Part shown: piece after piece, positions 1 through 64,000 of the stretch | How positions within the stretch are numbered: position 1 is the stretch's first letter | Layout of the letters: each line of letters opens with the position of its first letter | From: Streptomyces paradoxus | GTDB lineage: Bacteria; Actinomycetota; Actinomycetes; Streptomycetales; Streptomycetaceae | DNA: 64,000 nt | Direction of reading: 5' to 3' | NCBI RefSeq assembly: GCF_014202475.1 | Contig: NZ_JACHGV010000005.1 | Span: 434,001-498,000, forward strand | Program-made: the position numbers and the translations under genes | Notes under the pieces: generated by a model | The model's input: the letters and a program-made list of their open reading frames with translations, nothing else | Told to the model about the DNA's origin: nothing | The model's database searches: none

Positions 1-288
1 CCAGTAGTGCCCCACCGGCGCGTCCAGGTCCAGCTGTCCGCGCTGGTGCAGCAGCAGGAGTACGGCGGCGGCGACCCCCTTCGTCGCCGAGCGCACGACC
101 TGGGCGGTGCCGCGCTCCCAGGGGGCCGTGCCGTCGACGTCCCTGGTGCCGCCCCAGAGATCGACGACCTGCTGCCCGTCCCGGTAGACGGCGACCGCCG
201 CGCCCCGGTCCCCGAGCGTCTCGAAGTTCCTTACGAACGCGTCCCTCACCGGCTCGAAGCCCTCGGCCACTGTGCCGTGCACGTCCAC
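1..288 (-). CDS. Serine hydrolase (class C beta-lactamase/esterase-like), N-terminal part only
   Basis: This is the first 96 residues of a serine hydrolase; the rest lies beyond the left edge. The S-x-x-K motif (S67-A-T-K70), which holds the nucleophile and base in class C beta-lactamase/DD-peptidase folds, sits after the usual AVAVYRDGQQVVDLWGG-type strand. The expected downstream YxN and HxG motifs are outside the window. GTG at 288 is chosen as start because GAGGAG stands 7 nt before it. It follows ohr by 42 bp on the same strand and may be co-transcribed with it. There is no signal peptide, so a cytoplasmic esterase-like role is more likely than a secreted beta-lactamase, but substrate cannot be read. 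Confidence 0.8.
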   Translation of the reverse strand, partial: MDVHGTVAEGFEPVRDAFVRNFETLGDRGAAVAVYRDGQQVVDLWGGTRDVDGTAPWERGTAQVVRSATKGVAAAVLLLLHQRGQLDLDAPVGHYW

Positions 289-330
289 GCCCGTACTCCT
301 CGCTCGCCGCTGTGCTCGTGGTGCTCCCCT

Positions 331-777
331 CTAGCCAAGCAGGATGGTCACGTCGATGTTCCCGCGGGTCGCGTTCGAGTACGGGCACACCTCATGGGCC
401 GCGTCCACCAGCCTGGTCGCCAGGTCCGGGTCGACGACCGGCAGCGAGACGCTGAGGGCGACCGCTAGGCCGTAGCCGCGCTGCCGGTTGGGGCCGATGC
501 CGACCTTCGCGGCGACCGTGGAGCCGGTCAGGTCGTAGCCCTCGCGGTTGCCGACGAGGATCAGGGCGTTGTGGAAGCAGGCGCTGTAGCCGGCCGCGAA
601 GAGCTGTTCCGGGTTGGTGCCGTTGCCGTCGCCGCCGAGCTGCGGGGGCATGGCGACCTTGAGGTCGATCTGACCGTCCTGGCTGGTGACATAGCCGTCG
701 CGACCACCGTGGGCGGTGGCCTCCGCCACGAACATGATCTTCGTCGGGCGGGTGTCGACGGCGGGGCCGTCAGTCAT
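331..777 (-). CDS. ohr: Organic hydroperoxide reductase Ohr (OsmC/Ohr family)
   Basis: A 148-residue Ohr protein, the usual length. It reduces organic hydroperoxides in the cytoplasm with a Cys pair that is recycled by a lipoyl-dependent dithiol system in studied homologues. Both catalytic cysteines are present: C67 in A-C-F-H-N and C131 in the E-V-C-P-Y-S-N motif that separates Ohr from OsmC. ATG at 777 has GGAGGAC just upstream and is preferred over an in-frame ATG at 798. The MarR-type gene at 879-1340 lies upstream on the same strand, 101 bp away, with a palindromic site between them, which fits the standard OhrR-controlled arrangement. Confidence 0.93.
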   Translation of the reverse strand: MTDGPAVDTRPTKIMFVAEATAHGGRDGYVTSQDGQIDLKVAMPPQLGGDGNGTNPEQLFAAGYSACFHNALILVGNREGYDLTGSTVAAKVGIGPNRQRGYGLAVALSVSLPVVDPDLATRLVDAAHEVCPYSNATRGNIDVTILLG

Positions 778-825
778 GCTGTCCTCCCCCGGAACCAAGT
801 GCGCACAAACACATCGTGCACAAGG

Positions 826-842
826 TACTGGCCAGTAACTGG
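826..842. promoter_or_regulatory. Candidate OhrR operator (overlapping palindromes)
   Basis: The sequence TACTGGCCAGTAACTGG contains three alternating arms, ACTGG-CCAGT-ACTGG. The first 12 bp are a perfect palindrome, and the last 11 bp form another centred on a single base. It lies 49-65 bp upstream of the ohr start, between ohr and the MarR gene, where a repressor site would be expected. Binding by the neighbouring regulator is inferred from position and symmetry. Confidence 0.5.
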
Positions 843-878
843 CTTGTCATACCAGGGGGTCACAACGAGGGATAACCC

Positions 879-1340
879 TCAGCGGGCCCGGTCCGCCGCC
901 GACTCCGCCCGCTCGGCCAGCCGCCACAGCTCCGCCCGCAGCCGCCCGGCCTCCGTCCCGTCGAGCCCCGTCGCCGCCATCAGCGCGCCGGGCACCCGCC
1001 CCGCCCGCTCCCGGAGTTCCTCCCCGCGCCCCGTCACGGCCACGAGCACCGACCGCTCGTCCCGCGCCGACCGCTCACGCCGGACCAGACCGGCCGCCTC
1101 CAGCCGCTTCAGCAGCGGCGAGACCGTGCCGTAGTCGAGGCGCAGGGCCGCGGCCAGCTCCTTCACCGTCGTCTCACCGCGCTCCCAGAGGACCAGCAGC
1201 ACCAGGTACTGGGGGTAGGTGAGGCCCAGGTCGTCGAGGAGCGGGCGGTACGCCGCCGTCACCGCGCGCTGGGCGGCGTACAGCGCGAAGCACAGCTGGT
1301 CGTCCAGCAGCGGTGGTCCGGTGCTCTCCTCGTTCGTCAC
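879..1340 (-). CDS. ohrR: MarR-family peroxide sensor, OhrR-like
   Basis: A 153-residue winged-helix regulator. It carries the single N-terminal cysteine (C17 in D-D-Q-L-C-F-A-L-Y) that OhrR uses to sense organic peroxides, the YPQYLVLLVLWE helix, and the wing region R-R-E-R-S-A-R-D-E-R-S. Oxidation of that Cys releases the repressor from the ohr operator in studied relatives. It is upstream of ohr on the same strand, so it could autoregulate a joint transcript or act on the palindrome at 826-842. The 3' end is followed by the ohr promoter region. Confidence 0.9.
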   Translation of the reverse strand: MTNEESTGPPLLDDQLCFALYAAQRAVTAAYRPLLDDLGLTYPQYLVLLVLWERGETTVKELAAALRLDYGTVSPLLKRLEAAGLVRRERSARDERSVLVAVTGRGEELRERAGRVPGALMAATGLDGTEAGRLRAELWRLAERAESAADRAR

Positions 1341-1350
1341 GCGGCCATTG

Positions 1351-2118
1351 TCACGGACGGGCCGGAGCCGCCGGGACGGAACGCGGATCGAAGCCGAACG
1401 GCAGCTCCAGACGGTGGGCCCGCATCAGCTCCTCGTCCGAGAGCAGCTCGCCGGTCGGCCCGTCGGCCGCGATCACCCCGTCGCTGAGGATCAGGGAGCG
1501 CGGGCACAGCTCCAGGGCGTAGGGCAGGTCGTGCGTGACCATCAGCACGGTCACGTCCAGGGAGCGCAGGATGTCCGCCAGTTCGCGGCGCGAGGCCGGG
1601 TCGAGGTTGGAGGACGGCTCGTCCAGCACGAGGATGTCCGGCTCCATGGCCAGCACGGTCGCGACGGCCACCCGGCGGCGCTGCCCGAAGGAGAGGTGGT
1701 GCGGCGGACGGTCCCTGAACTCCGCCATGCCGACCCGCTCCAGGGCCCGCTGCACGCGGTCCTCCAGCTCCGGCCCCTTCAGCCCGGCAGCCGCCGGCCC
1801 GAATGCCACGTCCTCCCGGACCGTCGGCATGAACAGCTGGTCGTCCGGGTCCTGGAAGACGATGCCGACCCGGCGCCTGACCTCGGCCATGTTCCGCCGG
1901 TCCACGGGCAGCCCGGCGACCTTCACCGTGCCGGCGCCGCCGGTCAGGATGCCGTTCAGGTGCAGCACGAGGGTCGTCTTGCCGGCGCCGTTCGGCCCGA
2001 GCAGCGCGACCCGCTCACCGCGCGCGACCGAGAAGTCGACGCCGAAGAGGGCCTGGTGCCCGTCGGGGTAGGCGAAAGCGAGGCCCGAGACCTCCAGAGA
2101 AGCAGTCACAGGGTCCAT
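1351..2118 (-). CDS. cbiO: Cobalt/nickel ECF transporter ATP-binding protein CbiO
   Basis: The 255-residue ATPase of an energy-coupling-factor transporter for Co2+ or Ni2+. Walker A (GPNGAGKTT) is at about residues 41-49. The Q-loop segment VFQDPDDQLF is the hallmark of CbiO/EcfA ATPases. The signature is LSFGQ rather than LSGGQ, followed by Walker B ILVLDEPSSNLD. It overlaps the 3' end of cbiQ, so translation is coupled. ATG at 2118 is used; GTG at 2109 would give the classic GTGA overlap with the cbiQ stop and is a real alternative. The metal specificity cannot be read from this subunit. Confidence 0.92.
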   Translation of the reverse strand: MDPVTASLEVSGLAFAYPDGHQALFGVDFSVARGERVALLGPNGAGKTTLVLHLNGILTGGAGTVKVAGLPVDRRNMAEVRRRVGIVFQDPDDQLFMPTVREDVAFGPAAAGLKGPELEDRVQRALERVGMAEFRDRPPHHLSFGQRRRVAVATVLAMEPDILVLDEPSSNLDPASRRELADILRSLDVTVLMVTHDLPYALELCPRSLILSDGVIAADGPTGELLSDEELMRAHRLELPFGFDPRSVPAAPARP

Positions 2119-2867
2119 CCCAGCAGACAGACGAGCAGCGCGGCGCAGGGGAGGGCGAGGGCGTACGACCACTGCGCCCGGGACGCGGTCACCTCGTCGA
2201 TGACGGGCATGGAACCGGCGTATCCGCGGCTGACCATGGCCAGGTGCACCCGCTCGCCGCGCTCGTAGGAGCGGATGAACAGCGCGCCGGCCGACTTGGC
2301 GAGCACGCCCCAGTGCTTGACGCCCTTGGCCTCGAAGCCGCGGGACTCCCGGGCGATCCGCATCCGCCGCATCTCGTCGGTGATGACGTCGCCGTAGCGG
2401 ATCATGAAGGACGCGATCTGCACGAGGAGCGGCGGGAGCTTGAGGCGCTGCAGGCCGAGCAGCAGTTCGCGCAGCTCGGTCGTGGCGGCCAGCAGCACCG
2501 AGGCCGCGACGCCGAGCGTGCCCTTGGCCAGCACGTTCCAGGCGCCCCACAGGCCGTTCACGCTCAGGGACAGACCGAGGACGTCGACCCGTTCGCCCTC
2601 CGCCACGAACGGCATGAGCACCGCGAACGCGACGAACGGCACCTCGATCAGCAGCCGCCGGAGCAGGAAGCCGGCGGGCACGCGCGCGACGCACGCGACG
2701 GCCCCGAGCAGCACCGCGTACAACCCGAAGGCCCACATCGCCTCGCGTGGCGTCGACACGACGACGACCACGAAGGCGAAGACGGCGGCGAGCTTGGTGT
2801 GCGGCGGCAGGCCGTGCACGGGCGAGTGCCCGTGCCGGTACAGCTTGTGCGCGTGCCCTGCTCCCAT
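2106..2867 (-). CDS. cbiQ: Cobalt/nickel ECF transporter transmembrane protein CbiQ
   Basis: The 253-residue T-component of the ECF transporter, with several hydrophobic helices. The cytoplasmic coupling helices carry the A-x-x-x-R-G-F motif seen here as IARESRGFEAKG near the middle, and a second copy as MVSRGYAG; both contact the ATPase in the family. ATG at 2867 begins 1 bp after the upstream cbiM stop, so the three genes form one operon (cbiM, cbiQ, cbiO). An in-frame ATG much further upstream would add a basic tail lying inside cbiM and is rejected. Confidence 0.9.
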   Translation of the reverse strand: MGAGHAHKLYRHGHSPVHGLPPHTKLAAVFAFVVVVVSTPREAMWAFGLYAVLLGAVACVARVPAGFLLRRLLIEVPFVAFAVLMPFVAEGERVDVLGLSLSVNGLWGAWNVLAKGTLGVAASVLLAATTELRELLLGLQRLKLPPLLVQIASFMIRYGDVITDEMRRMRIARESRGFEAKGVKHWGVLAKSAGALFIRSYERGERVHLAMVSRGYAGSMPVIDEVTASRAQWSYALALPCAALLVCLLGWTL

Positions 2868-2868
2868 G

Positions 2869-3951
2869 TCAGACGCTCGTGCTCGTCGTGCTCGCCGTGT
2901 CCGGCGTGTTCGTCGTGTCCGACGGGGAGGTGCCGTCGGTGCGGCGGCGGCGCACGGCCCAGAACACGCCGGTGCCCGCGACGACCGTGACACCCACGCC
3001 GATGACACCCGCCAGTCCCCCGGACAGGCGGTCGTCGTCGACGTCCTCGACGCCGTAGTCGGCGAGCGGGGAGCCGGCCACCGCGTGCTCCTCGGCCTTC
3101 TTGTCGATGCCGTGGTCGGCGGCGACCTTCTCCAGGCCGTCGGGGTTCGCCGAGGCGTAGAAGCTGACGAACCCGGCCAGCACGAGGGAGGCGGCCAGAC
3201 CGCCCGCCCAGACCTTGCGGTGCGAGGTCCGGGCGGCGGCGGGCACGGGGTCGGCGCCGGGGGCGTCGACGAGTTCGCCGTTCACCCGCAGCTTGAGCTT
3301 CTGCGTCAGCCCGCGCGCCCCGTACACCAGGTCCGGACGGACGGCGATGACCGCGCCGACGGTCAGCGCGGTGATCACGGCCTCGCCGATGCCGATCAGG
3401 ACGTGCACGCCGACCATGGCGGTGGCGACCTTGCCGATCGAGACGTCGGTGGTGCCGCCGACCGCGTACATCAGTGTGAAGGCCAGCGCGGCGGCCGGGA
3501 CGGAGACCAGGGCCGCGACGAAGGCGGCCGCGGTGACCGACCGGCGGGTGCGGGGCAGCACCTTCACCAGGCCGCGGAAGAGGGCGTAGGCCACGACCGT
3601 CGTGACGATCGCCATGTTGGTGATGTTCACGCCCAGCGCGGTCAGACCGCCGTCAGCGAACAGGATGCCCTGCATCAGCAGGACGACGGAGACGCACAGG
3701 ACCCCGGTGTAGGGGCCGACGAGTATCGCCGCCAGCGCACCGCCGAGGAGATGGCCGCTGGTCCCCGCCGCGACGGGGAAGTTCAGCATCTGCACGGCGA
3801 AGATGAACGCCGCCACGAGGCCGGCCAGCGGCGCCGTGCGCTCGTCGAGCTCGCGCCGTGCGCCGCGCAGGCTCACGGCGACGGCGCCCGCGGCGATCAC
3901 ACCGGTGGCGGCGGAGGTGGGCGCGTCGATGAATCCGTCAGGTACATGCAC
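2869..3951 (-). CDS. cbiM: Cobalt/nickel ECF substrate-binding protein CbiM with fused PDGLE (CbiN-like) domain
   Basis: A 360-residue membrane protein that captures the metal. The GTG start at 3951 gives M-H-V-P-D-G-F; in this family His2 and the free N-terminus ligate the metal, which strongly supports this start over a longer frame. The CbiM part covers about residues 1-225, with the conserved G-T-S-G-H-L-L-G-G and N-I-T-N-M segments. The C-terminal part has a membrane segment followed by S-A-N-P-D-G-L-E, the PDGLE motif of CbiN-like small subunits, then a second membrane segment and a basic Ser/Thr-rich tail. The small subunit is therefore fused rather than separate. No good Shine-Dalgarno is visible. 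Confidence 0.9.
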   Translation of the reverse strand: MHVPDGFIDAPTSAATGVIAAGAVAVSLRGARRELDERTAPLAGLVAAFIFAVQMLNFPVAAGTSGHLLGGALAAILVGPYTGVLCVSVVLLMQGILFADGGLTALGVNITNMAIVTTVVAYALFRGLVKVLPRTRRSVTAAAFVAALVSVPAAALAFTLMYAVGGTTDVSIGKVATAMVGVHVLIGIGEAVITALTVGAVIAVRPDLVYGARGLTQKLKLRVNGELVDAPGADPVPAAARTSHRKVWAGGLAASLVLAGFVSFYASANPDGLEKVAADHGIDKKAEEHAVAGSPLADYGVEDVDDDRLSGGLAGVIGVGVTVVAGTGVFWAVRRRRTDGTSPSDTTNTPDTASTTSTSV

Positions 3952-3970
3952 CGTTCGATGATGTGGCTTG

Positions 3971-3987
3971 ATGCGAACGATTTGCAA
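3971..3987 (-). promoter_or_regulatory. Candidate nickel-regulator (Nur-like) box upstream of cbiM
   Basis: Read on the minus strand the site is TTGCAA-ATCGT-TCGCAT, an imperfect inverted repeat with a 5-bp spacer. It lies 20-36 bp before the cbiM GTG. From memory, the Fur-family nickel sensor Nur of Streptomyces recognises a TTGCAA-N5-TTGCAA-like box; four to five of six positions match in each half. The region is also upstream of the divergent ssgE-like gene. Binding is inferred only. Confidence 0.4.
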
Positions 3988-4119
3988 GAGCGTGATGCTC
4001 GTTTTATCTCACCCGTGATATATCCGGCTCCAGGCGCGCAATCCGGAAAATATGCGACATTGGAGGGGGAGTGGACGCACGGTTTCCACTCGGATTGCGC
4101 ACGGTGAAGGGGCCGTCCG

Positions 4120-4485
4120 ATGTCCGTAGTCGAGCAGTACGCGCGAGCCCACATCGTCTCGGACGCGGCCGTGCCGCTGGTCGACGAGCTGGAGGCGGTT
4201 CCGGTCACCCTGCGGTACGACCCCGATCACGACCCCCGGAAGGTGCGCATGGTGCTGCCCGGGACCGGGGGACACGAGTGGGTCTTCAGCCGTGAGCTGC
4301 TGGAGGAGGGGCTGCGGGTCCCTGCCGGGAGCGGCGAGGTGCGGGTGTGGCCCTGCGGCCGGGTGCAGGTCGTGGTGGAGTTCCACTCCGCGCAAGGAGT
4401 GTCGGTGGTGCAGTTCGAGCGCCAGGCGCTGCTGCGGTTCCTGCGGCGGACCTACATCGCCGCCGCGGAACCCGTCACGCACTGA
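4120..4485 (+). CDS. ssgE: SsgA-like sporulation protein (SALP), SsgE-like
   Basis: A 121-residue member of the SsgA-like family, which is confined to sporulating actinomycetes and steers peptidoglycan assembly and autolysis at septa and during spore separation. The central V-T-L-R-Y-D-P-x-D-P segment followed by W-V-F-S-R-E-L-L-x-E-G is the family core. ATG at 4120 follows GAAGGGG at suitable spacing. The gene faces two PBP genes transcribed towards it. From memory this neighbourhood (SALP plus two PBPs plus protein mannosyltransferase) is that of ssgE in S. coelicolor, so the symbol is given by context. The family call is firm; the paralogue call is less so. Confidence 0.82.
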   Translation: MSVVEQYARAHIVSDAAVPLVDELEAVPVTLRYDPDHDPRKVRMVLPGTGGHEWVFSRELLEEGLRVPAGSGEVRVWPCGRVQVVVEFHSAQGVSVVQFERQALLRFLRRTYIAAAEPVTH

Positions 4486-4537
4486 TCCTTGTCAGGCGCT
4501 GAACTCCGTCAGCACTGAACCCCGTCACGCGCTGAAC
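4471..4537. repeat. Degenerate 17-bp tandem repeat, four copies, starting inside the ssgE 3' end
   Basis: Four consecutive units of 17, 17, 16 and 17 bp (4471-4487, 4488-4504, 4505-4520, 4521-4537) follow the pattern CCCGTCACGCRCTGAAC. The first unit encodes the last residues and the stop codon of the SALP gene. The others carry the same TGA in the same phase or a shifted one, so they look like duplications of the gene end. They fill the gap to the convergent PBP gene. Confidence 0.75.
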
Positions 4538-4544
4538 CCGCGGC

Positions 4545-6212
4545 TCAGCCCCCCGCCTTCAGCAGTGCCGCCACGATCGGGCCGGCCGTCGAACCGCCGT
4601 GCCCGCCCTGCTGGACCACGCCCGCGGCGGCCAGGTCGCCCCGGTAGGCCGTGAACCAGCCGTTCGGCTTCTTCTGCCCGTCGACCTCGGCGGAACCGGT
4701 TTTCGCACCGACATCGCCGCCGACCCCGGCCATCGCCTCCGCGGCCGTGCCGTACGCGGCGGTGTACGCCATCAGCTCACGCAGCTGGGACAGGGTGCTC
4801 GCCGGCATCGTGCGCGCGGCCTTGGCGAGCTTGCGCCCGTCCACGTCCGGGGAGACCAGGTACGGCTGGCGGAAGGTGCCAGCCTTGACCGTCGCCGACA
4901 CCGACGCCATGTTCAGCGGGTTCATACGGACCCCGCCCTGCCCGATCAGCGAGGCACCCATCTGGGCCGCCGACTGCACCGGGACCGCGCCGTCGAAGGA
5001 CGGCACACCGATCGCCCAGTTGTTCAGCCCCAGGCCGTAGACCTGCTGGGCCTCCTTGGTCAGGTCGTCGTTCTTCAGCTTCGGGGCCTGGCTGATGAAA
5101 GCCGTGTTGCAGGAGCGGGCGAAGCTCGCCTTGAAGGTGCCGTTCTTGATCTGGAACTTGTCGTCGTTCTGGAACTTCCAGTTGCCGTACGTGAAGTACT
5201 TCGGGCACGGGTGCTTCTTGTCCGCCGAGGCCAGGCCCTTCTCGATCAGCAGCGACGAGGTGATGACCTTCATCGTGGAGCCGGGGGCCAGGGAGCCCTG
5301 GAAGGCGGTGTTGAAGCCGGGGGAGGCGTTGGCGGCGGCCAGGATCTCACCGGTCGACACCCGCACCACGGCCACCGACGACCGGGCCTTCTTCCCGACC
5401 TGCCGCTCGGCCGCCGCCTGGAGCTTCGGGTCCAGGGTGGTCTTCACCGTGCCGGGCGTGCCCTCGCTCAGCTCCAGCAGGGTCTTGTCGGAGAGGTCCT
5501 TCGCCTCGGCGGCCTTCCCGCGCACCACCCGCAGCTCGATGCCGGCCTTGCCGCCGGCCTCCTTGCCGTACTTCTCGCGCAGGCCGTCCAGGATCGGGCC
5601 GATCGAGGCGTACTTCTTCTTGGTCAGTTCGCCGCCGTCCCGGTCGAGCGCCTTGACCGGGGGCGTGCCCGCCGCTCCGGTGACCAGGGTGTCGCCGTCC
5701 CGCAGATCCGGGTGGACGACCGCCGCGTGCCAGTCGACCAGCGGCTTTCCATCGGCGGTGCGGCGCATGACGGTCAGGGCGCTGTCGTACGCCAGCGGCT
5801 TGTCGGTGCCCTTGTAGGACACCGTGCCCTTGACGGAGAAGGGCACCTTGTCGCCGGTGGGCTTGCCCGGGGTGAGGGTGACGTCCTTGATGTGGGCGTC
5901 CTTGGTGTAGCCGGTGAGCAGCGACCGGGCCGCGGCCGCGTCGTCGGTGGCCGCGGCGGCCCGGTCGACCTTCTGGGACTGCCAGGCGGTGAGGAAGGCG
6001 CGGGCGGTGGTGGTGACCTCGGCCGGGGACAGCGGGCCCGTCTTCACCTTGGGCTTCTGGTCCGACGCCCGCGTCCCGTCATCGGCGACGGCGCCACCGC
6101 CGTACAGCGCGTAGGCACCGGCCCCGGCGCCCACGACGACCACGGCGATCATCCCGCCGATCACGGCGGGTCTGGTCTTCCGTCGCTCGGCGACGCGCCT
6201 TCTGTTGCCCAC
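4545..6212 (-). CDS. Class B penicillin-binding protein with NTF2-like N-domain (1 of 2)
   Basis: A 555-residue membrane-anchored transpeptidase that cross-links peptidoglycan outside the cell. It has a basic N-terminus and one membrane segment (about 16-37). An NTF2-like (MecA_N type) domain covers about residues 62-165, followed by a dimerisation-type region. In the catalytic domain all three motifs are intact: S312-T-M-K315, S367-C-N369 and K504-T-G506. It lies 103 bp downstream of a paralogue on the same strand and converges on the SsgA-like gene. That context suggests a role in sporulation or branching-related wall synthesis, which is inference. Confidence 0.92.
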   Translation of the reverse strand: MGNRRRVAERRKTRPAVIGGMIAVVVVGAGAGAYALYGGGAVADDGTRASDQKPKVKTGPLSPAEVTTTARAFLTAWQSQKVDRAAAATDDAAAARSLLTGYTKDAHIKDVTLTPGKPTGDKVPFSVKGTVSYKGTDKPLAYDSALTVMRRTADGKPLVDWHAAVVHPDLRDGDTLVTGAAGTPPVKALDRDGGELTKKKYASIGPILDGLREKYGKEAGGKAGIELRVVRGKAAEAKDLSDKTLLELSEGTPGTVKTTLDPKLQAAAERQVGKKARSSVAVVRVSTGEILAAANASPGFNTAFQGSLAPGSTMKVITSSLLIEKGLASADKKHPCPKYFTYGNWKFQNDDKFQIKNGTFKASFARSCNTAFISQAPKLKNDDLTKEAQQVYGLGLNNWAIGVPSFDGAVPVQSAAQMGASLIGQGGVRMNPLNMASVSATVKAGTFRQPYLVSPDVDGRKLAKAARTMPASTLSQLRELMAYTAAYGTAAEAMAGVGGDVGAKTGSAEVDGQKKPNGWFTAYRGDLAAAGVVQQGGHGGSTAGPIVAALLKAGG

Positions 6213-6315
6213 TGCTGTCCGTTCCTCCGATATTCCCCAGGGTCCCCGTTGCCCTCAGCTGTCCCATGGTGCAACGACGGCCACCACCCTAGAGTCCCGT
6301 GCCGCGGAGGTGAGA

Positions 6316-7950
6316 TCAGCCACCTGTTCGTAGCACGGCTGCGACAATCGGCCCGGCCGCGTCGCCGCCGTGGCCGCCCTCCTCGGTCATGGCCGCCGCC
6401 GCGATGTCGTTGCGGAATCCGGTGAACCAGCTGTTGGACTTGGCGTTGCCGTCGACCTCGGCGGAACCGGTCTTGGCGCCGATGTCGCCGCCCAGCCCGG
6501 CCATGGCCCGTGCGGCGGTGCCCTGCGTGGCCGTGAGCCGCATCATCTGCTTGAGCTGCGCGGCGGTGCTCCCCCGCAGGCCCTGGGCCTGGGCCAGTTC
6601 CCGGCCGTCCAGCTTCGGCGAGACCAGGTAGGGCTGGCGGAAGGCGCCGGTGATGGCGGTCGCGGTGACCGACGCCATGTTCAGCGGGCTCATCTGCACC
6701 TGGCCCTGCCCGATGGCACCCGCCGCCCGGTCCGGCCCGTCGACGGCGGGGACGCTGCCGTCGAAGGAGGCGATGCCGGTCTTCCAGTTGTCCTGCCCGA
6801 GGCCGAAGCGCTGCTCGGCCTCCTGGGTCAGGGAGGCGTTGGTGAGCGGTTTCTCGTCGATGAGCTTGATGAAGGCGGTGTTGCAGGACCGCATGAAGCT
6901 GTTGGCCAGCGACGCGCTCTCGTCGGGCTTCATGTTGGTCAGGTTCTTGAACGTCTGGCTCTGCCACACGGCGGTGTCGGGGCAGGGCGCGGGGCCGTTC
7001 ATCGAGGTCACGCCGTTGTCGATGAGCATCGCCGCAGTGATGATCTTCATGGTGGAGCCGGGTGCCGCCTCGCCCTGGAAGGCGGCGTTGAAGCCGTCCG
7101 TGCGGTTGTTGGCCACGGCCAGCACCTCGCCGGTGCTGGGCTTGACGGCCACCACCGACGACTGGGCGAACCGCTTGACCGCCTTCTCGGCCGCCGCCTG
7201 CGCGCCCGGGCTGATCGTGGTGGTGAGCTTGCCCGGCTTGCCCTTGGCGAGGGTGAGCAGCGGCGTGTCCGGAGCACCGTTGCCGACGTGCCGGATGACC
7301 AGCTCGACGCCGGGGGCGCCGCCGGCCTTCTCGCCGTACTTGTCGCGCAGGGCGTCCAGGACCGGGCCGAGGGAGGGGTACTTCTCCTTCGTCAGCTCGG
7401 AGCCGTCACGGCCCACGGCCTCGATCGGCGGGGTGGCCGACTGCTCGGTGACGAGGGTGTCCTCCTTCTTCAGCTCGGGGTGCACGACGGACGGCTGCCA
7501 GTCGACCAGCGCCCGCCCGGTCGTCAGCCCGCGCACGACCTTCAGCTCGCTCTTGTAGCTCAGCGGCTTGGACTTCCCCTCGTAGGCCACCTTCGCCTGC
7601 ACCGTGTACGGCACGGTGGTGCCCCGGGCCGCGCCCGGCGTGATCTTCACGCCGGTGATGTGCGCGTCGTCGCCGAAGGCGGTGAGCAGCTGCTCGGCCG
7701 CGCCGTCGTTGTTCGTGTACGAGGCCGCCGTGGCGGCGGAGCCCTTCTCCCAGGCCCTGAAGAACTTGGCCGTGGTCTCCTCGACCTCGTCCCTCTCGGG
7801 CGGCCCCGACTTCTTCTCCGCGGCCACCCCGCCCGTGCCGCCCCCGTCACCGTTGAGCGCGCTCACGATGTTGTAGGCGCCGTACCCGGCCCCGCCCACC
7901 ATCACCGCGAACACGCCGCCTATGACGGCGACTCTGACCCCCTTGCCCAT
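6316..7950 (-). CDS. Class B penicillin-binding protein with NTF2-like N-domain (2 of 2)
   Basis: A 544-residue paralogue of the adjacent PBP with the same layout: membrane segment at about residues 7-28, NTF2-like domain at about 57-165, linker, then the transpeptidase domain. The catalytic motifs are S299-T-M-K302, S355-C-N357 and K493-T-G495. The pair looks like an old tandem duplication, since long stretches such as the region around the KTG box (A-K-T-G-S-A-E-V-D-G) are identical while the N-domains have diverged. It is the upstream gene of the pair, and its promoter probably lies in 7951-8040, where a perfect 12-bp palindrome is found. Confidence 0.92.
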   Translation of the reverse strand: MGKGVRVAVIGGVFAVMVGGAGYGAYNIVSALNGDGGGTGGVAAEKKSGPPERDEVEETTAKFFRAWEKGSAATAASYTNNDGAAEQLLTAFGDDAHITGVKITPGAARGTTVPYTVQAKVAYEGKSKPLSYKSELKVVRGLTTGRALVDWQPSVVHPELKKEDTLVTEQSATPPIEAVGRDGSELTKEKYPSLGPVLDALRDKYGEKAGGAPGVELVIRHVGNGAPDTPLLTLAKGKPGKLTTTISPGAQAAAEKAVKRFAQSSVVAVKPSTGEVLAVANNRTDGFNAAFQGEAAPGSTMKIITAAMLIDNGVTSMNGPAPCPDTAVWQSQTFKNLTNMKPDESASLANSFMRSCNTAFIKLIDEKPLTNASLTQEAEQRFGLGQDNWKTGIASFDGSVPAVDGPDRAAGAIGQGQVQMSPLNMASVTATAITGAFRQPYLVSPKLDGRELAQAQGLRGSTAAQLKQMMRLTATQGTAARAMAGLGGDIGAKTGSAEVDGNAKSNSWFTGFRNDIAAAAMTEEGGHGGDAAGPIVAAVLRTGG

Positions 7951-8284
7951 GGACCGGCCCCTCCCCGTTGAGCCTCCCGCGCTCTTTGAACGCGTTCAGA
8001 AAGCTCGATCCCGGGGGCACTCTATGCGTAAGCGATTACCAGGGGGACGGGTGTTTCGAATTTTGACCGAACACTGGCGCTGTCCGGAGTGATGACTGGC
8101 GCACCCCGGCGAACAGTGGCGTTCGGTCGTGCGGTGCCGTGGCGCGCCCAGGTTGCCTTGAGCCGGGTGACATGAGCTCGCTACGCCCAGGCGGCGTCCT
8201 GGCCTGCGTGGTCCACGGCCGCTGCCGGACCGCCACGATCGTGACGGTCCGGGCGAGCGCGGACCGTCATGCCCATGCGTCCGG
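7951..8284. other. Intergenic region upstream of the PBP pair and downstream of pmt
   Basis: This stretch of about 334 bp has no convincing gene. It holds a perfect 12-bp palindrome, TGAACGCGTTCA at 7987-7998, 37 bp before the PBP start. On the minus strand there is a TAGAGT box (8024-8019), placed to be a -10 element for the PBP genes. The pmt terminator hairpin is at its right end. A short frame at 8036-8236 has no start signal and is not called. Confidence 0.5.
8225..8252 (-). terminator. Hairpin after pmt
   Basis: The arms CCGGACCGCCAC and GTGACGGTCCGG around a GATC loop form a 12-bp stem with one mismatch. It lies about 33 bp beyond the pmt stop codon. There is no U-run, as is common for Streptomyces terminators. 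Confidence 0.6.
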
Positions 8285-10033
8285 CTAGACCCACGTATCC
8301 AGCCACATCCGCGACCGCCAGTCGTCGATCGGGATGGCCTGGCCGGTGTACAGGGGCCAGAAGTAGATGAAGTTCCAGGTGATCAGGAGGACCAGGACGC
8401 CCGCGGCCGTGGCGCCCGCGACCCGGCGGGTGTCGGTGGAGCGGGGTGGGCCGATGATCGCGCCGAGGAGCATCGCCACCGCCAGGCACAGGAACGGCAG
8501 GAAAACGACCGCGTAGAAGAAGAAGATCGTGCGCTCCTGGTACATGAACCAGGGCAGGTAGCCGGCCGCGATGCCGCAGGCGATGGCGCCCGCGCGCCAG
8601 TCCCGGCGGAAGAACCAGCGCCACAGCACGTAGAGGACCGCGAAACAGGCGACCCACCACAGCAGCGGCGTGCCGAGCGCGAGGACCTCGCGGGCGCACT
8701 TCTCGCCGGCGTCGGCGGGGCAACCGTCCTTGCCGGGGGCCGGGGACTCGTAGAAGTACGACACCGGGCGGCCGAGGACGAGCCAGCTCCACGGGTTGGA
8801 CTGGTAGGTGTGCGGCGAGGACAGGCCGACGTGGAACTCGTACACCTGGTGCTCGTAGTGCCACAGGCTGCGCAGCCAGTCGGGCAGGAACGTCCAGCTG
8901 CCGCCCTTGCCGCTGGTCGCGGCCCAGTTGCGGTAGTAGCCGCCGGAGCCGTTCGTGGCGGAGAGGATCCAGCCGGTCCAGGACAGCAGGTAGGTGACCA
9001 GGGCGACCGGGACCGTGGCGAGGAACGCGAGGCCGGTGTCGCGCTTGAGGACCGCCGCGTACGGGTGCCGGGCACCGGCGACCCGCCGCGAACCGACGTC
9101 CCACAACACCGCCATCAGGCAGAACGCGGCCAGGATGTAGAGGCCGTTCCACTTCGTGCCGATGGCCAGACCCAGCATCAGGCCCGCCGCCCAGCGCCAG
9201 GGGCGCCATCCCAGCCGGGCCGTCTCGGCCGTGTGCCGGTCGGGCCGGGCCCGGCCGTCCTCGTCCAGCGGCAGCGCGGCGGCGAGTCTCGCGCGGGCCC
9301 GGTCCCGGTCGACGAGCAGACAGCCGAACGCGGCCAGCACGAAGAACATCAGCACACCGTCGAGCAGCGCCGTGCGGCTCATCACGAAGTGCAGGCCGTC
9401 CACCGCCATCAGCGCGCCCGCCAGACACCCCAGGAAGGTGGAGCGGAACAGGCGGCGGCCGATCCGGCACAGCAGCAGCACGGACAGCGTGCCGAGCACC
9501 GCCGTCATGAACCGCCAGCCGAAGGGGTCGAACCCGAACATCAGCTCGCCGAGCCCGATGACGTACTTGCCGACCGGCGGGTGCACGACGTAGGCCGCGT
9601 CCGACGGGAGCGGCACGTGCCCGCCCGACGACAGGACCAGGTCGTTGGCCTTCTTGTCCCAGTTGAGCTCGAACCCGCGGTGGATCAGCGCCCACGCGTC
9701 CTTGGCGTAGTACGTCTCGTCGAATATCACCGCCCTGGGGCTGCCCAGGTTCCAGAACCGCAGCACCCCGGCCAGCAGCGTGACCAGCAGCGGGCCGATC
9801 CAGCCCGACCAGCGCACCAGCCGGCCCGCGAGCGTGTGCGGGACGCCGAGCGCCGCCCACAGGCGCGGGGAAGGCTCGGTGTACGGCGGCACCAGGCGGT
9901 CACGGACGTCGCGGGCGTCGCTTCTGGGCTGCCCCTGGTAGCCGAAGCGGCGCAGCCGCTGCTGCCAGGACGGCCGCTGGTCGAGCGGCGCCTGGCCCTG
10001 CCGGGTGTCCGTGGAGGACGCGGTACTGGTCAC
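8285..10033 (-). CDS. pmt: Protein O-mannosyltransferase (PMT family, GT39)
   Basis: A 582-residue polytopic membrane enzyme that moves mannose from polyprenyl-phosphate-mannose to Ser/Thr of secreted proteins on the outer face of the membrane. The first extracytoplasmic loop carries the catalytic acidic motif in V-I-F-D-E-T-Y-Y-A-K-D. Further PMT marks are H-P-P-V-G-K-Y and W-R-F-M-T-A-V-L-G, and about ten hydrophobic helices follow. GTG at 10033 (M-T-S-T-A-S-S-T-D) is used; an ATG 60 nt upstream lacks support. The rsmI gene is divergent, so the two share the 111-bp gap, which holds the duplicated hairpin element. Confidence 0.92.
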   Translation of the reverse strand: MTSTASSTDTRQGQAPLDQRPSWQQRLRRFGYQGQPRSDARDVRDRLVPPYTEPSPRLWAALGVPHTLAGRLVRWSGWIGPLLVTLLAGVLRFWNLGSPRAVIFDETYYAKDAWALIHRGFELNWDKKANDLVLSSGGHVPLPSDAAYVVHPPVGKYVIGLGELMFGFDPFGWRFMTAVLGTLSVLLLCRIGRRLFRSTFLGCLAGALMAVDGLHFVMSRTALLDGVLMFFVLAAFGCLLVDRDRARARLAAALPLDEDGRARPDRHTAETARLGWRPWRWAAGLMLGLAIGTKWNGLYILAAFCLMAVLWDVGSRRVAGARHPYAAVLKRDTGLAFLATVPVALVTYLLSWTGWILSATNGSGGYYRNWAATSGKGGSWTFLPDWLRSLWHYEHQVYEFHVGLSSPHTYQSNPWSWLVLGRPVSYFYESPAPGKDGCPADAGEKCAREVLALGTPLLWWVACFAVLYVLWRWFFRRDWRAGAIACGIAAGYLPWFMYQERTIFFFYAVVFLPFLCLAVAMLLGAIIGPPRSTDTRRVAGATAAGVLVLLITWNFIYFWPLYTGQAIPIDDWRSRMWLDTWV

Positions 10034-10085
10034 CGCGCCATCGTAGGGAACCGTTCTGTGTGAGTCCCGTGCATGGCCGGTATGC

Positions 10086-10137
10086 GTCCGCATCCTCCGC
10101 CCCTGGGAGGAGTCCGCATCCTCCGCCCCTGGGAGGA
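10086..10137 (+). promoter_or_regulatory. Exact 26-bp tandem duplication able to sequester the rsmI ribosome-binding site
   Basis: Two identical 26-bp units (10086-10111 and 10112-10137) lie head to tail. Each unit contains TCCTCC, then a 7-nt loop, then GGAGGA, so each can fold on itself. The GGAGGA of the second unit (10132-10137) is the ribosome-binding site of rsmI, 7 nt before its GTG. The anti-Shine-Dalgarno-like TCCTCC (10119-10124) could mask it. The first unit offers a second TCCTCC/GGAGGA pair, which allows alternative pairing. Confidence 0.7.
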
Positions 10138-10144
10138 TGGGAGC

Positions 10145-10993
10145 GTGATCGGAACCCTCGTACTAGCAGGCACCCCCATCGGCGACATCGCGGACGCCCC
10201 GCCCCGGCTCGCCGAGGAACTGACCGGAGCCGATGTGATCGCCGCCGAGGACACGCGGCGGCTGCGCCGGCTGACCCAGGCGCTCGGTGTCACGCCCAAG
10301 GGGCGGGTGGTGTCGTACTTCGAGGGCAACGAGTCCGCCCGGACGCCGGAGCTGGTCGAGGAGCTGGTGGGCGGGGCGCGGGTGCTGCTCGTCACGGACG
10401 CGGGGATGCCGTCCGTGTCCGACCCGGGGTACCGGCTGGTCGCCGCCGCGGTGGAGCGGGACGTGCGGGTCACCGCCGTGCCCGGGCCGTCCGCGGTGCT
10501 CACCGCGCTCGCGCTGTCCGGACTGCCGGTCGACCGGTTCTGCTTCGAGGGATTCCTGCCGCGCAAGGCGGGGGAGCGGCTGGGGCGGCTGCGGGAGGTC
10601 GCCGGGGAGCGGCGGACGCTCGTCTACTTCGAGGCTCCTCACCGGCTCGACGACACGCTGTCGGCCATGGCCGAGGTGTTCGGGGCCGAGCGGCGGGCCG
10701 CGGTGTGCCGGGAGCTGACCAAGACGTACGAGGAGGTCCGGCGGGGCGGGCTGGGGGAACTGGCCGCGTGGGCCGCGGAGGGCGTGCGCGGGGAGATCAC
10801 CGTCGTGGTGGAGGGGGCACCGGAGAAGGGGCCCGAGGAGGTCGGGCCCGAGGAGCTGGTGCGGCGGGTCCGGGTGCGGGAGGAAGCGGGGGAGCGGCGC
10901 AAGGAGGCGATCGCCGCGGTGGCGGTGGAGGCCGGGGTGCCGAAGCGGGTGGTTTTCGATGCGGTGGTCGCCGCGAAGAATGCCGCTCCCTAG
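10145..10993 (+). CDS. rsmI: 16S rRNA (cytidine1402-2'-O)-methyltransferase RsmI
   Basis: A 282-residue SAM-dependent enzyme of the tetrapyrrole-methylase fold that 2'-O-methylates C1402 in the ribosomal P-site. Family motifs are present: N-terminal V-L-A-G-T-P-I-G-D, I-A-A-E-D-T-R-R, V-T-D-A-G-M-P-S-V-S-D-P-G (SAM binding), P-G-P-S-A-V and F-E-G-F-L-P-R-K. GTG at 10145 is chosen because GGAGGA stands exactly 7 nt upstream; the nearby ATG in the same spot reads straight into a stop. It is divergent from pmt. Translation may be controlled by the duplicated hairpins in front. Confidence 0.93.
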   Translation: MIGTLVLAGTPIGDIADAPPRLAEELTGADVIAAEDTRRLRRLTQALGVTPKGRVVSYFEGNESARTPELVEELVGGARVLLVTDAGMPSVSDPGYRLVAAAVERDVRVTAVPGPSAVLTALALSGLPVDRFCFEGFLPRKAGERLGRLREVAGERRTLVYFEAPHRLDDTLSAMAEVFGAERRAAVCRELTKTYEEVRRGGLGELAAWAAEGVRGEITVVVEGAPEKGPEEVGPEELVRRVRVREEAGERRKEAIAAVAVEAGVPKRVVFDAVVAAKNAAP

Positions 10994-11044
10994 CCGGGTT
11001 CGGGGTGGGGGCCGGAGTGCTTGGCGGGGTGCGCGTTGTGTGTG

Positions 11045-11080
11045 GTTGATCGCGCAGTTCCCCGCGCCCCTGTCGGGGCA
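11045..11080. repeat. Dispersed Streptomyces intergenic repeat with terminator hairpin
   Basis: The stretch contains GCAGTTCCCCGCGCCCC followed by GCCCC-TGTC-GGGGC, a short hairpin at 11066-11079. From memory, this GCAGTTCCCCGCGCCCC module recurs in intergenic regions across Streptomyces genomes, usually next to gene ends. Here it lies about 50-85 bp after rsmI and may serve as its terminator. The rest of 10994-11276 shows no gene. Confidence 0.55.
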
Positions 11081-11276
11081 CCAAGCGCCCTCTGAGCAGG
11101 GCGCATGTCGTTTGAGCGTGCGCCCCATGGGTGGGTAAAGCGCAAGGGGCGCAGGGGCAAGGGACGCCCAAATCGGGGCCAATAGACGACAGGTCTGCTG
11201 CCATCGGTCCGGCCGAGGAGTCCACTGGGTTGCGGGGACGGAATCGTCCTCACGCCACAGCGGAACAGGAGCTGGC

Positions 11277-11693
11277 ATGAGTGAGATCGCAGGGCAGACC
11301 GGGCTCCGCGCCGGTGCGACCGCAGTCGTCAACGAGTCCTACTCGTTCGCCTGCATGCGGTGCGGGCACGGCTGGGAGCAGTCGTACGAGATAGAGCACC
11401 ATACGGACGCCGCGGGCCACGAGTTCGTGCTCTACGTCGCCGACGGCAAGGTGGTGCCCTCCCCGTTGAGCAGGCCCGAGTGCCACAACTGCGACAGCCA
11501 CGTGGTGCGGATCATGCGGCCCGGGCGGGTCGCGTCGGCGCGCGACGCGGCGCACCGGCCCTCCCGCGTGCCGCCGCCCGCCGGGCCCGTGGAGGCGCCC
11601 GCCGCAGCGGCCGGGACCGAGGGCGAGGAGCGCGAGCACCACCACTGGCACCTGTCCGACCTGCTGCACCCCTTCCAGCGCAAGGCGAGCTGA
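11277..11693 (+). CDS. Small zinc-ribbon-like protein of unknown function
   Basis: A 138-residue protein with no function I can name. Two CxxC pairs (C26-M-R-C29 and C69-H-N-C72) about 40 residues apart look like a zinc ribbon. Between them is a compact segment rich in aromatic and charged residues. The C-terminal half is Pro/Ala-rich and ends in a His-rich stretch (E-H-H-H-W-H-L-S-D-L-L-H-P-F). The start ATG at 11277 has CAGGAG about 7 nt upstream. It is a single-gene unit: a perfect 12-bp stem terminator follows 21 bp after the stop. Confidence 0.8.
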   Translation: MSEIAGQTGLRAGATAVVNESYSFACMRCGHGWEQSYEIEHHTDAAGHEFVLYVADGKVVPSPLSRPECHNCDSHVVRIMRPGRVASARDAAHRPSRVPPPAGPVEAPAAAAGTEGEEREHHHWHLSDLLHPFQRKAS

Positions 11694-11714
11694 CCCGTCC
11701 GGCTGCCTTGTCCG

Positions 11715-11750
11715 ACGCCCTCCCCGGTCCTCCCCCATCGGGGAGGGCGT
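11715..11750 (+). terminator. Perfect 12-bp stem terminator
   Basis: ACGCCCTCCCCG (11715-11726) pairs exactly with CGGGGAGGGCGT (11739-11750) across a 12-nt loop. It ends the zinc-ribbon gene and immediately precedes the tatD promoter. Confidence 0.8.
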
Positions 11751-11760
11751 ACCCCTTTCG

Positions 11761-11766
11761 TAGGAT
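11761..11766 (+). promoter_or_regulatory. -10 box of an apparently leaderless tatD transcript
   Basis: TAGGAT ends 6 nt before the tatD ATG. Transcription starting about 7 nt after the box would begin at the start codon itself, and no Shine-Dalgarno is present. This is the layout of leaderless Streptomyces genes. No clear -35 element is seen. Confidence 0.5.
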
Positions 11767-11772
11767 CGGGGC

Positions 11773-12663
11773 ATGCCTTCGAACGACGCCGGCCGCCAGG
11801 ACAAGAACGCGGCCCCGCCCCTCCCGGAACCTCTCCGGGTGCCGGTCGCCGACTCCCACACCCACCTGGACATGCAGTCCGGCACGGTCGAGGAGGCGCT
11901 GGCGAAGGCGGCGTCGGTCGGAGTGACGACGGTCGTGCAGGTCGGCTGCGACCTCAAGGGCTCCCGGTGGGCGGCCGAGACCGCGGCGGCCCACGACGCC
12001 GTCCACGCCACGGTCGCCCTGCACCCGAACGAGGCGCCCCGGATCGTGCACGGCGACCCCGACGGGTGGTCGCGGCAGGGCGCCCGCGAACCCGGCGGCC
12101 GGGCCGCGCTGGACGAAGCGCTGGCCGAGATCGACCGGCTGGCCGCGCTGGAGCAGGTCAAGGGCGTCGGTGAGACCGGCCTCGACTACTTCCGCACCGG
12201 CCCCGAGGGCAAGGACGCGCAGGAGCTGTCCTTCCGCGCCCACATCGAGATCGCCAAGCGGCACGGCAAGGCCCTGGTCATCCATGACCGCGAGGCCCAC
12301 GCCGACGTCCTGCGCGTGCTGAAGGAGGAGGGCGCCCCCGAGCGGACCGTCTTCCACTGCTACTCCGGCGACGCCGAGATGGCCGGGATCTGCGCGAGCG
12401 CGGGCTACTTCATGTCCTTCGCCGGCAACGTCACCTTCAAGAACGCCCAGAACCTGCGGGACGCGGTGGCGGTGGCCCCGCTGGAGCTCCTCCTCGTCGA
12501 GACGGACGCGCCCTTCCTCACCCCGGCGCCCTACCGCGGGCGGCCCAACGCGCCGTACCTCGTGCCGGTCACCGTGCGGGCCATGGCGGAGGTGCGCGGC
12601 ATCGACGAGGACACGCTGGCCACGGCGCTCGGCGCCAACACCGCACGCGCCTTCGGGTACTGA
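11773..12663 (+). CDS. tatD: TatD-family metal-dependent DNase
   Basis: A 296-residue TIM-barrel hydrolase with all metal-binding motifs. D-S-H-T-H-L-D is at residues 27-33 and G-V-G-E-T-G-L-D-Y in the middle. Then come the H-D-R-E-A-H segment, V-F-H-C-Y-S-G-D, and the late E-T-D-A-P-F-L-T-P loop. TatD enzymes are 3'-5' exonucleases acting in DNA repair or turnover; the older protein-export link is no longer favoured. The N-terminus is about 20 residues longer than in E. coli. It starts without a ribosome-binding site and is followed by rpfB 119 bp later. Confidence 0.92.
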   Translation: MPSNDAGRQDKNAAPPLPEPLRVPVADSHTHLDMQSGTVEEALAKAASVGVTTVVQVGCDLKGSRWAAETAAAHDAVHATVALHPNEAPRIVHGDPDGWSRQGAREPGGRAALDEALAEIDRLAALEQVKGVGETGLDYFRTGPEGKDAQELSFRAHIEIAKRHGKALVIHDREAHADVLRVLKEEGAPERTVFHCYSGDAEMAGICASAGYFMSFAGNVTFKNAQNLRDAVAVAPLELLLVETDAPFLTPAPYRGRPNAPYLVPVTVRAMAEVRGIDEDTLATALGANTARAFGY

Positions 12664-12782
12664 CACCGGCCGCAGGACGGTGCGTAGTCGCGTCGCTTTG
12701 GAGAGTGACGAACGCTCCGCTAGGTTCTGGGGGCCCGATCCGGACCCCTCTGGACCCCCTCCGGCCCCTGGAGCGTGTCGGC

Positions 12783-14240
12783 GTGAGCAACTCCCGATAC
12801 GAGACGTACGAGACATACGAAACGTACGAGACGTATGGCCCGGCCCCCGCCGACCCGGTGTACGGCGGCTTCGACGTGCCGCCGGCCGATCTGCACAGCG
12901 CCGAGACGCTCGGCTGCGGGACGCCCGGGGCACCCGGCGCCTACGAGGACACCTACCGGCCCGCCTACGAGGGGCCGACCCTGCCCGGGCTGCCCCGGCA
13001 GGGCGCTCCGGACGACGGGCCGGGCCCCGGGTCCGTCGAGTACACGGGCCCGGCCCCGGGAGCGCACACCGGATCGCGTGCCGCGGCGCGCACCGGCGCA
13101 CACCGCAGAACCGCACGCCGGCACAAGGCGCGTTACCCCGAGCGCCCGGACAGTCCCATGCGGCGGCTGCTCCCGCAGGCCCTGGTCGTCGCCTTCCTGG
13201 CGGGCGGCACCACCGCGTTCGTCGCCAAGGACAAGGCGATCGAGCTGAACGTGGACGGCAAGGCGCGCACGCTGCACACCTTCGCGGACGACGTCACCGA
13301 GCTGCTCGCGGAGGAGGGCGTCGAGGTCGGCGCCCATGATGTGGTCGCGCCCGGCCCCGGCGCGGAGATCAGCAGCGGCGACGAGGTCGCCGTGCACTTC
13401 GGCCGTCCTCTGCGGCTCACCCTCGACGGGCACAGGCGCGAGGTCTGGACGACCGCCCACACGGTGGAGGGAGCGCTGCGGCAGCTGGGTGTGCGACAGG
13501 AGGGCGCGTACGTGTCCGCGTCGCGCTCCCGGCGCATCGGGCGCGAAGGGCTCGCACTGGACGTGCGGACCGAGCGCACGGTCACGGTCATGGCGGACGG
13601 CCGCGCCCGCACGGTGCGCACCAACGCGGCGACCGTCCGGGAGGCCGTCGAGGAGGCCGGGATCACCCTGCACGGCCAGGACACCACGTCGGTCCCGCAG
13701 GGCAGCTTCCCGCGCGACGGGCAGACCGTGACGGTACTGCGGATCACCGGCGGCAAGGAGGTCCGCGAGGAGCCGATCCCGTTCCAGGTGCGGCGGACGG
13801 AGGACCCGGACCTGTTCCGGGGCACGGAGGTCGTGGAGCGCGCGGGCGAGCCGGGCCTGCGCCGGGTCACCTTCGCCCTGCGCACGGTCAACGGCGTCAA
13901 GCAGAAGCCGCGGCGGATCAGGTCCGAGGTGGTGCGCGAGCCGCGCCCGCAGGTGGTCAAGGTCGGCACCAAACAGCGCCCCGCGTCCGTGCGGGGCGCC
14001 GACCACCTCGACTGGCAGGGCCTCGCGGCCTGCGAGTCCGGCGGCCGGCCCGACGCGGTGGACTCCTCGGGCACCTACGGCGGCCTGTACCAGTTCGACA
14101 CCCGCACCTGGCAGGCCCTCGGCGGCAGCGGCCGCCCCCAGGACGCCCCGGCGGCGGAACAGACCTACCGGGCCAAGAAGCTGTACGTGCGGCGGGGGGC
14201 CAGCCCCTGGCCGCACTGCGGGGCACGGCTGGGCGGATAA
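12783..14240 (+). CDS. rpfB: Resuscitation-promoting factor RpfB-like muralytic protein
   Basis: A 485-residue membrane-anchored cell-wall hydrolase that helps wake dormant spores or cells. An unusual cytoplasmic N-terminal part of about 125 residues begins with four ETY repeats. One membrane segment follows (about 126-145, A-L-V-V-A-F-L-A-G-G), then three DUF348 repeats, a G5 domain and the C-terminal Rpf lysozyme-like domain. The catalytic Glu is in A-C-E-S-G-G. GTG at 12783 is preceded by GGAG and is preferred over an ATG at 12705. It is the first gene of the common rpfB-ksgA-ispE arrangement. Confidence 0.92.
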   Translation: MSNSRYETYETYETYETYGPAPADPVYGGFDVPPADLHSAETLGCGTPGAPGAYEDTYRPAYEGPTLPGLPRQGAPDDGPGPGSVEYTGPAPGAHTGSRAAARTGAHRRTARRHKARYPERPDSPMRRLLPQALVVAFLAGGTTAFVAKDKAIELNVDGKARTLHTFADDVTELLAEEGVEVGAHDVVAPGPGAEISSGDEVAVHFGRPLRLTLDGHRREVWTTAHTVEGALRQLGVRQEGAYVSASRSRRIGREGLALDVRTERTVTVMADGRARTVRTNAATVREAVEEAGITLHGQDTTSVPQGSFPRDGQTVTVLRITGGKEVREEPIPFQVRRTEDPDLFRGTEVVERAGEPGLRRVTFALRTVNGVKQKPRRIRSEVVREPRPQVVKVGTKQRPASVRGADHLDWQGLAACESGGRPDAVDSSGTYGGLYQFDTRTWQALGGSGRPQDAPAAEQTYRAKKLYVRRGASPWPHCGARLGG

Positions 14241-14257
14241 GGGGGAACCGAACCCCC
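14241..14257 (+). terminator. Short hairpin after rpfB
   Basis: GGGGG and CCCCC flank a 7-nt loop directly after the rpfB stop. It is weak evidence for termination and may only attenuate read-through into ksgA. Confidence 0.3.
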
Positions 14258-14258
14258 G

Positions 14259-14264
14259 TACCCT
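14259..14264 (+). promoter_or_regulatory. -10 box of an apparently leaderless ksgA transcript
   Basis: TACCCT stands 6 nt before the ksgA GTG, and no ribosome-binding site is present. A transcript starting at the GTG would be leaderless. The box follows the small hairpin after rpfB, so ksgA-ispE may have their own promoter. Confidence 0.45.
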
Positions 14265-14270
14265 TGTCCC

Positions 14271-15161
14271 GTGACCAGCAGCCCCACCCCCGACGCCCTC
14301 CTGGGCCCCGCCGACATCCGCGAGCTCGCGGCAGCCCTCGGCGTGCGCCCCACCAAGCAGCGCGGACAGAACTTCGTGATCGACGCGAACACCGTCCGCC
14401 GGATCGTCCGCACCGCACAGGTTCGCCCCGACGACGTGGTCGTCGAGGTCGGCCCCGGGCTCGGGTCGCTCACCCTCGCACTGCTGGAGGTCGCCGACCG
14501 GGTCACCGCCGTGGAGATCGACGACGTGCTCGCCGGTGCCCTGACCGCGACCATCACGGCCCGCATGCCCGAGCGCGCCGACCGGTTCGCCCTGGTCCAC
14601 TCGGACGCCATGCACGTCACCGAGCTGCCGGGCCCGGCCCCGACCGCGCTGGTCGCCAACCTCCCCTACAACGTGGCCGTCCCGGTCCTGCTGCACATGC
14701 TCGACACCTTCCCGACCATCGAGCGCACCCTCGTCATGGTCCAGGCGGAGGTCGCCGACCGGCTCGCCGCGCCGCCCGGCTCGAAGGTCTACGGCGTCCC
14801 CTCGGTCAAGGCCAACTGGTACGCCGAGGTCAAGCGCGCCGGTGCCATCGGGCGGAACGTGTTCTGGCCGGCGCCCAACGTCGACAGCGGCCTGGTCTCC
14901 CTGGTCCGCCGGAGCGAGCCGCTGAAGACGACGGCCTCGAAGCGGGAGGTGTTCGCCGTCGTCGACGCCGCGTTCGCCCAGCGCCGCAAGACGCTGCGGG
15001 CCGCGCTCTCCGGCTGGGCCGGATCCGCCGCAGCCGCCGAGGAGGCCCTGGTCGCCGCCGGGGTCTCGCCGCAGGCCCGGGGCGAGTCGCTGACCGTGGA
15101 AGAGTTCGCGCGTATCGCCGAGCACAAGGCGAACCAGCACCAGGAGAAGGAGCCCGCGTGA
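14271..15161 (+). CDS. ksgA: 16S rRNA adenine(1518/1519)-N6-dimethyltransferase
   Basis: A 296-residue KsgA/RsmA enzyme that dimethylates two adjacent adenosines near the 3' end of 16S rRNA during small-subunit maturation. It shows G-Q-N-F-V-I-D, the SAM motif [17 protein letters not shown], and the catalytic motif N-L-P-Y-N-V. The C-terminal helical domain contains [10 protein letters not shown]. Its stop overlaps the ispE GTG by 4 bp, so the two are translationally coupled. Start GTG 14271 is taken because the protein begins just before the family core. Confidence 0.95.
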
Positions 15162-16057
15162 GCGTCACGGCCCGCGTCCCGGCCAAGGTCAACGTCCAGC
15201 TGGCGGTCGGCGCCGCCCGCCCCGACGGCTTCCACGACCTGGCCAACGTCTTCCTCGCGGTCGGCCTCTATGACGAGATCACCGTCACCCCGGCCGACGA
15301 GCTCCGCGTCACCTGCGAGGGCCCGGACGCCGACCAGGTCCCCCTGGACCGTACGAACCTGGCGGCGCGCGCGGCGATCGCGCTGGCCGAGCGGTACGGC
15401 CGCAGCCCCGGCGTCCACCTCCACATCGCCAAGGACATCCCCGTCGCCGGCGGCATGGCGGGCGGCAGCGCGGACGGCGCCGGCGCCCTGGTGGCCTGCG
15501 ACGCCCTGTGGGAGACCGGCGCCTCCCGCGAGGAACTACTCGACATCTGTGCCGAGCTGGGCAGTGACGTGCCGTTCAGCCTGGTCGGCGGGGCGGCCCT
15601 CGGCATCGGGCGGGGCGAGCAGCTGACGCCCCTGGAGACCGGCGGCACCTTCCACTGGGTGTTCGCGATGGCCGGGCGGGGCCTGTCCACGCCGGCGGTC
15701 TTCCGCGAGTTCGACCGGCTCGGCGAGGGCACGGACATCCCCGAGCCCGCCGCCTCCGGCGAACTCCTCGCCGCCCTCGCCAAGGGCGACCCGGACGCGC
15801 TCGCGGCCGCCGTCTCCAACGACCTCCAGCCCGCGGCCCTGTCCCTCTTCCCCGAACTCGCCGGCACCCTGGCCGCGGGGCGGGCCGCCGGCGCCCTCAC
15901 CGCCCTCGTCTCGGGCTCCGGCCCGACCACCGCGTTCCTGGTCCGCGACCCGGAGTCGGCCGCCGCGGTGGCGCAGGCCCTGCTCGCCTCCGGGACGTGC
16001 CGGACGGTCCGCACGGCCTCGGGCCCGGCCCCCGGGGCGACGATCGCCGGGCGTTAA
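15158..16057 (+). CDS. ispE: 4-diphosphocytidyl-2-C-methyl-D-erythritol kinase IspE
   Basis: A 299-residue GHMP-family kinase of the MEP pathway; it phosphorylates CDP-methylerythritol on the way to isoprenoid precursors. The N-terminal A-K-V-N segment binds substrate. The ATP-binding [15 protein letters not shown] loop is at residues 95-109, and [10 protein letters not shown] is the third GHMP motif. The start overlaps the ksgA stop (GTGA). A 6-bp GC stem lies 9 nt after the stop codon. Confidence 0.95.
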
Positions 16058-16065
16058 TCACGTGC

Positions 16066-16081
16066 CCCGGCCGCTGCCGGG
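16066..16081 (+). terminator. GC hairpin after ispE
   Basis: CCCGGC-CGCT-GCCGGG, a 6-bp stem with a 4-nt loop, follows the ispE stop. A TAGGCT box, likely the -10 of the next gene, begins 5 nt later (16087). Confidence 0.45.
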
Positions 16082-16122
16082 CGCCTAGGCTCTCCCGGTT
16101 GTTCCACGAGGGGGGCTCAGGC

Positions 16123-17364
16123 GTGCGGGAACTGGTCGCGGCGGTACGGCGCGGGGACGCGGACGAGGTCACGGCACTGCTGGAGTCCGGCGCCGACCCC
16201 GGCACCCTCGCCGACGGCCTCCCGGTCCTCTGCCTCGCGGTGGCGGCCTACGACGAACCCGTCGCCGAAGCGCTGCTCCAGGCCGGAGCCGACCCCCTGT
16301 GCCGGCTGCCCGACGGGAGCACCCCGCTGCTGCGGGCGGTGGACGGCGGGTCCCACCTCCTGACCTACGCGCTCGCCACCAGCCGGATCCCCCTCCCGGC
16401 ACCCGCCCGCACCGAACTGCTGGCCCGGGCCCGGCGCTGGGCCGAGGCGGGCGCCGAGGCGGAACTGCGCCGCCTCACCGGACGCACCGGCCCCATCGAG
16501 CGGATCCGGGTCCGGCACGAAGAGATCGGCTGGTGGTGCGAGCAGCTCACGCTCGGCGGGATGACCGTGCGCGACGAGCACCGGGCGGTGCTCACGTCCA
16601 TGGAGGAGCGCTACGGGATCCGTACGCCCTTCGACGAACTGGTGGACCGGGCCCTCGCCCACCCCGACCGGGACCACGTCGTCTGGTCGGACGTGGTGTT
16701 CACCCTCGGCCGGCGGCTGGACGAGGAGACCTGGCAGTGGACCCGGGACCTCCTCAACCACCCCGACCGGCTGCACCGCCTGCTCGCGGCGGAGATCCTG
16801 CTGTTCCTGATCCTCGGCGACGCGGTCAAGCAGGCCGACCCCTTCTGGGACCGGGGCAGGGAGCTGGTGCCCTGGGCCGAACAGGAGGAGGACCCAGAGG
16901 TGCTGGCCGCCCTCCTGAACGCGATGACCCACGACAGCGCCCCGGAGATCGAGGCCGTGGGGCTGTCGCACCTCACCCACCCGGACCCGAGGGTGCGCTC
17001 CCTGGTGCCGGACACCCTGGAGCGTTCCGAGGACGGCCGCTCCCAGGCCCGCCCCGAGAGCCTCGCCGCGGTGCTCACCCTGGCCCGCGACGAGGACCCC
17101 GACGTACGCGAGGCGGCGTGCCGCTGGCTCGGGCACCACCGGGGGAGCGAACCCCAGGTAGGGGACGCGCTGGTCGCGCTCACCCATGACGAGGCACAGC
17201 CCGTCCGCATCTGTGCCGTGTCCGGGCTGGCCTACCGTGACGATCCGCGCTGTGTGGAGGCCGAGCACCGGATCGGCCCCCTCGATCCCGAGCTGCCGTT
17301 CGACGAACGGCTGATGGACGTGTGGCGCTACCAGCGGCGCCGGGAAGCCGCCGACGGCGGCTGA
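16123..17364 (+). CDS. Ankyrin/HEAT-repeat protein of unknown function
   Basis: A 413-residue repeat protein. The first about 80 residues read as ankyrin-like units (A-V-R-R-G-D-A-D-E-V-T-A-L-L-E-S-G-A-D-P, then A-E-A-L-L-Q-A-G-A-D-P). The C-terminal half reads as HEAT-like repeats with pairs of helices carrying D-P-x-V-R motifs (H-P-D-P-R-V-R, E-D-P-D-V-R-E-A-A-C-R-W-L-G-H-H). Such proteins are binding scaffolds; no catalytic motif is seen and no partner is suggested by the neighbours. GTG at 16123 has GAGGGGG upstream and a TAGGCT -10 candidate. Confidence 0.82.
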   Translation: MRELVAAVRRGDADEVTALLESGADPGTLADGLPVLCLAVAAYDEPVAEALLQAGADPLCRLPDGSTPLLRAVDGGSHLLTYALATSRIPLPAPARTELLARARRWAEAGAEAELRRLTGRTGPIERIRVRHEEIGWWCEQLTLGGMTVRDEHRAVLTSMEERYGIRTPFDELVDRALAHPDRDHVVWSDVVFTLGRRLDEETWQWTRDLLNHPDRLHRLLAAEILLFLILGDAVKQADPFWDRGRELVPWAEQEEDPEVLAALLNAMTHDSAPEIEAVGLSHLTHPDPRVRSLVPDTLERSEDGRSQARPESLAAVLTLARDEDPDVREAACRWLGHHRGSEPQVGDALVALTHDEAQPVRICAVSGLAYRDDPRCVEAEHRIGPLDPELPFDERLMDVWRYQRRREAADGG

Positions 17365-17435
17365 CCGCCCCGGCCGGAACACCCCCGCGCGCGTCTACCC
17401 TGGAGAGTCGATCCATCCCCCTTGGCAGGAGAGTA

Positions 17436-19247
17436 ATGGCCGTCAACCTGGTCAATGTCGAGAACGTCAGCAAGGTGTACGGCACCCGTGCCCTGCTCGA
17501 CGGCGTCTCCCTCGGCGTCTCCGAAGGGGACCGCGTCGGTGTCGTGGGCCGCAACGGCGACGGCAAGACCACGCTCATCCGCATGCTCGCCAAGCAGGAG
17601 AGCGCCGACACCGGGCGGGTCACGCACTCCGGCGGGCTCCGCCTCGGCGTGCTCACCCAGCACGACTCCCTCGACCCCGGGGCCACCGTCCGCCACGAGG
17701 TCATCGGCGACATGGCCGACCACGAGTGGGCCGGCGACGCCAAGGTCAGGGACGTGCTGACCGGCCTGTTCGGAGGGCTCGACCTGCCGGGCTTCCCCAA
17801 GGGCCTCGACACCGTCATCGGCCCGCTGTCCGGCGGTGAGCGGCGCCGGATCGCGCTGGCCAAGCTGCTCATCGAGGAGCAGGACCTGCTCGTCCTGGAC
17901 GAGCCCACCAACCACCTCGACGTCGAGGGCATCGCCTGGCTGGCCCGTCATCTGCAGAAGCGCCGGTCGGCCCTCGTCTGCGTCACCCACGACCGGTGGT
18001 TTCTCGACCAGGTGTGCACCCGCATGTGGGACGTCCAGCGCGGTGCGGTCTACGAGTACGAGGGCGGCTACTCCGACTACGTCTTCGCCCGGGCCGAGCG
18101 CGAGCGCATCGCCGCCACCGAGGAGGCCAAGCGGCAGAACCTCGTCCGCAAGGAGCTGGCCTGGCTGCGCCGCGGGGCGCCCGCCCGTACGTCCAAGCCG
18201 CGGTTCCGCGTCGAGGCCGCCAACGAGCTCATCGCGGACGTGCCGCCGCCCCGGGACAGCAGCGAGCTGATGAAGTTCGCGTCCTCGCGGCTCGGCAAGA
18301 CCGTGTTCGACCTGGAGGACATCACCGTCCAGGCGGGCCCCAAGGTCCTCCTCAAGCACGTCACCTGGCAGCTCGGACCCGGCGACCGGATCGGCCTCGT
18401 CGGGGTCAACGGGGCCGGGAAGACGTCCCTGCTGCGGGCCATGGCCGAGGCTGCCCGGTCCGACGGCGAGACCCAGCCCGTGGGCGGGCGCGTGCGTGTC
18501 GGCAAGACGGTGAAGCTGGCCTACCTCTCCCAGGAGGTCGTCGAACTCGACCCGGCCACGCGCGTGCTGGAGGCCGTGCAGCAGGTGCGCGAGCGCGTCG
18601 ACCTCGGCAAGGGGCGCGAGATGACCGCGGGGCAGCTGTGCGAGACGTTCGGCTTCGGCAAGGAGAAGCAGTGGACGCCCGTCGGCGACCTGTCCGGTGG
18701 TGAGCGCCGCAGGCTCCAGCTGCTGCGCCTGCTCATGGACGAGCCCAACGTCCTCTTCCTCGACGAGCCCACCAACGACCTCGACATCGAGACGCTGACG
18801 CAGCTGGAGGACGTCCTCGACGGCTGGCCCGGCTCGATGATCGTCATCTCCCACGACCGGTTCTTCATCGAGCGCACCACCGACCGGGTGTTCGCGCTGC
18901 TCGGTGACGGCGCCCTGCGGATGCTGCCGCGCGGCATCGACGAGTACCTGGAGCGCAGGCAGCGCATGGAGGAGGCGGCGGCCGCCTCGGCTCCCGCCGC
19001 CGCGCAGCAGCAGTCCGCCGCACCGGAGAAGAGCGCGGCCGACCAGCGCGCCGCCAAGAAGGAGCTCCAGAAGATCGAGCGGCAGCTCGACAAGGTCTCC
19101 GAGAAGGAGACCAAGCTCCACGCCCACATCGCTGAAAACGCCACGGACTTCGCGAAGGTGGCCGAACTGGATGCCGAGTTGCGGGAGTTGGCCGGTCAGC
19201 GCGAGGAGCTGGAGATGCGCTGGCTGGAACTGGCCGAGGACGCGTGA
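17436..19247 (+). CDS. ABC-F family ATPase (Uup-like)
   Basis: A 603-residue soluble protein with two ABC domains and no membrane part. Domain 1 has Walker A GRNGDGKTT, signature LSGGE and L-V-L-D-E-P-T-N-H-L-D. Domain 2 has GVNGAGKTS, LSGGE and L-F-L-D-E-P-T-N-D-L-D. A linker follows domain 1, and a C-terminal charged coiled coil (about residues 515-603) is typical of Uup. ABC-F proteins act on the ribosome as translation factors or antibiotic-protection proteins, and Uup-like ones also in DNA-related roles. With no drug gene nearby a housekeeping role is more likely. ATG 17436 has AGGAGAG upstream; TACCCT at 17397 could be its -10. Confidence 0.9.
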   Translation: MAVNLVNVENVSKVYGTRALLDGVSLGVSEGDRVGVVGRNGDGKTTLIRMLAKQESADTGRVTHSGGLRLGVLTQHDSLDPGATVRHEVIGDMADHEWAGDAKVRDVLTGLFGGLDLPGFPKGLDTVIGPLSGGERRRIALAKLLIEEQDLLVLDEPTNHLDVEGIAWLARHLQKRRSALVCVTHDRWFLDQVCTRMWDVQRGAVYEYEGGYSDYVFARAERERIAATEEAKRQNLVRKELAWLRRGAPARTSKPRFRVEAANELIADVPPPRDSSELMKFASSRLGKTVFDLEDITVQAGPKVLLKHVTWQLGPGDRIGLVGVNGAGKTSLLRAMAEAARSDGETQPVGGRVRVGKTVKLAYLSQEVVELDPATRVLEAVQQVRERVDLGKGREMTAGQLCETFGFGKEKQWTPVGDLSGGERRRLQLLRLLMDEPNVLFLDEPTNDLDIETLTQLEDVLDGWPGSMIVISHDRFFIERTTDRVFALLGDGALRMLPRGIDEYLERRQRMEEAAAASAPAAAQQQSAAPEKSAADQRAAKKELQKIERQLDKVSEKETKLHAHIAENATDFAKVAELDAELRELAGQREELEMRWLELAEDA

Positions 19248-19280
19248 AGGGTGCGTGAAGGCGCATAACGGGGGCATCAC

Positions 19281-19318
19281 GGGCCGGTCCTCCCTTGGGA
19301 ACAGGGGGTGATCGGCCC
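19281..19318 (+). terminator. Possible terminator after the ABC-F gene
   Basis: GGGCCG pairs with CGGCCC, with an inner CCTCCC/GGGGG stem, 33 nt after the stop codon. The structure is imperfect. Confidence 0.4.
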
Positions 19319-19438
19319 GCTGTGCTGTCGGAACCTGGTGATAGAAAGAGGCGTCTTAGAACTTTATGAAGCGACTCTGAGCCCATCGTGTACCTCAGGG
19401 CGTGGCTAAAAATCAGTGATCGAACGGGGGAGCCGCTG

Positions 19439-21202
19439 ATGACTCAGCCGCCCAATCAGCCACCGCACGGTGGCTTCGGAGCACCGCAGAACCAGCCGCC
19501 GCAGGGCGGTGGTTACGGGGCGCCGCAGACCCCGCCGCCGCCCCAGGGCCCGCCCCAGACGCCGCCGCCCCCGCAGGGCCCGCCGCAGCCGGGCTACGGC
19601 TACCCGCAGCAGGCCCCGCAGCAGCCCGGTCCGTACGGGCAGCCCGGGCCGTACAACTCCGGCCCGTACGGCCAGCCGCAGCAGCCGGGCCCGTACGGCC
19701 AGCCCGGATACGGCTACCCGCCGCAGCCGCAGTACCCGGGTGCGCCCGGCACCCCGCCCGGGGGCGGCTCGAACAACTTCTTCAAGGGCAAGCCCGCCAT
19801 GATCATCGGTGCCGCGGTCGCCGCGCTGCTCGTGGTCGGCGGCACCGTGTGGGCCGTCACCGGCGGTGACGACGGCAAGGGCAAGAAGAAGCCGGTCGCC
19901 CAGAAGACCGACGACGCCAAGCCCGGCTCCTCCGCCCCGGTCAACCCCGGTGACGGCAGCGGCGACGGCGGCGAGGACCCGGAGAACCTCAACGAGGGCC
20001 GCCAGGCCGGCGAGGCCAAGGTCCTCTGGTACAAGGAGGCGCCCGACGCGCCCGGCTCCGGCGCCGACGCCGACGGCATGTGGATCACCGGCAAGACCGC
20101 CGTGAAGGCCGCGTACAAGCAGCTCTTCGCCTACAACGTCGGTGACGGCAAGCCCGCCTGGGACGCGATCACCTTCCCGCAGAAGATCTGCGCGACGACC
20201 CAGCAGAAGACCTCCGACGACAAGATCGTCGTCGCGTACATGAGCGGCAGCAGCGACCGCGCCAAGTGCAACCAGCTGCAGGAGATCGACCTCGGCACCG
20301 GTGAGAAGGGCTGGAAGGAAGAGGTCGCCGAGGGCGCCCTGTTCGACTCCACGCTCTCCGTCGAACTGTCCATCACCGGCAAGACGCTGATGGTGGGCCG
20401 CTCCCAGTCCGGCACGGCGTACGACGTCACCAACGGCGACAAGCTCTTCGACAAGAAGAAGTACGGCAACGCCTGCTTCCCCGCCGCGTTCGCCGGCGGG
20501 GAGAAGCTGATCGCCGTCTCCTCCTGCGGCGCCGGGACCGACAAGGAGCACGACGAGATCCAGGAGCTCGACCCGAAGACCGGCAAGGCCAGGTGGACCC
20601 AGCCGTTCGACAAGGGCTGGCGGGTCGCGCGCACCTACTCGGTCAGCCCGCTGGTCGTCTACAGCACCAACGAGGCCAAGAAGGCCTGGAACATCTCCAC
20701 TTTCACCTCCGGCGGCAAGTTCCGCTCGCAGGTCGGCTTCGACGAGGACTTCGCCCCCGAGTGCGGCTGGGCCATCCTCGAACGCGACCTCACGGGCTGC
20801 GAGGGCGTCGCGGTCGACGACACCACGCTGTACCTGCCGACCGAGGCCACGTCCGGCGCCAACGAGATCGTCGCGGTCAACCTCGCCGACGGCAAGGAGA
20901 AGTGGCGTGTGAAGTCGCCCTCCGACGAGTCGATGCTGCCGGTCAAGACCGAGGGCGGCAAGCTCATCGCCTATGTGGAGCCGTCGTACGACGCGGGCGG
21001 GCAGATCGTGTCCATCCCGACCGGTGGCAGCAGCCACAAGCCGTCCAAGCTGCTGCAGAACCCGCAGGGTGCCGCGGACATCGAGGACAGCTTCTTCTCC
21101 AAGGACATCGACTGGGCCGACGGGCGCTTCTACATCTCGACGACCCGGCTGAGCGGAAACGACGACACGAAGGAGAAGTTGATGCTCGCCTACGGCAAGT
21201 GA
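19439..21202 (+). CDS. Membrane-anchored beta-propeller (PQQ-like) protein, paralogue 1
   Basis: A 587-residue protein with three parts. Residues 1-120 form a disordered cytoplasmic tail of Pro, Gln, Gly and Tyr with repeats such as G-Y-G-Y-P-Q-Q and P-Y-G-Q-P-G. One membrane segment is at 121-143. A Ser/Lys/Asp-rich linker leads to an extracellular domain of repeated D-x-x-T-G-x-x-x-W strands, a PQQ-like propeller. No enzyme motif is seen, so it is probably a binding protein; in Streptomyces such proteins are often annotated as kinase-like sensor domains without the kinase. ATG 19439 has GGGGGAG upstream. A paralogue follows 58 bp later. Confidence 0.82.
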   Translation: MTQPPNQPPHGGFGAPQNQPPQGGGYGAPQTPPPPQGPPQTPPPPQGPPQPGYGYPQQAPQQPGPYGQPGPYNSGPYGQPQQPGPYGQPGYGYPPQPQYPGAPGTPPGGGSNNFFKGKPAMIIGAAVAALLVVGGTVWAVTGGDDGKGKKKPVAQKTDDAKPGSSAPVNPGDGSGDGGEDPENLNEGRQAGEAKVLWYKEAPDAPGSGADADGMWITGKTAVKAAYKQLFAYNVGDGKPAWDAITFPQKICATTQQKTSDDKIVVAYMSGSSDRAKCNQLQEIDLGTGEKGWKEEVAEGALFDSTLSVELSITGKTLMVGRSQSGTAYDVTNGDKLFDKKKYGNACFPAAFAGGEKLIAVSSCGAGTDKEHDEIQELDPKTGKARWTQPFDKGWRVARTYSVSPLVVYSTNEAKKAWNISTFTSGGKFRSQVGFDEDFAPECGWAILERDLTGCEGVAVDDTTLYLPTEATSGANEIVAVNLADGKEKWRVKSPSDESMLPVKTEGGKLIAYVEPSYDAGGQIVSIPTGGSSHKPSKLLQNPQGAADIEDSFFSKDIDWADGRFYISTTRLSGNDDTKEKLMLAYGK

Positions 21203-21260
21203 CTCCTCCTCCTTCCGAACTGCCTTCGTCGTCCGCCCCTTTCCCCGAGGTACCCACGCC

Positions 21261-23111
21261 ATGACCCAGCCGCCGCCCCCGCCGCCCCAGCAGCCCCCGC
21301 AGGGGGGCGGCTTCGGGCCGCCCCAGGACCAGCCGCCGCAGACCCCGCCGCCCGCGGCCGGGCCGGACCTCGGCAAGGCCCCGGAGCCGGGGTATGGCTA
21401 CCCCCAGGCGCCCCAGGCCCCGCAGACGCCTCCGCCTGCCGCCCCGCAGACCCCGCCCCAGCCCCCGCAGGGGTACGGGTATCCGCAGGGGGCCCCGGCG
21501 CCCCAGCCTCCGCAGGCCCCGCCCGGCTACGGCTACCCCGGTCAGCAGCCGGGGCCGTACGGGCAGCCGCAGGCGCCTTACGGGCAGCCGGGGTACGGGC
21601 AGCAGCCCGGCTACGGCTATCCGCAGCAGACCATGCCGCACCCGCCGCAGGCCGGACAGCCGGGCGGCGGCGGGAAGTTCAACGCCCAGATGCTGATCAT
21701 CGTCGCCGCGGTCGTGGCGATCGCCCTGATCATCGGCGGCGGCGTCTGGTACGCCTCGTCCGGCGAGGACGACGGCAAGAAGGACGACACCGCCTCCTCC
21801 AGCGGCGGCACCGGTGGCACGGACGACGGCAACGGCGGCACCACCTCCGGCAAGGAGAAGGCGCCGTCCGACCCCAGCGCCAAGGTCCTCTTCCAGGTCC
21901 CGGCGCCCGAGGTGAAGAACGACAGCACGGTCGTCGTCTCCGGCTCGTGGCTCACCGACAAGGCGTACGTCAAGAGCGGCATCGCCCGGATCGTCGGCTA
22001 CGACCGCGACAAGGGCGGCGAGCTGTGGAAGATCCCGCTGGCCGGCCCGGTCTGCCAGGCCAGCCGCCACGTCACGGACGACAACCTGACGGCGATCCTC
22101 TACCAGCCGGCGATGCCCACGAAGGCCGACCCCTCGCACGGGTGCAGCCAGATCGCGCTCATCGACCTCGACGCCGGCAAGAGGCTGTGGACCAAGACGG
22201 TCAAGACCGGTGACCAGCTGATCAACTTCGACAACATCACGCTCAGCGGGAAGACCGTCGCCGTCGGCAGCACCAGCGGCGGAGCCGCCTTCGACGTCTC
22301 CGGCAAGCTCCTGTGGAGCCCGAAGCCGGCCGACTCCTGCTACGACGCCGGGTACGGCGGCGGCGAGAAGCTGGTCGCGGTGCGCAAGTGCGGCTCCTAC
22401 GACCAGCGGCAGCTGCACATCCAGACCATCGACCCGAAGTCCGGGAAGGTGATCTCGGAGTACAAGATGACCGAGGGCATCGAGTACGCGAGCATCGTGT
22501 CGACCAACCCCCTGGTCGTGGCCGCCGACGTCGGCGACTCCGCGGGCGACGGCAGCGGCATCTCCGACTTCTTCTCCATCGACGGCAAGACCGGCAAGCT
22601 GCGCACGCGCATCTCCGCGCCGGGCGAGCAGTTCGCGGCCCGCTGCGAGGGCATCACCCGCGTCGAGGCCTGCAACCTGCTGGCCGTCGGAAACGACCGG
22701 CTGTACCTGCCGACCGAGGAGCACGACGGCACCGGCAAGTACAGCCAGACCAACGAGATCGTCGCCTTCGACCTCGCCACCGGCAAGCAGACCGGGCAGC
22801 GGGCCGACGCGGGCGACGGCTACACGATCTCGCCGCTGCGTATGGACGGCGGCAACCTGATCGCGTACAAGCGTCCCCCGTACGACAAGGGCGGACAGGT
22901 CGTGACCATCTCCGGCACCGGCTTCAAGGAGACGACGCTGCTGCAGAACCCCGCGACGGACGCCGTGCGCGACGTGGAGACCAGCATGTCGCCGGAGTAC
23001 TCCGAGTTCCTGTACGCCGACGGGCACCTCTACATGTCCAAGGTGTACGCGAGCAAGCGGTCGACGGTGAGGGACAAGGAGTATCTGGCGGTCGGCTTCG
23101 GTACGAGCTGA
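21261..23111 (+). CDS. Membrane-anchored beta-propeller (PQQ-like) protein, paralogue 2
   Basis: A 616-residue paralogue with the same plan: a Pro/Gln/Gly/Tyr-rich tail (residues 1-140, again with G-Y-G-Y-P repeats), a membrane segment at about 144-166, an acidic Ser/Thr/Gly linker, and a PQQ-like extracellular propeller ending in Y-L-A-V-G-F. Two genes of this kind in tandem suggest a duplication and perhaps a heteromeric surface complex, which is inference. ATG 21261 follows GAGG with a somewhat long spacer. A strong terminator follows, so the pair is one transcription unit. Confidence 0.82.
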   Translation: MTQPPPPPPQQPPQGGGFGPPQDQPPQTPPPAAGPDLGKAPEPGYGYPQAPQAPQTPPPAAPQTPPQPPQGYGYPQGAPAPQPPQAPPGYGYPGQQPGPYGQPQAPYGQPGYGQQPGYGYPQQTMPHPPQAGQPGGGGKFNAQMLIIVAAVVAIALIIGGGVWYASSGEDDGKKDDTASSSGGTGGTDDGNGGTTSGKEKAPSDPSAKVLFQVPAPEVKNDSTVVVSGSWLTDKAYVKSGIARIVGYDRDKGGELWKIPLAGPVCQASRHVTDDNLTAILYQPAMPTKADPSHGCSQIALIDLDAGKRLWTKTVKTGDQLINFDNITLSGKTVAVGSTSGGAAFDVSGKLLWSPKPADSCYDAGYGGGEKLVAVRKCGSYDQRQLHIQTIDPKSGKVISEYKMTEGIEYASIVSTNPLVVAADVGDSAGDGSGISDFFSIDGKTGKLRTRISAPGEQFAARCEGITRVEACNLLAVGNDRLYLPTEEHDGTGKYSQTNEIVAFDLATGKQTGQRADAGDGYTISPLRMDGGNLIAYKRPPYDKGGQVVTISGTGFKETTLLQNPATDAVRDVETSMSPEYSEFLYADGHLYMSKVYASKRSTVRDKEYLAVGFGTS

Positions 23112-23140
23112 TCGTCTGGTGACCGACTGAGGTTCCCTTC

Positions 23141-23168
23141 GGTCCCGTCCCTGTTCAGGGGCGGGACC
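23141..23168 (+). terminator. Terminator after the propeller gene pair
   Basis: GGTCCCGTCCC (23141-23151) and GGGGCGGGACC (23158-23168) form an 11-bp stem with one G-U pair and a 6-nt loop, followed by a T-containing stretch. Confidence 0.8.
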
Positions 23169-23337
23169 GTTCGTGTTTGGCGCGGTCAACCTGGAATGAT
23201 GGCAATTTCGGTGATCCGGGGCGATTCTCGCGGGTAGGGGGAGCGCAACGTCGAACAAGCGTGTAGCTTCCGGGGGCATGAAGGCGGGGGAGCCGGGGGG
23301 CTTCCATGGGGGGCTGGGGTGACTGGGGGGTTGCTCG

Positions 23338-24018
23338 ATGGGAGTGCGGCTCATGGTGGTCGACGACCACCGATTGCTGGCCGAGGCGCTGGCTTCGGCG
23401 CTGAAGCTGCGGGGGCACCGGGTGCTGGCCGCGGCGGCGCCGGCCGCGGGGGCGGCGGAGCTGGTGATCACGAGGGCGCCGGAGGTGTGCCTGCTGGGGA
23501 CGGCGGCCCCGGCGGAGCCGGGGATCTTCGACCCGGTGGTGCGGATCAAGCGGGAGCGGCCGCAGGTCGCGGTGCTGGTGCTGGGGCCGGTGCCGAGCCC
23601 GCGGGGCATCGCTGCGGCGTTCGCGGCGGGGGCCTCCGGCTATGTCCGCCACGATGAGCGCATAGAGGGTGTCGAGCGGGCGATCCTGAAGGCGCGGGCG
23701 GGGGAGGCGGCGGTGGCGCCGCAGTTGCTGCAGGGGGCGTTCAGCGAGTTGCTCAACCCGGCGGCCCAACCGGACGACGAGGGGCAGCGGTTGCTGTCCA
23801 TGCTCACGCCGAGGGAGGTCGAGGTCCTGGTCCGCGTCGCGGATGGCGAGGACACCCGGCTGATCGCGGCGGGCATGGGCATCGCACCGTCGACGGCGCG
23901 TACGCACGTCCAGCGGGTCCTGATGAAACTGGGCGTGGGGTCGCGCCTGGAGGCGGCGGCGCTGGCGGCGCGGACGGGGTTGCTGGACCGGGCGGGGCCG
24001 GTGTCCCGGGAGCCGTGA
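23338..24018 (+). CDS. LuxR/NarL-type regulator with a degenerate receiver domain
   Basis: A 226-residue protein with an N-terminal receiver fold (residues 1-115) and a C-terminal LuxR helix-turn-helix (about 150-215, T-P-R-E-V-E-V-L-V-R-V-A-D-G-x-x-x-x-x-I-A). The acidic pair D9-D10 is kept. The phospho-acceptor position, expected in the motif E-V-C-L-L-x at residue 54, is Gly instead of Asp, and the usual K in the G-Y-V-x-K loop is replaced by R/H. It should not be phosphorylated in the standard way. No kinase gene is adjacent. ATG 23338 follows a G-rich ribosome-binding stretch. Orphan atypical regulators of this kind often bind small molecules or act constitutively. Confidence 0.88.
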   Translation: MGVRLMVVDDHRLLAEALASALKLRGHRVLAAAAPAAGAAELVITRAPEVCLLGTAAPAEPGIFDPVVRIKRERPQVAVLVLGPVPSPRGIAAAFAAGASGYVRHDERIEGVERAILKARAGEAAVAPQLLQGAFSELLNPAAQPDDEGQRLLSMLTPREVEVLVRVADGEDTRLIAAGMGIAPSTARTHVQRVLMKLGVGSRLEAAALAARTGLLDRAGPVSREP

Positions 24019-24073
24019 GCCGTCTGATCGGTGGTGGGGGTGCGCGTCTTCGCCTTCTCGCCGGTGGTGGGTC

Positions 24074-24184
24074 GGGGCCGCGCCGGGGGTGTCCGTCCTC
24101 GGAACGGCGCGATGGACCTACTCACCGACTGACTGGCGTCGACGCGCCAACCGCTGCGGGCGGACACCCCCCCGGCGCGGCCCC
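24074..24184. repeat. 111-bp inverted-repeat element between convergent genes
   Basis: The arm 24074-24095 (22 nt) is the reverse complement of 24161-24184 apart from two extra C in the right arm. The 65-nt interior contains a smaller hairpin, TGGCG-TCGACG-CGCCA. The element lies between the convergent LuxR and small membrane-protein genes. It could be a bidirectional terminator, a structured RNA or a non-autonomous repeat. No target-site duplication is evident. The sequence right of it (to about 24240) resembles G-rich intergenic repeats common in Streptomyces. Confidence 0.6.
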
Positions 24185-24255
24185 TTGCGTGCGACGGCGG
24201 GTGCGGGCGCGTCGTGGGTTGCGCACCACCCGGCCTCAGCACCGGTGCGGCCGGG

Positions 24256-24573
24256 TCACTCCACCCGCTCGTCGTCCTCCGGCTCAACCCCCGGAGGTGC
24301 CGGCGCCGCAGGCCTCAGCTTCAGCCACGCCAGGAAGAACAAGCCCAGCAGCAGCATCCCCAACCCCGTCCACAGGTTGATGTTCACTCCCTCCGCCTTG
24401 TCGATGTCCGCATCGGACGCCGTGAACCCCGCGATCGTGACGATGACGCCGTAGACCACGAACAGCCCGCCGATGATCCGCCGGATGTCGAACAGCCGCG
24501 CGGCGGTCGCCGACTTGCCCTGCAGCTCGGTGACTTCCCGCTGCACGTCCTTGTCGGAGTAGAACTCGGACAT
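24256..24573 (-). CDS. Small membrane protein partnering the sodium symporter
   Basis: A 105-residue protein with two hydrophobic helices (about residues 32-52, G-G-L-F-V-V-Y-G-V-I-V-T-I-A-G-F, and 67-87, W-T-G-L-G-M-L-L-L-G-L-F-F-L-A-W) and an acidic Pro-rich tail. It follows the symporter gene by 18 bp with a strong GGGAGGATT ribosome-binding site, so it belongs to the same operon. I do not know a defined function. A small accessory subunit of the transporter is a fair guess from position and topology. Confidence 0.8.
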   Translation of the reverse strand: MSEFYSDKDVQREVTELQGKSATAARLFDIRRIIGGLFVVYGVIVTIAGFTASDADIDKAEGVNINLWTGLGMLLLGLFFLAWLKLRPAAPAPPGVEPEDDERVE

Positions 24574-24591
24574 CTGTCAATCCTCCCTCGG

Positions 24592-26271
24592 TCAGAACGA
24601 GAACGGGATGTAGCAGGCCGCGGCCAGGACGATCGCGCCCCAGCCCAGCAGCGCCGGCCTGCGGTACCAGGCCTCGTCCCCGGGTGCCGGCGGTTCCGCC
24701 ATGCCGGGCGAGGTCGTGCCGTAGACCAGCCCCTGCAACTCCTCCGCCGGCTTCGGCGCGGTGAACAGCGACACCGCCACCATCACCACCGCGCCCGCGA
24801 CGAAGCCCGCGATCGCGGAGACGAAGTTGGCCCCCTGGTCGGAGGGGATGTCGATGACGTCCTGCTTGTAGAGGACGAAGTAGTTGACCATCGCCGCGGT
24901 GGTGCCCGCGAGCAGCCCCCAGAAGCCGGACTTCATCGAAGCCCGCTTCCAGAACATGCCGATGATGAAGACGACGAACATCGGCACGTTGAAGAAGGAG
25001 AACAGTGTCTGGAGGTAGGCCATGATGTTCGAGAAGGACCGCGCGAGGAACGCCGTGCCGATGGAGGCCAGGACACCGATCGCCGTGATGAGCCGGCCGA
25101 AGCGCACGTAATACTCGTCCTCGCGGCCCTTGACGACGTACTTCGCCCAGATGTCCGTCGTGAACACGGTGTTGAAGGACGACACGTTCGCCGCCATGCC
25201 CGCCATGAACGCCGCCAGCAGGCCGGTGACGGCGATGCCCAGCACGCCGTTGGGCAGCAGCTGCTCCATCAGGTAGGGGATGGCGTCGTTGTACTGGAGG
25301 TCGGATCCGGAGGTGCCGATCTTCGGGACCAGGACCGCGGCGACCAGGCCCGGGATCATCACCAGGAACACGATGAAGATCTTCGGGAAGGCGGCGATGA
25401 GCGGGGTGCGCTGGGCCGCCGAGAGGTTCTTCGCGGACAGCGCGCGCTGCACCTCGGCGAAGTTCGTCGTCCAGTAGCCGAAGGAGAGGACGAACCCGAG
25501 GCCCAGGACGATCGTCAGCCAGTTCGCGCCCAGCGGGTTGTCGCTGCCGATGCCCGTGCCGCCCCAGGACGTCATGAAGTCGGCGCCACGGCTCTCGGTG
25601 AGGGAGTCGGACAGGCCGTCCCAGCCGCCGACCTTCTTCAGGCCGAGGACGGAGATGGGGATGAGCGCCGCCAGGATCACGAAGAACTGCAGGACCTCGT
25701 TGTAGATCGCCGAGGACAGGCCGCCGAGCGTGATGTACGCCAGGACGAAGAAGCCGGCGACCACGATCGCCACCCACTCCGGCCAGCCCAGCAGCGCCTC
25801 GACGACGATGGCCAGGGCGTAGAGGTTGACGCCGGCGATGAGGATCGCGGCGAAGGCGAAGAGGATCGAACTGAGCAGGTGCGCCGCCTTGTCGAAGCGC
25901 AGCAGCAGGAACTCGGGGACCGAGCGCACCTTGGAGCCGTAATAGAACGGCATCATCACCAGGCCGAGGAAGACCATGGCCGGGATGGCGCCGATCCAGT
26001 ACCAGTGCGTGGTGTAGACGCCGTACTGGGCGCTGTTGGCGGCCATGCCGAGGATCTCGGTGGCCCCCAGGTTGGCCGCGATGAACGCGAGACCGGTGAC
26101 CCAGGCGGGCAGGGAACGGCCGGAGAGGAAGAAGTCGAGGCTGGTCTTCACCGAGCGGCGGGCGGCGAAGCCGATGCCGAGGACGACGACGAAGTAGATG
26201 CCGAGGATCGTGTAGTCGAGCCAGTTCGTGGGAAGCCGCAGCTCGGCTGCCAGATATGTGGGGGTCTGCAT
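24592..26271 (-). CDS. Sodium:solute symporter, SGLT-like (probable galactose/sugar uptake)
   Basis: A 559-residue member of the SSS family with about 14 membrane helices. Typical marks are the early W-L-D-Y-T-I-L-G-I-Y-F helix, F-L-S-G-R-S-L-P-A-W-V-T-G-L-A-F-I-A, and T-L-G-G-L-S-S-A-I-Y-N-E-V-L-Q-F in the fifth helix region, which suits sugar symporters. ATG 26271 has GGCGAGGG upstream and is preferred over an ATG at 26325 without a site. It is divergent from galT-galE-galK, so galactose is the likely substrate by context. It drives uptake with the sodium gradient across the cytoplasmic membrane. Confidence 0.9.
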   Translation of the reverse strand: MQTPTYLAAELRLPTNWLDYTILGIYFVVVLGIGFAARRSVKTSLDFFLSGRSLPAWVTGLAFIAANLGATEILGMAANSAQYGVYTTHWYWIGAIPAMVFLGLVMMPFYYGSKVRSVPEFLLLRFDKAAHLLSSILFAFAAILIAGVNLYALAIVVEALLGWPEWVAIVVAGFFVLAYITLGGLSSAIYNEVLQFFVILAALIPISVLGLKKVGGWDGLSDSLTESRGADFMTSWGGTGIGSDNPLGANWLTIVLGLGFVLSFGYWTTNFAEVQRALSAKNLSAAQRTPLIAAFPKIFIVFLVMIPGLVAAVLVPKIGTSGSDLQYNDAIPYLMEQLLPNGVLGIAVTGLLAAFMAGMAANVSSFNTVFTTDIWAKYVVKGREDEYYVRFGRLITAIGVLASIGTAFLARSFSNIMAYLQTLFSFFNVPMFVVFIIGMFWKRASMKSGFWGLLAGTTAAMVNYFVLYKQDVIDIPSDQGANFVSAIAGFVAGAVVMVAVSLFTAPKPAEELQGLVYGTTSPGMAEPPAPGDEAWYRRPALLGWGAIVLAAACYIPFSF

Positions 26272-26361
26272 GAGCCCTCGCCTTGTTGCGGGAACTGATA
26301 CCTCGCGGAATCCACTTCTCCGCATTCAGTTATTGAACCCGCCCGCTGATGCTCTTTGTTT

Positions 26362-26385
26362 GATTGTGATGTTGACGATTGTGGT
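26362..26385. repeat. Direct repeat GATTGTGRT in the gal promoter
   Basis: GATTGTGAT at 26362-26370 and GATTGTGGT at 26377-26385 are spaced 15 bp apart and overlap the -35 region of the gal promoter. From memory, direct repeats upstream of galP1 in S. lividans take part in galactose induction. The AT-rich, T/G-biased strand stands out from the GC-rich surroundings. Confidence 0.5.
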
Positions 26386-26402
26386 GAGTTGTGTTTTGAT
26401 AT
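26372..26402 (+). promoter_or_regulatory. gal operon promoter (galP1-like)
   Basis: TTGACG at 26372-26377 is followed after 18-19 bp by TTGATA/TGATAT (26396-26402). This gives a near-consensus vegetative promoter about 30 bp before the galT start. The intergenic region is the only plausible control point for galT-galE-galK and also for the divergent symporter. Confidence 0.6.
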
Positions 26403-26435
26403 GTTGGGTTCTGTTTGAAGGACAAGGAGTCCGGC

Positions 26436-27497
26436 GTGAAGAAGACCTCGACCCGGCTGGCCGACGGTCGCGAGCTCATCTACTACGACCTGCGTGACGA
26501 CAGCGTGCGGGACGCCACCGACCGACGCCCGCTGGACCGCACCGTCACCACGTCCGAGATCCGCCGCGACCCCCTCCTCGGCGACTCCGTCGCCATCGCC
26601 TCGCACCGCCAGGGCCGCACCTACCACCCCCCGGCCGACGAGTGCCCCCTGTGCCCCTCCGAGGGCGACCGCCTGAGCGAGATCCCCGACTCGTCCTACG
26701 ACGTCGTCGTCTTCGAGAACCGCTTCCCCTCGCTCGCCGGCGACTCGGGCCGCTGCGAGGTCGTCTGCTTCACCTCCGACCACAACGCGTCCTTCGCCGA
26801 CCTCACCGAGGAGCAGGCCGGTCTGGTCCTGGAGGCGTGGACGGACCGCACGTCGGAGCTGTCCCACCTCCCCGCCGTCGAGCAGGTGTTCTGCTTCGAG
26901 AACCGGGGTGCCGAGATCGGCGTGACCCTCGGGCACCCGCACGGCCAGATCTACGCCTACCCCTTCACCACCCCCCGCACCGCCCTGATGCTCCGCTCGG
27001 CCGCGACGCACAAGGAGATGACCGGCGGGGAGAACCTCTTCGACGCCGTTCTGGAGCGCGAACTGGCCGGTGAGCGTGTCGTCCTGGAAGGTGAACACTG
27101 GGTGGCCTTCGTGCCGTACGCGGCGCACTGGCCGTACGAGATCCACCTGTACCCCAAGCGCCGCGTGCCCGACCTGCTCGGGCTGGACGAGGGCGCGCGC
27201 ACAGAGTTCCCCAAGGTCTACCTGGAACTCTTGAGGCGCTTCGACCGGATCTTCGGTGAGAGTGAATCCCCGACGCCGTACATCGCGGCCTGGCACCAGG
27301 CCCCGTTCGGCGCGCTGGAGGACTTCGACGGGGTCGTGCGTGAGGACTTCGCACTGCACCTCGAGCTTTTCACCATCCGCCGCACTTCCGGCAAGCTGAA
27401 GTTTCTCGCGGGTTCCGAGTCCGGCATGAACGTGTTCATCAACGACGTGCCGCCGGAGCGCGCGGCCGAGCGACTGCGAGAGGTAGCGAGTTCATGA
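26436..27497 (+). CDS. galT: Galactose-1-phosphate uridylyltransferase
   Basis: A 353-residue GalT of the Leloir pathway; it exchanges galactose-1-phosphate with UDP-glucose through a uridylylated histidine. The catalytic G-H-P-H-G-Q motif is at residues 166-171. The C70-x-x-C73 zinc site is present, and the C-terminal Y-I-A-A-W-H-Q-A-P substrate loop is intact. GTG 26436 has AAGGAG 6 nt upstream. Its TGA overlaps the galE ATG by 4 bp, so the operon galT-galE-galK is tightly coupled. Confidence 0.95.
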
Positions 27498-28462
27498 GCG
27501 GGAAGTACCTGGTGACGGGCGGCGCGGGATACGTCGGCAGCGTGGTCGCCCAGCACCTGCTGGAGGCCGGTCACGAGGTCGTCGTCCTCGACAACCTCTC
27601 CACGGGCTTCCGCGAGGGCGTCCCGGCGGACGCGGCGTTCGTCGAGGGCGACATCCGCGACGCCGCCAAGTGGCTGGACTCCTCCTTCGACGGCGTGCTC
27701 CACTTCGCCGCGTTCTCGCAGGTCGGCGAGTCGGTCGTGAAGCCCGAGAAATACTGGGACAACAACGTCGGCGGCACCATGGCGCTGCTGGCCGCGATGC
27801 GCGAGGCGGGCGTCCGCAAGCTGGTCTTCTCCTCCACGGCGGCGACGTACGGCGAACCCGAGCAGATCCCCATCGTCGAGTCGGCGCCCACGTCCCCGAC
27901 GAACCCCTACGGCGCCTCCAAGCTCGCGGTCGACCACATGATCACGGGCGAGGCCGCGGCGCACGGCCTGGGCGCGGTGTCGCTGCGCTACTTCAACGTC
28001 GCGGGCGCGTACGGCGCGTACGGCGAGCGCCACGATCCCGAGTCCCACCTGATCCCGCTGGTCCTCCAGGTCGCGCAGGGCAGGCGCGAGGCGATCTCGG
28101 TCTTCGGCGACGACTACCCGACGCCGGACGGCACCTGCGTACGCGACTACATCCACGTCGCGGACCTCGCCGAGGCCCACCTGCTGGCCCTGACGGCCGC
28201 CGAGCCCGGTGAGCACCTGATCTGCAACCTCGGCAACGGCAACGGCTTCTCGGTCCGCGAGGTCATCGAAACGGTCCGCACGGTCACCGGTCACCCGATT
28301 CCGGAGGTGGTCGCCCCGCGCCGGGGCGGTGACCCGGCGGTCCTGGTGGCCTCGGCCGCCACGGCCCGCGAGAAGCTGGGCTGGAACCCGTCCCGCGCGG
28401 ACCTCGCGGGAATCGTCGCGGACGCGTGGGACTTCGCGCAGAACATCGCAAGGGAGCAGTAG
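27494..28462 (+). CDS. galE: UDP-glucose 4-epimerase
   Basis: A 322-residue short-chain dehydrogenase-type epimerase that interconverts UDP-galactose and UDP-glucose. It has the NAD-binding [10 protein letters not shown] loop at residues 7-16, the [10 protein letters not shown] catalytic strand, and Y139-G-A-S-K143. The C-terminal substrate-binding region follows with R-Y-F-N-V-A-G-A. The start overlaps galT (ATGA), and its TAG shares one base with the galK GTG. Confidence 0.95.
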
Positions 28463-29616
28463 TGGGCGCACAGCAGGTGCGGGACGGTTTCGAGGAGCTC
28501 TACGGAGCCGCCCCCGAGGGGGTCTGGGCGGCCCCGGGCCGCGTCAACCTCATCGGTGAGCACACCGACTACAACGACGGCTTCGTGATGCCCTTCGCGC
28601 TGCCGCACACCGCCGTGGCGGCCGTCTCCCGGCGCACGGACGGCGTACTGCGCCTGCACTCGGCGGACGTCGAGGGCGGGGTCGTCGAACTGCGCGTCGA
28701 CGAGCTGGTGCCGGAGGCCGACCGGAACTGGACGGCGTACCCGTCGGGTGTGGTGTGGGCGCTGCGCGAGGCCGGTCACCCGGTCACCGGCGCCGACATC
28801 CACCTCGCCTCGACGGTCCCCTCCGGCGCGGGCCTGTCGTCGTCGGCGGCGCTGGAGGTCGTGGTGGCGCTGGCCCTCGACGACCTGTACGAACTGGGCC
28901 TGAAGGGCTGGCAACTGGCCCGCCTGTGCCAGCGCGCGGAGAACGTCTACGTCGGCGCCCCCGTCGGCATCATGGACCAGACGGCGTCGGCCTGCTGCGA
29001 GACGGGCCATGCCCTGTTCCTCGACACGCGTGACCTCTCCCAGAAGCAGATCCCCTTCGACCTGGCGGCCGAGGGCATGCGCCTCCTGGTCGTCGACACC
29101 CAGGTCAAGCACTCCCACAGCGAGGGCGAGTACGGCAAGCGCCGGGCCGGCTGCGAGAAGGGCGCGGCCCTGCTGGGCGTCGACGCGCTGCGGGACGTCC
29201 CCTACGCCGGCCTGGACGCGGCGCTGGCCCGCCTGGGCGACGACGAGGAGGTCCGCCGCCTGGTCCGCCACATCGTCACGGAGAACGAACGCGTCGAACG
29301 GGTCGTCTCCCTCCTGGAGTCGGGCGAGACCCGCGCGATCGGTCCGGTCCTCGTCGAGGGCCACGCGTCCCTCCGCGACGACTTCCGCATCTCCTGCCCG
29401 GAACTGGACCTGGTCGTCGACACGGCCATGGCCTCCGGCGCCCTCGGCTCGCGCATGACGGGCGGCGGCTTCGGCGGCTCGGCGATCGTCCTTGCGGAGG
29501 AGCAGGACGTCGACGCCATCACCAAGGCGGTGACGGAGGCCTTCGCGGCGGCGGGCTTCAAGAGCCCCCGCGTCTTCGAAGCGGTCCCGTCGGCGGGCGC
29601 CCGCCGCCTCCACTGA
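28462..29616 (+). CDS. galK: Galactokinase
   Basis: A 384-residue GHMP kinase that phosphorylates galactose at C1. The galactokinase signature G-R-V-N-L-I-G-E-H-T-D-Y is at residues 26-37. The ATP loop P-S-G-A-G-L-S-S-S-A-A is at about 118-128, and the third motif R-M-T-G-G-G-F-G-G-S is near the end. GTG 28462 overlaps the galE stop by one base, with AGGGAG just before. A bidirectional terminator follows 13 bp after the stop. Confidence 0.95.
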   Translation: MGAQQVRDGFEELYGAAPEGVWAAPGRVNLIGEHTDYNDGFVMPFALPHTAVAAVSRRTDGVLRLHSADVEGGVVELRVDELVPEADRNWTAYPSGVVWALREAGHPVTGADIHLASTVPSGAGLSSSAALEVVVALALDDLYELGLKGWQLARLCQRAENVYVGAPVGIMDQTASACCETGHALFLDTRDLSQKQIPFDLAAEGMRLLVVDTQVKHSHSEGEYGKRRAGCEKGAALLGVDALRDVPYAGLDAALARLGDDEEVRRLVRHIVTENERVERVVSLLESGETRAIGPVLVEGHASLRDDFRISCPELDLVVDTAMASGALGSRMTGGGFGGSAIVLAEEQDVDAITKAVTEAFAAAGFKSPRVFEAVPSAGARRLH

Positions 29617-29629
29617 CCACCCCGACGAA

Positions 29630-29661
29630 AGCGGCGCCCTCGTTCCCACGGGGGCGCTGCT
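29630..29661. terminator. Bidirectional terminator between galK and a convergent gene
   Basis: AGCGGCGCCCTC (29630-29641) pairs with GGGGGCGCTGCT (29650-29661), a 12-bp stem with two wobble positions and an 8-nt loop. Confidence 0.75.
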
Positions 29662-29673
29662 GTCATCTCCGCG

Positions 29674-30690
29674 TCAGCGGTTGACGGACTGGATCTCCTG
29701 GACCGGCACCTCGGTGGTGGTGGCGAACGTGCCGTTGGGCAGGTCACCGCCCGTGCCGCCCGCGCCTTCCCAGGTGATCTCCCAGGTGAGAGTCGCCTCC
29801 AGGCCGTAGGTGTCGTCTCCCGACGAACGCAGGTACCGCACGCCGCAGGGAGGCGTCCGCTCCCCCTTGCCCCTGGCGTACGGCTCTCCGATGGAGCCGT
29901 CGTCGTTGATCAGGCACTCACCGGACGCCGGGAGGGTCTCCGCGTCCGCCGTTCCCGGATCGAGGTGCAGGCTCACCGGCTTGGCCGTGGTGGTCGCCCA
30001 CAGCCCCGTGCCGGGCAGACTGGCCGTGACGGAGACGGGCTTGAACGCCCCCTCGTCCAGCCAGACCCAGGTGGGCGCGTTCACCGTGGACCTGCCGTTC
30101 GGCGCCATGGAGATCTCGGTCGGCGGCACGACGGTGCGCTGGTGCGCGAGCCCGGCGAGGGTCTCGGTGTCGATGGCCTGGGGGACACCGGGGTCCTTGC
30201 CGTTGTCGACCCAGAAGGGGTCGCGCTTGCAGTTTCCGGCGGCGGGGTCATCCTCCATCTTCGGATTCTTGACGGCCACCCACCACATGCCCTCGTCGTT
30301 CTTGTCGACATTGAAGTCCTTGTAGGGGCGGCCCCCCTTGTAGCGGGCCTTGTCGTCTGCGACGCCCGCAGGCGCACCACCGACCGAGTCGTAGATCGAC
30401 CAGTTGGCCTCGGTGTAGGTCTTGAAGTCCTTGGCCTTCCAGTAGGGCTCGTACCAGCAGGCCGGCGGTTCCCAGTCCACGGCGGTGGACGTGATCGGGC
30501 CACTGTCTTTCGAGGGGGCGCTGCCCTTCACGTTGAAGCTGACGCGGGACTCCAGCAGGGGGCCCGAGGAGTCACCGGACGTTTGCTCGGCTTGCTCTCC
30601 GTTGCTGCCGATACCTCCAGCGACGGCTGTGTCAACTCCGAGGAAGAGCATCGTGGCGGTCAGGGCAACAAGCGCCACGCGTTGGGTCAC
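29674..30690 (-). CDS. Secreted protein of unknown function
   Basis: A 338-residue exported protein that I do not recognise. A signal peptide is clear: V-T-Q-R-V-A-L-V-A-L-T-A-T-M-L-F-L-G, ending at a probable A-V-A-G cut. The mature part is rich in Trp, Asp and Gly and has four to six Cys that could form disulfides. GTG at 30690 gives a GTGA overlap with the upstream lipoprotein gene and has GAGGTG 6 nt before it; GTG 30699 is the alternative. Coupled translation suggests the lipoprotein and this protein work together at the cell surface. Confidence 0.8.
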   Translation of the reverse strand: MTQRVALVALTATMLFLGVDTAVAGGIGSNGEQAEQTSGDSSGPLLESRVSFNVKGSAPSKDSGPITSTAVDWEPPACWYEPYWKAKDFKTYTEANWSIYDSVGGAPAGVADDKARYKGGRPYKDFNVDKNDEGMWWVAVKNPKMEDDPAAGNCKRDPFWVDNGKDPGVPQAIDTETLAGLAHQRTVVPPTEISMAPNGRSTVNAPTWVWLDEGAFKPVSVTASLPGTGLWATTTAKPVSLHLDPGTADAETLPASGECLINDDGSIGEPYARGKGERTPPCGVRYLRSSGDDTYGLEATLTWEITWEGAGGTGGDLPNGTFATTTEVPVQEIQSVNR

Positions 30691-31346
30691 GGCTGGCACC
30701 TCTGGGAACCGCGGTCCTCGTGCAGGCTCCAGATCTGCCAGACGCCTTGTTTGTCCTGCTTCACGCTGGCGTTGTAGTACACGTAGCTGTCAGGTGAGGT
30801 CTCGACCACCTTCACCTTCTTCGTCTTCAGGTCCTTGACGTTCGCCTGGCTCTCGTCCACGCAGTACGTCAGTGCCGCAGACGTCTTGTCGAACACCGTC
30901 ACCCGGCGGTCGAAGTAGCGCAGGGTGCCGGCCCAGCTGGTCTTCCTGGCGTTGTTGTCCTTCGCGTAGTTGTAGACGCCCCTCAGCGCGGTATCCGTGT
31001 AGTAGAAGCCCATGCCCGACTTCTTCAGATCGCTGGAGGCCACGGCCTGCCACACCGTGCTGACGGCCCGTTCGTTGTCCGCCAGGATCGCGTCCTTGAC
31101 GGCGTCACCGGTCTGCTCGCCCTCGAACACCAGCTTCATGTCCCCAGGGAGCTTGATCTCCGGCCGGTCGATCCCGTCCGCAGACGCGGAAACCGATGGC
31201 GAAGCAGAGGCCTGGTCGCCCGAATCCGCTCCGGCGATCTTGTCGGACGACGACGAACCGTCACCTCCCCCCGAGCCACAGGCGGTCAGCAGCAGGGCCG
31301 CGGATGCGGTGAGCGCGGCCGTCACGAGCCGGGCGGGGCGGTTCAC
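30687..31346 (-). CDS. Lipoprotein of unknown function
   Basis: A 219-residue putative lipoprotein. The signal sequence ends in the lipobox L20-T-A-C23, so it should be lipidated at Cys23 and anchored on the outer face of the membrane. A Ser/Gly/Asp-rich spacer (about 24-60) leads to a compact domain of about 150 residues with Y-F-D-R-R-V-T-V and Y-V-Y-Y-N-A-S-V strands, reminiscent of NTF2-like folds, but this is not certain. GTG 31346 is preceded by GGGAG. It is the first gene of a two-gene unit with the secreted protein at 29674-30690. Confidence 0.82.
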   Translation of the reverse strand: MNRPARLVTAALTASAALLLTACGSGGGDGSSSSDKIAGADSGDQASASPSVSASADGIDRPEIKLPGDMKLVFEGEQTGDAVKDAILADNERAVSTVWQAVASSDLKKSGMGFYYTDTALRGVYNYAKDNNARKTSWAGTLRYFDRRVTVFDKTSAALTYCVDESQANVKDLKTKKVKVVETSPDSYVYYNASVKQDKQGVWQIWSLHEDRGSQRCQP

Positions 31347-31442
31347 TGTGTCTCCCGTTGATCATGTGGGGGGATAACTCAAGCGAACCAACGCTATCGG
31401 TGGTCGAAGTCGGCGCGGCATCGAGGGCTTCGCAGTCGCAGA

Positions 31443-31901
31443 TCAGCCCAGCCTCTTCGTCAACGCGTACTCCGTGATCCCCGGCGGATAGTCGGGGATC
31501 ACGCTGACCACCTCGTACCCCTGCTTCTCGTAGAACCTCGGTGCCTGGAAGTCCCAGGTCTCCAGGCGGGCCGCGCGGCAGCCGCGGGACATCGTCGCGA
31601 TGTGTTCCGCCTGCGCGAGCAACCGCGCACCCAAACCCCGGCCGCGATGGCGTTCGTCGACCCAGAGGTACGTCACGTGGAGCCAGGTCGCCCAGGTGTG
31701 GCCGACCAGGCCGCCGGCGAGGCCGTCGTCGCTGTCGTTCACAGCCCACACATGCAAGGGGACGTCCCTTTCGTCCGGTGTTCCGCGCAGGGCGCGCAGG
31801 ACCGGAGAGGCGGCTGTGTTCGTGTCCCGCAGGCGTGTGCGGAGCAGATCACGTCGGGCCTTGTCGACTTCTGTCTCAAGACGGAACATGCGGCACACCA
31901 T
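31443..31901 (-). CDS. GNAT-family N-acetyltransferase
   Basis: A 152-residue acetyltransferase. The acetyl-CoA loop R-G-R-G-L-G-A-R-L-L (motif A) follows the strand L-H-V-T-Y-L-W-V-D-E-R-H-R. The C-terminal W-D-F-Q-A-P-R-F-Y-E-K-Q-G-Y-E is the classic GNAT end. The substrate cannot be read. Neither ATG 31901 nor ATG 31889 has a good ribosome-binding site, so the exact start is open. It stands alone between the lipoprotein pair and a divergent LuxR regulator. Confidence 0.88.
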   Translation of the reverse strand: MVCRMFRLETEVDKARRDLLRTRLRDTNTAASPVLRALRGTPDERDVPLHVWAVNDSDDGLAGGLVGHTWATWLHVTYLWVDERHRGRGLGARLLAQAEHIATMSRGCRAARLETWDFQAPRFYEKQGYEVVSVIPDYPPGITEYALTKRLG

Positions 31902-32208
31902 AAACGCGTCGGACAGTCAGTTCTGCAAATAACCTTCCGCTCCGGGCCCCCGTCCGTACCCTGATGAACAGCACCGGTGGGGGCCGGTGCCGATCAGGGG
32001 GCGAGACAGCCGGGTACGACGCCCGGGGTGGGGGTAGCGGTTACTGCACGGCGGCGGCCGTGCGGCTGCGGCGACCCGAACAGGCTGCTGCGGCAACGAC
32101 GGACGGTCGGTGCGGCAGTTCCGGACACTCCGGCGTCGTACCCGCGCGGTGTCATCCTCCGGTGATGGGGTAGCCCCTGCTCTTCGGGAGCTCGGGGAAG
32201 GGGGTTTC
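31902..32208. other. 307-bp divergent region with structured upstream sequence
   Basis: No gene is called here. The region holds the promoters of the GNAT gene (minus) and the LuxR regulator (plus). It contains a composite hairpin at 31959-31999 and a second hairpin, CCGGG-TACGACG-CCCGG, just after it. An in-frame extension of the regulator to an ATG at 32110 is possible but is not supported by a ribosome-binding site. Confidence 0.5.
31959..31999 (+). promoter_or_regulatory. Composite stem-loop in the 5' region of a LuxR regulator
   Basis: An outer 7-bp stem, CCCTGAT/ATCAGGG, encloses an asymmetric internal loop and an inner 7-bp stem, GCACCGG/CCGGTGC, with a 6-nt loop. If transcription of the regulator starts upstream of 31959, this would be a folded leader; otherwise it could act as a terminator or operator. 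Confidence 0.45.
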
Positions 32209-32976
32209 GTGGTTCGCATCCGAGTCCTGGTCGTCGACGACCATCGCATCTTCGCCGAGTCACTCGCGGCGGCTCTGGCCGCCGAGCCCGATGTCGACGT
32301 CTCGGCGGCCGGCAGCGGTCCGGCCGCGCTGCGCAGCCTGGAGCGGGCGGTCGCAGAGGGGCGGCGCTTCGACGTGCTGCTCGTGGACGCCGATCTGGGC
32401 GGCAAGGTGCCGGGCGCCCGCCCGGCCGTACCCGTGCAGGAGGGCAATGAGGACGGGCTCGTCGACGGGATCTCCCTCGTCACGGGAGTGCGCTCGGCGC
32501 AGCCGAATGTGCGGATCGTCGTGCTCGCCGAGAAGGACGATCCACGGCGGGCCGCGCTCGCCCTGCAGGCCGGCGCCTCCGGCTGGGTCGCCAAGGACTG
32601 CTCGCTGTCCCGCCTGCTCACGGTCATCCGGGGCGTGCTGCGGGAGGAGACCCATCTGCCTCCCGCCCTGCTGACGGGTGTCCTGCGGGAGCTCACCGCC
32701 GCCCGCAAGCACCGCACCGAGAGCGAGCGGCTCGTCGAGTCCCTCACTCCGCGTGAGCGGGAAGTGCTGCGGTGCATGGTGGCGGGGCTGGGGCGCAAGG
32801 CCGTGGCCGAGCGCCTGTACCTGTCGCCGCACACCGTGCGGACCCATATGCAGAACGTCCTCGGCAAGCTCGGCGTCCACTCCACCCTCGCCGCCGTCGC
32901 CCTGGCGCGGCGGGCCGGGGTCGGGCCCGCGGATCTAGCCGGGGATGTTGTCGAACGGGGCGGTCAGCTGGCGTAG
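32209..32976 (+). CDS. LuxR/NarL-type response regulator with an insertion in the receiver
   Basis: A 255-residue regulator. The receiver has the acidic pair D10-D11 and a likely phospho-acceptor D60 in D-V-L-L-V-D-A-D. The loop between this Asp and helix 3 carries about 20 extra residues (G-G-K-V-P-G-A-R-P-A-V-P-V-Q-E-G-N-E-D). The A-K-D segment with the conserved Lys is present. The C-terminal HTH reads L-T-P-R-E-R-E-V-L-R-C-M-V-A-G-L-G-R-K-A-V-A. GTG 32209 follows GGAAGGGGG. No sensor kinase is adjacent. Its last 42 bp overlap the convergent MarR gene. Confidence 0.87.
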   Translation: MVRIRVLVVDDHRIFAESLAAALAAEPDVDVSAAGSGPAALRSLERAVAEGRRFDVLLVDADLGGKVPGARPAVPVQEGNEDGLVDGISLVTGVRSAQPNVRIVVLAEKDDPRRAALALQAGASGWVAKDCSLSRLLTVIRGVLREETHLPPALLTGVLRELTAARKHRTESERLVESLTPREREVLRCMVAGLGRKAVAERLYLSPHTVRTHMQNVLGKLGVHSTLAAVALARRAGVGPADLAGDVVERGGQLA

Positions 32977-33432
32977 CAGCCCCGCCAGCTCGCCGCGCTG
33001 GGCCCGGGAGAGCTCCGCGAGGATCGCGCGCTCCTGGTCCAGCAGACCCGCCAGGGCCTGGTCCGCGCGGTCCCGGCCCTCGTCCGTCAGCCGGACCAGG
33101 ACGCCCCGGCGGTCACTGGGGTCGGGAAGCCGCTCCACCAGGCCCTTCTTGGCCAGGCGGTCGATGCGGTTCGTCATGGTGCCCGAGGTGACCAGCGTCT
33201 GGGTGAGGAGCTGCCCCGGCGAGAGCTGGTACGGCGTGCCCGCGCGGCGCAGGGCCGTCAGGACGTCGAACTCCCACGGCTCCAGATTGTGCTCCGCGAA
33301 CGCCAGCCGCCGGGCCCGGTCCAGATGCCGGGCCAGTCTGCTCACACGGCTGAGCACCTCGAGCGGTTCCACGTCGAGGTCCGGGCGCTCCCGGCGCCAC
33401 GCTGCGACCAGCCGATCGACCTCGTCCTCCAT
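32935..33432 (-). CDS. tamR: MarR-family regulator TamR
   Basis: A 165-residue MarR protein with a long N-terminal helix, the P-W-E-F-D-V-L-T-A-L-R-R-A-G segment and the wing D-P-S-D-R-R-G-V-L-V-R-L-T. It is divergent from a trans-aconitate methyltransferase gene. From memory this is the TamR/tam arrangement of S. coelicolor, where citrate, aconitates and isocitrate release TamR from DNA so that trans-aconitate is detoxified during oxidative stress. Two palindromic sites fit the shared promoter. The 3' end overlaps the convergent LuxR gene by 42 bp. Confidence 0.87.
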   Translation of the reverse strand: MEDEVDRLVAAWRRERPDLDVEPLEVLSRVSRLARHLDRARRLAFAEHNLEPWEFDVLTALRRAGTPYQLSPGQLLTQTLVTSGTMTNRIDRLAKKGLVERLPDPSDRRGVLVRLTDEGRDRADQALAGLLDQERAILAELSRAQRGELAGLLRQLTAPFDNIPG

Positions 33433-33469
33433 GACGATCAGTGTAGTGGTTGTGTCGACGTAGAGTCTC

Positions 33470-33499
33470 TTGACATCAATTTTCTTGACGTCGAGATAT
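33470..33499 (+). promoter_or_regulatory. tam promoter overlapped by candidate TamR operators
   Basis: TTGACA (33470-33475) and AGATAT (33494-33499) form a promoter with an 18-bp spacer for tam. Two palindromic sites lie on it: TTGACATCAA at 33470-33479 (TTGA-CA-TCAA) and CTTGACGTCGAG at 33484-33495 (one mismatched pair). A repressor bound to either would block RNA polymerase. Confidence 0.6.
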
Positions 33500-33560
33500 G
33501 TGGGGTGTCACGGTGGGTGTGCGTCCCGAACGGCCACCACCAGGACATCTGGAGGACTCC

Positions 33561-34379
33561 ATGCCCGCAGCCGCCCCCACCTGGGACCCCGCCCAGTACC
33601 TCCGCCACGCCGGGCATCGCGCCCGCCCCTTCGCCGACCTCCTCGCCCGCGTTCCCGAGCTGCCCGGCGGCGCACCCCGCATCGCGGACCTCGGCTGCGG
33701 CCCCGGCAACGTCACCACGCTGCTCGCCGATCGCTGGCCCACCGCCCGGATCACCGGCTACGACAACTCGCCCGAAATGCTCGACCAGGCCCACGTCGAT
33801 CACCAGGGCCCCACCGAGGGCGGCGGGCGTCTCGACTTCGCCCTCGCCGACGTGCGCACCTGGGCGCCGGACGAGCCGTACGACCTGATCGTCAGCAACG
33901 CCACCCTGCAGTGGGTGCCGGGGCACGTCGAGCGGTTCGCCGACTGGGTGGCCGGGCTGAAGCCGTCCGGCACCCTCGCCTTCCAGGTGCCCGGGAACTT
34001 CGACGCCCCCAGCCACCGGCTGATGCGCGAACTCGCCGGTTCGCCGCGCTGGCGTGACCGGCTCGCCGGCGTTCTGCGCCACTCGGACGCCGTCCTCACA
34101 CCAGAGGCCTACCTGGAGCGGCTGACGTCCCTCGGCTGCGCGGCCGACGTGTGGGAGACGACCTACATCCACCTGCTCCAAGGCGAGGACCCGGTGCTCG
34201 ACTGGGTGAAGGGGACCGGCCTGCGGCCCGTGCTGACCGCCCTCGCCGACGAGCCCGAGGCGCGGGAGGACTTCGTCGCCGAGTACCGGGCGGCCCTGCG
34301 CGAGTCGTACCCGGCCGGCCCGCACGGCACACCGTTCCCGTTCCGCCGGGTGTTCGCCGTCGCCCGGAAGCCGGGCTGA
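33561..34379 (+). CDS. tam: Trans-aconitate 2-methyltransferase
   Basis: A 272-residue class I SAM-dependent methyltransferase. The N-terminal W-D-P-A-Q-Y-L-R-H segment and I-A-D-L-G-C-G-P-G-N-V-T (SAM motif I) are typical of Tam, as are I-V-S-N-A-T-L-Q-W-V-P and F-Q-V-P-G-N-F-D-A-P-S-H. It methylates trans-aconitate, an inhibitor of aconitase formed spontaneously from cis-aconitate. ATG 33561 has GGAGGA 4 nt upstream; an in-frame ATG 63 nt earlier falls in the promoter region. It is divergent from tamR. Confidence 0.92.
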   Translation: MPAAAPTWDPAQYLRHAGHRARPFADLLARVPELPGGAPRIADLGCGPGNVTTLLADRWPTARITGYDNSPEMLDQAHVDHQGPTEGGGRLDFALADVRTWAPDEPYDLIVSNATLQWVPGHVERFADWVAGLKPSGTLAFQVPGNFDAPSHRLMRELAGSPRWRDRLAGVLRHSDAVLTPEAYLERLTSLGCAADVWETTYIHLLQGEDPVLDWVKGTGLRPVLTALADEPEAREDFVAEYRAALRESYPAGPHGTPFPFRRVFAVARKPG

Positions 34380-34431
34380 CGGCCACCGCCCCCGCTCACG
34401 CCGGCGGGGGCTGTGCGGCAACGCAGGGGGT

Positions 34432-35109
34432 TCAGGCCTTGCGGCGCCCTATGAGGTGCGGCTTGGCCTCTATCCCGTCCAGGCCGTGCCACGCCAGGTT
34501 GACCAGGTGCGCGGCCACCTCGGCCTTCTTCGGCCTGCGCACGTCCAGCCACCACTGGCCGGTCAGGGCGACCATGCCGACCAGGGCCTGCGCGTACAGC
34601 GGCGCCAGTTTGGGGTCGAAGCCGCGGCTCTTGAACTCGCGGCCCAGGATGTCCTCCACCTGCGTGGCGATGTCCGAGATCAGCGAGGCGAAGGAACCCG
34701 TCGACTGGGGGATGGGGGAGTCACGGACCAGGATGCGGAAACCGTCCGTGTACTCCTCGATGTAGTCCAGCAGGGCGAACGCCGCCTGTTCGCAGAGTTC
34801 GCGGGGGTGACCGGCCGTGAGCGAGCTGGTCACCATGTCCAGCAGACGCCGCATCTCACGGTCCACCACGACCGCGTACAGCCCTTCCTTGCCGCCGAAG
34901 TGCTCATACACCACCGGCTTCGAGACCCCGGCCTTCGCCGCGATCTCCTCCACCGACGTGCCCTCGAACCCCTTCGCCGCGAAGAGCGTGCGACCGATCT
35001 CCAGCAGCTGCTGACGGCGCTCGGCACCGGTCATCCGGGTGCGACGCGCTCGCCGCGGCTTGTCATTGCTGGGGGTGCTGCTCGAGTCGGTCGCCACAGC
35101 GACCATCAT
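34432..35109 (-). CDS. TetR-family regulator coupled to a fatty-acid desaturase
   Basis: A 225-residue TetR regulator. The HTH reads F-A-A-K-G-F-E-G-T-S-V-E-E-I-A-A-K-A-G-V-S-K-P-V-V-Y-E-H-F, near residues 43-70. The basic N-terminal tail is Ser/Arg-rich. Its ATG overlaps the desaturase stop by 4 bp (ATGA), so both are made from one message. The natural target is the pair of palindromic sites upstream of the desaturase, which would make the operon self-regulated by acyl ligands. An adjacent second ATG codon at 35106 is also possible. Confidence 0.92.
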   Translation of the reverse strand: MMVAVATDSSSTPSNDKPRRARRTRMTGAERRQQLLEIGRTLFAAKGFEGTSVEEIAAKAGVSKPVVYEHFGGKEGLYAVVVDREMRRLLDMVTSSLTAGHPRELCEQAAFALLDYIEEYTDGFRILVRDSPIPQSTGSFASLISDIATQVEDILGREFKSRGFDPKLAPLYAQALVGMVALTGQWWLDVRRPKKAEVAAHLVNLAWHGLDGIEAKPHLIGRRKA

Positions 35110-36119
35110 GCCGCCTCGACGGGCTCCTTCCCGCGCGGGGAGCCGCCTTCCCCGGTGTTACGGCGCGAATCGATACGTGAGCGTGACGGCCAGCGCACGT
35201 CGTACGCCCAGCCCGCCATCTCGAACCAGCGGATCAGCCGGGCGGACGAATCCAGCTGCCCGCGCATCACACCGTGCCGCGCGGACGTCGGGTCGGCGTG
35301 GTGCAGGTTGTGCCAGGACTCACCGCAGGACAGGACCGCCAGCCACCACACGTTGCCCGAACGGTCACGCGACTTGAAGGGCCGCTTGCCCACCGCGTGG
35401 CAGATCGAGTTGATCGACCAGGTCACATGGTGCAGCAGGGCCACTCGCACGAGCGAACCCCAGAAGAAGCCGGTGAACGCGCCCCACCAGGACATCGTGA
35501 CCAGACCGCCGATCAGCGGCGGCAGCGCCAGCGACACCACCGTCCACAGCACGAACTGGCGGGAGATGTTCCGGAGCGTCTTGTCCTTGATCAGGTCCGG
35601 GGCGTACTTCTCCTGCGACGTCTGCTCCTCATCGAACATCCATCCGATGTGCGCCCACCACAGGCCCTTCATCAGCGCCGGGAGGGTCTCACCGAACCGC
35701 CACGGCGAATGCGGGTCACCCTCCGCGTCGGAGAACTTGTGGTGCTTGCGGTGATCGGCCACCCAGCGCACCAGCGGACCCTCGACCGCCATCGAACCCG
35801 CGATCGCCAGAGCGATCTTCAGCGGCCGCTTGGCCTTGAAGGAACCGTGCGTGAAATGGCGGTGGAAACCGATCGTGATGCCGTGGCACCCCAGGTAGTA
35901 GAAGAAGACCAGCAGACCGAGGTCCAGCCAGCTCACCCCCCAGCCCCACGCCAGCGGAACCGCCGCCAGCAGCGCGAGGAACGGGACGGTGATGAAGAGG
36001 AGCAGGGCGACCTGCTCGATGGACCGCTTCTGCTCGCCGCCCAGCGTGGCGGAGTCGGCGTCGGAGGCCTGACCGGGCGCCTTGGGGGCGGTGTCGATCA
36101 CGTCGGAACTACTGGTCAT
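35106..36119 (-). CDS. Acyl-CoA/fatty-acid delta-9 desaturase
   Basis: A 337-residue membrane di-iron desaturase. The three His boxes are complete: H-R-H-F-T-H at residues 86-91, H-R-K-H-H at 123-127 and H-N-L-H-H at 270-274. Four membrane helices lie around them. It introduces a cis double bond into acyl chains and so adjusts membrane fluidity. ATG 36119 has AGGGGA 5 nt upstream; ATG 36125 lies inside that site. It is followed by a coupled TetR gene and preceded by two adjacent palindromic operators. Confidence 0.92.
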   Translation of the reverse strand: MTSSSDVIDTAPKAPGQASDADSATLGGEQKRSIEQVALLLFITVPFLALLAAVPLAWGWGVSWLDLGLLVFFYYLGCHGITIGFHRHFTHGSFKAKRPLKIALAIAGSMAVEGPLVRWVADHRKHHKFSDAEGDPHSPWRFGETLPALMKGLWWAHIGWMFDEEQTSQEKYAPDLIKDKTLRNISRQFVLWTVVSLALPPLIGGLVTMSWWGAFTGFFWGSLVRVALLHHVTWSINSICHAVGKRPFKSRDRSGNVWWLAVLSCGESWHNLHHADPTSARHGVMRGQLDSSARLIRWFEMAGWAYDVRWPSRSRIDSRRNTGEGGSPRGKEPVEAA

Positions 36120-36185
36120 ACGCATCCCCTGGGGGGTATGTGGACGGAGAAGGGGTAGCCGCAGCACGGGAACCGTGACCTGCTC

Positions 36186-36215
36186 CCTACGGGTCCGTAA
36201 CCTACGGCATCGTAA
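36186..36215. promoter_or_regulatory. Two adjacent 15-bp operators upstream of the desaturase operon
   Basis: CCTACGGGTCCGTAA (36186-36200) is followed directly by CCTACGGCATCGTAA (36201-36215). Each unit contains the palindrome TACG-N4-CGTA. The sites lie 67-96 bp before the desaturase start, at a promoter position. Twin sites one and a half helical turns apart suit a TetR-type repressor, most likely the one encoded in the operon. Confidence 0.65.
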
Positions 36216-36413
36216 GTATGGCAGCGCGTCGCCCGGCGGCAAGAGCCCGCGAGCCTGCGCGTCCCCGCCGACACCTATCCTGGTGTCGGTCGGACAGCGC
36301 GGTCCGCTCTGATTTCCTCCCGGATGTCCGGACCGTATGCGGCGCCCCGCCGCGCGAGACGCCGTCCGGGTTCCCCTCCCAGACGAGCTTCAACACTGCA
36401 AGGAGCCGCACCT

Positions 36414-39146
<2,733 letters not shown>

Positions 39147-39162
39147 ACCGCCCCCGCACACG

Positions 39163-39200
39163 ACTGTGCCCCCGAGCCCGTACAGGCTCGGGGGCACAGT
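39163..39200. terminator. Perfect 16-bp stem bidirectional terminator
   Basis: ACTGTGCCCCCGAGCC (39163-39178) and its exact reverse complement (39185-39200) flank the loop CGTACA, between the convergent ppc and sortase-substrate genes. Confidence 0.88.
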
Positions 39201-39210
39201 GCCATCCGGA

Positions 39211-39903
39211 TCAGCCGCGGCCGGCCTTGCGGCGCCGCAGCATCAGGAACCCACCACACGCCACCAGCGCCGCCGCCACACCGGACAGCACACCCACCGG
39301 CGCCCCATTGCCCGTCTCGGCGAGATCACCCTCGCCACCACCCTGCGGCGACGGCGACGAGGACGCCGGCACACCGGCACCGTCCGACGCGCTCGGCGAC
39401 GCCGACGCACCCGGCTCACCCGACGGCTCACCGGACGCCTCCGACGAAGGCGACGCGGACGCCGAACCCGACGGCGTCGAACCACCCGGTTCCTGCTCGT
39501 CCTCACAGTCCGACCAGAACACCTTGTGCTTGGCAGCGCCCTTCTCACCCTCGAAGTTCCAGAACAGCTTGTAGTGCCCGTCGGGCAGCGACAGGTCCTC
39601 GCTGCGGCCGTGACCCTGGGCGTCCAGCGTCAGCGCACCCGACTTCACGGTCTCCCCCTTGTTCTCACTCGGAGGGATCGCGTCGATGTGCCAGTCGACC
39701 TCCTGACCACCGTCGAAACCGAAGGCGTCCAGGTAGAAGGCGCACACGTGCGGCTCGTTACGGCGCAACTCCTCGCCCGTCGAGGCGTCATGGATCTTCA
39801 CCGTGCCGTTGTCACCGGGAGGGGTCGCCTGGGCGGCCGGAGCAAGCAGCAGGACCGAGGAAGCGGCGGCGCACACAGCGCCGAAACGCGAGAAGGTTCG
39901 CAT
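39211..39903 (-). CDS. Cell-wall-anchored protein with LAETG sortase signal
   Basis: A 230-residue surface protein. The signal peptide ends near A-Q-A (residues 24-26). A domain of about 120 residues with one Cys in V-C-A-F-Y-L-D-A-F-G-F and another in F-W-S-D-C-E-D may form one disulfide. A Ser/Pro/Gly/Glu stalk follows. The C-terminus has L194-A-E-T-G198, a hydrophobic helix and R-R-R-K, a complete sortase signal of the LAxTG type used by class E sortases in Streptomyces. The domain itself is not recognised. ATG 39903 gives a proper signal peptide though no ribosome-binding site is clear; ATG 39918 is the alternative. Confidence 0.87.
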   Translation of the reverse strand: MRTFSRFGAVCAAASSVLLLAPAAQATPPGDNGTVKIHDASTGEELRRNEPHVCAFYLDAFGFDGGQEVDWHIDAIPPSENKGETVKSGALTLDAQGHGRSEDLSLPDGHYKLFWNFEGEKGAAKHKVFWSDCEDEQEPGGSTPSGSASASPSSEASGEPSGEPGASASPSASDGAGVPASSSPSPQGGGEGDLAETGNGAPVGVLSGVAAALVACGGFLMLRRRKAGRG

Positions 39904-40039
39904 GGAGAGGCAGTCCATCTTCGAGAAGTGACCGGGAAGATGTGGAGGGGGCGGCTCAGCTTCCAGCCTCGCCCGGCAGCACGTCAATCACGAACACACA
40001 ACGCTCGCCCCTCCACGAAGAGGAGAACGACCGAACCCC

Positions 40040-40543
40040 TCAGACGGCAACGAACACCACCGTCAGCAGAGCCACACCAGACCCCGCCAGCACCCACGCC
40101 AACCGCGTCCGCGCCAGACCACCCGCCACCACGACCGACCCCAGCAACAGCGCACCGCCCAGCGGAACCCACGCGTACAACACCCCCGCCGGACCCGACC
40201 GCACCGCGTCGTCACTGCCCGGCTTCAGCACCACCGTGTAGGTCCGGCCCTTCTCCACCGCGACCGACTTCTCCAGCACCACCCGCGACCGCGGCTGCGA
40301 CCCCTCCGACAACGGCGAGAACCGGCCCGAGCACGTCTCCGGCCCGCACCGCACCACCTCGACCGTGCCCCGCTCCCGGCCCTTCGTCAGCATCACGTGC
40401 TGCGCCGTACCCCACGACGCCCACACACCCGCGATCAGGATCAGCAACGCGACCGTACCCATCGCCGCGAACCGCCCGAACCGCAACACGACGGCCGAGG
40501 CCGGGGACGAAGGAGTGGCGTGGGCAGGCATGGCCGGGATCAT
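40040..40543 (-). CDS. Two-helix membrane protein of unknown function
   Basis: A 167-residue protein with a hydrophobic segment near residues 25-45 (M-G-T-V-A-L-L-I-L-I-A-G-V-W). An extracytoplasmic loop of about 70 residues contains C-G-P-E-T-C, and two C-terminal hydrophobic segments follow. The CxxxxC pair may form a disulfide. It lies 136 bp upstream of the sortase-substrate gene on the same strand. No family is recognised. ATG 40543 and ATG 40531 are both possible, neither with a good ribosome-binding site. Confidence 0.75.
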   Translation of the reverse strand: MIPAMPAHATPSSPASAVVLRFGRFAAMGTVALLILIAGVWASWGTAQHVMLTKGRERGTVEVVRCGPETCSGRFSPLSEGSQPRSRVVLEKSVAVEKGRTYTVVLKPGSDDAVRSGPAGVLYAWVPLGGALLLGSVVVAGGLARTRLAWVLAGSGVALLTVVFVAV

Positions 40544-40585
40544 TGGCCATGCCTGAACGGCCCGTCAACCTCGCCGGGCGACAAG

Positions 40586-41182
40586 TCAGGAGTTGTACGT
40601 GCTTTGCGCCCGCTCCAGCCCCTCGATCACCAACGCCTCCACCGCGTCCGCCGCCCGGTCCACGAAGTAGTCCAGCTCCTTGCGCTCCGCCGACGAGAAA
40701 TCCTTCAGCACGAAATCCGCCACCGGCATCCGCCCCGGCGGCCGCCCGATCCCGAACCGCACCCGGTGATAGTCCGACCCGAACGCCTTCGTCATCGACT
40801 TCAGCCCGTTGTGCCCGTTGTCGCCACCACCGAGCTTCAGCCGCAGCACCCCGTAATCGATGTCCAACTCATCATGCACCGCCACCACATGAGCCACCGG
40901 CACCTTGTAGAAGTCCCGCAGCGCGTTCACCGGCCCACCCGACAGATTCATGAACGACATCGGCTTCGCCAGCACCACCCGCCGGTTCAACGGCCCCGGC
41001 GGCCCGATCCGGCCCTCCACGACCTGAGCCTGCGCCCGCCCGGCCCGCTTGAACCTCCCCCCGACCCGGTCCGCCAGCAGATCGGCCACCATGAAACCCA
41101 CGTTGTGCCGGTTCCCCGCGTACTCCGGCCCCGGATTGCCCAGCCCCACGATCAGCCAGGGAGCGGCGGCATCGGTCGTCAC
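40586..41182 (-). CDS. pth: Peptidyl-tRNA hydrolase
   Basis: A 198-residue Pth that frees tRNA from stalled peptidyl-tRNA. The N-terminal strand [12 protein letters not shown], the R-H-N-V-G-F motif with the catalytic His, [10 protein letters not shown] and V-H-D-E-L-D (catalytic Asp) are all intact, as is [13 protein letters not shown] 41182 is chosen because GAAGGAG lies 8 nt before it; ATG 41188 is only 2 nt from that site, though it may be what automatic annotation picks. It follows rplY on the same strand, the usual actinobacterial order. Confidence 0.94.
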
Positions 41183-41257
41183 GTCCATGTCTCCTTCATA
41201 CGCGTCGGCCGCTGCCCCGCACGGGAACAGCGGCCGACGAAACGACGACGCAGAGGA

Positions 41258-41854
41258 TCAGGCCTCGGCGGCCTCTTCGCCCTCGGCCTCTTCGCCCTCC
41301 GGGGCCTCCTCGGCCTGCGCGGCCAGGACCTGCAGGACGACGGTGTCCTCCTCGACGGCCAGCGTCGTGCCCTTCGGCAGCGGGATGTCCTTGGCGAGGA
41401 TCGAGTCACCGGCCGTCAGACCCTCGACGGAGACGGTCACCGACTCCGGGATGTGGGTGGCCTCGGCCTGAACCGGCAGCGCGTTCAGCACGTGCTCCAG
41501 CAGGTTGCCGCCCGGGGCCAGCTCACCCTCGGTCTGGACGTAGATCTCGACGTTGACCTGCTCGCCGCGCTTCACCAGCAGCAGGTCCACGTGCTCCAGG
41601 AAGCCCTTCAGCGGGTCACGCTGCACCGACTTCGGAATCGCCAGCTCGTTCGTCTTGCCGTCGATGTCCAGCGCGATCAGCACGTTCGGCGTACGCAGCG
41701 CCATCAGCAGGTCGTGACCCGGCAGGGTCAGGTGCAGCGGGTCCGAACCGTGCCCGTACAGGACACCCGGAACCTTGTCTTCACGACGGATACGGCGCGC
41801 GGCACCCTTGCCGAACTCGGTGCGCGTCGCGGCGGAGATCTTCACCTCGGACAT
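41258..41854 (-). CDS. rplY: 50S ribosomal protein L25/general stress protein Ctc
   Basis: A 198-residue two-domain L25 (Ctc/TL5 type) that binds 5S rRNA. The N-terminal L25 domain covers about residues 1-95, with G-K-G-A-A-R-R-I-R-R and V-P-G-V-L-Y-G. The C-terminal beta domain is at about 100-175, and the Glu-rich acidic tail (E-E-A-P-E-G-E-E-A-E-G-E-E) is typical of actinobacteria. ATG 41854 has GAGGAG 5 nt upstream. It lies between prs and pth. Confidence 0.95.
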   Translation of the reverse strand: MSEVKISAATRTEFGKGAARRIRREDKVPGVLYGHGSDPLHLTLPGHDLLMALRTPNVLIALDIDGKTNELAIPKSVQRDPLKGFLEHVDLLLVKRGEQVNVEIYVQTEGELAPGGNLLEHVLNALPVQAEATHIPESVTVSVEGLTAGDSILAKDIPLPKGTTLAVEEDTVVLQVLAAQAEEAPEGEEAEGEEAAEA

Positions 41855-41954
41855 AGTCACTCCTCGAAATCAGAACGGACGTGGTCACCCGGCCACGAAC
41901 GGCCTGCTACGAAGAGCGCGTCGATAACGGACAGCCACATCCCCAAAACGGGAA

Positions 41955-42004
41955 CGGCCTCCCTCGCCGAGCAACTTCAGCAGTCTACTCGGAAGGGGAG
42001 GCCG
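41955..42004 (-). terminator. Two-tier hairpin between prs and rplY
   Basis: Outer arms CGGCCTCCC (41955-41963) and GGGAGGCCG (41996-42004) pair perfectly. Inner arms CCGAG (41967-41971) and CTCGG (41988-41992) add a second stem. It lies 37 bp after the prs stop and 100 bp before rplY, and may terminate prs or attenuate read-through. Confidence 0.65.
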
Positions 42005-42041
42005 CACCCAAAAGGATCTACGCAAGCACCACCAGAGGTGC

Positions 42042-43022
42042 CTACTGCTCGTCGAACAGGCTCGTCACCGAACCGTCCTCGAACACCTCACGCACCGCGC
42101 TCGCGATCGTCGGCGCGATCGACAGCACCGAGATCTTGTCCAGGTCCCCGCTCAGCTCCGACGGCGTCGGCAGCGTGTTCGTGAACACGAACTCACTCAC
42201 CCGCGAGTTCTTCAGACGGTCGCTCGCCGGGCCCGACAGCACACCGTGCGTCGCCGTCACGATCACATCCTCCGCACCGTGCGCGAACAACGCGTCCGCA
42301 GCGGCACAGATCGTCCCACCCGTGTCGATCATGTCGTCCACCAGGACACACACGCGACCCTTCACCTCACCCACGACCTCGTGGACGGTGACCTGGTTCG
42401 CGACGTCCTTGTCACGCCGCTTGTGCACGATCGCCAGCGGCGCACCCAGCCGGTCGCACCAGCGGTCCGCGACCCGCACCCGGCCCGCGTCCGGCGACAC
42501 GACCGTCAGCTTCTCCCGGTCCACCTTCCGGCCCACGTAGTCCGCCAGCAGCGGCAACGCGAACAGGTGATCCACCGGACCGTCGAAGAAGCCCTGGATC
42601 TGGTCCGTGTGCAGATCCACGGTCAGGATCCGGTCCGCACCCGCGGTCTTCATCATGTCCGCGATCAGACGCGCCGAAATCGGTTCACGCCCACGGTGCT
42701 TCTTGTCCTGCCGCGCGTAACCGTAGAACGGCACGATGACCGTGATGGAGCGGGCCGACGCACGCTTCAACGCGTCGATCATGATCAACTGCTCCATGAT
42801 CCACTTGTTGATCGGAGCCGTGTGGCTCTGGATCAGGAAACAGTCGGCACCACGCGCCGACTCCTGATAACGCACATAAATCTCACCGTTGGCGAAGTCG
42901 AAGGCCTTCGTCGGGACGACCCCGACACCCAGCTGTTGGGCGACCTCCTCCGCAAGCTCGGGGTGGGCGCGGCCGGAGAAGAACATCAACTTCTTCTCGC
43001 CGGTCGTCTTGATCCCGGTCAC
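42042..43022 (-). CDS. prs: Ribose-phosphate pyrophosphokinase
   Basis: A 326-residue PRPP synthetase that makes phosphoribosyl pyrophosphate for nucleotide, histidine and tryptophan synthesis. It has F-D-F-A-N-G-E-I-Y-V-R, P-F-Y-G-Y-A-R-Q-D-K-K, the metal-binding D-L-H-T-D-Q-I-Q-G-F-F and the PRPP loop V-L-V-D-D-M-I-D-T-G-G-T. GTG 43022 has GAGGAG upstream. It follows glmU by 136 bp on the same strand, the standard actinobacterial glmU-prs-rplY-pth order. Confidence 0.96.
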   Translation of the reverse strand: MTGIKTTGEKKLMFFSGRAHPELAEEVAQQLGVGVVPTKAFDFANGEIYVRYQESARGADCFLIQSHTAPINKWIMEQLIMIDALKRASARSITVIVPFYGYARQDKKHRGREPISARLIADMMKTAGADRILTVDLHTDQIQGFFDGPVDHLFALPLLADYVGRKVDREKLTVVSPDAGRVRVADRWCDRLGAPLAIVHKRRDKDVANQVTVHEVVGEVKGRVCVLVDDMIDTGGTICAAADALFAHGAEDVIVTATHGVLSGPASDRLKNSRVSEFVFTNTLPTPSELSGDLDKISVLSIAPTIASAVREVFEDGSVTSLFDEQ

Positions 43023-43158
43023 AGCACTGTCTCCTCAGAGGTGTCGCAGCTGGGTGGCGAGAGACCTCGCAGCCGGCTTGCCGGAGGCCGTCTCAGCTGG
43101 TGGGGGTGCGGGTTGTGCACTTATCACCGTACGCCGTGTTTGGGGCATCGGTTTCCGG

Positions 43159-44607
43159 TCAGCCCTCGCCGGCCGACTCCCGGGAAGCCGCCTCCGCCGC
43201 CTTCGCAGCCGCGCTCCCCGGACGCTTGCGAGCCACCCAACCCTCGATATTCCGCTGCTGACCACGGGCCACGGCCAGCGAACCGGGCGGCACATCCTTC
43301 GTGATCACCGACCCGGCAGCGGTGTACGCACCGTCCCCCACCGTGACAGGCGCCACAAACATGTTGTCCGAACCCGTCCGGCAGTGCGAACCGATCGTCG
43401 TGTGGTGCTTCTCCTGCCCGTCGTAGTTCACGAACACGCTCGCGGCACCGATGTTGGACTGCTCCCCGATCGTCGCGTCACCCACGTACGACAGGTGAGG
43501 CACCTTCGTCCCGTCCCCGATCGACGCGTTCTTCGTCTCGACGTACGTACCGATCTTGCCCTTCGCGCCGAGCCGCGTCCCCGGACGCAGATACGCGAAC
43601 GGCCCCACCGTCGCCTCCGGGCCGACCTCGGCCCCCATGGCCACGGTGTTGTCGACCCGCGCACCCGCACCCACCCGCGTGTCGGTCAGGCGGCAGTTTG
43701 GCCCGACCTCCGCGCCCTCCGCCAGGTGCGTCGCGCCCTGCAGCTGGGTGCCCGGGTGAACGACGGCGTCCTGCTCGAACGTGACGGTGACGTCGACGAA
43801 GGTCGTCGCGGGATCGATGACCGTCACACCGGCGAGCATCGCCTCGGTCAGCAGCCGGTCGTTCAGAATCCGCCGGGCCTCGGAGAGCTGCACACGATTG
43901 TTGATCCCGGCGATCTCACGGTGGTCGCCGGCCACGGACGCCCCGACCCGGTGCCCGGCCTCGCGCAGGATCCCGAGCACGTCGGTCAGGTACTCCTCGC
44001 CCTGGCTGTTGTCCGTCCGCACCTTCTTCAGCGCGTCGGCGAGCAGCTGGCCGTCGAAGGCGAACACACCCGAATTGATCTCACGGATCGACCGCTGGAC
44101 GTCGGTGGCGTCCTTGTGCTCCACGATGGCGGTGACGGCACCCGTGGCGTCGTCACGGACGATCCGCCCGTACCCCGTCGCGTCCGGCACCTCGGCGGTC
44201 AGCACGGTGACCGCGTTGCCGTCGGCGGAGTGGGTGTCGGCGAGGGCCCGCAGGGTGGCACCGGTCAGCAGCGGAGTGTCCCCGCACACGACCACGACGG
44301 TCCCGTCGACGGACCCGCCCAGCTCCTCCAGGCCCATCCGCACGGCGTGCCCGGTGCCGTTCTGCTCGGCCTGTACGGCGGTACGGACGTCGGGGGCGAT
44401 CTCACCGAGGTGCGCGGTGACCTTCTCACGGGCGTGGCCGACCACGACGACCAGGTGCTCGGGCTGCAGCTCGCCTGCGGCGGCCAGCACATGCCCCACG
44501 AGACTGCGGCCGCAGAGCTCGTGCAGGACCTTGGGTGTGGCCGACTTCATACGGGTGCCCTCACCCGCTGCGAGAACGACGACGGCTGCCGGGCGGTTGG
44601 CGCTCAC
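43159..44607 (-). CDS. glmU: Bifunctional GlcN-1-P acetyltransferase/GlcNAc-1-P uridylyltransferase
   Basis: A 482-residue GlmU, which makes UDP-N-acetylglucosamine for peptidoglycan. The N-terminal uridylyltransferase has [11 protein letters not shown]-x-x-P-K-V-L-H at about residues 12-28. The C-terminal half is a left-handed beta-helix with hexapeptide repeats and the acetyltransferase segment around [10 protein letters not shown] and F-V-N-Y-D-G. GTG 44607 has GAAGGGC 6 nt upstream; the longer frame runs into the tRNA and is rejected. The tRNA-Gln gene lies 134 bp upstream. Confidence 0.96.
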
Positions 44608-44741
44608 GGGATGCCCTTCGGCTGTGGATGGGGTGGGGTGACATCCGCAGGATACCGGGGGGTTTTTGTGGGGGCATGGGTGCGGGTCCTGACCGATGGA
44701 TTGTGGGTCAGGACCCGAACTGAGGTCGTGCTTTCTGTGGG

Positions 44742-44812
44742 CTCCCGGAGAAGGATTCGAACCCTCATTCAACGGACCAAAACCGTTTGTCCTACCCTTA
44801 GACGATCCGGGA
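44742..44812 (-). tRNA. tRNA-Gln (anticodon UUG)
   Basis: On the minus strand the acceptor arm TCCCGGA pairs with TCCGGGA, followed by discriminator G. The anticodon loop TTTTGGT places TTG at positions 34-36, and the T-loop GGTTCGAATCC is standard. CCA is not encoded. It lies between glmU and the helix-turn-helix gene at 44835, all on the same strand. Confidence 0.95.
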
Positions 44813-44834
44813 TGAAGTGCGCGCTATGTCCGAT

Positions 44835-45695
44835 TCAGGAGATCGGGCTGCGCGCGGACTCCACTATGCCGTACCAGGAGCCCTCGATGCGACGGTATAG
44901 ATCGGCGCCCTTCAGGACTTTGACTACCAAGCAGCCTCGATAGGAATCGCCGACGTTCTTGCGGTGTGCCTTCGGGTTATGCCTCTTCAGCGTCGTTTTG
45001 TTAAAGGCGGATCGATCGGCGCCGACGAGGTCGGCCCAGTACCGCTCGGCGCCCACCACGTCGGCCGACTCATGGATCATCACGGTGAACTTGAGGCGCT
45101 CGCGCTCCACTCCGAGCAGGTCGAGCCAGGCCAGGAAGACCTGGATCATGCCGGGGTCGCTGTTGACGAAGCAGACGTTCTCGCGGCGGGCGTACGGCTT
45201 GTCCTTGCCGCCCTCTGCCCAGTACAGGCCGACGCCCAGGAGGAACAGCTCGCGCGGCGACAGTGCGCCGACGGCCTGCTTGGCCGCCGCCTTGGTCTGC
45301 TGTCGCTCCTCGTCCCGCAGGCGCATGGTGGCTTCCCAGCCACGCCTCGCGATCACTGACGCCTCCTCGGGAGTTCGCTTGCGCTCCGGCTTCGGCAGAT
45401 CCCGAACCCACAGCGACACTGAACTCCTCGAACACCCCAGCTCCACCTCGATCTGGTCGTACGTCCAGCCCTGGAGTCGAAGCTCCCTTGCCTTCTCCCG
45501 CAGGTCGTCCTTCGCCCGGGGGCGCTTCGTCCAGGCCGGGGGCGGTTCTCCCTTCACCAGTTGGTTGAGGATGTCGTTGTTGAAGATCTTCAGTTCGTCG
45601 CGGATCTGGCGGAGGCTGAGGCCCTGCCTGCGCAGTGCCACCGCCCTCTCCCGCAGGCCCTCGAAGTCCGCGTACTTGCCAGATGCATGTGTCAT
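44835..45695 (-). CDS. Helix-turn-helix protein with a possible LAGLIDADG-like domain
   Basis: A 286-residue protein. Two helix-turn-helix units are visible, at about 12-47 (L-R-R-Q-G-L-S-L-R-Q-I-R-D-E-L) and 66-99 (L-R-L-Q-G-W-T-Y-D-Q-I-E-V-E-L-G-C-S-R-S). The C-terminal part (about 148-286) contains L-L-G-V-G-L-Y-W-A-E-G-G, similar to the dodecapeptide helix of LAGLIDADG proteins, followed by V-C-F-V-N-S-D-P-G-M-I-Q-V-F-L. Base composition is visibly lower in GC than its neighbours and it starts 23 bp from a tRNA, so it may have been acquired. ATG 45695 or 45701 may be the start. Function is unknown. Confidence 0.8.
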   Translation of the reverse strand: MTHASGKYADFEGLRERAVALRRQGLSLRQIRDELKIFNNDILNQLVKGEPPPAWTKRPRAKDDLREKARELRLQGWTYDQIEVELGCSRSSVSLWVRDLPKPERKRTPEEASVIARRGWEATMRLRDEERQQTKAAAKQAVGALSPRELFLLGVGLYWAEGGKDKPYARRENVCFVNSDPGMIQVFLAWLDLLGVERERLKFTVMIHESADVVGAERYWADLVGADRSAFNKTTLKRHNPKAHRKNVGDSYRGCLVVKVLKGADLYRRIEGSWYGIVESARSPIS

Positions 45696-45850
45696 ACGCA
45701 TACCGTCTGGGCGGAATGATGGGTTCCAGGGTCGAACGGTGAGCGATTCGGCAGTTCGAGGGATATCGGGTGGTTTCGCAGCCGAACGGTCACGGTGTGT
45801 GGTGTAGGCCAGTCCGGGAAACTCACCGGAAAACCGGCGGTGGCCGCCCG

Positions 45851-45856
45851 TAGGCT
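45851..45856 (+). promoter_or_regulatory. -10 box of an apparently leaderless histidine kinase transcript
   Basis: TAGGCT ends 7 nt before the ATG at 45864. The GGGAGG between them is too close to the ATG to act as a normal ribosome-binding site. GTG 45888, with GGGGGAAG 5 nt upstream, is an alternative start. Confidence 0.4.
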
Positions 45857-45863
45857 GGGAGGC

Positions 45864-47162
45864 ATGACCGCGACGGGGGAAGAGCATGTGACGGCCCGGG
45901 GAGGGCCTTGGTGGTGGGCCAGGCGGCGTAGCGCCGGGCTCGATGTGGGTCTGGCCGTGGTGTCCGCGCTGGAGTGCGGGCTGGAGGGGATCCCGTTCGC
46001 CCGGGACGCGGGGATCCCGGTGGCGGCGGGGGTCGTGTTCGGGCTGCTGGCCGGTTCCGTGCTGGTCGTGCGGCGGCGGTGGCCGATCGCGGTGGTGCTG
46101 GTGTCGATCGCCATCACGCCCGCCGAGATGGGCTTCCTGATGGGCGTCGTCGGCCTGTACACGCTGGCCGCGGCGGAGCTGCCCCGGCGGATCATCGCGT
46201 CGCTGGCGGGGATGTCGCTGGTGGGGACGCTGATCGTGACGTTCGTGAAGACGCGGCAGGACATGTCCCGGGGGGACCTGGACATAGGGGACTGGTTCGT
46301 GCCCTTCGCGGCGATCACGATGTCGCTGGGCTTCACGGCGCCTCCGGTGCTGCTCGGGCTGTACGTGGGGGCGCGGCGGCGGCTGATGGAGAGCCTGCGG
46401 GAGCGGGCGGACAGTCTGGAGCGGGAGCTTCAGTTGCTCGCGGAGCGGGCGGAGGAGCGGGCCGAGTGGGCCCGGAACGAGGAGCGGACGCGGATCGCGC
46501 GGGAGATGCACGATGTCGTCGCGCATCGGGTGAGTCTGATGGTGGTGCATGCGGCGGCGCTGCAGGCGGTGGCCCGGAAGGATCCGGAGAAGGCTGTCCG
46601 GAATGCCGCGCTGGTGGGGGACATGGGGCGGCAGGCGCTGACGGAGTTGCGGGAGATGCTCGGGGTGCTGCGCACCGGTGGGGACGGGCGTCCTGAGCGT
46701 GCGGCGTCGGTGCCGTTGGTGGCGGTGGGGGTGGCTGCCGCTGCGGCGGCTTCGCGGGCTGCGGATGACGAGGGGCCGTCTCTGGCGGAGATCGAGGAGC
46801 TGGTCGGGCAGTCGGCTGCCGCGGGGATGGTGGTGGCGTTGTCGGTGGAGGGTGATGCGCGGTCGTACGCGCCTTTGGTGGAGCAGACGGCGTACCGGGT
46901 GGTGCAGGAGGCGTTGACGAACGTCCACAAGCACGCGGCCGGGGCGAAGACGTATGTGCGGTTGGCGCATCGGGTGTCGGAGATCGCGATGCAGGTGGAG
47001 AACGAGCCGCCGGAGGAGGCGGCGTCGTCGGCGCGGTTGCCGTCCGGGGGGAACGGGCTGGTGGGGATGAAGGAGCGGGTGTCGGCGCTGGGTGGGGTGT
47101 TCGTGTCGGGGCCGACGGATGCGGGGGGTTTCCGGGTGTCGGCGGTGATTCCGGCGTCGTAG
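45864..47162 (+). CDS. Orphan NarL-type sensor histidine kinase
   Basis: A 432-residue kinase. The N-terminal half has about five hydrophobic helices and no large external sensor domain. A coiled coil (about 180-210) leads to the HisKA_3 box E-R-T-R-I-A-R-E-M-H216-D-V-V-A-H, with the phosphorylated His and the N-box-like E-A-L-T-N-V-H-K-H-A of the ATPase domain, ending in G-N-G-L-V-G-M-K-E-R. No response regulator is adjacent. The two LuxR regulators in this window, at 23338 and 32209, are far away, so partnership is open. It converges on the SUKH-3 gene with a 24-bp gap. Confidence 0.9.
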   Translation: MTATGEEHVTARGGPWWWARRRSAGLDVGLAVVSALECGLEGIPFARDAGIPVAAGVVFGLLAGSVLVVRRRWPIAVVLVSIAITPAEMGFLMGVVGLYTLAAAELPRRIIASLAGMSLVGTLIVTFVKTRQDMSRGDLDIGDWFVPFAAITMSLGFTAPPVLLGLYVGARRRLMESLRERADSLERELQLLAERAEERAEWARNEERTRIAREMHDVVAHRVSLMVVHAAALQAVARKDPEKAVRNAALVGDMGRQALTELREMLGVLRTGGDGRPERAASVPLVAVGVAAAAAASRAADDEGPSLAEIEELVGQSAAAGMVVALSVEGDARSYAPLVEQTAYRVVQEALTNVHKHAAGAKTYVRLAHRVSEIAMQVENEPPEEAASSARLPSGGNGLVGMKERVSALGGVFVSGPTDAGGFRVSAVIPAS

Positions 47163-47186
47163 CCCGTCCGGGGGTGGGGTCCGGGG

Positions 47187-47681
47187 TCAGTTTGTGGTGA
47201 GGCGGGCGGGTCCGGTGCCGGTGATGAGGGTGGCCAGGGCGTGGTCGATGTCGGGGCCGAGGTACCAGTCGCCGGTGTGGTCGAGGGTGTAGGCGCGGCC
47301 GTCGGTGTCGATGGCGAGGAGTGCCTGGCTGTCGGTTTCGGTGCCGAGGGGGCAGACGTCGGTGCCGAGGGCGCGGCCGAGGTCGGCGAGGGTGCGGGCC
47401 ATGTGGAGGCCGTGCAGCGGGTCGAGGTGGAGGGTGGCGGGGGCGACTTGGCGGCCGGGGCCGGTGGGGGTGATGTGGAGTCCGCCGAATTCGGCCCAGG
47501 CTTCGACGGCGGCGGGGAAGACGGTGTGGCGATGGCCTGCGGGTGAGATGTGGTCGCGCAGGGTGTCGGCCCAGATCTCGGCTTGTTTGATGTCCCAGCG
47601 TCCGGGTTGCCAGCCGGCGGCGCGCAGGGCGGCGTCGACGGGTACGGCGAAGCGGGTGGTGGAGGTGCGGTCGGTGTGCAT
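47187..47681 (-). CDS. SUKH-3-type immunity-like protein
   Basis: A 164-residue protein with the SUKH-3 layout: A-L-R-A-A-G-W-Q-P-G-R near the start, then F-P-A-A-V-E-A-W-A-E-F-G-G-L-H-I, and the late Y-L-G-P-D-I-D-H-A-L-A-T-L-I. SUKH proteins neutralise contact-dependent or polymorphic toxins by binding them. It follows the YwqJ-type deaminase gene by 80 bp on the same strand, the classic order of toxin then antidote. ATG 47681 has GAAGGGC upstream. No signal peptide. Confidence 0.8.
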   Translation of the reverse strand: MHTDRTSTTRFAVPVDAALRAAGWQPGRWDIKQAEIWADTLRDHISPAGHRHTVFPAAVEAWAEFGGLHITPTGPGRQVAPATLHLDPLHGLHMARTLADLGRALGTDVCPLGTETDSQALLAIDTDGRAYTLDHTGDWYLGPDIDHALATLITGTGPARLTTN

Positions 47682-47761
47682 CTGCCCTTCGTCTCGTCGA
47701 GGTCATGAGGCGCGCGTGTGTGTGTGCCGTGCTGTGTGGTGCTGGGGGTGGGGGGTGGGCG

Positions 47762-48364
47762 TCAGCCGTTCTGGGACGCCGGGTCGACTATGCGGACCCC
47801 GAAGTGGGCGCTGAGCGCGGTGCAGGCGCGGCAGGGGGTGGCGAAGCTGCCGTGGAGGGGGTCGCCGTCCTCGCGGATGCGCCGGGTGGTGAGTTTGGCC
47901 TGCTTGAGGGCTTTGCGTGCCTCGCCGTTGGTCATGGGTTTGCGTGCGGCGCGTTTGCTGCGGGCGGTGTCGGCGGCGGCGATGTGGCGGGAGATGAGGA
48001 TGGTTTCGGCACAGCGGCCGGTGAAGCGGTCGCGTTGGGCGCTGGTGAGGGTGTCGAGGAAGTCCTGGACGAGGGGGTGCAGGGCGGGGGGTGTGTCGCC
48101 GCGGGCGGCGGTGCCGGTGAGGGTGGCGCCGCGGACGGAGAGGGCGGCGGCGACGGTGGGGAGGATGCCGTCGCGGCGGTGCCGGAGGGCGGGGGTGTGG
48201 GCCGTTTCGGTGGTGCTCCAGCCGATGCGGGGGTCGCCGCCGCGGGGGTCGGTGGCTCGCGGGTCGCCGGCCAGGGGGCCGGGGTCGCGGCTTGTGCCTC
48301 TGGGGTCGCCGTTTCGTGGGTCGGCGGACCGGCCGGTGTGTGGTCCCGTCTGCGTGGCGTTCAT
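47762..48364 (-). CDS. YwqJ-like cytidine-deaminase-fold protein
   Basis: A 200-residue protein. Residues 1-50 are a low-complexity tail with D-P-R repeats. The rest shows the deaminase zinc site: C118-A-E120 in G-R-C-A-E and P177-C-R-A-C181. This resembles the YwqJ-type nucleic-acid deaminases found as toxin tips. There is no secretion leader, RHS or other delivery domain, so the deaminase would act inside the cell. A SUKH-3 gene follows. ATG 48364 has GGAGGGG upstream. The substrate (DNA, RNA or nucleotide) cannot be read from sequence. Confidence 0.78.
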   Translation of the reverse strand: MNATQTGPHTGRSADPRNGDPRGTSRDPGPLAGDPRATDPRGGDPRIGWSTTETAHTPALRHRRDGILPTVAAALSVRGATLTGTAARGDTPPALHPLVQDFLDTLTSAQRDRFTGRCAETILISRHIAAADTARSKRAARKPMTNGEARKALKQAKLTTRRIREDGDPLHGSFATPCRACTALSAHFGVRIVDPASQNG

Positions 48365-48761
48365 GATCGTCTTCCCCTCCGTGCATCCCCCCGGGGGGCA
48401 CAGACTGCCAAATGCCGTGGCCGGTGCGGAAGCTGGGGCGCGGCGACACGCCCGGAGCGGGGTGTGCCGTCACGGTGGGGTGACGGCTGGTCACGGAAGC
48501 GGAGGGGGTGCCGGCCGGTGCCGGTGACCGGTGTCGTCGTACCGCATAGGCTGTCGGCACCGCGGGCGATGCGGTGATCCGTTCGGGGTTCGATGCAGTG
48601 AACCGGAGGGTGATCCGCGGGGTCGGCGGTTGCAGTGAGGCGCGGTGAAGTGCGCCGAGGTGCAGTGCAGTCGAGGAACAAGACGTGACAGTCGATACGG
48701 GTCGTAGGGCGCCAAGGGTGGTCAATACGGGTCGTACAGAGTGCCGCAGGGGGCAACCGCC
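48365..48761. other. 397-bp divergent control region of the toxin/SUKH island
   Basis: No gene is supported here. The region separates the leftward deaminase/SUKH-3 pair from the rightward nuclease-SUKH operon. It contains three TGCAGTG boxes (48594-48600, 48631-48637, 48661-48667), a TAGGCT box at 48547-48552, and the 16-bp direct repeats at 48691-48736. It is somewhat less GC-rich than the flanking genes. Confidence 0.5.
48691..48736 (+). repeat. 16-bp direct repeats, 30 bp apart, before the nuclease-SUKH operon
   Basis: GTCGATACGGGTCGTA (48691-48706) and GTCAATACGGGTCGTA (48721-48736) differ at one base. Their starts are exactly 30 bp apart, close to three helical turns, so bound proteins would face the same side. 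They end 25 bp before the start codon at 48762. They look like activator or repressor sites. Confidence 0.6.
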
Positions 48762-49766
48762 ATGACGACAGGTCGGCTCGGGCAGCAAGCCGCGCCGCCG
48801 AACGCGGCCTACGCCGGGCAGGTCGTGCATTTCCCGGATCCGGTCCGGGCGGCCCGTCACCCGAGAGGGGTACGGGTCGATGAGCATGGTTACCCCGACT
48901 TCTCGGCTTACGCGCGTGCGGCCGCGGAGATCGCGGAGCCGCCGGAGGGTTTCGGTGTCGACGAGTTGCGGCTGACGGACTACGTGTCGGCGAACACGGC
49001 GTTGTCGGCGTCCGGGCACGAACTGTGGGACACGGTGCCGGCGGTGGCGACGCCGCACGGCTGGACGTGGCACCACGTGGTGGGTTCGCGGCGGCTGGAG
49101 CTGGTTCCGGTCGAGGTGAAGGCGCTGCTGCGGCATCACGGTGGTGTGGCGACGTCGGGTGTGGACCACTCCAAGCGGGGGACGCGGCCGTTGCAGGAGA
49201 CGCGTCCGGCGCACTTCGGGCTGCCGAAGTCGGGTGTGGCGGTGACGGAGTCGCAGGTGCAGGGTGTCGAGGAGGACCTCGGTTACCGGCTGCCGGGTGC
49301 GTACCGGTCGTTCCTGAAGGCGGCGGGCGGTTGCGCGCCGGTGGGTGCCGCGCTGGACGCGGCGCTGGGGCTGCTGGTGGACCAGCCGTTCTTCACGGTG
49401 CGCGACGAGGCCGCGGTCAATGACCTGGTGTACGTCAACAAGTGTCTGCGTGACCATCTGACCAAGGACTATCTGGGGGTCGCCTTCGTCCAGGGCGGGC
49501 TGCTGGCCGTGAAGGTGAAGGGCGAGCGCATCGGGTCCGTGTGGTTCTGCGCGTACGACGACGCGCGGGACGTGGATCCCTCGGTTCCGCCCGCGGAGCG
49601 GGTGGAGCGGCTGCTGCTTCCGTGCGGGGACGACTTCGATGTCTTCCTGTCGCGGCTGGCGGGCAATCCGCCGGAGTTGGAGACGGTGGCGAACCTGATG
49701 GTGGACGGCGGGTTCGCGCGTGTGGTGCCGGTGGGTGCGGTGTCGTCCTCGGCCGTGGGGGAGTGA
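48762..49766 (+). CDS. WHH-type HNH nuclease domain fused to a SUKH-1 (SMI1/KNR4) domain
   Basis: A 334-residue two-part protein. Residues about 30-150 resemble the WHH branch of HNH/endonuclease VII toxin domains: G-Y-P-D-F-S-A-Y-A, then T-W103-H104-H105 and L-V-P-V-E-V-K-A-L-L-R-H125-H126-G-G. Residues about 161-305 are a SMI1/KNR4 (SUKH-1) domain with V-E-E-D-L-G-Y-R-L-P-G-A-Y-R-S-F-L-K-A-A-G-G. Toxin and antidote classes are thus in one chain, with no secretion signal. ATG 48762 follows AGGGGG. The next gene starts 8 bp after its stop, so they form an operon. Confidence 0.8.
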   Translation: MTTGRLGQQAAPPNAAYAGQVVHFPDPVRAARHPRGVRVDEHGYPDFSAYARAAAEIAEPPEGFGVDELRLTDYVSANTALSASGHELWDTVPAVATPHGWTWHHVVGSRRLELVPVEVKALLRHHGGVATSGVDHSKRGTRPLQETRPAHFGLPKSGVAVTESQVQGVEEDLGYRLPGAYRSFLKAAGGCAPVGAALDAALGLLVDQPFFTVRDEAAVNDLVYVNKCLRDHLTKDYLGVAFVQGGLLAVKVKGERIGSVWFCAYDDARDVDPSVPPAERVERLLLPCGDDFDVFLSRLAGNPPELETVANLMVDGGFARVVPVGAVSSSAVGE

Positions 49767-49774
49767 GGTCGGCG

Positions 49775-52700
49775 ATGGTGACCTTCGCGCAGGCGCAGGA
49801 GCGCGCGGAAGAGTGGATCAACGGGGATCTCCCGGCGTACCAGCATCGTGAGGTGCGGGTGCGGGAGTTCGACCTGGGGTTCGTGGTGTGGGCCGAGGAC
49901 CGGTCGGACGGGCCGCGGTCGGACGGTGGTGCGCAGCGGCTGGTGATCGCGCGGGACAGCGGTGAGGCGACGTTGTGGCCCGGGCTGCCGGTGGGTGAGG
50001 TGATCCGCCGGTACGAGGAGGAGTACGGCCGTCCGGACGAGGCGGAGGAGCCGGCACCGGCTGCGCCTGCGGCGCGGGTGGATCTGAACCAGACGTCGTT
50101 CCTGCTGACTCCGCCGGAGTGGTTGCAGGATGCGGCGGACAAGCTGGGGATTCCGGATCGGCGGGGTGCGGGGTCCGGTGAGACGGGTTCGGCTCCTGCG
50201 GCCTCTTCGGCTTCTGCGGCCCCTTCGGGTCCTGCGGTTGCTGCCGATGGTCCGGTGTCTGCCGGTGGGGCGGCTTCCGGTGCCGCTTCCGGTGCCTCGG
50301 CTGCGGGCGCGGCGACTCCCGCCCAGGGGGCGCCCGTCGCGCCGGGGAGTGGTACGGCGTGGCCGGCCGCCGGGGGGAGTGACCCGGAGGAGGGCGAGGC
50401 CTCGGCCACCGGTCCGGGTGCTTCCGCCGCGCCGGGTGTGCCCGACGGGGCGACGCCGTGGGCCGGTACGGACACCAACGGCGATGCCGGTGACGACCGT
50501 TCGGTACCGCTGCCGGCGACGGTCTTCGCGCCGCCGCTGAGCGAGACCGACGGTGCCACGCCGCCGCCGTCGACGACACCCGATGCCCATACGGCCCTGA
50601 TGTCGGGCGGCAGTCAGCTTCCGCCGACCGCGGTGACGCCGGCGGTGGACGGTCCGAGCGCCCCGGGCTCCGGCCCCGCGGGCGGGCCGGGGTACGGCTA
50701 CCCCTCGGGTCCGGCCACCGCGCCCGGTGTGCCGGGGACGCCGCCCGGCGGGGTGCCGCAGGGCAGTACGCCTCCGCCTGTGCCGGGTGGGCAGCCGTAC
50801 GGCTATCCGCAGGGGGCGGGTGGCGGGGCTGCAGGTCCCGCCGGCCCGGCCGGTCCTGCCGGTCCCGTGGGTGGTGCGCCGCAGCCGCCTGCCGGTCCGG
50901 GTGCGCCGGAGCGGCCGCTCGCGCCCAACGCCGGGGACATCGCCGACGCCGCGACCAGCAAGGCGGCTCCGCCGCCGGGCCGTGGGCGGAGCGCGGGTCC
51001 GGCCACACCGCCTCCACCGGGTGCTCCGGGTGCGCCGGGTGTGCCGGGTGCACGGCCGGGCAGTACGCCCCCGCCGTCGGGGCCCGGGGCTCCGGGGACT
51101 CCGGCGGGCGGTTATGTGCCCACGCAGCTGGTGTCGGCGCTCGGTCCTGACGGGCCTGGTGCTCCGGGAGGGCCCGGCTCCGGAGGGCCCGGTGCGCCCG
51201 GTGGCCCGGGGAATTCCGCGGGGGCCGGGTCTCCGCAGGGTCCGGGTGCGCCGCAGCCGCCTGGTCCCCCCGGTGCGCCGCAGCCGCCCGGTGCCCCTGG
51301 TGGTACGCCTCCTGGGGGTGTCCACCATGCCGCCACGATGTTCGCCGACCCCGGCCGGATGGGCCCGGGCGCGCCTCAGCCTCCGCAGCCGCCGGGGCCT
51401 CCGGGAGCGCCCGGTGCTCCCCATCCGCCCGGTGCTCCGAACCCGCCTGGTGCGCCGCAGCCGCCCGGCGCCCCGGGGGCTCCTGGTGCCCCGGGTGTTC
51501 CTGGCGGCCCGGGTCCCGTGCATCACGCGGAGACCATGCTGGCCACGCCTCCGGCGGGCGGCCCCGGCGTGCCTCCGCCGCCGCAGGCCCCCGGCGCGCC
51601 TCCCGCTGCCCCGGGAGCGCCCGGAGCTCCGGGCGCGCCTGGCGTGCCTGGTGGGCCGCCGCCCGTGCCGCACGGCGGGGCGCCGGGTGCGGTGCCTCCG
51701 GGTATGCCGCCCGGTGCGATCCCGCCGGGTGCGATGCCGCCGCCCGGCCAGCCCGCTCCCGGGCAGCCGCCGGCGTACGGCTATCCGCAGCAGCCCACCG
51801 GGCAGCCGACCGTCGGCCCCGGCTACCAGGCCGTGCTGCGCTACCGCGCGCAGGACGGTTCCGAGCAGCAGCTGATCCGGCGTTCGGCGCCGGGCATGCC
51901 GCACCCGGAGTGGCAGATCTTCCACGAGCTGCGGGCCATGAACGTGCCCCCGGACCAGGTGCTGGAGCTGCACACCGAGCTGGAGTCGTGCGAGCTGCCG
52001 GGCGCGTACTGCGCGCGGATGATCCGGGAGCAGTGGCCGCAGGCCCGCATCACGAGCATCGCCCCGTACGGCACCGACCACGCGAGCCGGCAGCAGGGCA
52101 TGCAGCAGCTGCTGGCCCACCAGGGCGAGTTGCACCAGGTGGCGGACGGCCCGGCGCGGCCGGCTCCGGTGCGTGCGCCGCTGCCGCCGGTGCAGCCGGC
52201 GCCGCCGATCCCGCCGGAGGCCATCGGGCAGGAGCTGGGGGCCGCGTTCGGGCCGGGGGTGTTCCGGTTCGAGCAGGCCGCCGTGTCGCGGCAGGGTGTG
52301 CCCCCGGTGGTGGCGCACACGCTGGTGGCGGCCGGACTGCCGATGGACATGGGCCCGTTCTTCTGGGCGCAGGCCCAGCCGGGGCGGCCCGTTCCGACGC
52401 TGGCGGAGCTGGCGGCCGAGCGCGGTGTGCAGCCGGCCGCGGACGCTGGTTCCTACCTGGTGATGGGCAGCGACTTCGGCAAGGCGATCTGCGTGCAGTA
52501 CGGCACGGCGAACATCGTCGCCGTGCCGGTGGAGGCCGGGCCGGGCGGGGCGCCCGTACCGCCGCAGTTCGTGAACACCGGGCTGCCGGAGTTCGCCCGC
52601 TGCCTGGCGCTGCTCGGGCGGATGTGGCGGCTGCGGTTCGGGCTGAACCAGGAGCAGGCGGGACGCTGGACCGTCGACTTCCAGGCCCAGCTGGCCGCGC

Positions 52701-52777
52701 TCGATCCGGCGGCGCTGGGCTCGCCGGAGAGCTGGTGGTCGGTGCTGCTGGAGGAGATGTGGGACGGACTGCTGTGA
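49775..52777 (+). CDS. Large Imm35-like/deaminase-like/SUKH-4 protein with a Pro-Gly linker
   Basis: A 1000-residue soluble protein in four parts. Residues 1-85 resemble the Imm35/YrhB-type immunity fold (W-I-N-G-D, F-V-V-W, G-V-I-R-R-Y-E-E-E-Y type strands). About 130-690 is Pro/Gly/Ala-rich and in part collagen-like, with two H-H-A-x-T-M motifs and Y-G-Y-P-Q segments. About 690-790 resembles a nucleotide deaminase of the XOO_2897 type, with H710-P-E712 and C739-x6-C746. About 815-990 resembles SUKH-4. ATG 49775 has GAGG upstream and sits 8 bp after the nuclease-SUKH gene. A strong terminator follows. The function is unknown. Confidence 0.78.
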   Translation: MVTFAQAQERAEEWINGDLPAYQHREVRVREFDLGFVVWAEDRSDGPRSDGGAQRLVIARDSGEATLWPGLPVGEVIRRYEEEYGRPDEAEEPAPAAPAARVDLNQTSFLLTPPEWLQDAADKLGIPDRRGAGSGETGSAPAASSASAAPSGPAVAADGPVSAGGAASGAASGASAAGAATPAQGAPVAPGSGTAWPAAGGSDPEEGEASATGPGASAAPGVPDGATPWAGTDTNGDAGDDRSVPLPATVFAPPLSETDGATPPPSTTPDAHTALMSGGSQLPPTAVTPAVDGPSAPGSGPAGGPGYGYPSGPATAPGVPGTPPGGVPQGSTPPPVPGGQPYGYPQGAGGGAAGPAGPAGPAGPVGGAPQPPAGPGAPERPLAPNAGDIADAATSKAAPPPGRGRSAGPATPPPPGAPGAPGVPGARPGSTPPPSGPGAPGTPAGGYVPTQLVSALGPDGPGAPGGPGSGGPGAPGGPGNSAGAGSPQGPGAPQPPGPPGAPQPPGAPGGTPPGGVHHAATMFADPGRMGPGAPQPPQPPGPPGAPGAPHPPGAPNPPGAPQPPGAPGAPGAPGVPGGPGPVHHAETMLATPPAGGPGVPPPPQAPGAPPAAPGAPGAPGAPGVPGGPPPVPHGGAPGAVPPGMPPGAIPPGAMPPPGQPAPGQPPAYGYPQQPTGQPTVGPGYQAVLRYRAQDGSEQQLIRRSAPGMPHPEWQIFHELRAMNVPPDQVLELHTELESCELPGAYCARMIREQWPQARITSIAPYGTDHASRQQGMQQLLAHQGELHQVADGPARPAPVRAPLPPVQPAPPIPPEAIGQELGAAFGPGVFRFEQAAVSRQGVPPVVAHTLVAAGLPMDMGPFFWAQAQPGRPVPTLAELAAERGVQPAADAGSYLVMGSDFGKAICVQYGTANIVAVPVEAGPGGAPVPPQFVNTGLPEFARCLALLGRMWRLRFGLNQEQAGRWTVDFQAQLAALDPAALGSPESWWSVLLEEMWDGLL

Positions 52778-52804
52778 GCCGTCGCCGCTGACGTGTTCCG
52801 AAGG

Positions 52805-52840
52805 AGCCGGGTTCGGTCGCTCGTGCGACCGGGCCCGGCT
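52805..52840 (+). terminator. Strong terminator after the toxin/SUKH operon
   Basis: AGCCGGG/CCCGGCT and CGGTCGC/GCGACCG stems with a TCGT loop form a 36-nt hairpin followed by TTCT, starting 28 bp after the stop codon. Confidence 0.85.
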
Positions 52841-52947
52841 TTCTCATGCCCGCGCCGAAAAATTCTTCGCTCGGGCTGTCACACCTTCCTCCGCCGCTCC
52901 GTCAGTGCAGTGACAGCGACGCACCGCCGACACAGGAGGCAGAGATC

Positions 52948-53409
52948 ATGCAGGCACGGATGACGAACCCGGCGTACGTCCTTTCCGGCGCGATGAAGGG
53001 CATCGGCACCCTCTTCCAGGCGATCGGGGAGGGCGGTCTGGCGCAGGACGTGGCGGAGATGGCCGGGCTGCGCGCCAGCCAGATCAACGGCTGCGGTGCC
53101 TGCGTGCACGGGCACGTCGCCAACCTCCGCAAGGCCGGGGTGAGCGAGGAGCGCATCGCGGCCGTCGCCGCCTGGCGGCACGCGCCCTTCTTCTCGGACG
53201 CCGAGCGCGCGGCCCTGAAGCTGACGGAGGCGATGACACGGCTTTCCGACCTCTCGGGGGAGTCGGTGCCGGACGCGCTGTGGGACGAGGTGGCCGACCA
53301 CTTCGACGAGAAGGAACTCTCCGCGCTGATCCTCACCGTCTCGGTCACCAACATGTTCAACCGCATCAACACGACCATCCAGGAGCCCGCGGGCACCAAC
53401 TGGGGCTGA
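52948..53409 (+). CDS. AhpD-like alkylhydroperoxidase (carboxymuconolactone decarboxylase family)
   Basis: A 153-residue AhpD-family protein. The redox motif C49-G-A-C52-V-H-G-H56 within S-Q-I-N-G-C-G-A-C is intact, and the helix bundle continues to V-S-V-T-N-M-F-N-R-I-N-T-T. Such proteins reduce peroxides, usually with a thiol partner. ATG 52948 has AGGAGG 9 nt upstream. It has its own transcription unit after a strong terminator. No regulator is adjacent. Confidence 0.9.
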   Translation: MQARMTNPAYVLSGAMKGIGTLFQAIGEGGLAQDVAEMAGLRASQINGCGACVHGHVANLRKAGVSEERIAAVAAWRHAPFFSDAERAALKLTEAMTRLSDLSGESVPDALWDEVADHFDEKELSALILTVSVTNMFNRINTTIQEPAGTNWG

Positions 53410-53552
53410 GGCGGCCGCCGGTCCGGCCACGAGGCCCTGACCCCTGAGCGGAGTGTCGCGTTATGAACACTTCCGTCTGATCCACCAAGATGTGCGCTGA
53501 ATCATCCCATTTCTGGCGCGACTTCACATCGGTGTGGTGGAGAGGGGTCCGG

Positions 53553-54440
53553 ATGAGCGGCGCGACGGTGTCACCGCACGGCTTCACGGCCGTGCGGGGG
53601 CGCGGCTACCGTCCCGAGCAGGTCGACGAGTACGCCGAGGCCCTCTCCGCGGACCGGGACGCGGCCTGGGAGAGAGCCGCCCGCCTGACGGTGCTCGCCC
53701 GGCGCATGGACGAAGAACTGGCGCGGCTGCGCGAGGCCGTGGCCCGGCTGGCCCCGCAGAACTACGAGACGCTCGGCGACCGGGCGCGGCGCCTCTTCGA
53801 ACTCGGCGAGCAGGAGGCCGCGGCCGTCCGGGAGGGGGCGCGGGACGAGGCGCGCCAACTGGTGGACGGGGCGCGGGCGTCCGCGGCAGGCGTGCGCGAG
53901 TCCGCACGGGCGCATGCCGAGGCCGTACGCGCCGACGCCGACGAACGTGCCCGGCAGCGGCTGCTCGCCGCGCACGCCGAGGCCGACGAGATCCTGGGCG
54001 CGGCACGGCGTGAGGAGGGGGAGCTTCGGGGCGAGGCAGTGGCCGCTTTGCGGGAGATGCGGCAGCGCACCTCCGGGATGCTGGCCGAGCAGGAGAGGGA
54101 ACGCGGCGAGCGGTGGGCGGAGACGGAGCGTGAGGAGGCCGCCCGCGAGGCGGCGTCCGACGCCCACCACGACGAGGCGGTGACGCGCGCCGAGGCCGTG
54201 CTGGCCGAGGCCGAGCAGGCCTTCGCCGACGCCGGGGACTCCGCCCGCGACCTGGAGGAAGAGGCCCAAGCGCATGCCGCGGAACTGGTCGCCCGGGCCC
54301 GGGAGCACGCGGAGGCCGTGGAGGCGGAGACGGGCCGGCTCCTGCGCGTGCACGCCGAGCAGCGGGACGACGCCCTCGCCCACATCGCCCGCGTCCACAC
54401 CAGCCTGACGGCGTGGGCGGGACAGTCGACGGCGGAGTGA
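53553..54440 (+). CDS. Coiled-coil protein with a DivIVA-like N-terminus
   Basis: A 295-residue cytoplasmic protein. The start F-T-A-V-R-G-R-G-Y-R-P-E-Q-V-D-E-Y-A-E-A-L resembles the DivIVA membrane-binding segment. From about residue 40 to 285 it is a nearly continuous Ala/Glu/Arg-rich coiled coil. Streptomyces has several such cytoskeletal-like proteins (the Scy/FilP type), often named cellulose-binding protein in databases. A role in hyphal tip organisation or as a filament-forming protein is plausible but not shown. ATG 53553 follows GAGAGGGG. Confidence 0.85.
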   Translation: MSGATVSPHGFTAVRGRGYRPEQVDEYAEALSADRDAAWERAARLTVLARRMDEELARLREAVARLAPQNYETLGDRARRLFELGEQEAAAVREGARDEARQLVDGARASAAGVRESARAHAEAVRADADERARQRLLAAHAEADEILGAARREEGELRGEAVAALREMRQRTSGMLAEQERERGERWAETEREEAAREAASDAHHDEAVTRAEAVLAEAEQAFADAGDSARDLEEEAQAHAAELVARAREHAEAVEAETGRLLRVHAEQRDDALAHIARVHTSLTAWAGQSTAE

Positions 54441-54462
54441 CAGCGTCGGCGGGTGCCCGCTG

Positions 54463-54500
54463 GTGCCGCCCCTGTCACGTGTAACGGACACGGGCGGCAC
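54463..54500. terminator. Bidirectional terminator
   Basis: GTGCCGCCC pairs with GGGCGGCAC, then one mismatch and TGTC/GACA, with a 10-nt loop. It lies between the convergent coiled-coil and symporter genes. Confidence 0.75.
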
Positions 54501-54601
54501 TCGTACCGGCGGCAGGCCGCGGGCGTCACCCTGTTGGCGGCGACGGGCGGTCCGCGCCGCCGATCACTCTGACCACGCCGACCGGTGCCCGCGGTTCCGC
54601 G

Positions 54602-56215
54602 TCAGTTGTCCCTGCGGACCGCGCCCGCCAGGATCCAGCCCTCCACGGCCTCGTACTGGTGGCGCTGCTCCTCCGACTTCCGGCGGCCGGAGGCGATCGT
54701 GCCCAGCCAGCCGCAGGCGAAGCCCAGGGGTATCGAGAGCAGGCCCGTCGTGGTGAACGGGAACCAGTTGAAGTCGGCTTCGGGGAAGGCCGAGACGGGT
54801 GAGCCGGAGACCAGGTTGGTGCCCGGCATCAGCACCAGGACGGCCAGGGAGCCTCCGATGAGGGTGCTGAGCAGGCCCGTTCGCGTGTAGCGGCGCCAGA
54901 AGAGGCTGTAGACCAGCGCGGGTGCGATGGCCGAGGCGCCCAGGCAGAAGGACAGCGTGACCAGCGGTTGCAGGCTGCGGTGCTGGACCTGGGTGGCCAG
55001 GAGGATCGCGGGGATGCCCACGGCCAGGGCCGACAGCCGTGCCACGGTCATCTCGCGCCGCGGCGACATCTCCTGCACCCGGGCCGCGAACACGTCGTGC
55101 GCGAGGGAGTTGGCGCAGGCCAGGATCATGCCGGCGACGGAGGCGAGCAGCGTGAGGAAGACCGCCGTGGTGACGGTCGTGAACAGGAACGTCTCCGCCG
55201 ACGACACGTCCCGCCCGAACGCCGCCTGCGATCCCAGCAGATACGCCGTGTTGCCCTGCGGGTCGACCTGCGCGATCAGCTTCCGTCCGATCAGCGCGGT
55301 CGCGCCGAAGCCGACGACCGTGATGACCAGCACGAACAGGGCCACGCCCGACACCGCCCAGGACATCGAGCGCCGCACCTGCCGGGCACTGGAGGCCGTG
55401 TACATGCGCATGGTGACGTGCGGCAGGACGCCACCGCCGAGGACCACCGTCAGCTGTGCGGTGATCATGTCCAGGTCGGGGCTGGGGCCGCCCGCGAACT
55501 GCAGGCCCGAGGAGAGGAACGCCGAGCCGACACCGCTGTTCTGTGCGGCCGCGTCGAACAGGGCGCCCGGGTCCCAGTCGAACCGGTTGAGGATCAGCAG
55601 CGCGACCACCATGCCGGAGCCGAGCAGCAACACGATCTTCAGGATCTGGATGAGGGCGGTGCCCTTCATCCCGCCGATCGCCGCGTAGCTGATCATCAGC
55701 GCGCCCACGCCGATGATGCAGCCCGTCTGCAGCGACTCGCCGGAGAAGCCGAGGATGAACGCCATCAGCTGCCCGGTGCCCGCCAGCTGGACGAGCATCA
55801 GCGGTACCAGTGCCGCCAGGGTCACCGCGCAGGCGGCGATACGGACAGCGCGTCCCGGCATCCGGCGCGTCAGTGCGTCGCCCATGGTGAAGCGGCCCGC
55901 GTTGCGCAGCGGTTCGGCCAGCAGGAACATCAGCAGCATCAGTGACAGGGCCGTACTCAGCGCCAGCACGATCCCGTCGTAGCCGAACAGGGCGATGACC
56001 CCGCCGGTGCCGAGGACGGTCGCGGCGGAGATGTAGTCCCCGGCGATCGCCAGGCCGTTGCGCATGGGGGACAGGGAGCTGTAGCCGGTGTAGAACTCGT
56101 CCAGGTCGTCCCGGTCCGGGCCCGTCATCACGCAGAGCAGCAGGGTGATGGTGGCGACGGCGGAGAAGCCGACGAGGGACATCGCCTGGGCGTTGCCGCT
56201 GAAAACGGTGGTCAC
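54602..56215 (-). CDS. Sodium/monocarboxylate symporter (acetate permease ActP-like)
   Basis: A 537-residue SSS-family transporter with about 13-14 membrane helices. F-Y-T-G-Y-S-S-L-S-P-M-R-N-G-L-A-I-A-G-D-Y-I-S-A-A is the hallmark region of the ActP/MctC branch, which takes up acetate, propionate or pyruvate. GTG 56215 overlaps the stop of the DUF485 gene (GTGA), the standard yjcH-actP arrangement. The family also contains solute-sensing relatives, but no kinase domain is attached here. Confidence 0.9.
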   Translation of the reverse strand: MTTVFSGNAQAMSLVGFSAVATITLLLCVMTGPDRDDLDEFYTGYSSLSPMRNGLAIAGDYISAATVLGTGGVIALFGYDGIVLALSTALSLMLLMFLLAEPLRNAGRFTMGDALTRRMPGRAVRIAACAVTLAALVPLMLVQLAGTGQLMAFILGFSGESLQTGCIIGVGALMISYAAIGGMKGTALIQILKIVLLLGSGMVVALLILNRFDWDPGALFDAAAQNSGVGSAFLSSGLQFAGGPSPDLDMITAQLTVVLGGGVLPHVTMRMYTASSARQVRRSMSWAVSGVALFVLVITVVGFGATALIGRKLIAQVDPQGNTAYLLGSQAAFGRDVSSAETFLFTTVTTAVFLTLLASVAGMILACANSLAHDVFAARVQEMSPRREMTVARLSALAVGIPAILLATQVQHRSLQPLVTLSFCLGASAIAPALVYSLFWRRYTRTGLLSTLIGGSLAVLVLMPGTNLVSGSPVSAFPEADFNWFPFTTTGLLSIPLGFACGWLGTIASGRRKSEEQRHQYEAVEGWILAGAVRRDN

Positions 56216-56676
56216 CGTGCTCCCTCCCGCTTCGCGTCCAGCTCGGCGTGCTTGCGTATGCGGTCCGCGATCGGGTCGACGCGGCGGCGGGCCGTCTGCT
56301 CGTACAGGGCGACCGCGAGCCAGGTCACGGGGACCTGGACGAGCGCGAGCAGCAGGCCGGTGGGCAGGCCGTCGGTGACGGTGCTCGTCATGAACGACGG
56401 CGCGAACGCCGACAGGATCAGGAACAGGACGAAGTAGCCGAGCGCCGTGAGCGTGGCCACGCGCCGCTGCCAGCGGTAGGCGCTGCGCAGGACCCGCAGG
56501 TCGCTGTGGTGTCCGAGCGCGGCGTGGCGCTGGGGACGCCGTTCGGCCGGCTCGGGAGCCTCCCGAGGTGCCCAGGGATAGGTCTCGTACGTGTACGGGT
56601 CGTACGACGCGGGCGGATCGGGTGGTCGGTACGGGTAGGACGGGGGTGGGTAGGACGGGGACGGGTCGTAGGACAT
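56212..56676 (-). CDS. DUF485 membrane protein, partner of the symporter
   Basis: A 154-residue DUF485 protein (YjcH-like). A Pro/Tyr-rich tail (about 1-45) precedes H-S-D-L-R-V-L-R-S-A-Y-R-W-Q-R-R, then two membrane helices (about 75-95 and 107-126) and a charged C-terminal tail. DUF485 proteins are co-transcribed with ActP-type symporters. The tail here is longer than in E. coli YjcH. ATG 56676 has AAGGAG 8 nt upstream. It is the first gene of the pair. Confidence 0.9.
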   Translation of the reverse strand: MSYDPSPSYPPPSYPYRPPDPPASYDPYTYETYPWAPREAPEPAERRPQRHAALGHHSDLRVLRSAYRWQRRVATLTALGYFVLFLILSAFAPSFMTSTVTDGLPTGLLLALVQVPVTWLAVALYEQTARRRVDPIADRIRKHAELDAKREGAR

Positions 56677-56841
56677 CCCGGTACTCCTTGCGAGGGTGGG
56701 ATCCGGTGCGGCGGGCCGCAGGGAGGTGGGGGGCGGGAGCCACGCACGCTACTTCGGGGTAGGGGTTCAGCGCGAGGGTTTCAGCAAACTGATCGGTCGG
56801 TATGCGCTTACCTTTTTGACCTCGTGTGTTACCCGCGTTAA

Positions 56842-56856
56842 CCCCGCTTTTCGGGG
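56842..56856 (-). terminator. Terminator hairpin
   Basis: CCCCG-CTTTT-CGGGG; on the minus strand it reads CCCCG-AAAAG-CGGGG. It would end leftward transcripts coming from the GNAT gene or the small frame. Confidence 0.5.
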
Positions 56857-56868
56857 ATCCCCGGCGTG

Positions 56869-57042
56869 TCAGCCGCGGTGGATCAGCGCCACGGACGCGG
56901 GCACTTCGGCGTGATCGTCGGCCGTCGCCCGGAAGGCCGGCCGCCGGTCGGTCCGGCGCGGGACCGAACTGCCCGCGAGGACGGTGAAGTTGACGCTGCC
57001 CGCTACGACACTCGCCCGCCGCAACCAGGCCCTGGTCCCCAT
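56869..57042 (-). CDS. Possible 57-residue small protein or gene remnant
   Basis: This frame starts with ATG 7 nt after the GNAT gene's stop and ends just before the terminator hairpin. Third-codon-position GC is very high, as in real genes here. The product is basic and Ser/Ala/Arg-rich (M-G-T-R-A-W-L-R-R-A ... V-P-A-S-V-A-L-I-H-R-G). No ribosome-binding site and no known domain are seen. It may be a coupled small gene or a decayed end of one. Confidence 0.3.
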   Translation of the reverse strand: MGTRAWLRRASVVAGSVNFTVLAGSSVPRRTDRRPAFRATADDHAEVPASVALIHRG

Positions 57043-57049
57043 CGCCGTT

Positions 57050-57595
57050 CTACAGCTCTGGCTGCCCTGACCTTGCGGACACGACCTGGGGGCTGTCGGG
57101 GGCGGCGTCGAGGTGCCGTCGCTCGTAGCGGACCCCCGGGCTGCCGTCCACCGTCGTGTTCTCCACCCACGTGAAGCCGTTGCGGGTCAGGACCCTCATG
57201 GAAGCCGGGTTGCCGAGGGTCGTTCGCGCGGTGAGGGACGTCAGGCCGTAGTCGGCTGCCGCCAGCCGGCACACCTGCGCGACGGCCGCCGTCGCCACGC
57301 CCCGGCCGGCGGCCTGTTCGCCGACGCGGTAACCGAGTTCGGCGCTGCCGTCCACCAGGTCCATCAGGTTGATCCGGCCGATCAGCTCACCGTCCTCCCC
57401 GAGGACCACATGGAAGCGGCACACGCGCGCGTGCTGCTCGTCGAGGAGCGCCTGAAGGCGTGCGGCGAACCCCTCCGCCGTGAAGAAGGCGTCCCCGCGG
57501 TCCGGCACCGTGCGGGCGAAGTACGCCCGGTTCTCCCGCTCGAACGCCAGCAGTGCTTCCGCGTGATCCGCCCGCAGGGGTTCCAAGGTCACCAT
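57050..57595 (-). CDS. GNAT acetyltransferase, RimJ/RimL-type
   Basis: A 181-residue acetyltransferase of the RimJ/RimL branch, which often acts on protein N-termini or small amines. It begins L-E-P-L-R-A-D-H-A-E-A-L, has Y-F-A-R-T-V-P, I-G-R-I-N-L and the acetyl-CoA segment Y-R-V-G-E-Q-A-A-G-R-G-V-A-T-A-A-V. N-P-A-S-M-R-V-L-T-R-N-G-F follows. ATG 57595 lies 20 bp after the DHA2 exporter stop, with no clear ribosome-binding site, so it may depend on read-through. Acetyltransferase next to a drug exporter could suggest resistance, but the substrate is unknown. Confidence 0.88.
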   Translation of the reverse strand: MVTLEPLRADHAEALLAFERENRAYFARTVPDRGDAFFTAEGFAARLQALLDEQHARVCRFHVVLGEDGELIGRINLMDLVDGSAELGYRVGEQAAGRGVATAAVAQVCRLAAADYGLTSLTARTTLGNPASMRVLTRNGFTWVENTTVDGSPGVRYERRHLDAAPDSPQVVSARSGQPEL

Positions 57596-57615
57596 GCGAG
57601 TGAGGATAGGGACGC

Positions 57616-59109
57616 TCAGTCCTTCAGCACCGGGAATTTCCGGGGCGCGAGGAACAGCAGCACCAGGAACGCCAGGGCCGCCGCGCACGCCGCGCCGAGG
57701 TAGACCGCGTGCACCGCGTCGGCGATCGCCCGCCGGGTCGCCTCCGGCGCGCTGCCCGAGTCGAGTGCCCGCGTCACCGAGTCGAGGTCGCCCGCACCGC
57801 CGAGCCTGGCGGCCAGCACCCCGTTGGCGACCGCGCCGAACACCGCCGCGCCGATCGTCTGGCCGGTCTGGCGGCAGAACAGCACGGACGCGGTCGTCGT
57901 ACCGCGCTCCGCCCATCCCACCGTCGACTGCACACCGACGATGAGCGGCAGCTGGAACAGGCCCAGCGCGGCGCCGAGCAGCAGCATCAGCAGCGCGGGC
58001 TGCCACGCCTGCCCGGGATAGGGCAGGAAAGGGAACGCGAACAGGATCAGCGCGGCCGTGCCGATGCCCAGCATCGCCGTGTTGCGGAAGCCGATCCTGC
58101 GGTACACGTGCTGGCTCAGCGCCGCCGACACCGGCCAGCTCAACGTCCAGACGGACAGGACGAATCCGGCGGCCACGGGCGCGAGACCCAGCACCGACTG
58201 GGCGTACGTGGGCAGGAAGACCGACGGCGCGACCATCAGCAGGCCCAGCGCGCCCAGGGCCAGATTGACCGCGGCGATCGCACGGCGCCGCCACACCCAG
58301 CCCGGGATGACCGGCTCGGCCGCCCGGCGTTCCACCAGCACCACGACCGCGACCAGGGCGAGTCCCGCACCGAACAGGGCCAGTGAGGGCGCCGAGAGCC
58401 ACGGCCACGCCACCCCGCCCTGCACCAGGGCCGTGAGCAGTACGCCGCCGCAGGCGAACACCGCGAGCGCCCCCGCCCAGTCCACGCGTGCGTGCGCGGT
58501 GGCCTCCCGCTCCGGCTCGTGGAGGTGACGCACGATCAGCCACAGCGCCACCGCACCGATCGGCAGGTTGATCAGGAAGATCCACCGCCAGTCCGCATAG
58601 GCGGCGAGCACCCCGCCGAGACCGGGGCCGGCGACCGCCGACACCGCCCACACCGTCGACAGCTTCGACTGGATCTTCGGGCGGTCCTTCAGCGGATACA
58701 GGTCGGCGGCGAGTGTCTGCACCGTGCCCTGCAGCGCGCCGCCGCCCAGGCCCTGCACGACACGGAAGGCGATGAGCGCCCCCATGTTCCAGGCCAGCGC
58801 GCACAGCAGCGAGCCGAGCAGGAAGACCACCGACCCCGCTATGAGGACCGGTTTGCGGCCGAAGGTGTCGGACAGCTTGCCGTACACGGGCAGGGTGACG
58901 GTCACGGCCAGCAGATAGCCGGAGAACAGCCAGGAGAAGACGGAGAAACCGCCCAGGTCCCCGACGATCTGCGGGACGGCGGTCGAGACGATGGTCGCGT
59001 CGAGCGCCGCCAGCGCCATCGAGAGCATGAGCGCCGCGACGACGGCTCCACGCCGGCCGGCCGTGGCGGGACGCGCGGTCTCACGCTCCGCTGAACTGGT
59101 GCCGCCCAC
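57616..59109 (-). CDS. MFS drug exporter, DHA2 (EmrB/QacA) type
   Basis: A 497-residue transporter with about 14 membrane helices. The DHA2 marks are A-L-D-A-T-I-V-S-T-A-V-P-Q-I in helix 1 and the motif A loop G-K-L-S-D-T-F-G-R-K-P. Motif C is present (G-P-G-L-G-G in helix 5), which supports drug/proton antiport. GTG 59109 has GGGGGAGG 6 nt upstream; GTG 59148 is less suited. The substrate cannot be read. The MacB-type ABC pair is divergent across a 471-bp gap. Confidence 0.9.
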   Translation of the reverse strand: MGGTSSAERETARPATAGRRGAVVAALMLSMALAALDATIVSTAVPQIVGDLGGFSVFSWLFSGYLLAVTVTLPVYGKLSDTFGRKPVLIAGSVVFLLGSLLCALAWNMGALIAFRVVQGLGGGALQGTVQTLAADLYPLKDRPKIQSKLSTVWAVSAVAGPGLGGVLAAYADWRWIFLINLPIGAVALWLIVRHLHEPEREATAHARVDWAGALAVFACGGVLLTALVQGGVAWPWLSAPSLALFGAGLALVAVVVLVERRAAEPVIPGWVWRRRAIAAVNLALGALGLLMVAPSVFLPTYAQSVLGLAPVAAGFVLSVWTLSWPVSAALSQHVYRRIGFRNTAMLGIGTAALILFAFPFLPYPGQAWQPALLMLLLGAALGLFQLPLIVGVQSTVGWAERGTTTASVLFCRQTGQTIGAAVFGAVANGVLAARLGGAGDLDSVTRALDSGSAPEATRRAIADAVHAVYLGAACAAALAFLVLLFLAPRKFPVLKD

Positions 59110-59580
59110 TCCCGGTCCTCCCCCTCGCCCCGGCCCCGCCCTCGCCACATGTCCCGTCGCTGATGCCTGCCCCTTGCACCTACCTGCCGCGGACAGCTTC
59201 CCACTTGACCCTCACGCAGCGGGAGGGTGGAGCCTGAGTGGACCGACGGGTGGAGCCGACCCTGAGACGGCCTCCACCCTTCGGTGGACTGCCCCTAGGG
59301 GTACCTCCGTACTACGACCTGGGGAGGGTTGGTACCGGCGGAGGACGAGACGGGGAGCGGGCCTTCCTTAACCTGGCTTTACGCCGCCGGGGGGCGGTTG
59401 GCACACCGGCGGGGGTGGGGTTTTCCACAGCACAAGACTGCGCTGAGCACCAGGGCGCGGGACCCCTCCCCGCCGCGAGACTGAAACGCGTCGGACCGGT
59501 TCCTGGTCCGGCACCGCGCACGACGGCTGCCGACCAGGCGACCGCCTTCACCATTTGCTGACCGATATAGGAGACATACC
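59110..59580. other. 471-bp divergent intergenic region with palindromes
   Basis: No gene is supported. The region contains the hairpin TCCACC-CTTC-GGTGGA (59273-59288), the perfect palindrome CCCCTAGGGG (59292-59301) and paired GGTACC sites (59300-59305 and 59331-59336). There is a further hairpin, CGGACC-GGTTCCT-GGTCCG (59492-59510). It must carry promoters for the DHA2 exporter and the ABC pair; symmetrical sites suggest a dimeric regulator encoded elsewhere. Confidence 0.5.
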
Positions 59581-60369
59581 GTGACTTCGGCTGTGACCAT
59601 TCCCAGGCACGGGGGTACTGGAGGGCGAACGGCCGTTGCCGCGCGGGCGCGGCAGGTCGTGAAGGCGTACGGATCCGGTGAGACCCGCGTCGTCGCCCTC
59701 GACCACGTCGACGTGGACATCGCACGCGGCCAGTTCACCGCGATCATGGGCCCCTCGGGGTCCGGCAAGTCCACGCTCATGCACTGCCTCGCCGGGCTCG
59801 ACACCGTGACGGGCGGCCAGATCTACCTCGACGAGACCGAGATCACCGGTCTGAAGGACAAGAAGCTCACGCGGCTGCGCCGGGACCGGATCGGGTTCAT
59901 CTTCCAGGCGTTCAACCTCTTGCCGACGCTGAACGCGATCGAGAACATCACCCTGCCGATGGACATCGCGGGCCGCAAGCCGGACAAGGAGTGGCTGACG
60001 CGGGTCGTGGAGACCGTCGGGCTCGCCGACCGGCTCAAGCACCGGCCCACCCAGCTCTCCGGCGGCCAGCAGCAGCGCGTCGCCGTGGCGCGGGCGCTCG
60101 CCGCCCGGCCCGAGATCATCTTCGGGGACGAGCCGACCGGAAACCTCGACTCCCGCGCCGGCGCCGAGGTCCTCGGCTTCCTGCGCCGGTCGGTCGACGA
60201 GCTGGGCCAGACCATCGTGATGGTCACTCACGACCCGGTGGCCGCCAGTTACGCGGACCGGGTGCTGTACCTCGCCGACGGCCGCATCGTCGACGAGATG
60301 TTCAAGCCGACCGCGGAGGCCGTCCTCGACCGCATGAAGGACTTCGACGCCCGGGGGCGCACGTCATGA
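59581..60369 (+). CDS. MacB/LolD-type ABC transporter ATPase
   Basis: A 262-residue ATPase. Walker A G-P-S-G-S-G-K-S-T is at residues 57-65, then the Q-loop F-I-F-Q-A-F-N-L-L-P-T-L-N-A-x-E-N, L-S-G-G-Q-Q-Q-R-V, and Walker B I-I-F-G-D-E-P-T-G-N-L-D, the form typical of LolD/MacB/FtsE ATPases. GTG 59581 has AGGAG 7 nt upstream. It overlaps the permease gene by 4 bp. Such pairs export peptides or antibiotics, or act as mechanotransmitters; no two-component genes are adjacent. Confidence 0.93.
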   Translation: MTSAVTIPRHGGTGGRTAVAARARQVVKAYGSGETRVVALDHVDVDIARGQFTAIMGPSGSGKSTLMHCLAGLDTVTGGQIYLDETEITGLKDKKLTRLRRDRIGFIFQAFNLLPTLNAIENITLPMDIAGRKPDKEWLTRVVETVGLADRLKHRPTQLSGGQQQRVAVARALAARPEIIFGDEPTGNLDSRAGAEVLGFLRRSVDELGQTIVMVTHDPVAASYADRVLYLADGRIVDEMFKPTAEAVLDRMKDFDARGRTS

Positions 60370-62945
60370 CCGTCATGAAGACCTCGATGCGCAACTTCCT
60401 CGCGCACAAGGGGCGGATGGCGCTCTCCGCGGTCGCCGTCCTGCTGTCGGTCGCCTTCGTCTGCGGCACGCTCGTCTTCACGGACACCATGTCGACCACG
60501 TTCGACAAGCTCTTCGCCGCCACCTCCTCCGATGTGACGGTGAGCGCCAAGGGCGCCTCCGACAGCGGTGAGACGACCGCGGACAACGGCAAGCCGCCGG
60601 TCATGCCGGCCTCCGTGCTGGGCGAGGTCCGCAAGGCCCAGGGCGTGAAGTCCGCCGAGGGCGCGGTGTTCTCCACCTCGGTGACGGTCGTCGACGCCGA
60701 CAAGGACAACCTGTCGCCCTCCAGCGGCGCCCCGACCATCGTCGGCAGCTGGAACGCCAACGAGGCCCGCACCATGAAGATCACCTCCGGTGCGGCTCCC
60801 AAGGGCGCCGACCAGATCATGGTCGACGCCGACACCGCCGACAAGCACGACCTGAAGCTCGGCGACGAGATCGGCGTCATCAGCGCCATCGGCACCCACA
60901 CCGCGAAGATCTCCGGCATCGCCGACTTCACCGTCACCAACCCCGGCGCCGCGATCTTCTACGTCGACACGAAGACCGCCCAGCAGACCCTGGTCGGCGA
61001 GAGCGACGTCTACACCAACGTCAACGTCACCGCGGCCGCCGGTGTCAGCGACGCACAGCTGAAGAACAACGTCACGGCCGAACTCGGCGGTGGCTACCAG
61101 GTGAAGACGGCCAAGGAGACCGCCGACGCCAACCAGAAGGACGTCGAGGGCTTCATGAACGTCATGAAGTACGCGATGCTCGGCTTCGCCGGGATCGCCT
61201 TCCTGGTCGGCATCTTCCTGATCATCAACACCTTCTCCATGCTGGTCGCCCAGCGGACCCGGGAGATCGGCCTGATGCGCGCCATCGGCTCCTCCCGCAA
61301 GCAGGTCAACCGCTCGGTGCTGGCCGAGGCGCTGCTGCTCGGTGTCGTCGGCTCGGTGCTCGGCGTCGGCGCGGGCGTCGGCCTCGCCGTGGGCCTGATG
61401 AAGGTCATGGGCACGGTGGGCATGGAACTGTCCACCGACGACCTCACGGTGGCCTGGACGACTCCGGTGGTCGGCCTCGTCCTCGGTGTGATCGTCACCG
61501 TGCTGGCCGCCTACCTGCCCGCCCGGCGCGCCGGCAAGATCTCCCCGATGGCCGCCCTGCGCGACGCGGGAGCCCCCGCGGACGCCAAGGCCGGCTGGAT
61601 CCGCGCCGCGATCGGCACGGTCCTCACCGGGACCGGCGGCTTCGCCCTCTACCTGGCGTCGGCGGCCGACAAGGCCAAGGACGGCTCCCTGTGGCTCGGC
61701 CTCGGCATCGTGCTGTCGCTGATCGGCTTCGTCGTCATCGGCCCGCTGCTCGCCGGCGCCGTGGTCCGCGTCCTGGGCGCAGTGCTGCTGCGCATGTTCG
61801 GCCCCGTCGGCCGCATGGCCGAGCGCAACGCCCTGCGCAACCCGCGCCGCACCGGTGCGACGGGCGCCGCCCTCATGATCGGCCTGGCCCTGGTGGCGTG
61901 CCTGTCCGTGGTCGGCTCCTCCATGGTGGCGTCCGCCACCGACCAGCTCGACAAGACCGTCGGCACGGACTTCATCATCCAGTCCGACCGCGGCCAGCTG
62001 ATCACCCCGCAGGCCGTCAAGGCCGCCAAGTCGGCGCCGCACGTCGAGCGCGTCACCGAGTACAAGTTGACCCAGGCCGACTTCACCACCCCGGACGGCA
62101 AGACGCTCAAGGACACGGCGATCACGGCGGCCGACCCGTCGTACGCGACGGACCTGCGCACCGAGACGGTCGCCGGCAAGCTCCCCGACGCCTACAAGCC
62201 CGACTCGATGTCGGTCCACGAGAAGTTCGCCGAGGACCACGGCATCAGCCTCGGGTCCAAGATCAAGGTCGCCTTCAAGGACGGTTCCGCGGCCGACCTG
62301 ACGGTCCGGGCGATCACCAGCAGCGACGTCGTGATCGACGCGGGAGCGATGTACACCTCCATCTCGACGGTGGCCAAGTACGTCCCGGCCGACAAGATGC
62401 CGCTGGACGCGCTGGTCTTCGCCAGCGCCAAGGAGGGGCAGCAGGACGCCGCCTACAAGTCCCTGAAGTCGGCGCTGCACGACTACCCGCAGTACATCGT
62501 GCGCGACCAGACCGACTACAAGGACGCCCTGAAGGACCAGATCGGCCAGCTGCTCAACATGATCTACGGCCTGTTGGCCCTGGCGATCATCGTCGCCATC
62601 CTGGGCGTCGTGAACACCCTGGCCCTGTCGGTGGTGGAGCGCACCCGGGAGATCGGCCTGATGCGGGCCATCGGCCTCTCGCGCCGCCAGCTGCGCCGCA
62701 TGATCCGCATGGAGTCGGTCGTCATCGCCCTCTTCGGTGCCCTGCTGGGTCTCGGACTGGGCATGGGCTGGGGCGCCACGGCACAGCAACTGCTCGCCCT
62801 GGAGGGCCTCGGGGTCCTGGACATCCCCTGGCCGACGATCATCGGCGTCTTCATCGGCTCGGCGTTCGTGGGCCTGTTCGCCGCCCTGATCCCGGCGTTC
62901 CGGGCAGGCCGGATGAACGTCCTGAACGCGATCGCCACCGAGTAG
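60366..62945 (+). CDS. FtsX/MacB-type ABC permease with two FtsX repeats
   Basis: An 859-residue membrane protein. It has an N-terminal membrane helix, a large extracytoplasmic domain (about 45-260), three helices forming the first FtsX domain with T-R-E-I-G-L-M-R-A-I-G-S-S-R, a fourth helix region, a second external domain, and a second FtsX domain with the same T-R-E-I-G-L-M-R-A-I-G motif. This duplicated form is common in Gram-positive antimicrobial-peptide exporters. ATG 60366 overlaps the ATPase stop (ATGA). A very strong terminator follows. Confidence 0.92.
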   Translation: MTVMKTSMRNFLAHKGRMALSAVAVLLSVAFVCGTLVFTDTMSTTFDKLFAATSSDVTVSAKGASDSGETTADNGKPPVMPASVLGEVRKAQGVKSAEGAVFSTSVTVVDADKDNLSPSSGAPTIVGSWNANEARTMKITSGAAPKGADQIMVDADTADKHDLKLGDEIGVISAIGTHTAKISGIADFTVTNPGAAIFYVDTKTAQQTLVGESDVYTNVNVTAAAGVSDAQLKNNVTAELGGGYQVKTAKETADANQKDVEGFMNVMKYAMLGFAGIAFLVGIFLIINTFSMLVAQRTREIGLMRAIGSSRKQVNRSVLAEALLLGVVGSVLGVGAGVGLAVGLMKVMGTVGMELSTDDLTVAWTTPVVGLVLGVIVTVLAAYLPARRAGKISPMAALRDAGAPADAKAGWIRAAIGTVLTGTGGFALYLASAADKAKDGSLWLGLGIVLSLIGFVVIGPLLAGAVVRVLGAVLLRMFGPVGRMAERNALRNPRRTGATGAALMIGLALVACLSVVGSSMVASATDQLDKTVGTDFIIQSDRGQLITPQAVKAAKSAPHVERVTEYKLTQADFTTPDGKTLKDTAITAADPSYATDLRTETVAGKLPDAYKPDSMSVHEKFAEDHGISLGSKIKVAFKDGSAADLTVRAITSSDVVIDAGAMYTSISTVAKYVPADKMPLDALVFASAKEGQQDAAYKSLKSALHDYPQYIVRDQTDYKDALKDQIGQLLNMIYGLLALAIIVAILGVVNTLALSVVERTREIGLMRAIGLSRRQLRRMIRMESVVIALFGALLGLGLGMGWGATAQQLLALEGLGVLDIPWPTIIGVFIGSAFVGLFAALIPAFRAGRMNVLNAIATE

Positions 62946-62986
62946 CCGGAGCCGCCGAGACCACCGCACACGGGGGTTGCGGGGGA

Positions 62987-63026
62987 CGGGCCCGCCCCGG
63001 AGGACTTGACCTCCGGGGCGGGCCCG
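62987..63026. terminator. Perfect 17-bp stem bidirectional terminator
   Basis: Arm 62987-63003 is the exact reverse complement of 63010-63026, with loop ACTTGA. It lies between the convergent ABC permease and DUF2079 genes. Confidence 0.9.
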
Positions 63027-63117
63027 ACGGCTTGCCGGAGTGGGCGGGTGTGTGGCGGGCCTCGCCGGCGGGAGGCGGGCCGGCCAGGCGCCCTCGGCCC
63101 GACGCACGGACGCGTCA

Positions 63118-63171
63118 GGCCCCGGCCGTCACCGTTCGGTGCGTCAGTCGGGCCCCGGCCGTCACCGTTCG
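63118..63171. repeat. 21-bp direct repeat at the DUF2079 gene end
   Basis: The segment 63118-63138 recurs exactly at 63151-63171, with a 33-bp period. The right copy covers the stop codon of the DUF2079 gene, so the left copy looks like a duplicated gene end in the 3' region. Confidence 0.7.
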
Positions 63172-64000
63172 TGCTCGAGAACCACGTACCCGGCTGCCTC
63201 GCCCGCTACGGCGTACTCGGCGAGGGGGTGCAGCGTCCGGGCGTAGCCCACGGGGTCGCGATACCTGCCGTCGGTGTTCTCCAGGGCGATGTACTCCGGC
63301 AGGACGCCCCGGGTGTCGCCGAGCCAGAAGACCTGGCAGCGCGACGTGAGGCGGCTGATCGGGCCGATGTTGGCCTCGACGGCGGCACGGTCGGGAATCC
63401 GCGCCAGCAGCCCTTCCACGTCGGACACCGCGGCCGGCCTGCGATAGACCTCGGCCTCGGTGAGCTGCGCCAGCGGCAGTGACGTGGTCAGCGCCAGTGC
63501 CGCCGCGGCGACGGCGGCCGGCAGGTGGGCGGCGTACGAACGCAGCCACGCGCGCGTGCTGCGGCGCACGGCCGGGAGCGCGTCGGCGAGGGCCAGGAAG
63601 ACGACCGGCATCAGGACCGCGCTGTAGTGCCAGTCGGTGCCCCAGTAGTGCTCGTCGCCGGAGAGGAACCGCCAGCCGAGCGTCGGCAGCGCGACCAGCA
63701 GCAGCGGGGAGCGCAGGGCGAGCAGGCCCGAGGTCGGGACCAGCAGCCAGGCGAGCGTGCGCAGTTTGCTGCCGGCGCCGTCGAAGGGGCTGCCCGCATC
63801 GCTGACCTTGGTCCAGTAGTCGTAGCCGCCCGAGGTGTTGAACGACGGGACGACCACCGTCAGGACGAGCACGGTCGCCACCAGGCCGAACACCGCCCCG
63901 CCGAGCGCGTACCGCACCGTCCGCGGCGACGAACCGCGCGCCCGCCAGGCGACGACGAGAGCGATCGCGGCCAGCGTCAGTCCCAGGTCCTCCTTCACCA
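63162..64000 (-). CDS. DUF2079 membrane protein, C-terminal part only
   Basis: The last about 280 residues of a multi-helix membrane protein; the N-terminus lies beyond the right edge, and the GTG at 63998 is internal. The V-K-E-D-L-G-L-T-L segment at the window edge, the S-G-D-E-H-Y-W-G-T-D-W-H-Y segment and the terminal extracytoplasmic domain with R-R-P-A-A-V-S and a W-L-G-D-T-R-G loop are typical of DUF2079. Its function is not established; the topology resembles glycosyltransferases of the GT-C class. It converges on the ABC permease gene. Confidence 0.85.
   Translation of the reverse strand, partial: VKEDLGLTLAAIALVVAWRARGSSPRTVRYALGGAVFGLVATVLVLTVVVPSFNTSGGYDYWTKVSDAGSPFDGAGSKLRTLAWLLVPTSGLLALRSPLLLVALPTLGWRFLSGDEHYWGTDWHYSAVLMPVVFLALADALPAVRRSTRAWLRSYAAHLPAAVAAAALALTTSLPLAQLTEAEVYRRPAAVSDVEGLLARIPDRAAVEANIGPISRLTSRCQVFWLGDTRGVLPEYIALENTDGRYRDPVGYARTLHPLAEYAVAGEAAGYVVLEHER

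Follow-up and report, generated by a model that had tools for sequence, protein, structure and literature searches.

What is a gene that joins a deaminase-like domain to an immunity domain doing in the chromosome of Streptomyces paradoxus, and does it still serve as a weapon there? Deaminase toxins and SUKH immunity proteins have been known as weapons with a patchy distribution, and the Streptomycetaceae are famed for their antibiotics and multicellular growth. The gene lies in a stretch of 64,000 nt (assembly GCF_014202475.1, contig NZ_JACHGV010000005.1, positions 434,001-498,000, forward strand), which we call the window and in which positions are counted from its first letter. An earlier note on this DNA had described at 49775-52777 a protein made of an Imm35-like head, a collagen-like linker, a deaminase-like domain and a SUKH-4 end.

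Organisation of the protein

Translation of the open reading frame at 49775-52777 (+), which starts 8 nt past the stop codon of the upstream gene, gave 1000 aa followed by a stop. The protein begins with a head of ~92 aa, continues with a Pro/Gly/Ala tether of 583 aa and ends with a PF14440 deaminase and a SUKH-4 domain. The frame and its multi-part layout were therefore as described before, with H710-P-E712, C739-x6-C746 and two HHA[AE]TM motifs in the expected places. The main features are the following.

49775..50050, +, head (aa 1-92), alpha-beta4-alpha, distantly Imm35-like (AlphaFold pLDDT 73, H-E-E-E-E-H)
50051..51802, +, Pro/Gly/Ala-rich tether (aa 93-676), 68% GPA, of variable length among orthologues
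51815..52117, +, XOO_2897-like deaminase PF14440 (aa 681-781), Pfam E 2.2e-36, with deaminase fold matches
51902..51910, +, H710-P-E712, His as predicted zinc ligand and Glu as predicted catalytic residue, unchanged in the 40 diverse and 80 close orthologues
51989..52012, +, C739-x6-C746, Cys pair predicted to bind zinc, unchanged in these orthologues and lost in 4/7 short paralogues
52229..52756, +, SUKH-4 immunity domain PF14435 (aa 819-994), Pfam E 7.1e-47

Long antisense open reading frames over the linker (49469-52318, -) were taken as GC-rich artefacts, because the plus frame holds the conserved domains. No hydrophobic stretch of signal-peptide or transmembrane strength was found in the 1000-aa protein, and a profile search detected in it no N-terminal trafficking domain, no WXG/LXG domain and no repeat-delivery domain. 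The dN/dS of the gene had a median of 0.35 (NG86); as third positions are saturated with GC, we give this value little weight.

The deaminase and SUKH-4 domains

The proposed deaminase-like domain was borne out by sequence profile, active site and fold. PF14440 was matched over its full length (profile positions 1-100 of 101) with 124.5 bits against a cut-off of 27. All four zinc-site residues were invariant in the 40 diverse orthologues, and H-x-E-x26-C-x6-C was kept in 80/80 close ones, thus in 120/120 altogether; loss of H710 or E712 in close orthologues, which would have spoken against a deaminase, was not seen.

In the case of the fold, an AlphaFold model of the two domains was built from close orthologues. 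Its confidence was low overall (pLDDT 53) and reached ~72-84 over model residues 11-60, in the deaminase core. This core runs strand-strand-helix(HxE)-strand-helix(after the first Cys)-strand-helix, i.e. beta-beta-alpha-beta-alpha-beta-alpha. The top Foldseek matches were mostly deaminases (APOBEC3, blasticidin S deaminase, DddA), none of them below E 0.001. Among re-aligned solved structures the best 50 were all deaminases, with middling Z of 4.9-6.8 and 2.4-4.4 Å over 67-103 residues, and all 50 chains map to model residues 2-114. The fold prediction asked for by the earlier note thus returned a deaminase core, and a sequence search of solved structures returned no relative.

The wide C-x6-C spacing had been regarded as a departure from the usual pattern. 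It is not odd, because all intact SUKH-4-linked relatives share it, among them the short paralogues with an intact site and the reversed fusions described below; it is the normal spacing among SUKH-4-linked Streptomyces members of the PF14440 family. Aligned plasmid and chromosomal PF14440 toxins have C-x5-C.

At the C-terminal end, PF14435 scored 160 bits against a cut-off of 25.5 and was covered from profile position 4 to 179 of 179, so that the SUKH-4 assignment stands on a full profile.

The head domain

The head is 54-85% identical in 21 aligned orthologues. Any likeness to Imm35 would be more distant than had been claimed. The Imm35 profile (PF15567) gave no match at E < 10 for 22 heads, nor for four paralogue heads, and comparison of the head model with the PDB gave no convincing match; firm membership of Imm35 was therefore rejected. 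What remains of the claim is a possible distant resemblance: hhalign of the head against genuine Imm35 gave a probability of 11% with the core heads alone and of 79% once the paralogue heads were added. We call the head Imm35-like in this sense of resemblance only.

The tether and its motifs

The tether consists of 27% P, 22% G and 19% A. Its length ranges from 269 to 620 aa in the 40 proteins with a detected head, while the ends persist: head, deaminase and SUKH-4 segments are all retained in the fetched orthologues, as an alignment had been expected to reveal. The likeness to collagen turned out to be one of composition, the longest G-x-y run being 6 triplets (block-shuffle P = 0.06). A collagen triple helix was rejected, as there is no long uninterrupted G-x-y repeat and the runs span 2-10 triplets, depending on the orthologue. 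The G-x-y pattern itself is not conserved in the tether, and its appearance is due to short tandem DNA repeats.

Several short motifs stand out within the tether.

50078..50128, +, tether-start motif VDLNQTSFLLTPPEWLQ (aa 102-118), TSFL[LI] in 40/40 orthologues
50513..50536, +, PATVFAPP (aa 247-254), kept in many sampled genera
51320..51355, +, VHHAATMFADPG (aa 516-527), [AE]T[MV][LF][AS].P family
51518..51553, +, VHHAETMLATPP (aa 582-593), [AE]T[MV][LF][AS].P family

The repeated H-H-A-x-T-M motifs, which had been noticed and left unexplained, are real (HH at aa 517-518 and 583-584) and belong to a larger series than was noted, with VDLNQTSFLLTPPEWL (TSFL[LI] in 40/40 orthologues) and PATVFAPP as further members of a T-x-[FL] series. 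In the 40 linkers [AE]T[MV][LF][AS].P occurs 82 times, against 0.04 expected from shuffling; the strict form is absent from ten orthologues, some of which carry ATQLAP-like variants. Searched for across the genome, the linker motif turned up at just three other places in the DNA, and no Pro-rich linker was among them. Judged by its pattern, the series looks like repeated docking sites. A literature search for an FHA/phospho-threonine reading of the motif found no paper.

Overall, the earlier description held for the deaminase, for SUKH-4 and for the variable length of the linker, and it had to be given up for collagen and for the unusual C-x6-C.

Distribution and genomic neighbourhood

Two observations go beyond the earlier note: the fusion is a core gene, and its neighbours are toxin/immunity modules as well. 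PF14440 was found in 245 of 249 Streptomycetaceae genomes. The match was strong (about E 1e-28 or better) in 240 and only weak in the other five; four genomes had none. In the genera g2 and g5 no close orthologue was found, also when the whole C-terminal part was used for the search. Outside the Streptomycetaceae, 296 genomes of the phylum gave a single match, below the cut-off. Our orthologue set drew on 14 genera and comprised 41 proteins, the window protein and those of 40 loci, with identities to the window protein of 59-100% for the deaminase and 60-100% for SUKH-4; the head was detected in all except L070. The gene is thus a near-universal core gene of the Streptomycetaceae at one fixed chromosomal place. 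A plasmid or phage origin of a close orthologue was considered and rejected: the sole near match to plasmid DNA covered 164 bases at the CMD gene downstream, Streptomyces plasmids hold only deaminase relatives of 31-36% identity, and no deaminase relatives were found in phages.

Three neighbouring genes of the toxin/immunity kind precede it.

47187..47681, -, SUKH-3 immunity protein (PF14433, E 7e-60), 36/40 loci
47762..48364, -, stand-alone YwqJ deaminase (CAE ... PCRAC; PF14431, E 4e-27), 39/40 loci, on the opposite strand
48741..49766, +, WHH nuclease-like domain fused to SUKH-1 (SMI1/KNR4; PF14414 4e-14, PF09346 4e-11)

The WHH-SUKH-1 gene lies upstream on the same strand in 40/40 loci, and the YwqJ/SUKH-3 pair is divergent and lies upstream of it. 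The YwqJ neighbour retained C-x-E and C-x2-C in the 39 examined loci; three of the four loci that miss SUKH-3 do so at the end of a fetched stretch or contig. Counting the deaminase-SUKH-4 gene, one core site therefore holds three domains of toxin type, each with a SUKH partner from a different family.

Further genes were seen around this site. A DivIVA-like coiled-coil gene (53490-54440, +) is a constant downstream neighbour (39/40 loci). Between it and the core deaminase gene, an AhpD/CMD-type gene (52846-53409, +) has a counterpart only in L050 among the 40 loci. A reading frame at 44835-45560 (-) with a weak helix-turn-helix match adjoins glmU and is present in 11/40 stretches.

In the case of the WHH partner, PF14414 scored 52.4 bits against a cut-off of 25.1 and the WHH motif is invariant in 41/41. 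However, LH...RHTGG of the toxins is replaced by VK..LRHHGG, and the first downstream His is Lys in 41/41 ([LV]H....H of most of these toxins to VK....H). This His is present in the toxins of Burkholderia, Paraburkholderia and g5, and the Pukyongiella toxin differs there too. The general HNH metal-site scheme is the basis for reading the lost His as a probable metal ligand; by this scheme, the WHH domain of the partner is probably an inert nuclease. As at least one fused toxin domain is thus probably inert, the deaminase, too, might be kept for binding and not for catalysis.

Proposed origin of the fusion, and its relatives

The partner gene appears to have undergone a parallel fusion, with separate genes in proteobacteria and one reading frame here: in Burkholderia, Paraburkholderia and Pukyongiella, SMI1/KNR4 is encoded by a gene of its own that comes after the WHH toxin gene. 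In genus g5 (L201, L203), a WHH reading frame is followed by a SUKH-1-like reading frame and then by a WHH-SUKH-1 fusion. This arrangement is likely a record of the fusion step and fits a toxin-immunity pair as the source of WHH-SUKH-1.

Two groups of relatives combine the domains differently. Short paralogues of ~440 aa in Streptomycetaceae (L072-L078) have head, deaminase and SUKH-4 in the same order as the core protein. Unlike it, they are sporadic and have no tether, so that the head abuts the deaminase. Several lie beside NTPase-like and WXG-like genes, as read from their sequence, and in 4/7 the active site is broken. The reversed SUKH-4-deaminase proteins (~290 aa) share both domains with the core protein and have HPEE and C-x6-C intact, but show the opposite order and lack head and tether; they are annotated as ‘nucleic acid/nucleotide deaminase domain-containing’ or ‘SUKH-4 family immunity protein’.

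The four paralogues with broken zinc sites are L075, L076, L077 and L078, several of them near WXG-like genes; they could possibly be pseudo-enzyme immunity proteins. Their broken sites mean that the fold can persist without its catalytic residues. That HxE/C-C is nevertheless kept in 120 orthologues therefore argues for selected zinc binding or catalysis, and points to a retained, predicted zinc chemistry of the core deaminase.

In a deaminase tree rooted on toxins, the core set (support 0.89) and the short paralogues (0.88) came out as separate clades. The tether was therefore either inserted in the core line or lost in the short line. We favour insertion, because the tether is the variable part.

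On Streptomyces plasmids, a set of four genes was observed: a SUKH-4-deaminase fusion, a P-loop NTPase-like gene (with an AAA-type Pfam match in L217 and annotated as WD40 in L216), a WXG-type deaminase toxin and a SUKH-4 immunity gene.

L215, 5464-10192, plasmid four-gene set
L216, 5494-10549, plasmid four-gene set
L217, 5437-10188, plasmid four-gene set

The WXG-type toxin with its separate downstream SUKH-4 gene represents the unfused state of the core fusion.

Proposed function

Our tentative answer, to which we give slightly less than an even chance, is that the gene is a domesticated toxin-immunity fusion, predicted to encode an intracellular zinc deaminase restrained by SUKH-4. Architecture, fold, the invariant active site, the tether motifs, the near-universal presence in the family and the constant neighbours have been shown above; within this explanation we infer catalysis, inhibition in cis, a partner, a trigger and a substrate. 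In polymorphic toxin loci the toxin gene as a rule precedes the immunity gene (PMC3482391), and fusion of such a pair would therefore yield deaminase-SUKH-4. Adjacent deaminase-toxin and SUKH-4 immunity genes in this order would have become one reading frame behind an Imm35-like head, with a disordered Pro/Gly/Ala tether and its repeated T-x-[LF]-A motifs between head and deaminase, and the gene would have been fixed on the chromosome in the ancestor of most Streptomycetaceae. The protein would stay inside the cell, where SUKH-4 would bind and restrain the zinc deaminase in cis, as would follow from the supposed role of SUKH domains. A partner may be docked at the tether motifs, possibly via phospho-threonine, and a signal such as infection, damage or a developmental cue would release the deaminase, with nucleic acid or nucleotides as its targets.

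The main rival is an immunity or decoy role, which we consider somewhat unlikely. Here the protein would use SUKH-4, its Imm35-like head and its toxin-like domain together to bind and neutralise incoming deaminase toxins of kin, the deaminase being a mimic of toxin or target, and the WHH-SUKH-1 partner would neutralise WHH toxins likewise. SUKH and Imm35 are indeed immunity families, and polyimmunity proteins have been described along with deaminase toxin clades and SUKH pairing (PMC3482391). The dead deaminase sites of some short paralogues fit such a role, as do the reversed SUKH-4-deaminase fusions that adjoin WXG-type deaminase toxins, and the rival is strengthened because the WHH partner, with its lost ligand, looks inert. 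However, the immunity genes of polymorphic toxin systems are usually patchy and fast-evolving, whereas the core gene is near-universal and kept in place. A pure decoy would also not need the intact HxE/C-C site that is invariant here, and the tether motifs would be left unexplained.

Returning to the domesticated fusion, a wider proposal, which we regard as unlikely, is that the three-part core site is a set of domesticated modules in which the tethered deaminase would be latent, self-restrained and released by a signal, leading to programmed death, phage abortion or nucleic-acid editing in multicellular development.

Quite unlikely is a regulatory or structural scaffold in which the domains would be binding modules only and the tether a platform for multivalent docking, with a possible tie to the polar-growth machinery via the DivIVA-like gene. 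The downstream presence of this gene in 39/40 loci, the repeated tether motifs and the lost WHH ligand agree with a scaffold, but the synteny may be hitch-hiking and the catalytic residues of the deaminase are invariant. Export as a polymorphic toxin of the type VII (WXG) kind is very improbable in spite of relatives near WXG-type genes, since WXG/LXG, signal and repeat-delivery domains are missing, the toxin domain is internal with its own immunity domain behind it, and the sequence is conserved and not polymorphic.

As a domesticated fusion, the gene suggests a bacterial weapon turned into a resident gene with a household or defence role. Fused and near-universal toxin/immunity genes in the Streptomycetaceae offer a testable case of conflict genes recruited to a resident function, and they point to a naturally self-inhibited bacterial deaminase, as predicted here, which would be useful in the search for new base-editing enzymes.

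Comparison with known systems

A literature search for SUKH-4 with Streptomyces gave no match, and no paper on this locus was found in a search of limited reach, with the 2011 work on the deaminase and SUKH families outside it.

DddA with its immunity protein (PDB 6u08), among the matches of the fold search, likewise combines a deaminase fold with an immunity partner. It differs in being a T6SS effector of another deaminase toxin family with a different immunity protein. We take DddA to belong to the SCP1.201 family. The ComI nuclease and its inhibitor ComJ of Bacillus, proposed as a domesticated toxin-immunity pair, provide a precedent for such a pair turned to a household role (PMC3482391); unlike the core protein, ComI is a nuclease and the pair consists of two genes without fusion.

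Also among the closest systems are the WXG-type XOO_2897-like toxins (PF14440) with a separate SUKH-4. The core protein shares with them the deaminase family, HxE and the Cys pair, the immunity family and the toxin-then-immunity order, but it is one fused chain without a trafficking domain, with a long tether and a head, encoded by a fixed core gene. In the layout of polymorphic toxins, trafficking is N-terminal and the toxin tip C-terminal; here the deaminase is internal and SUKH-4 C-terminal. Instead of a variable toxin tip with a separate immunity gene, the checked orthologues of the family have one architecture with the immunity domain fused. Altogether, known domains occur here in a fused, tethered and family-wide fixed form that lacks the defining features of a polymorphic toxin.
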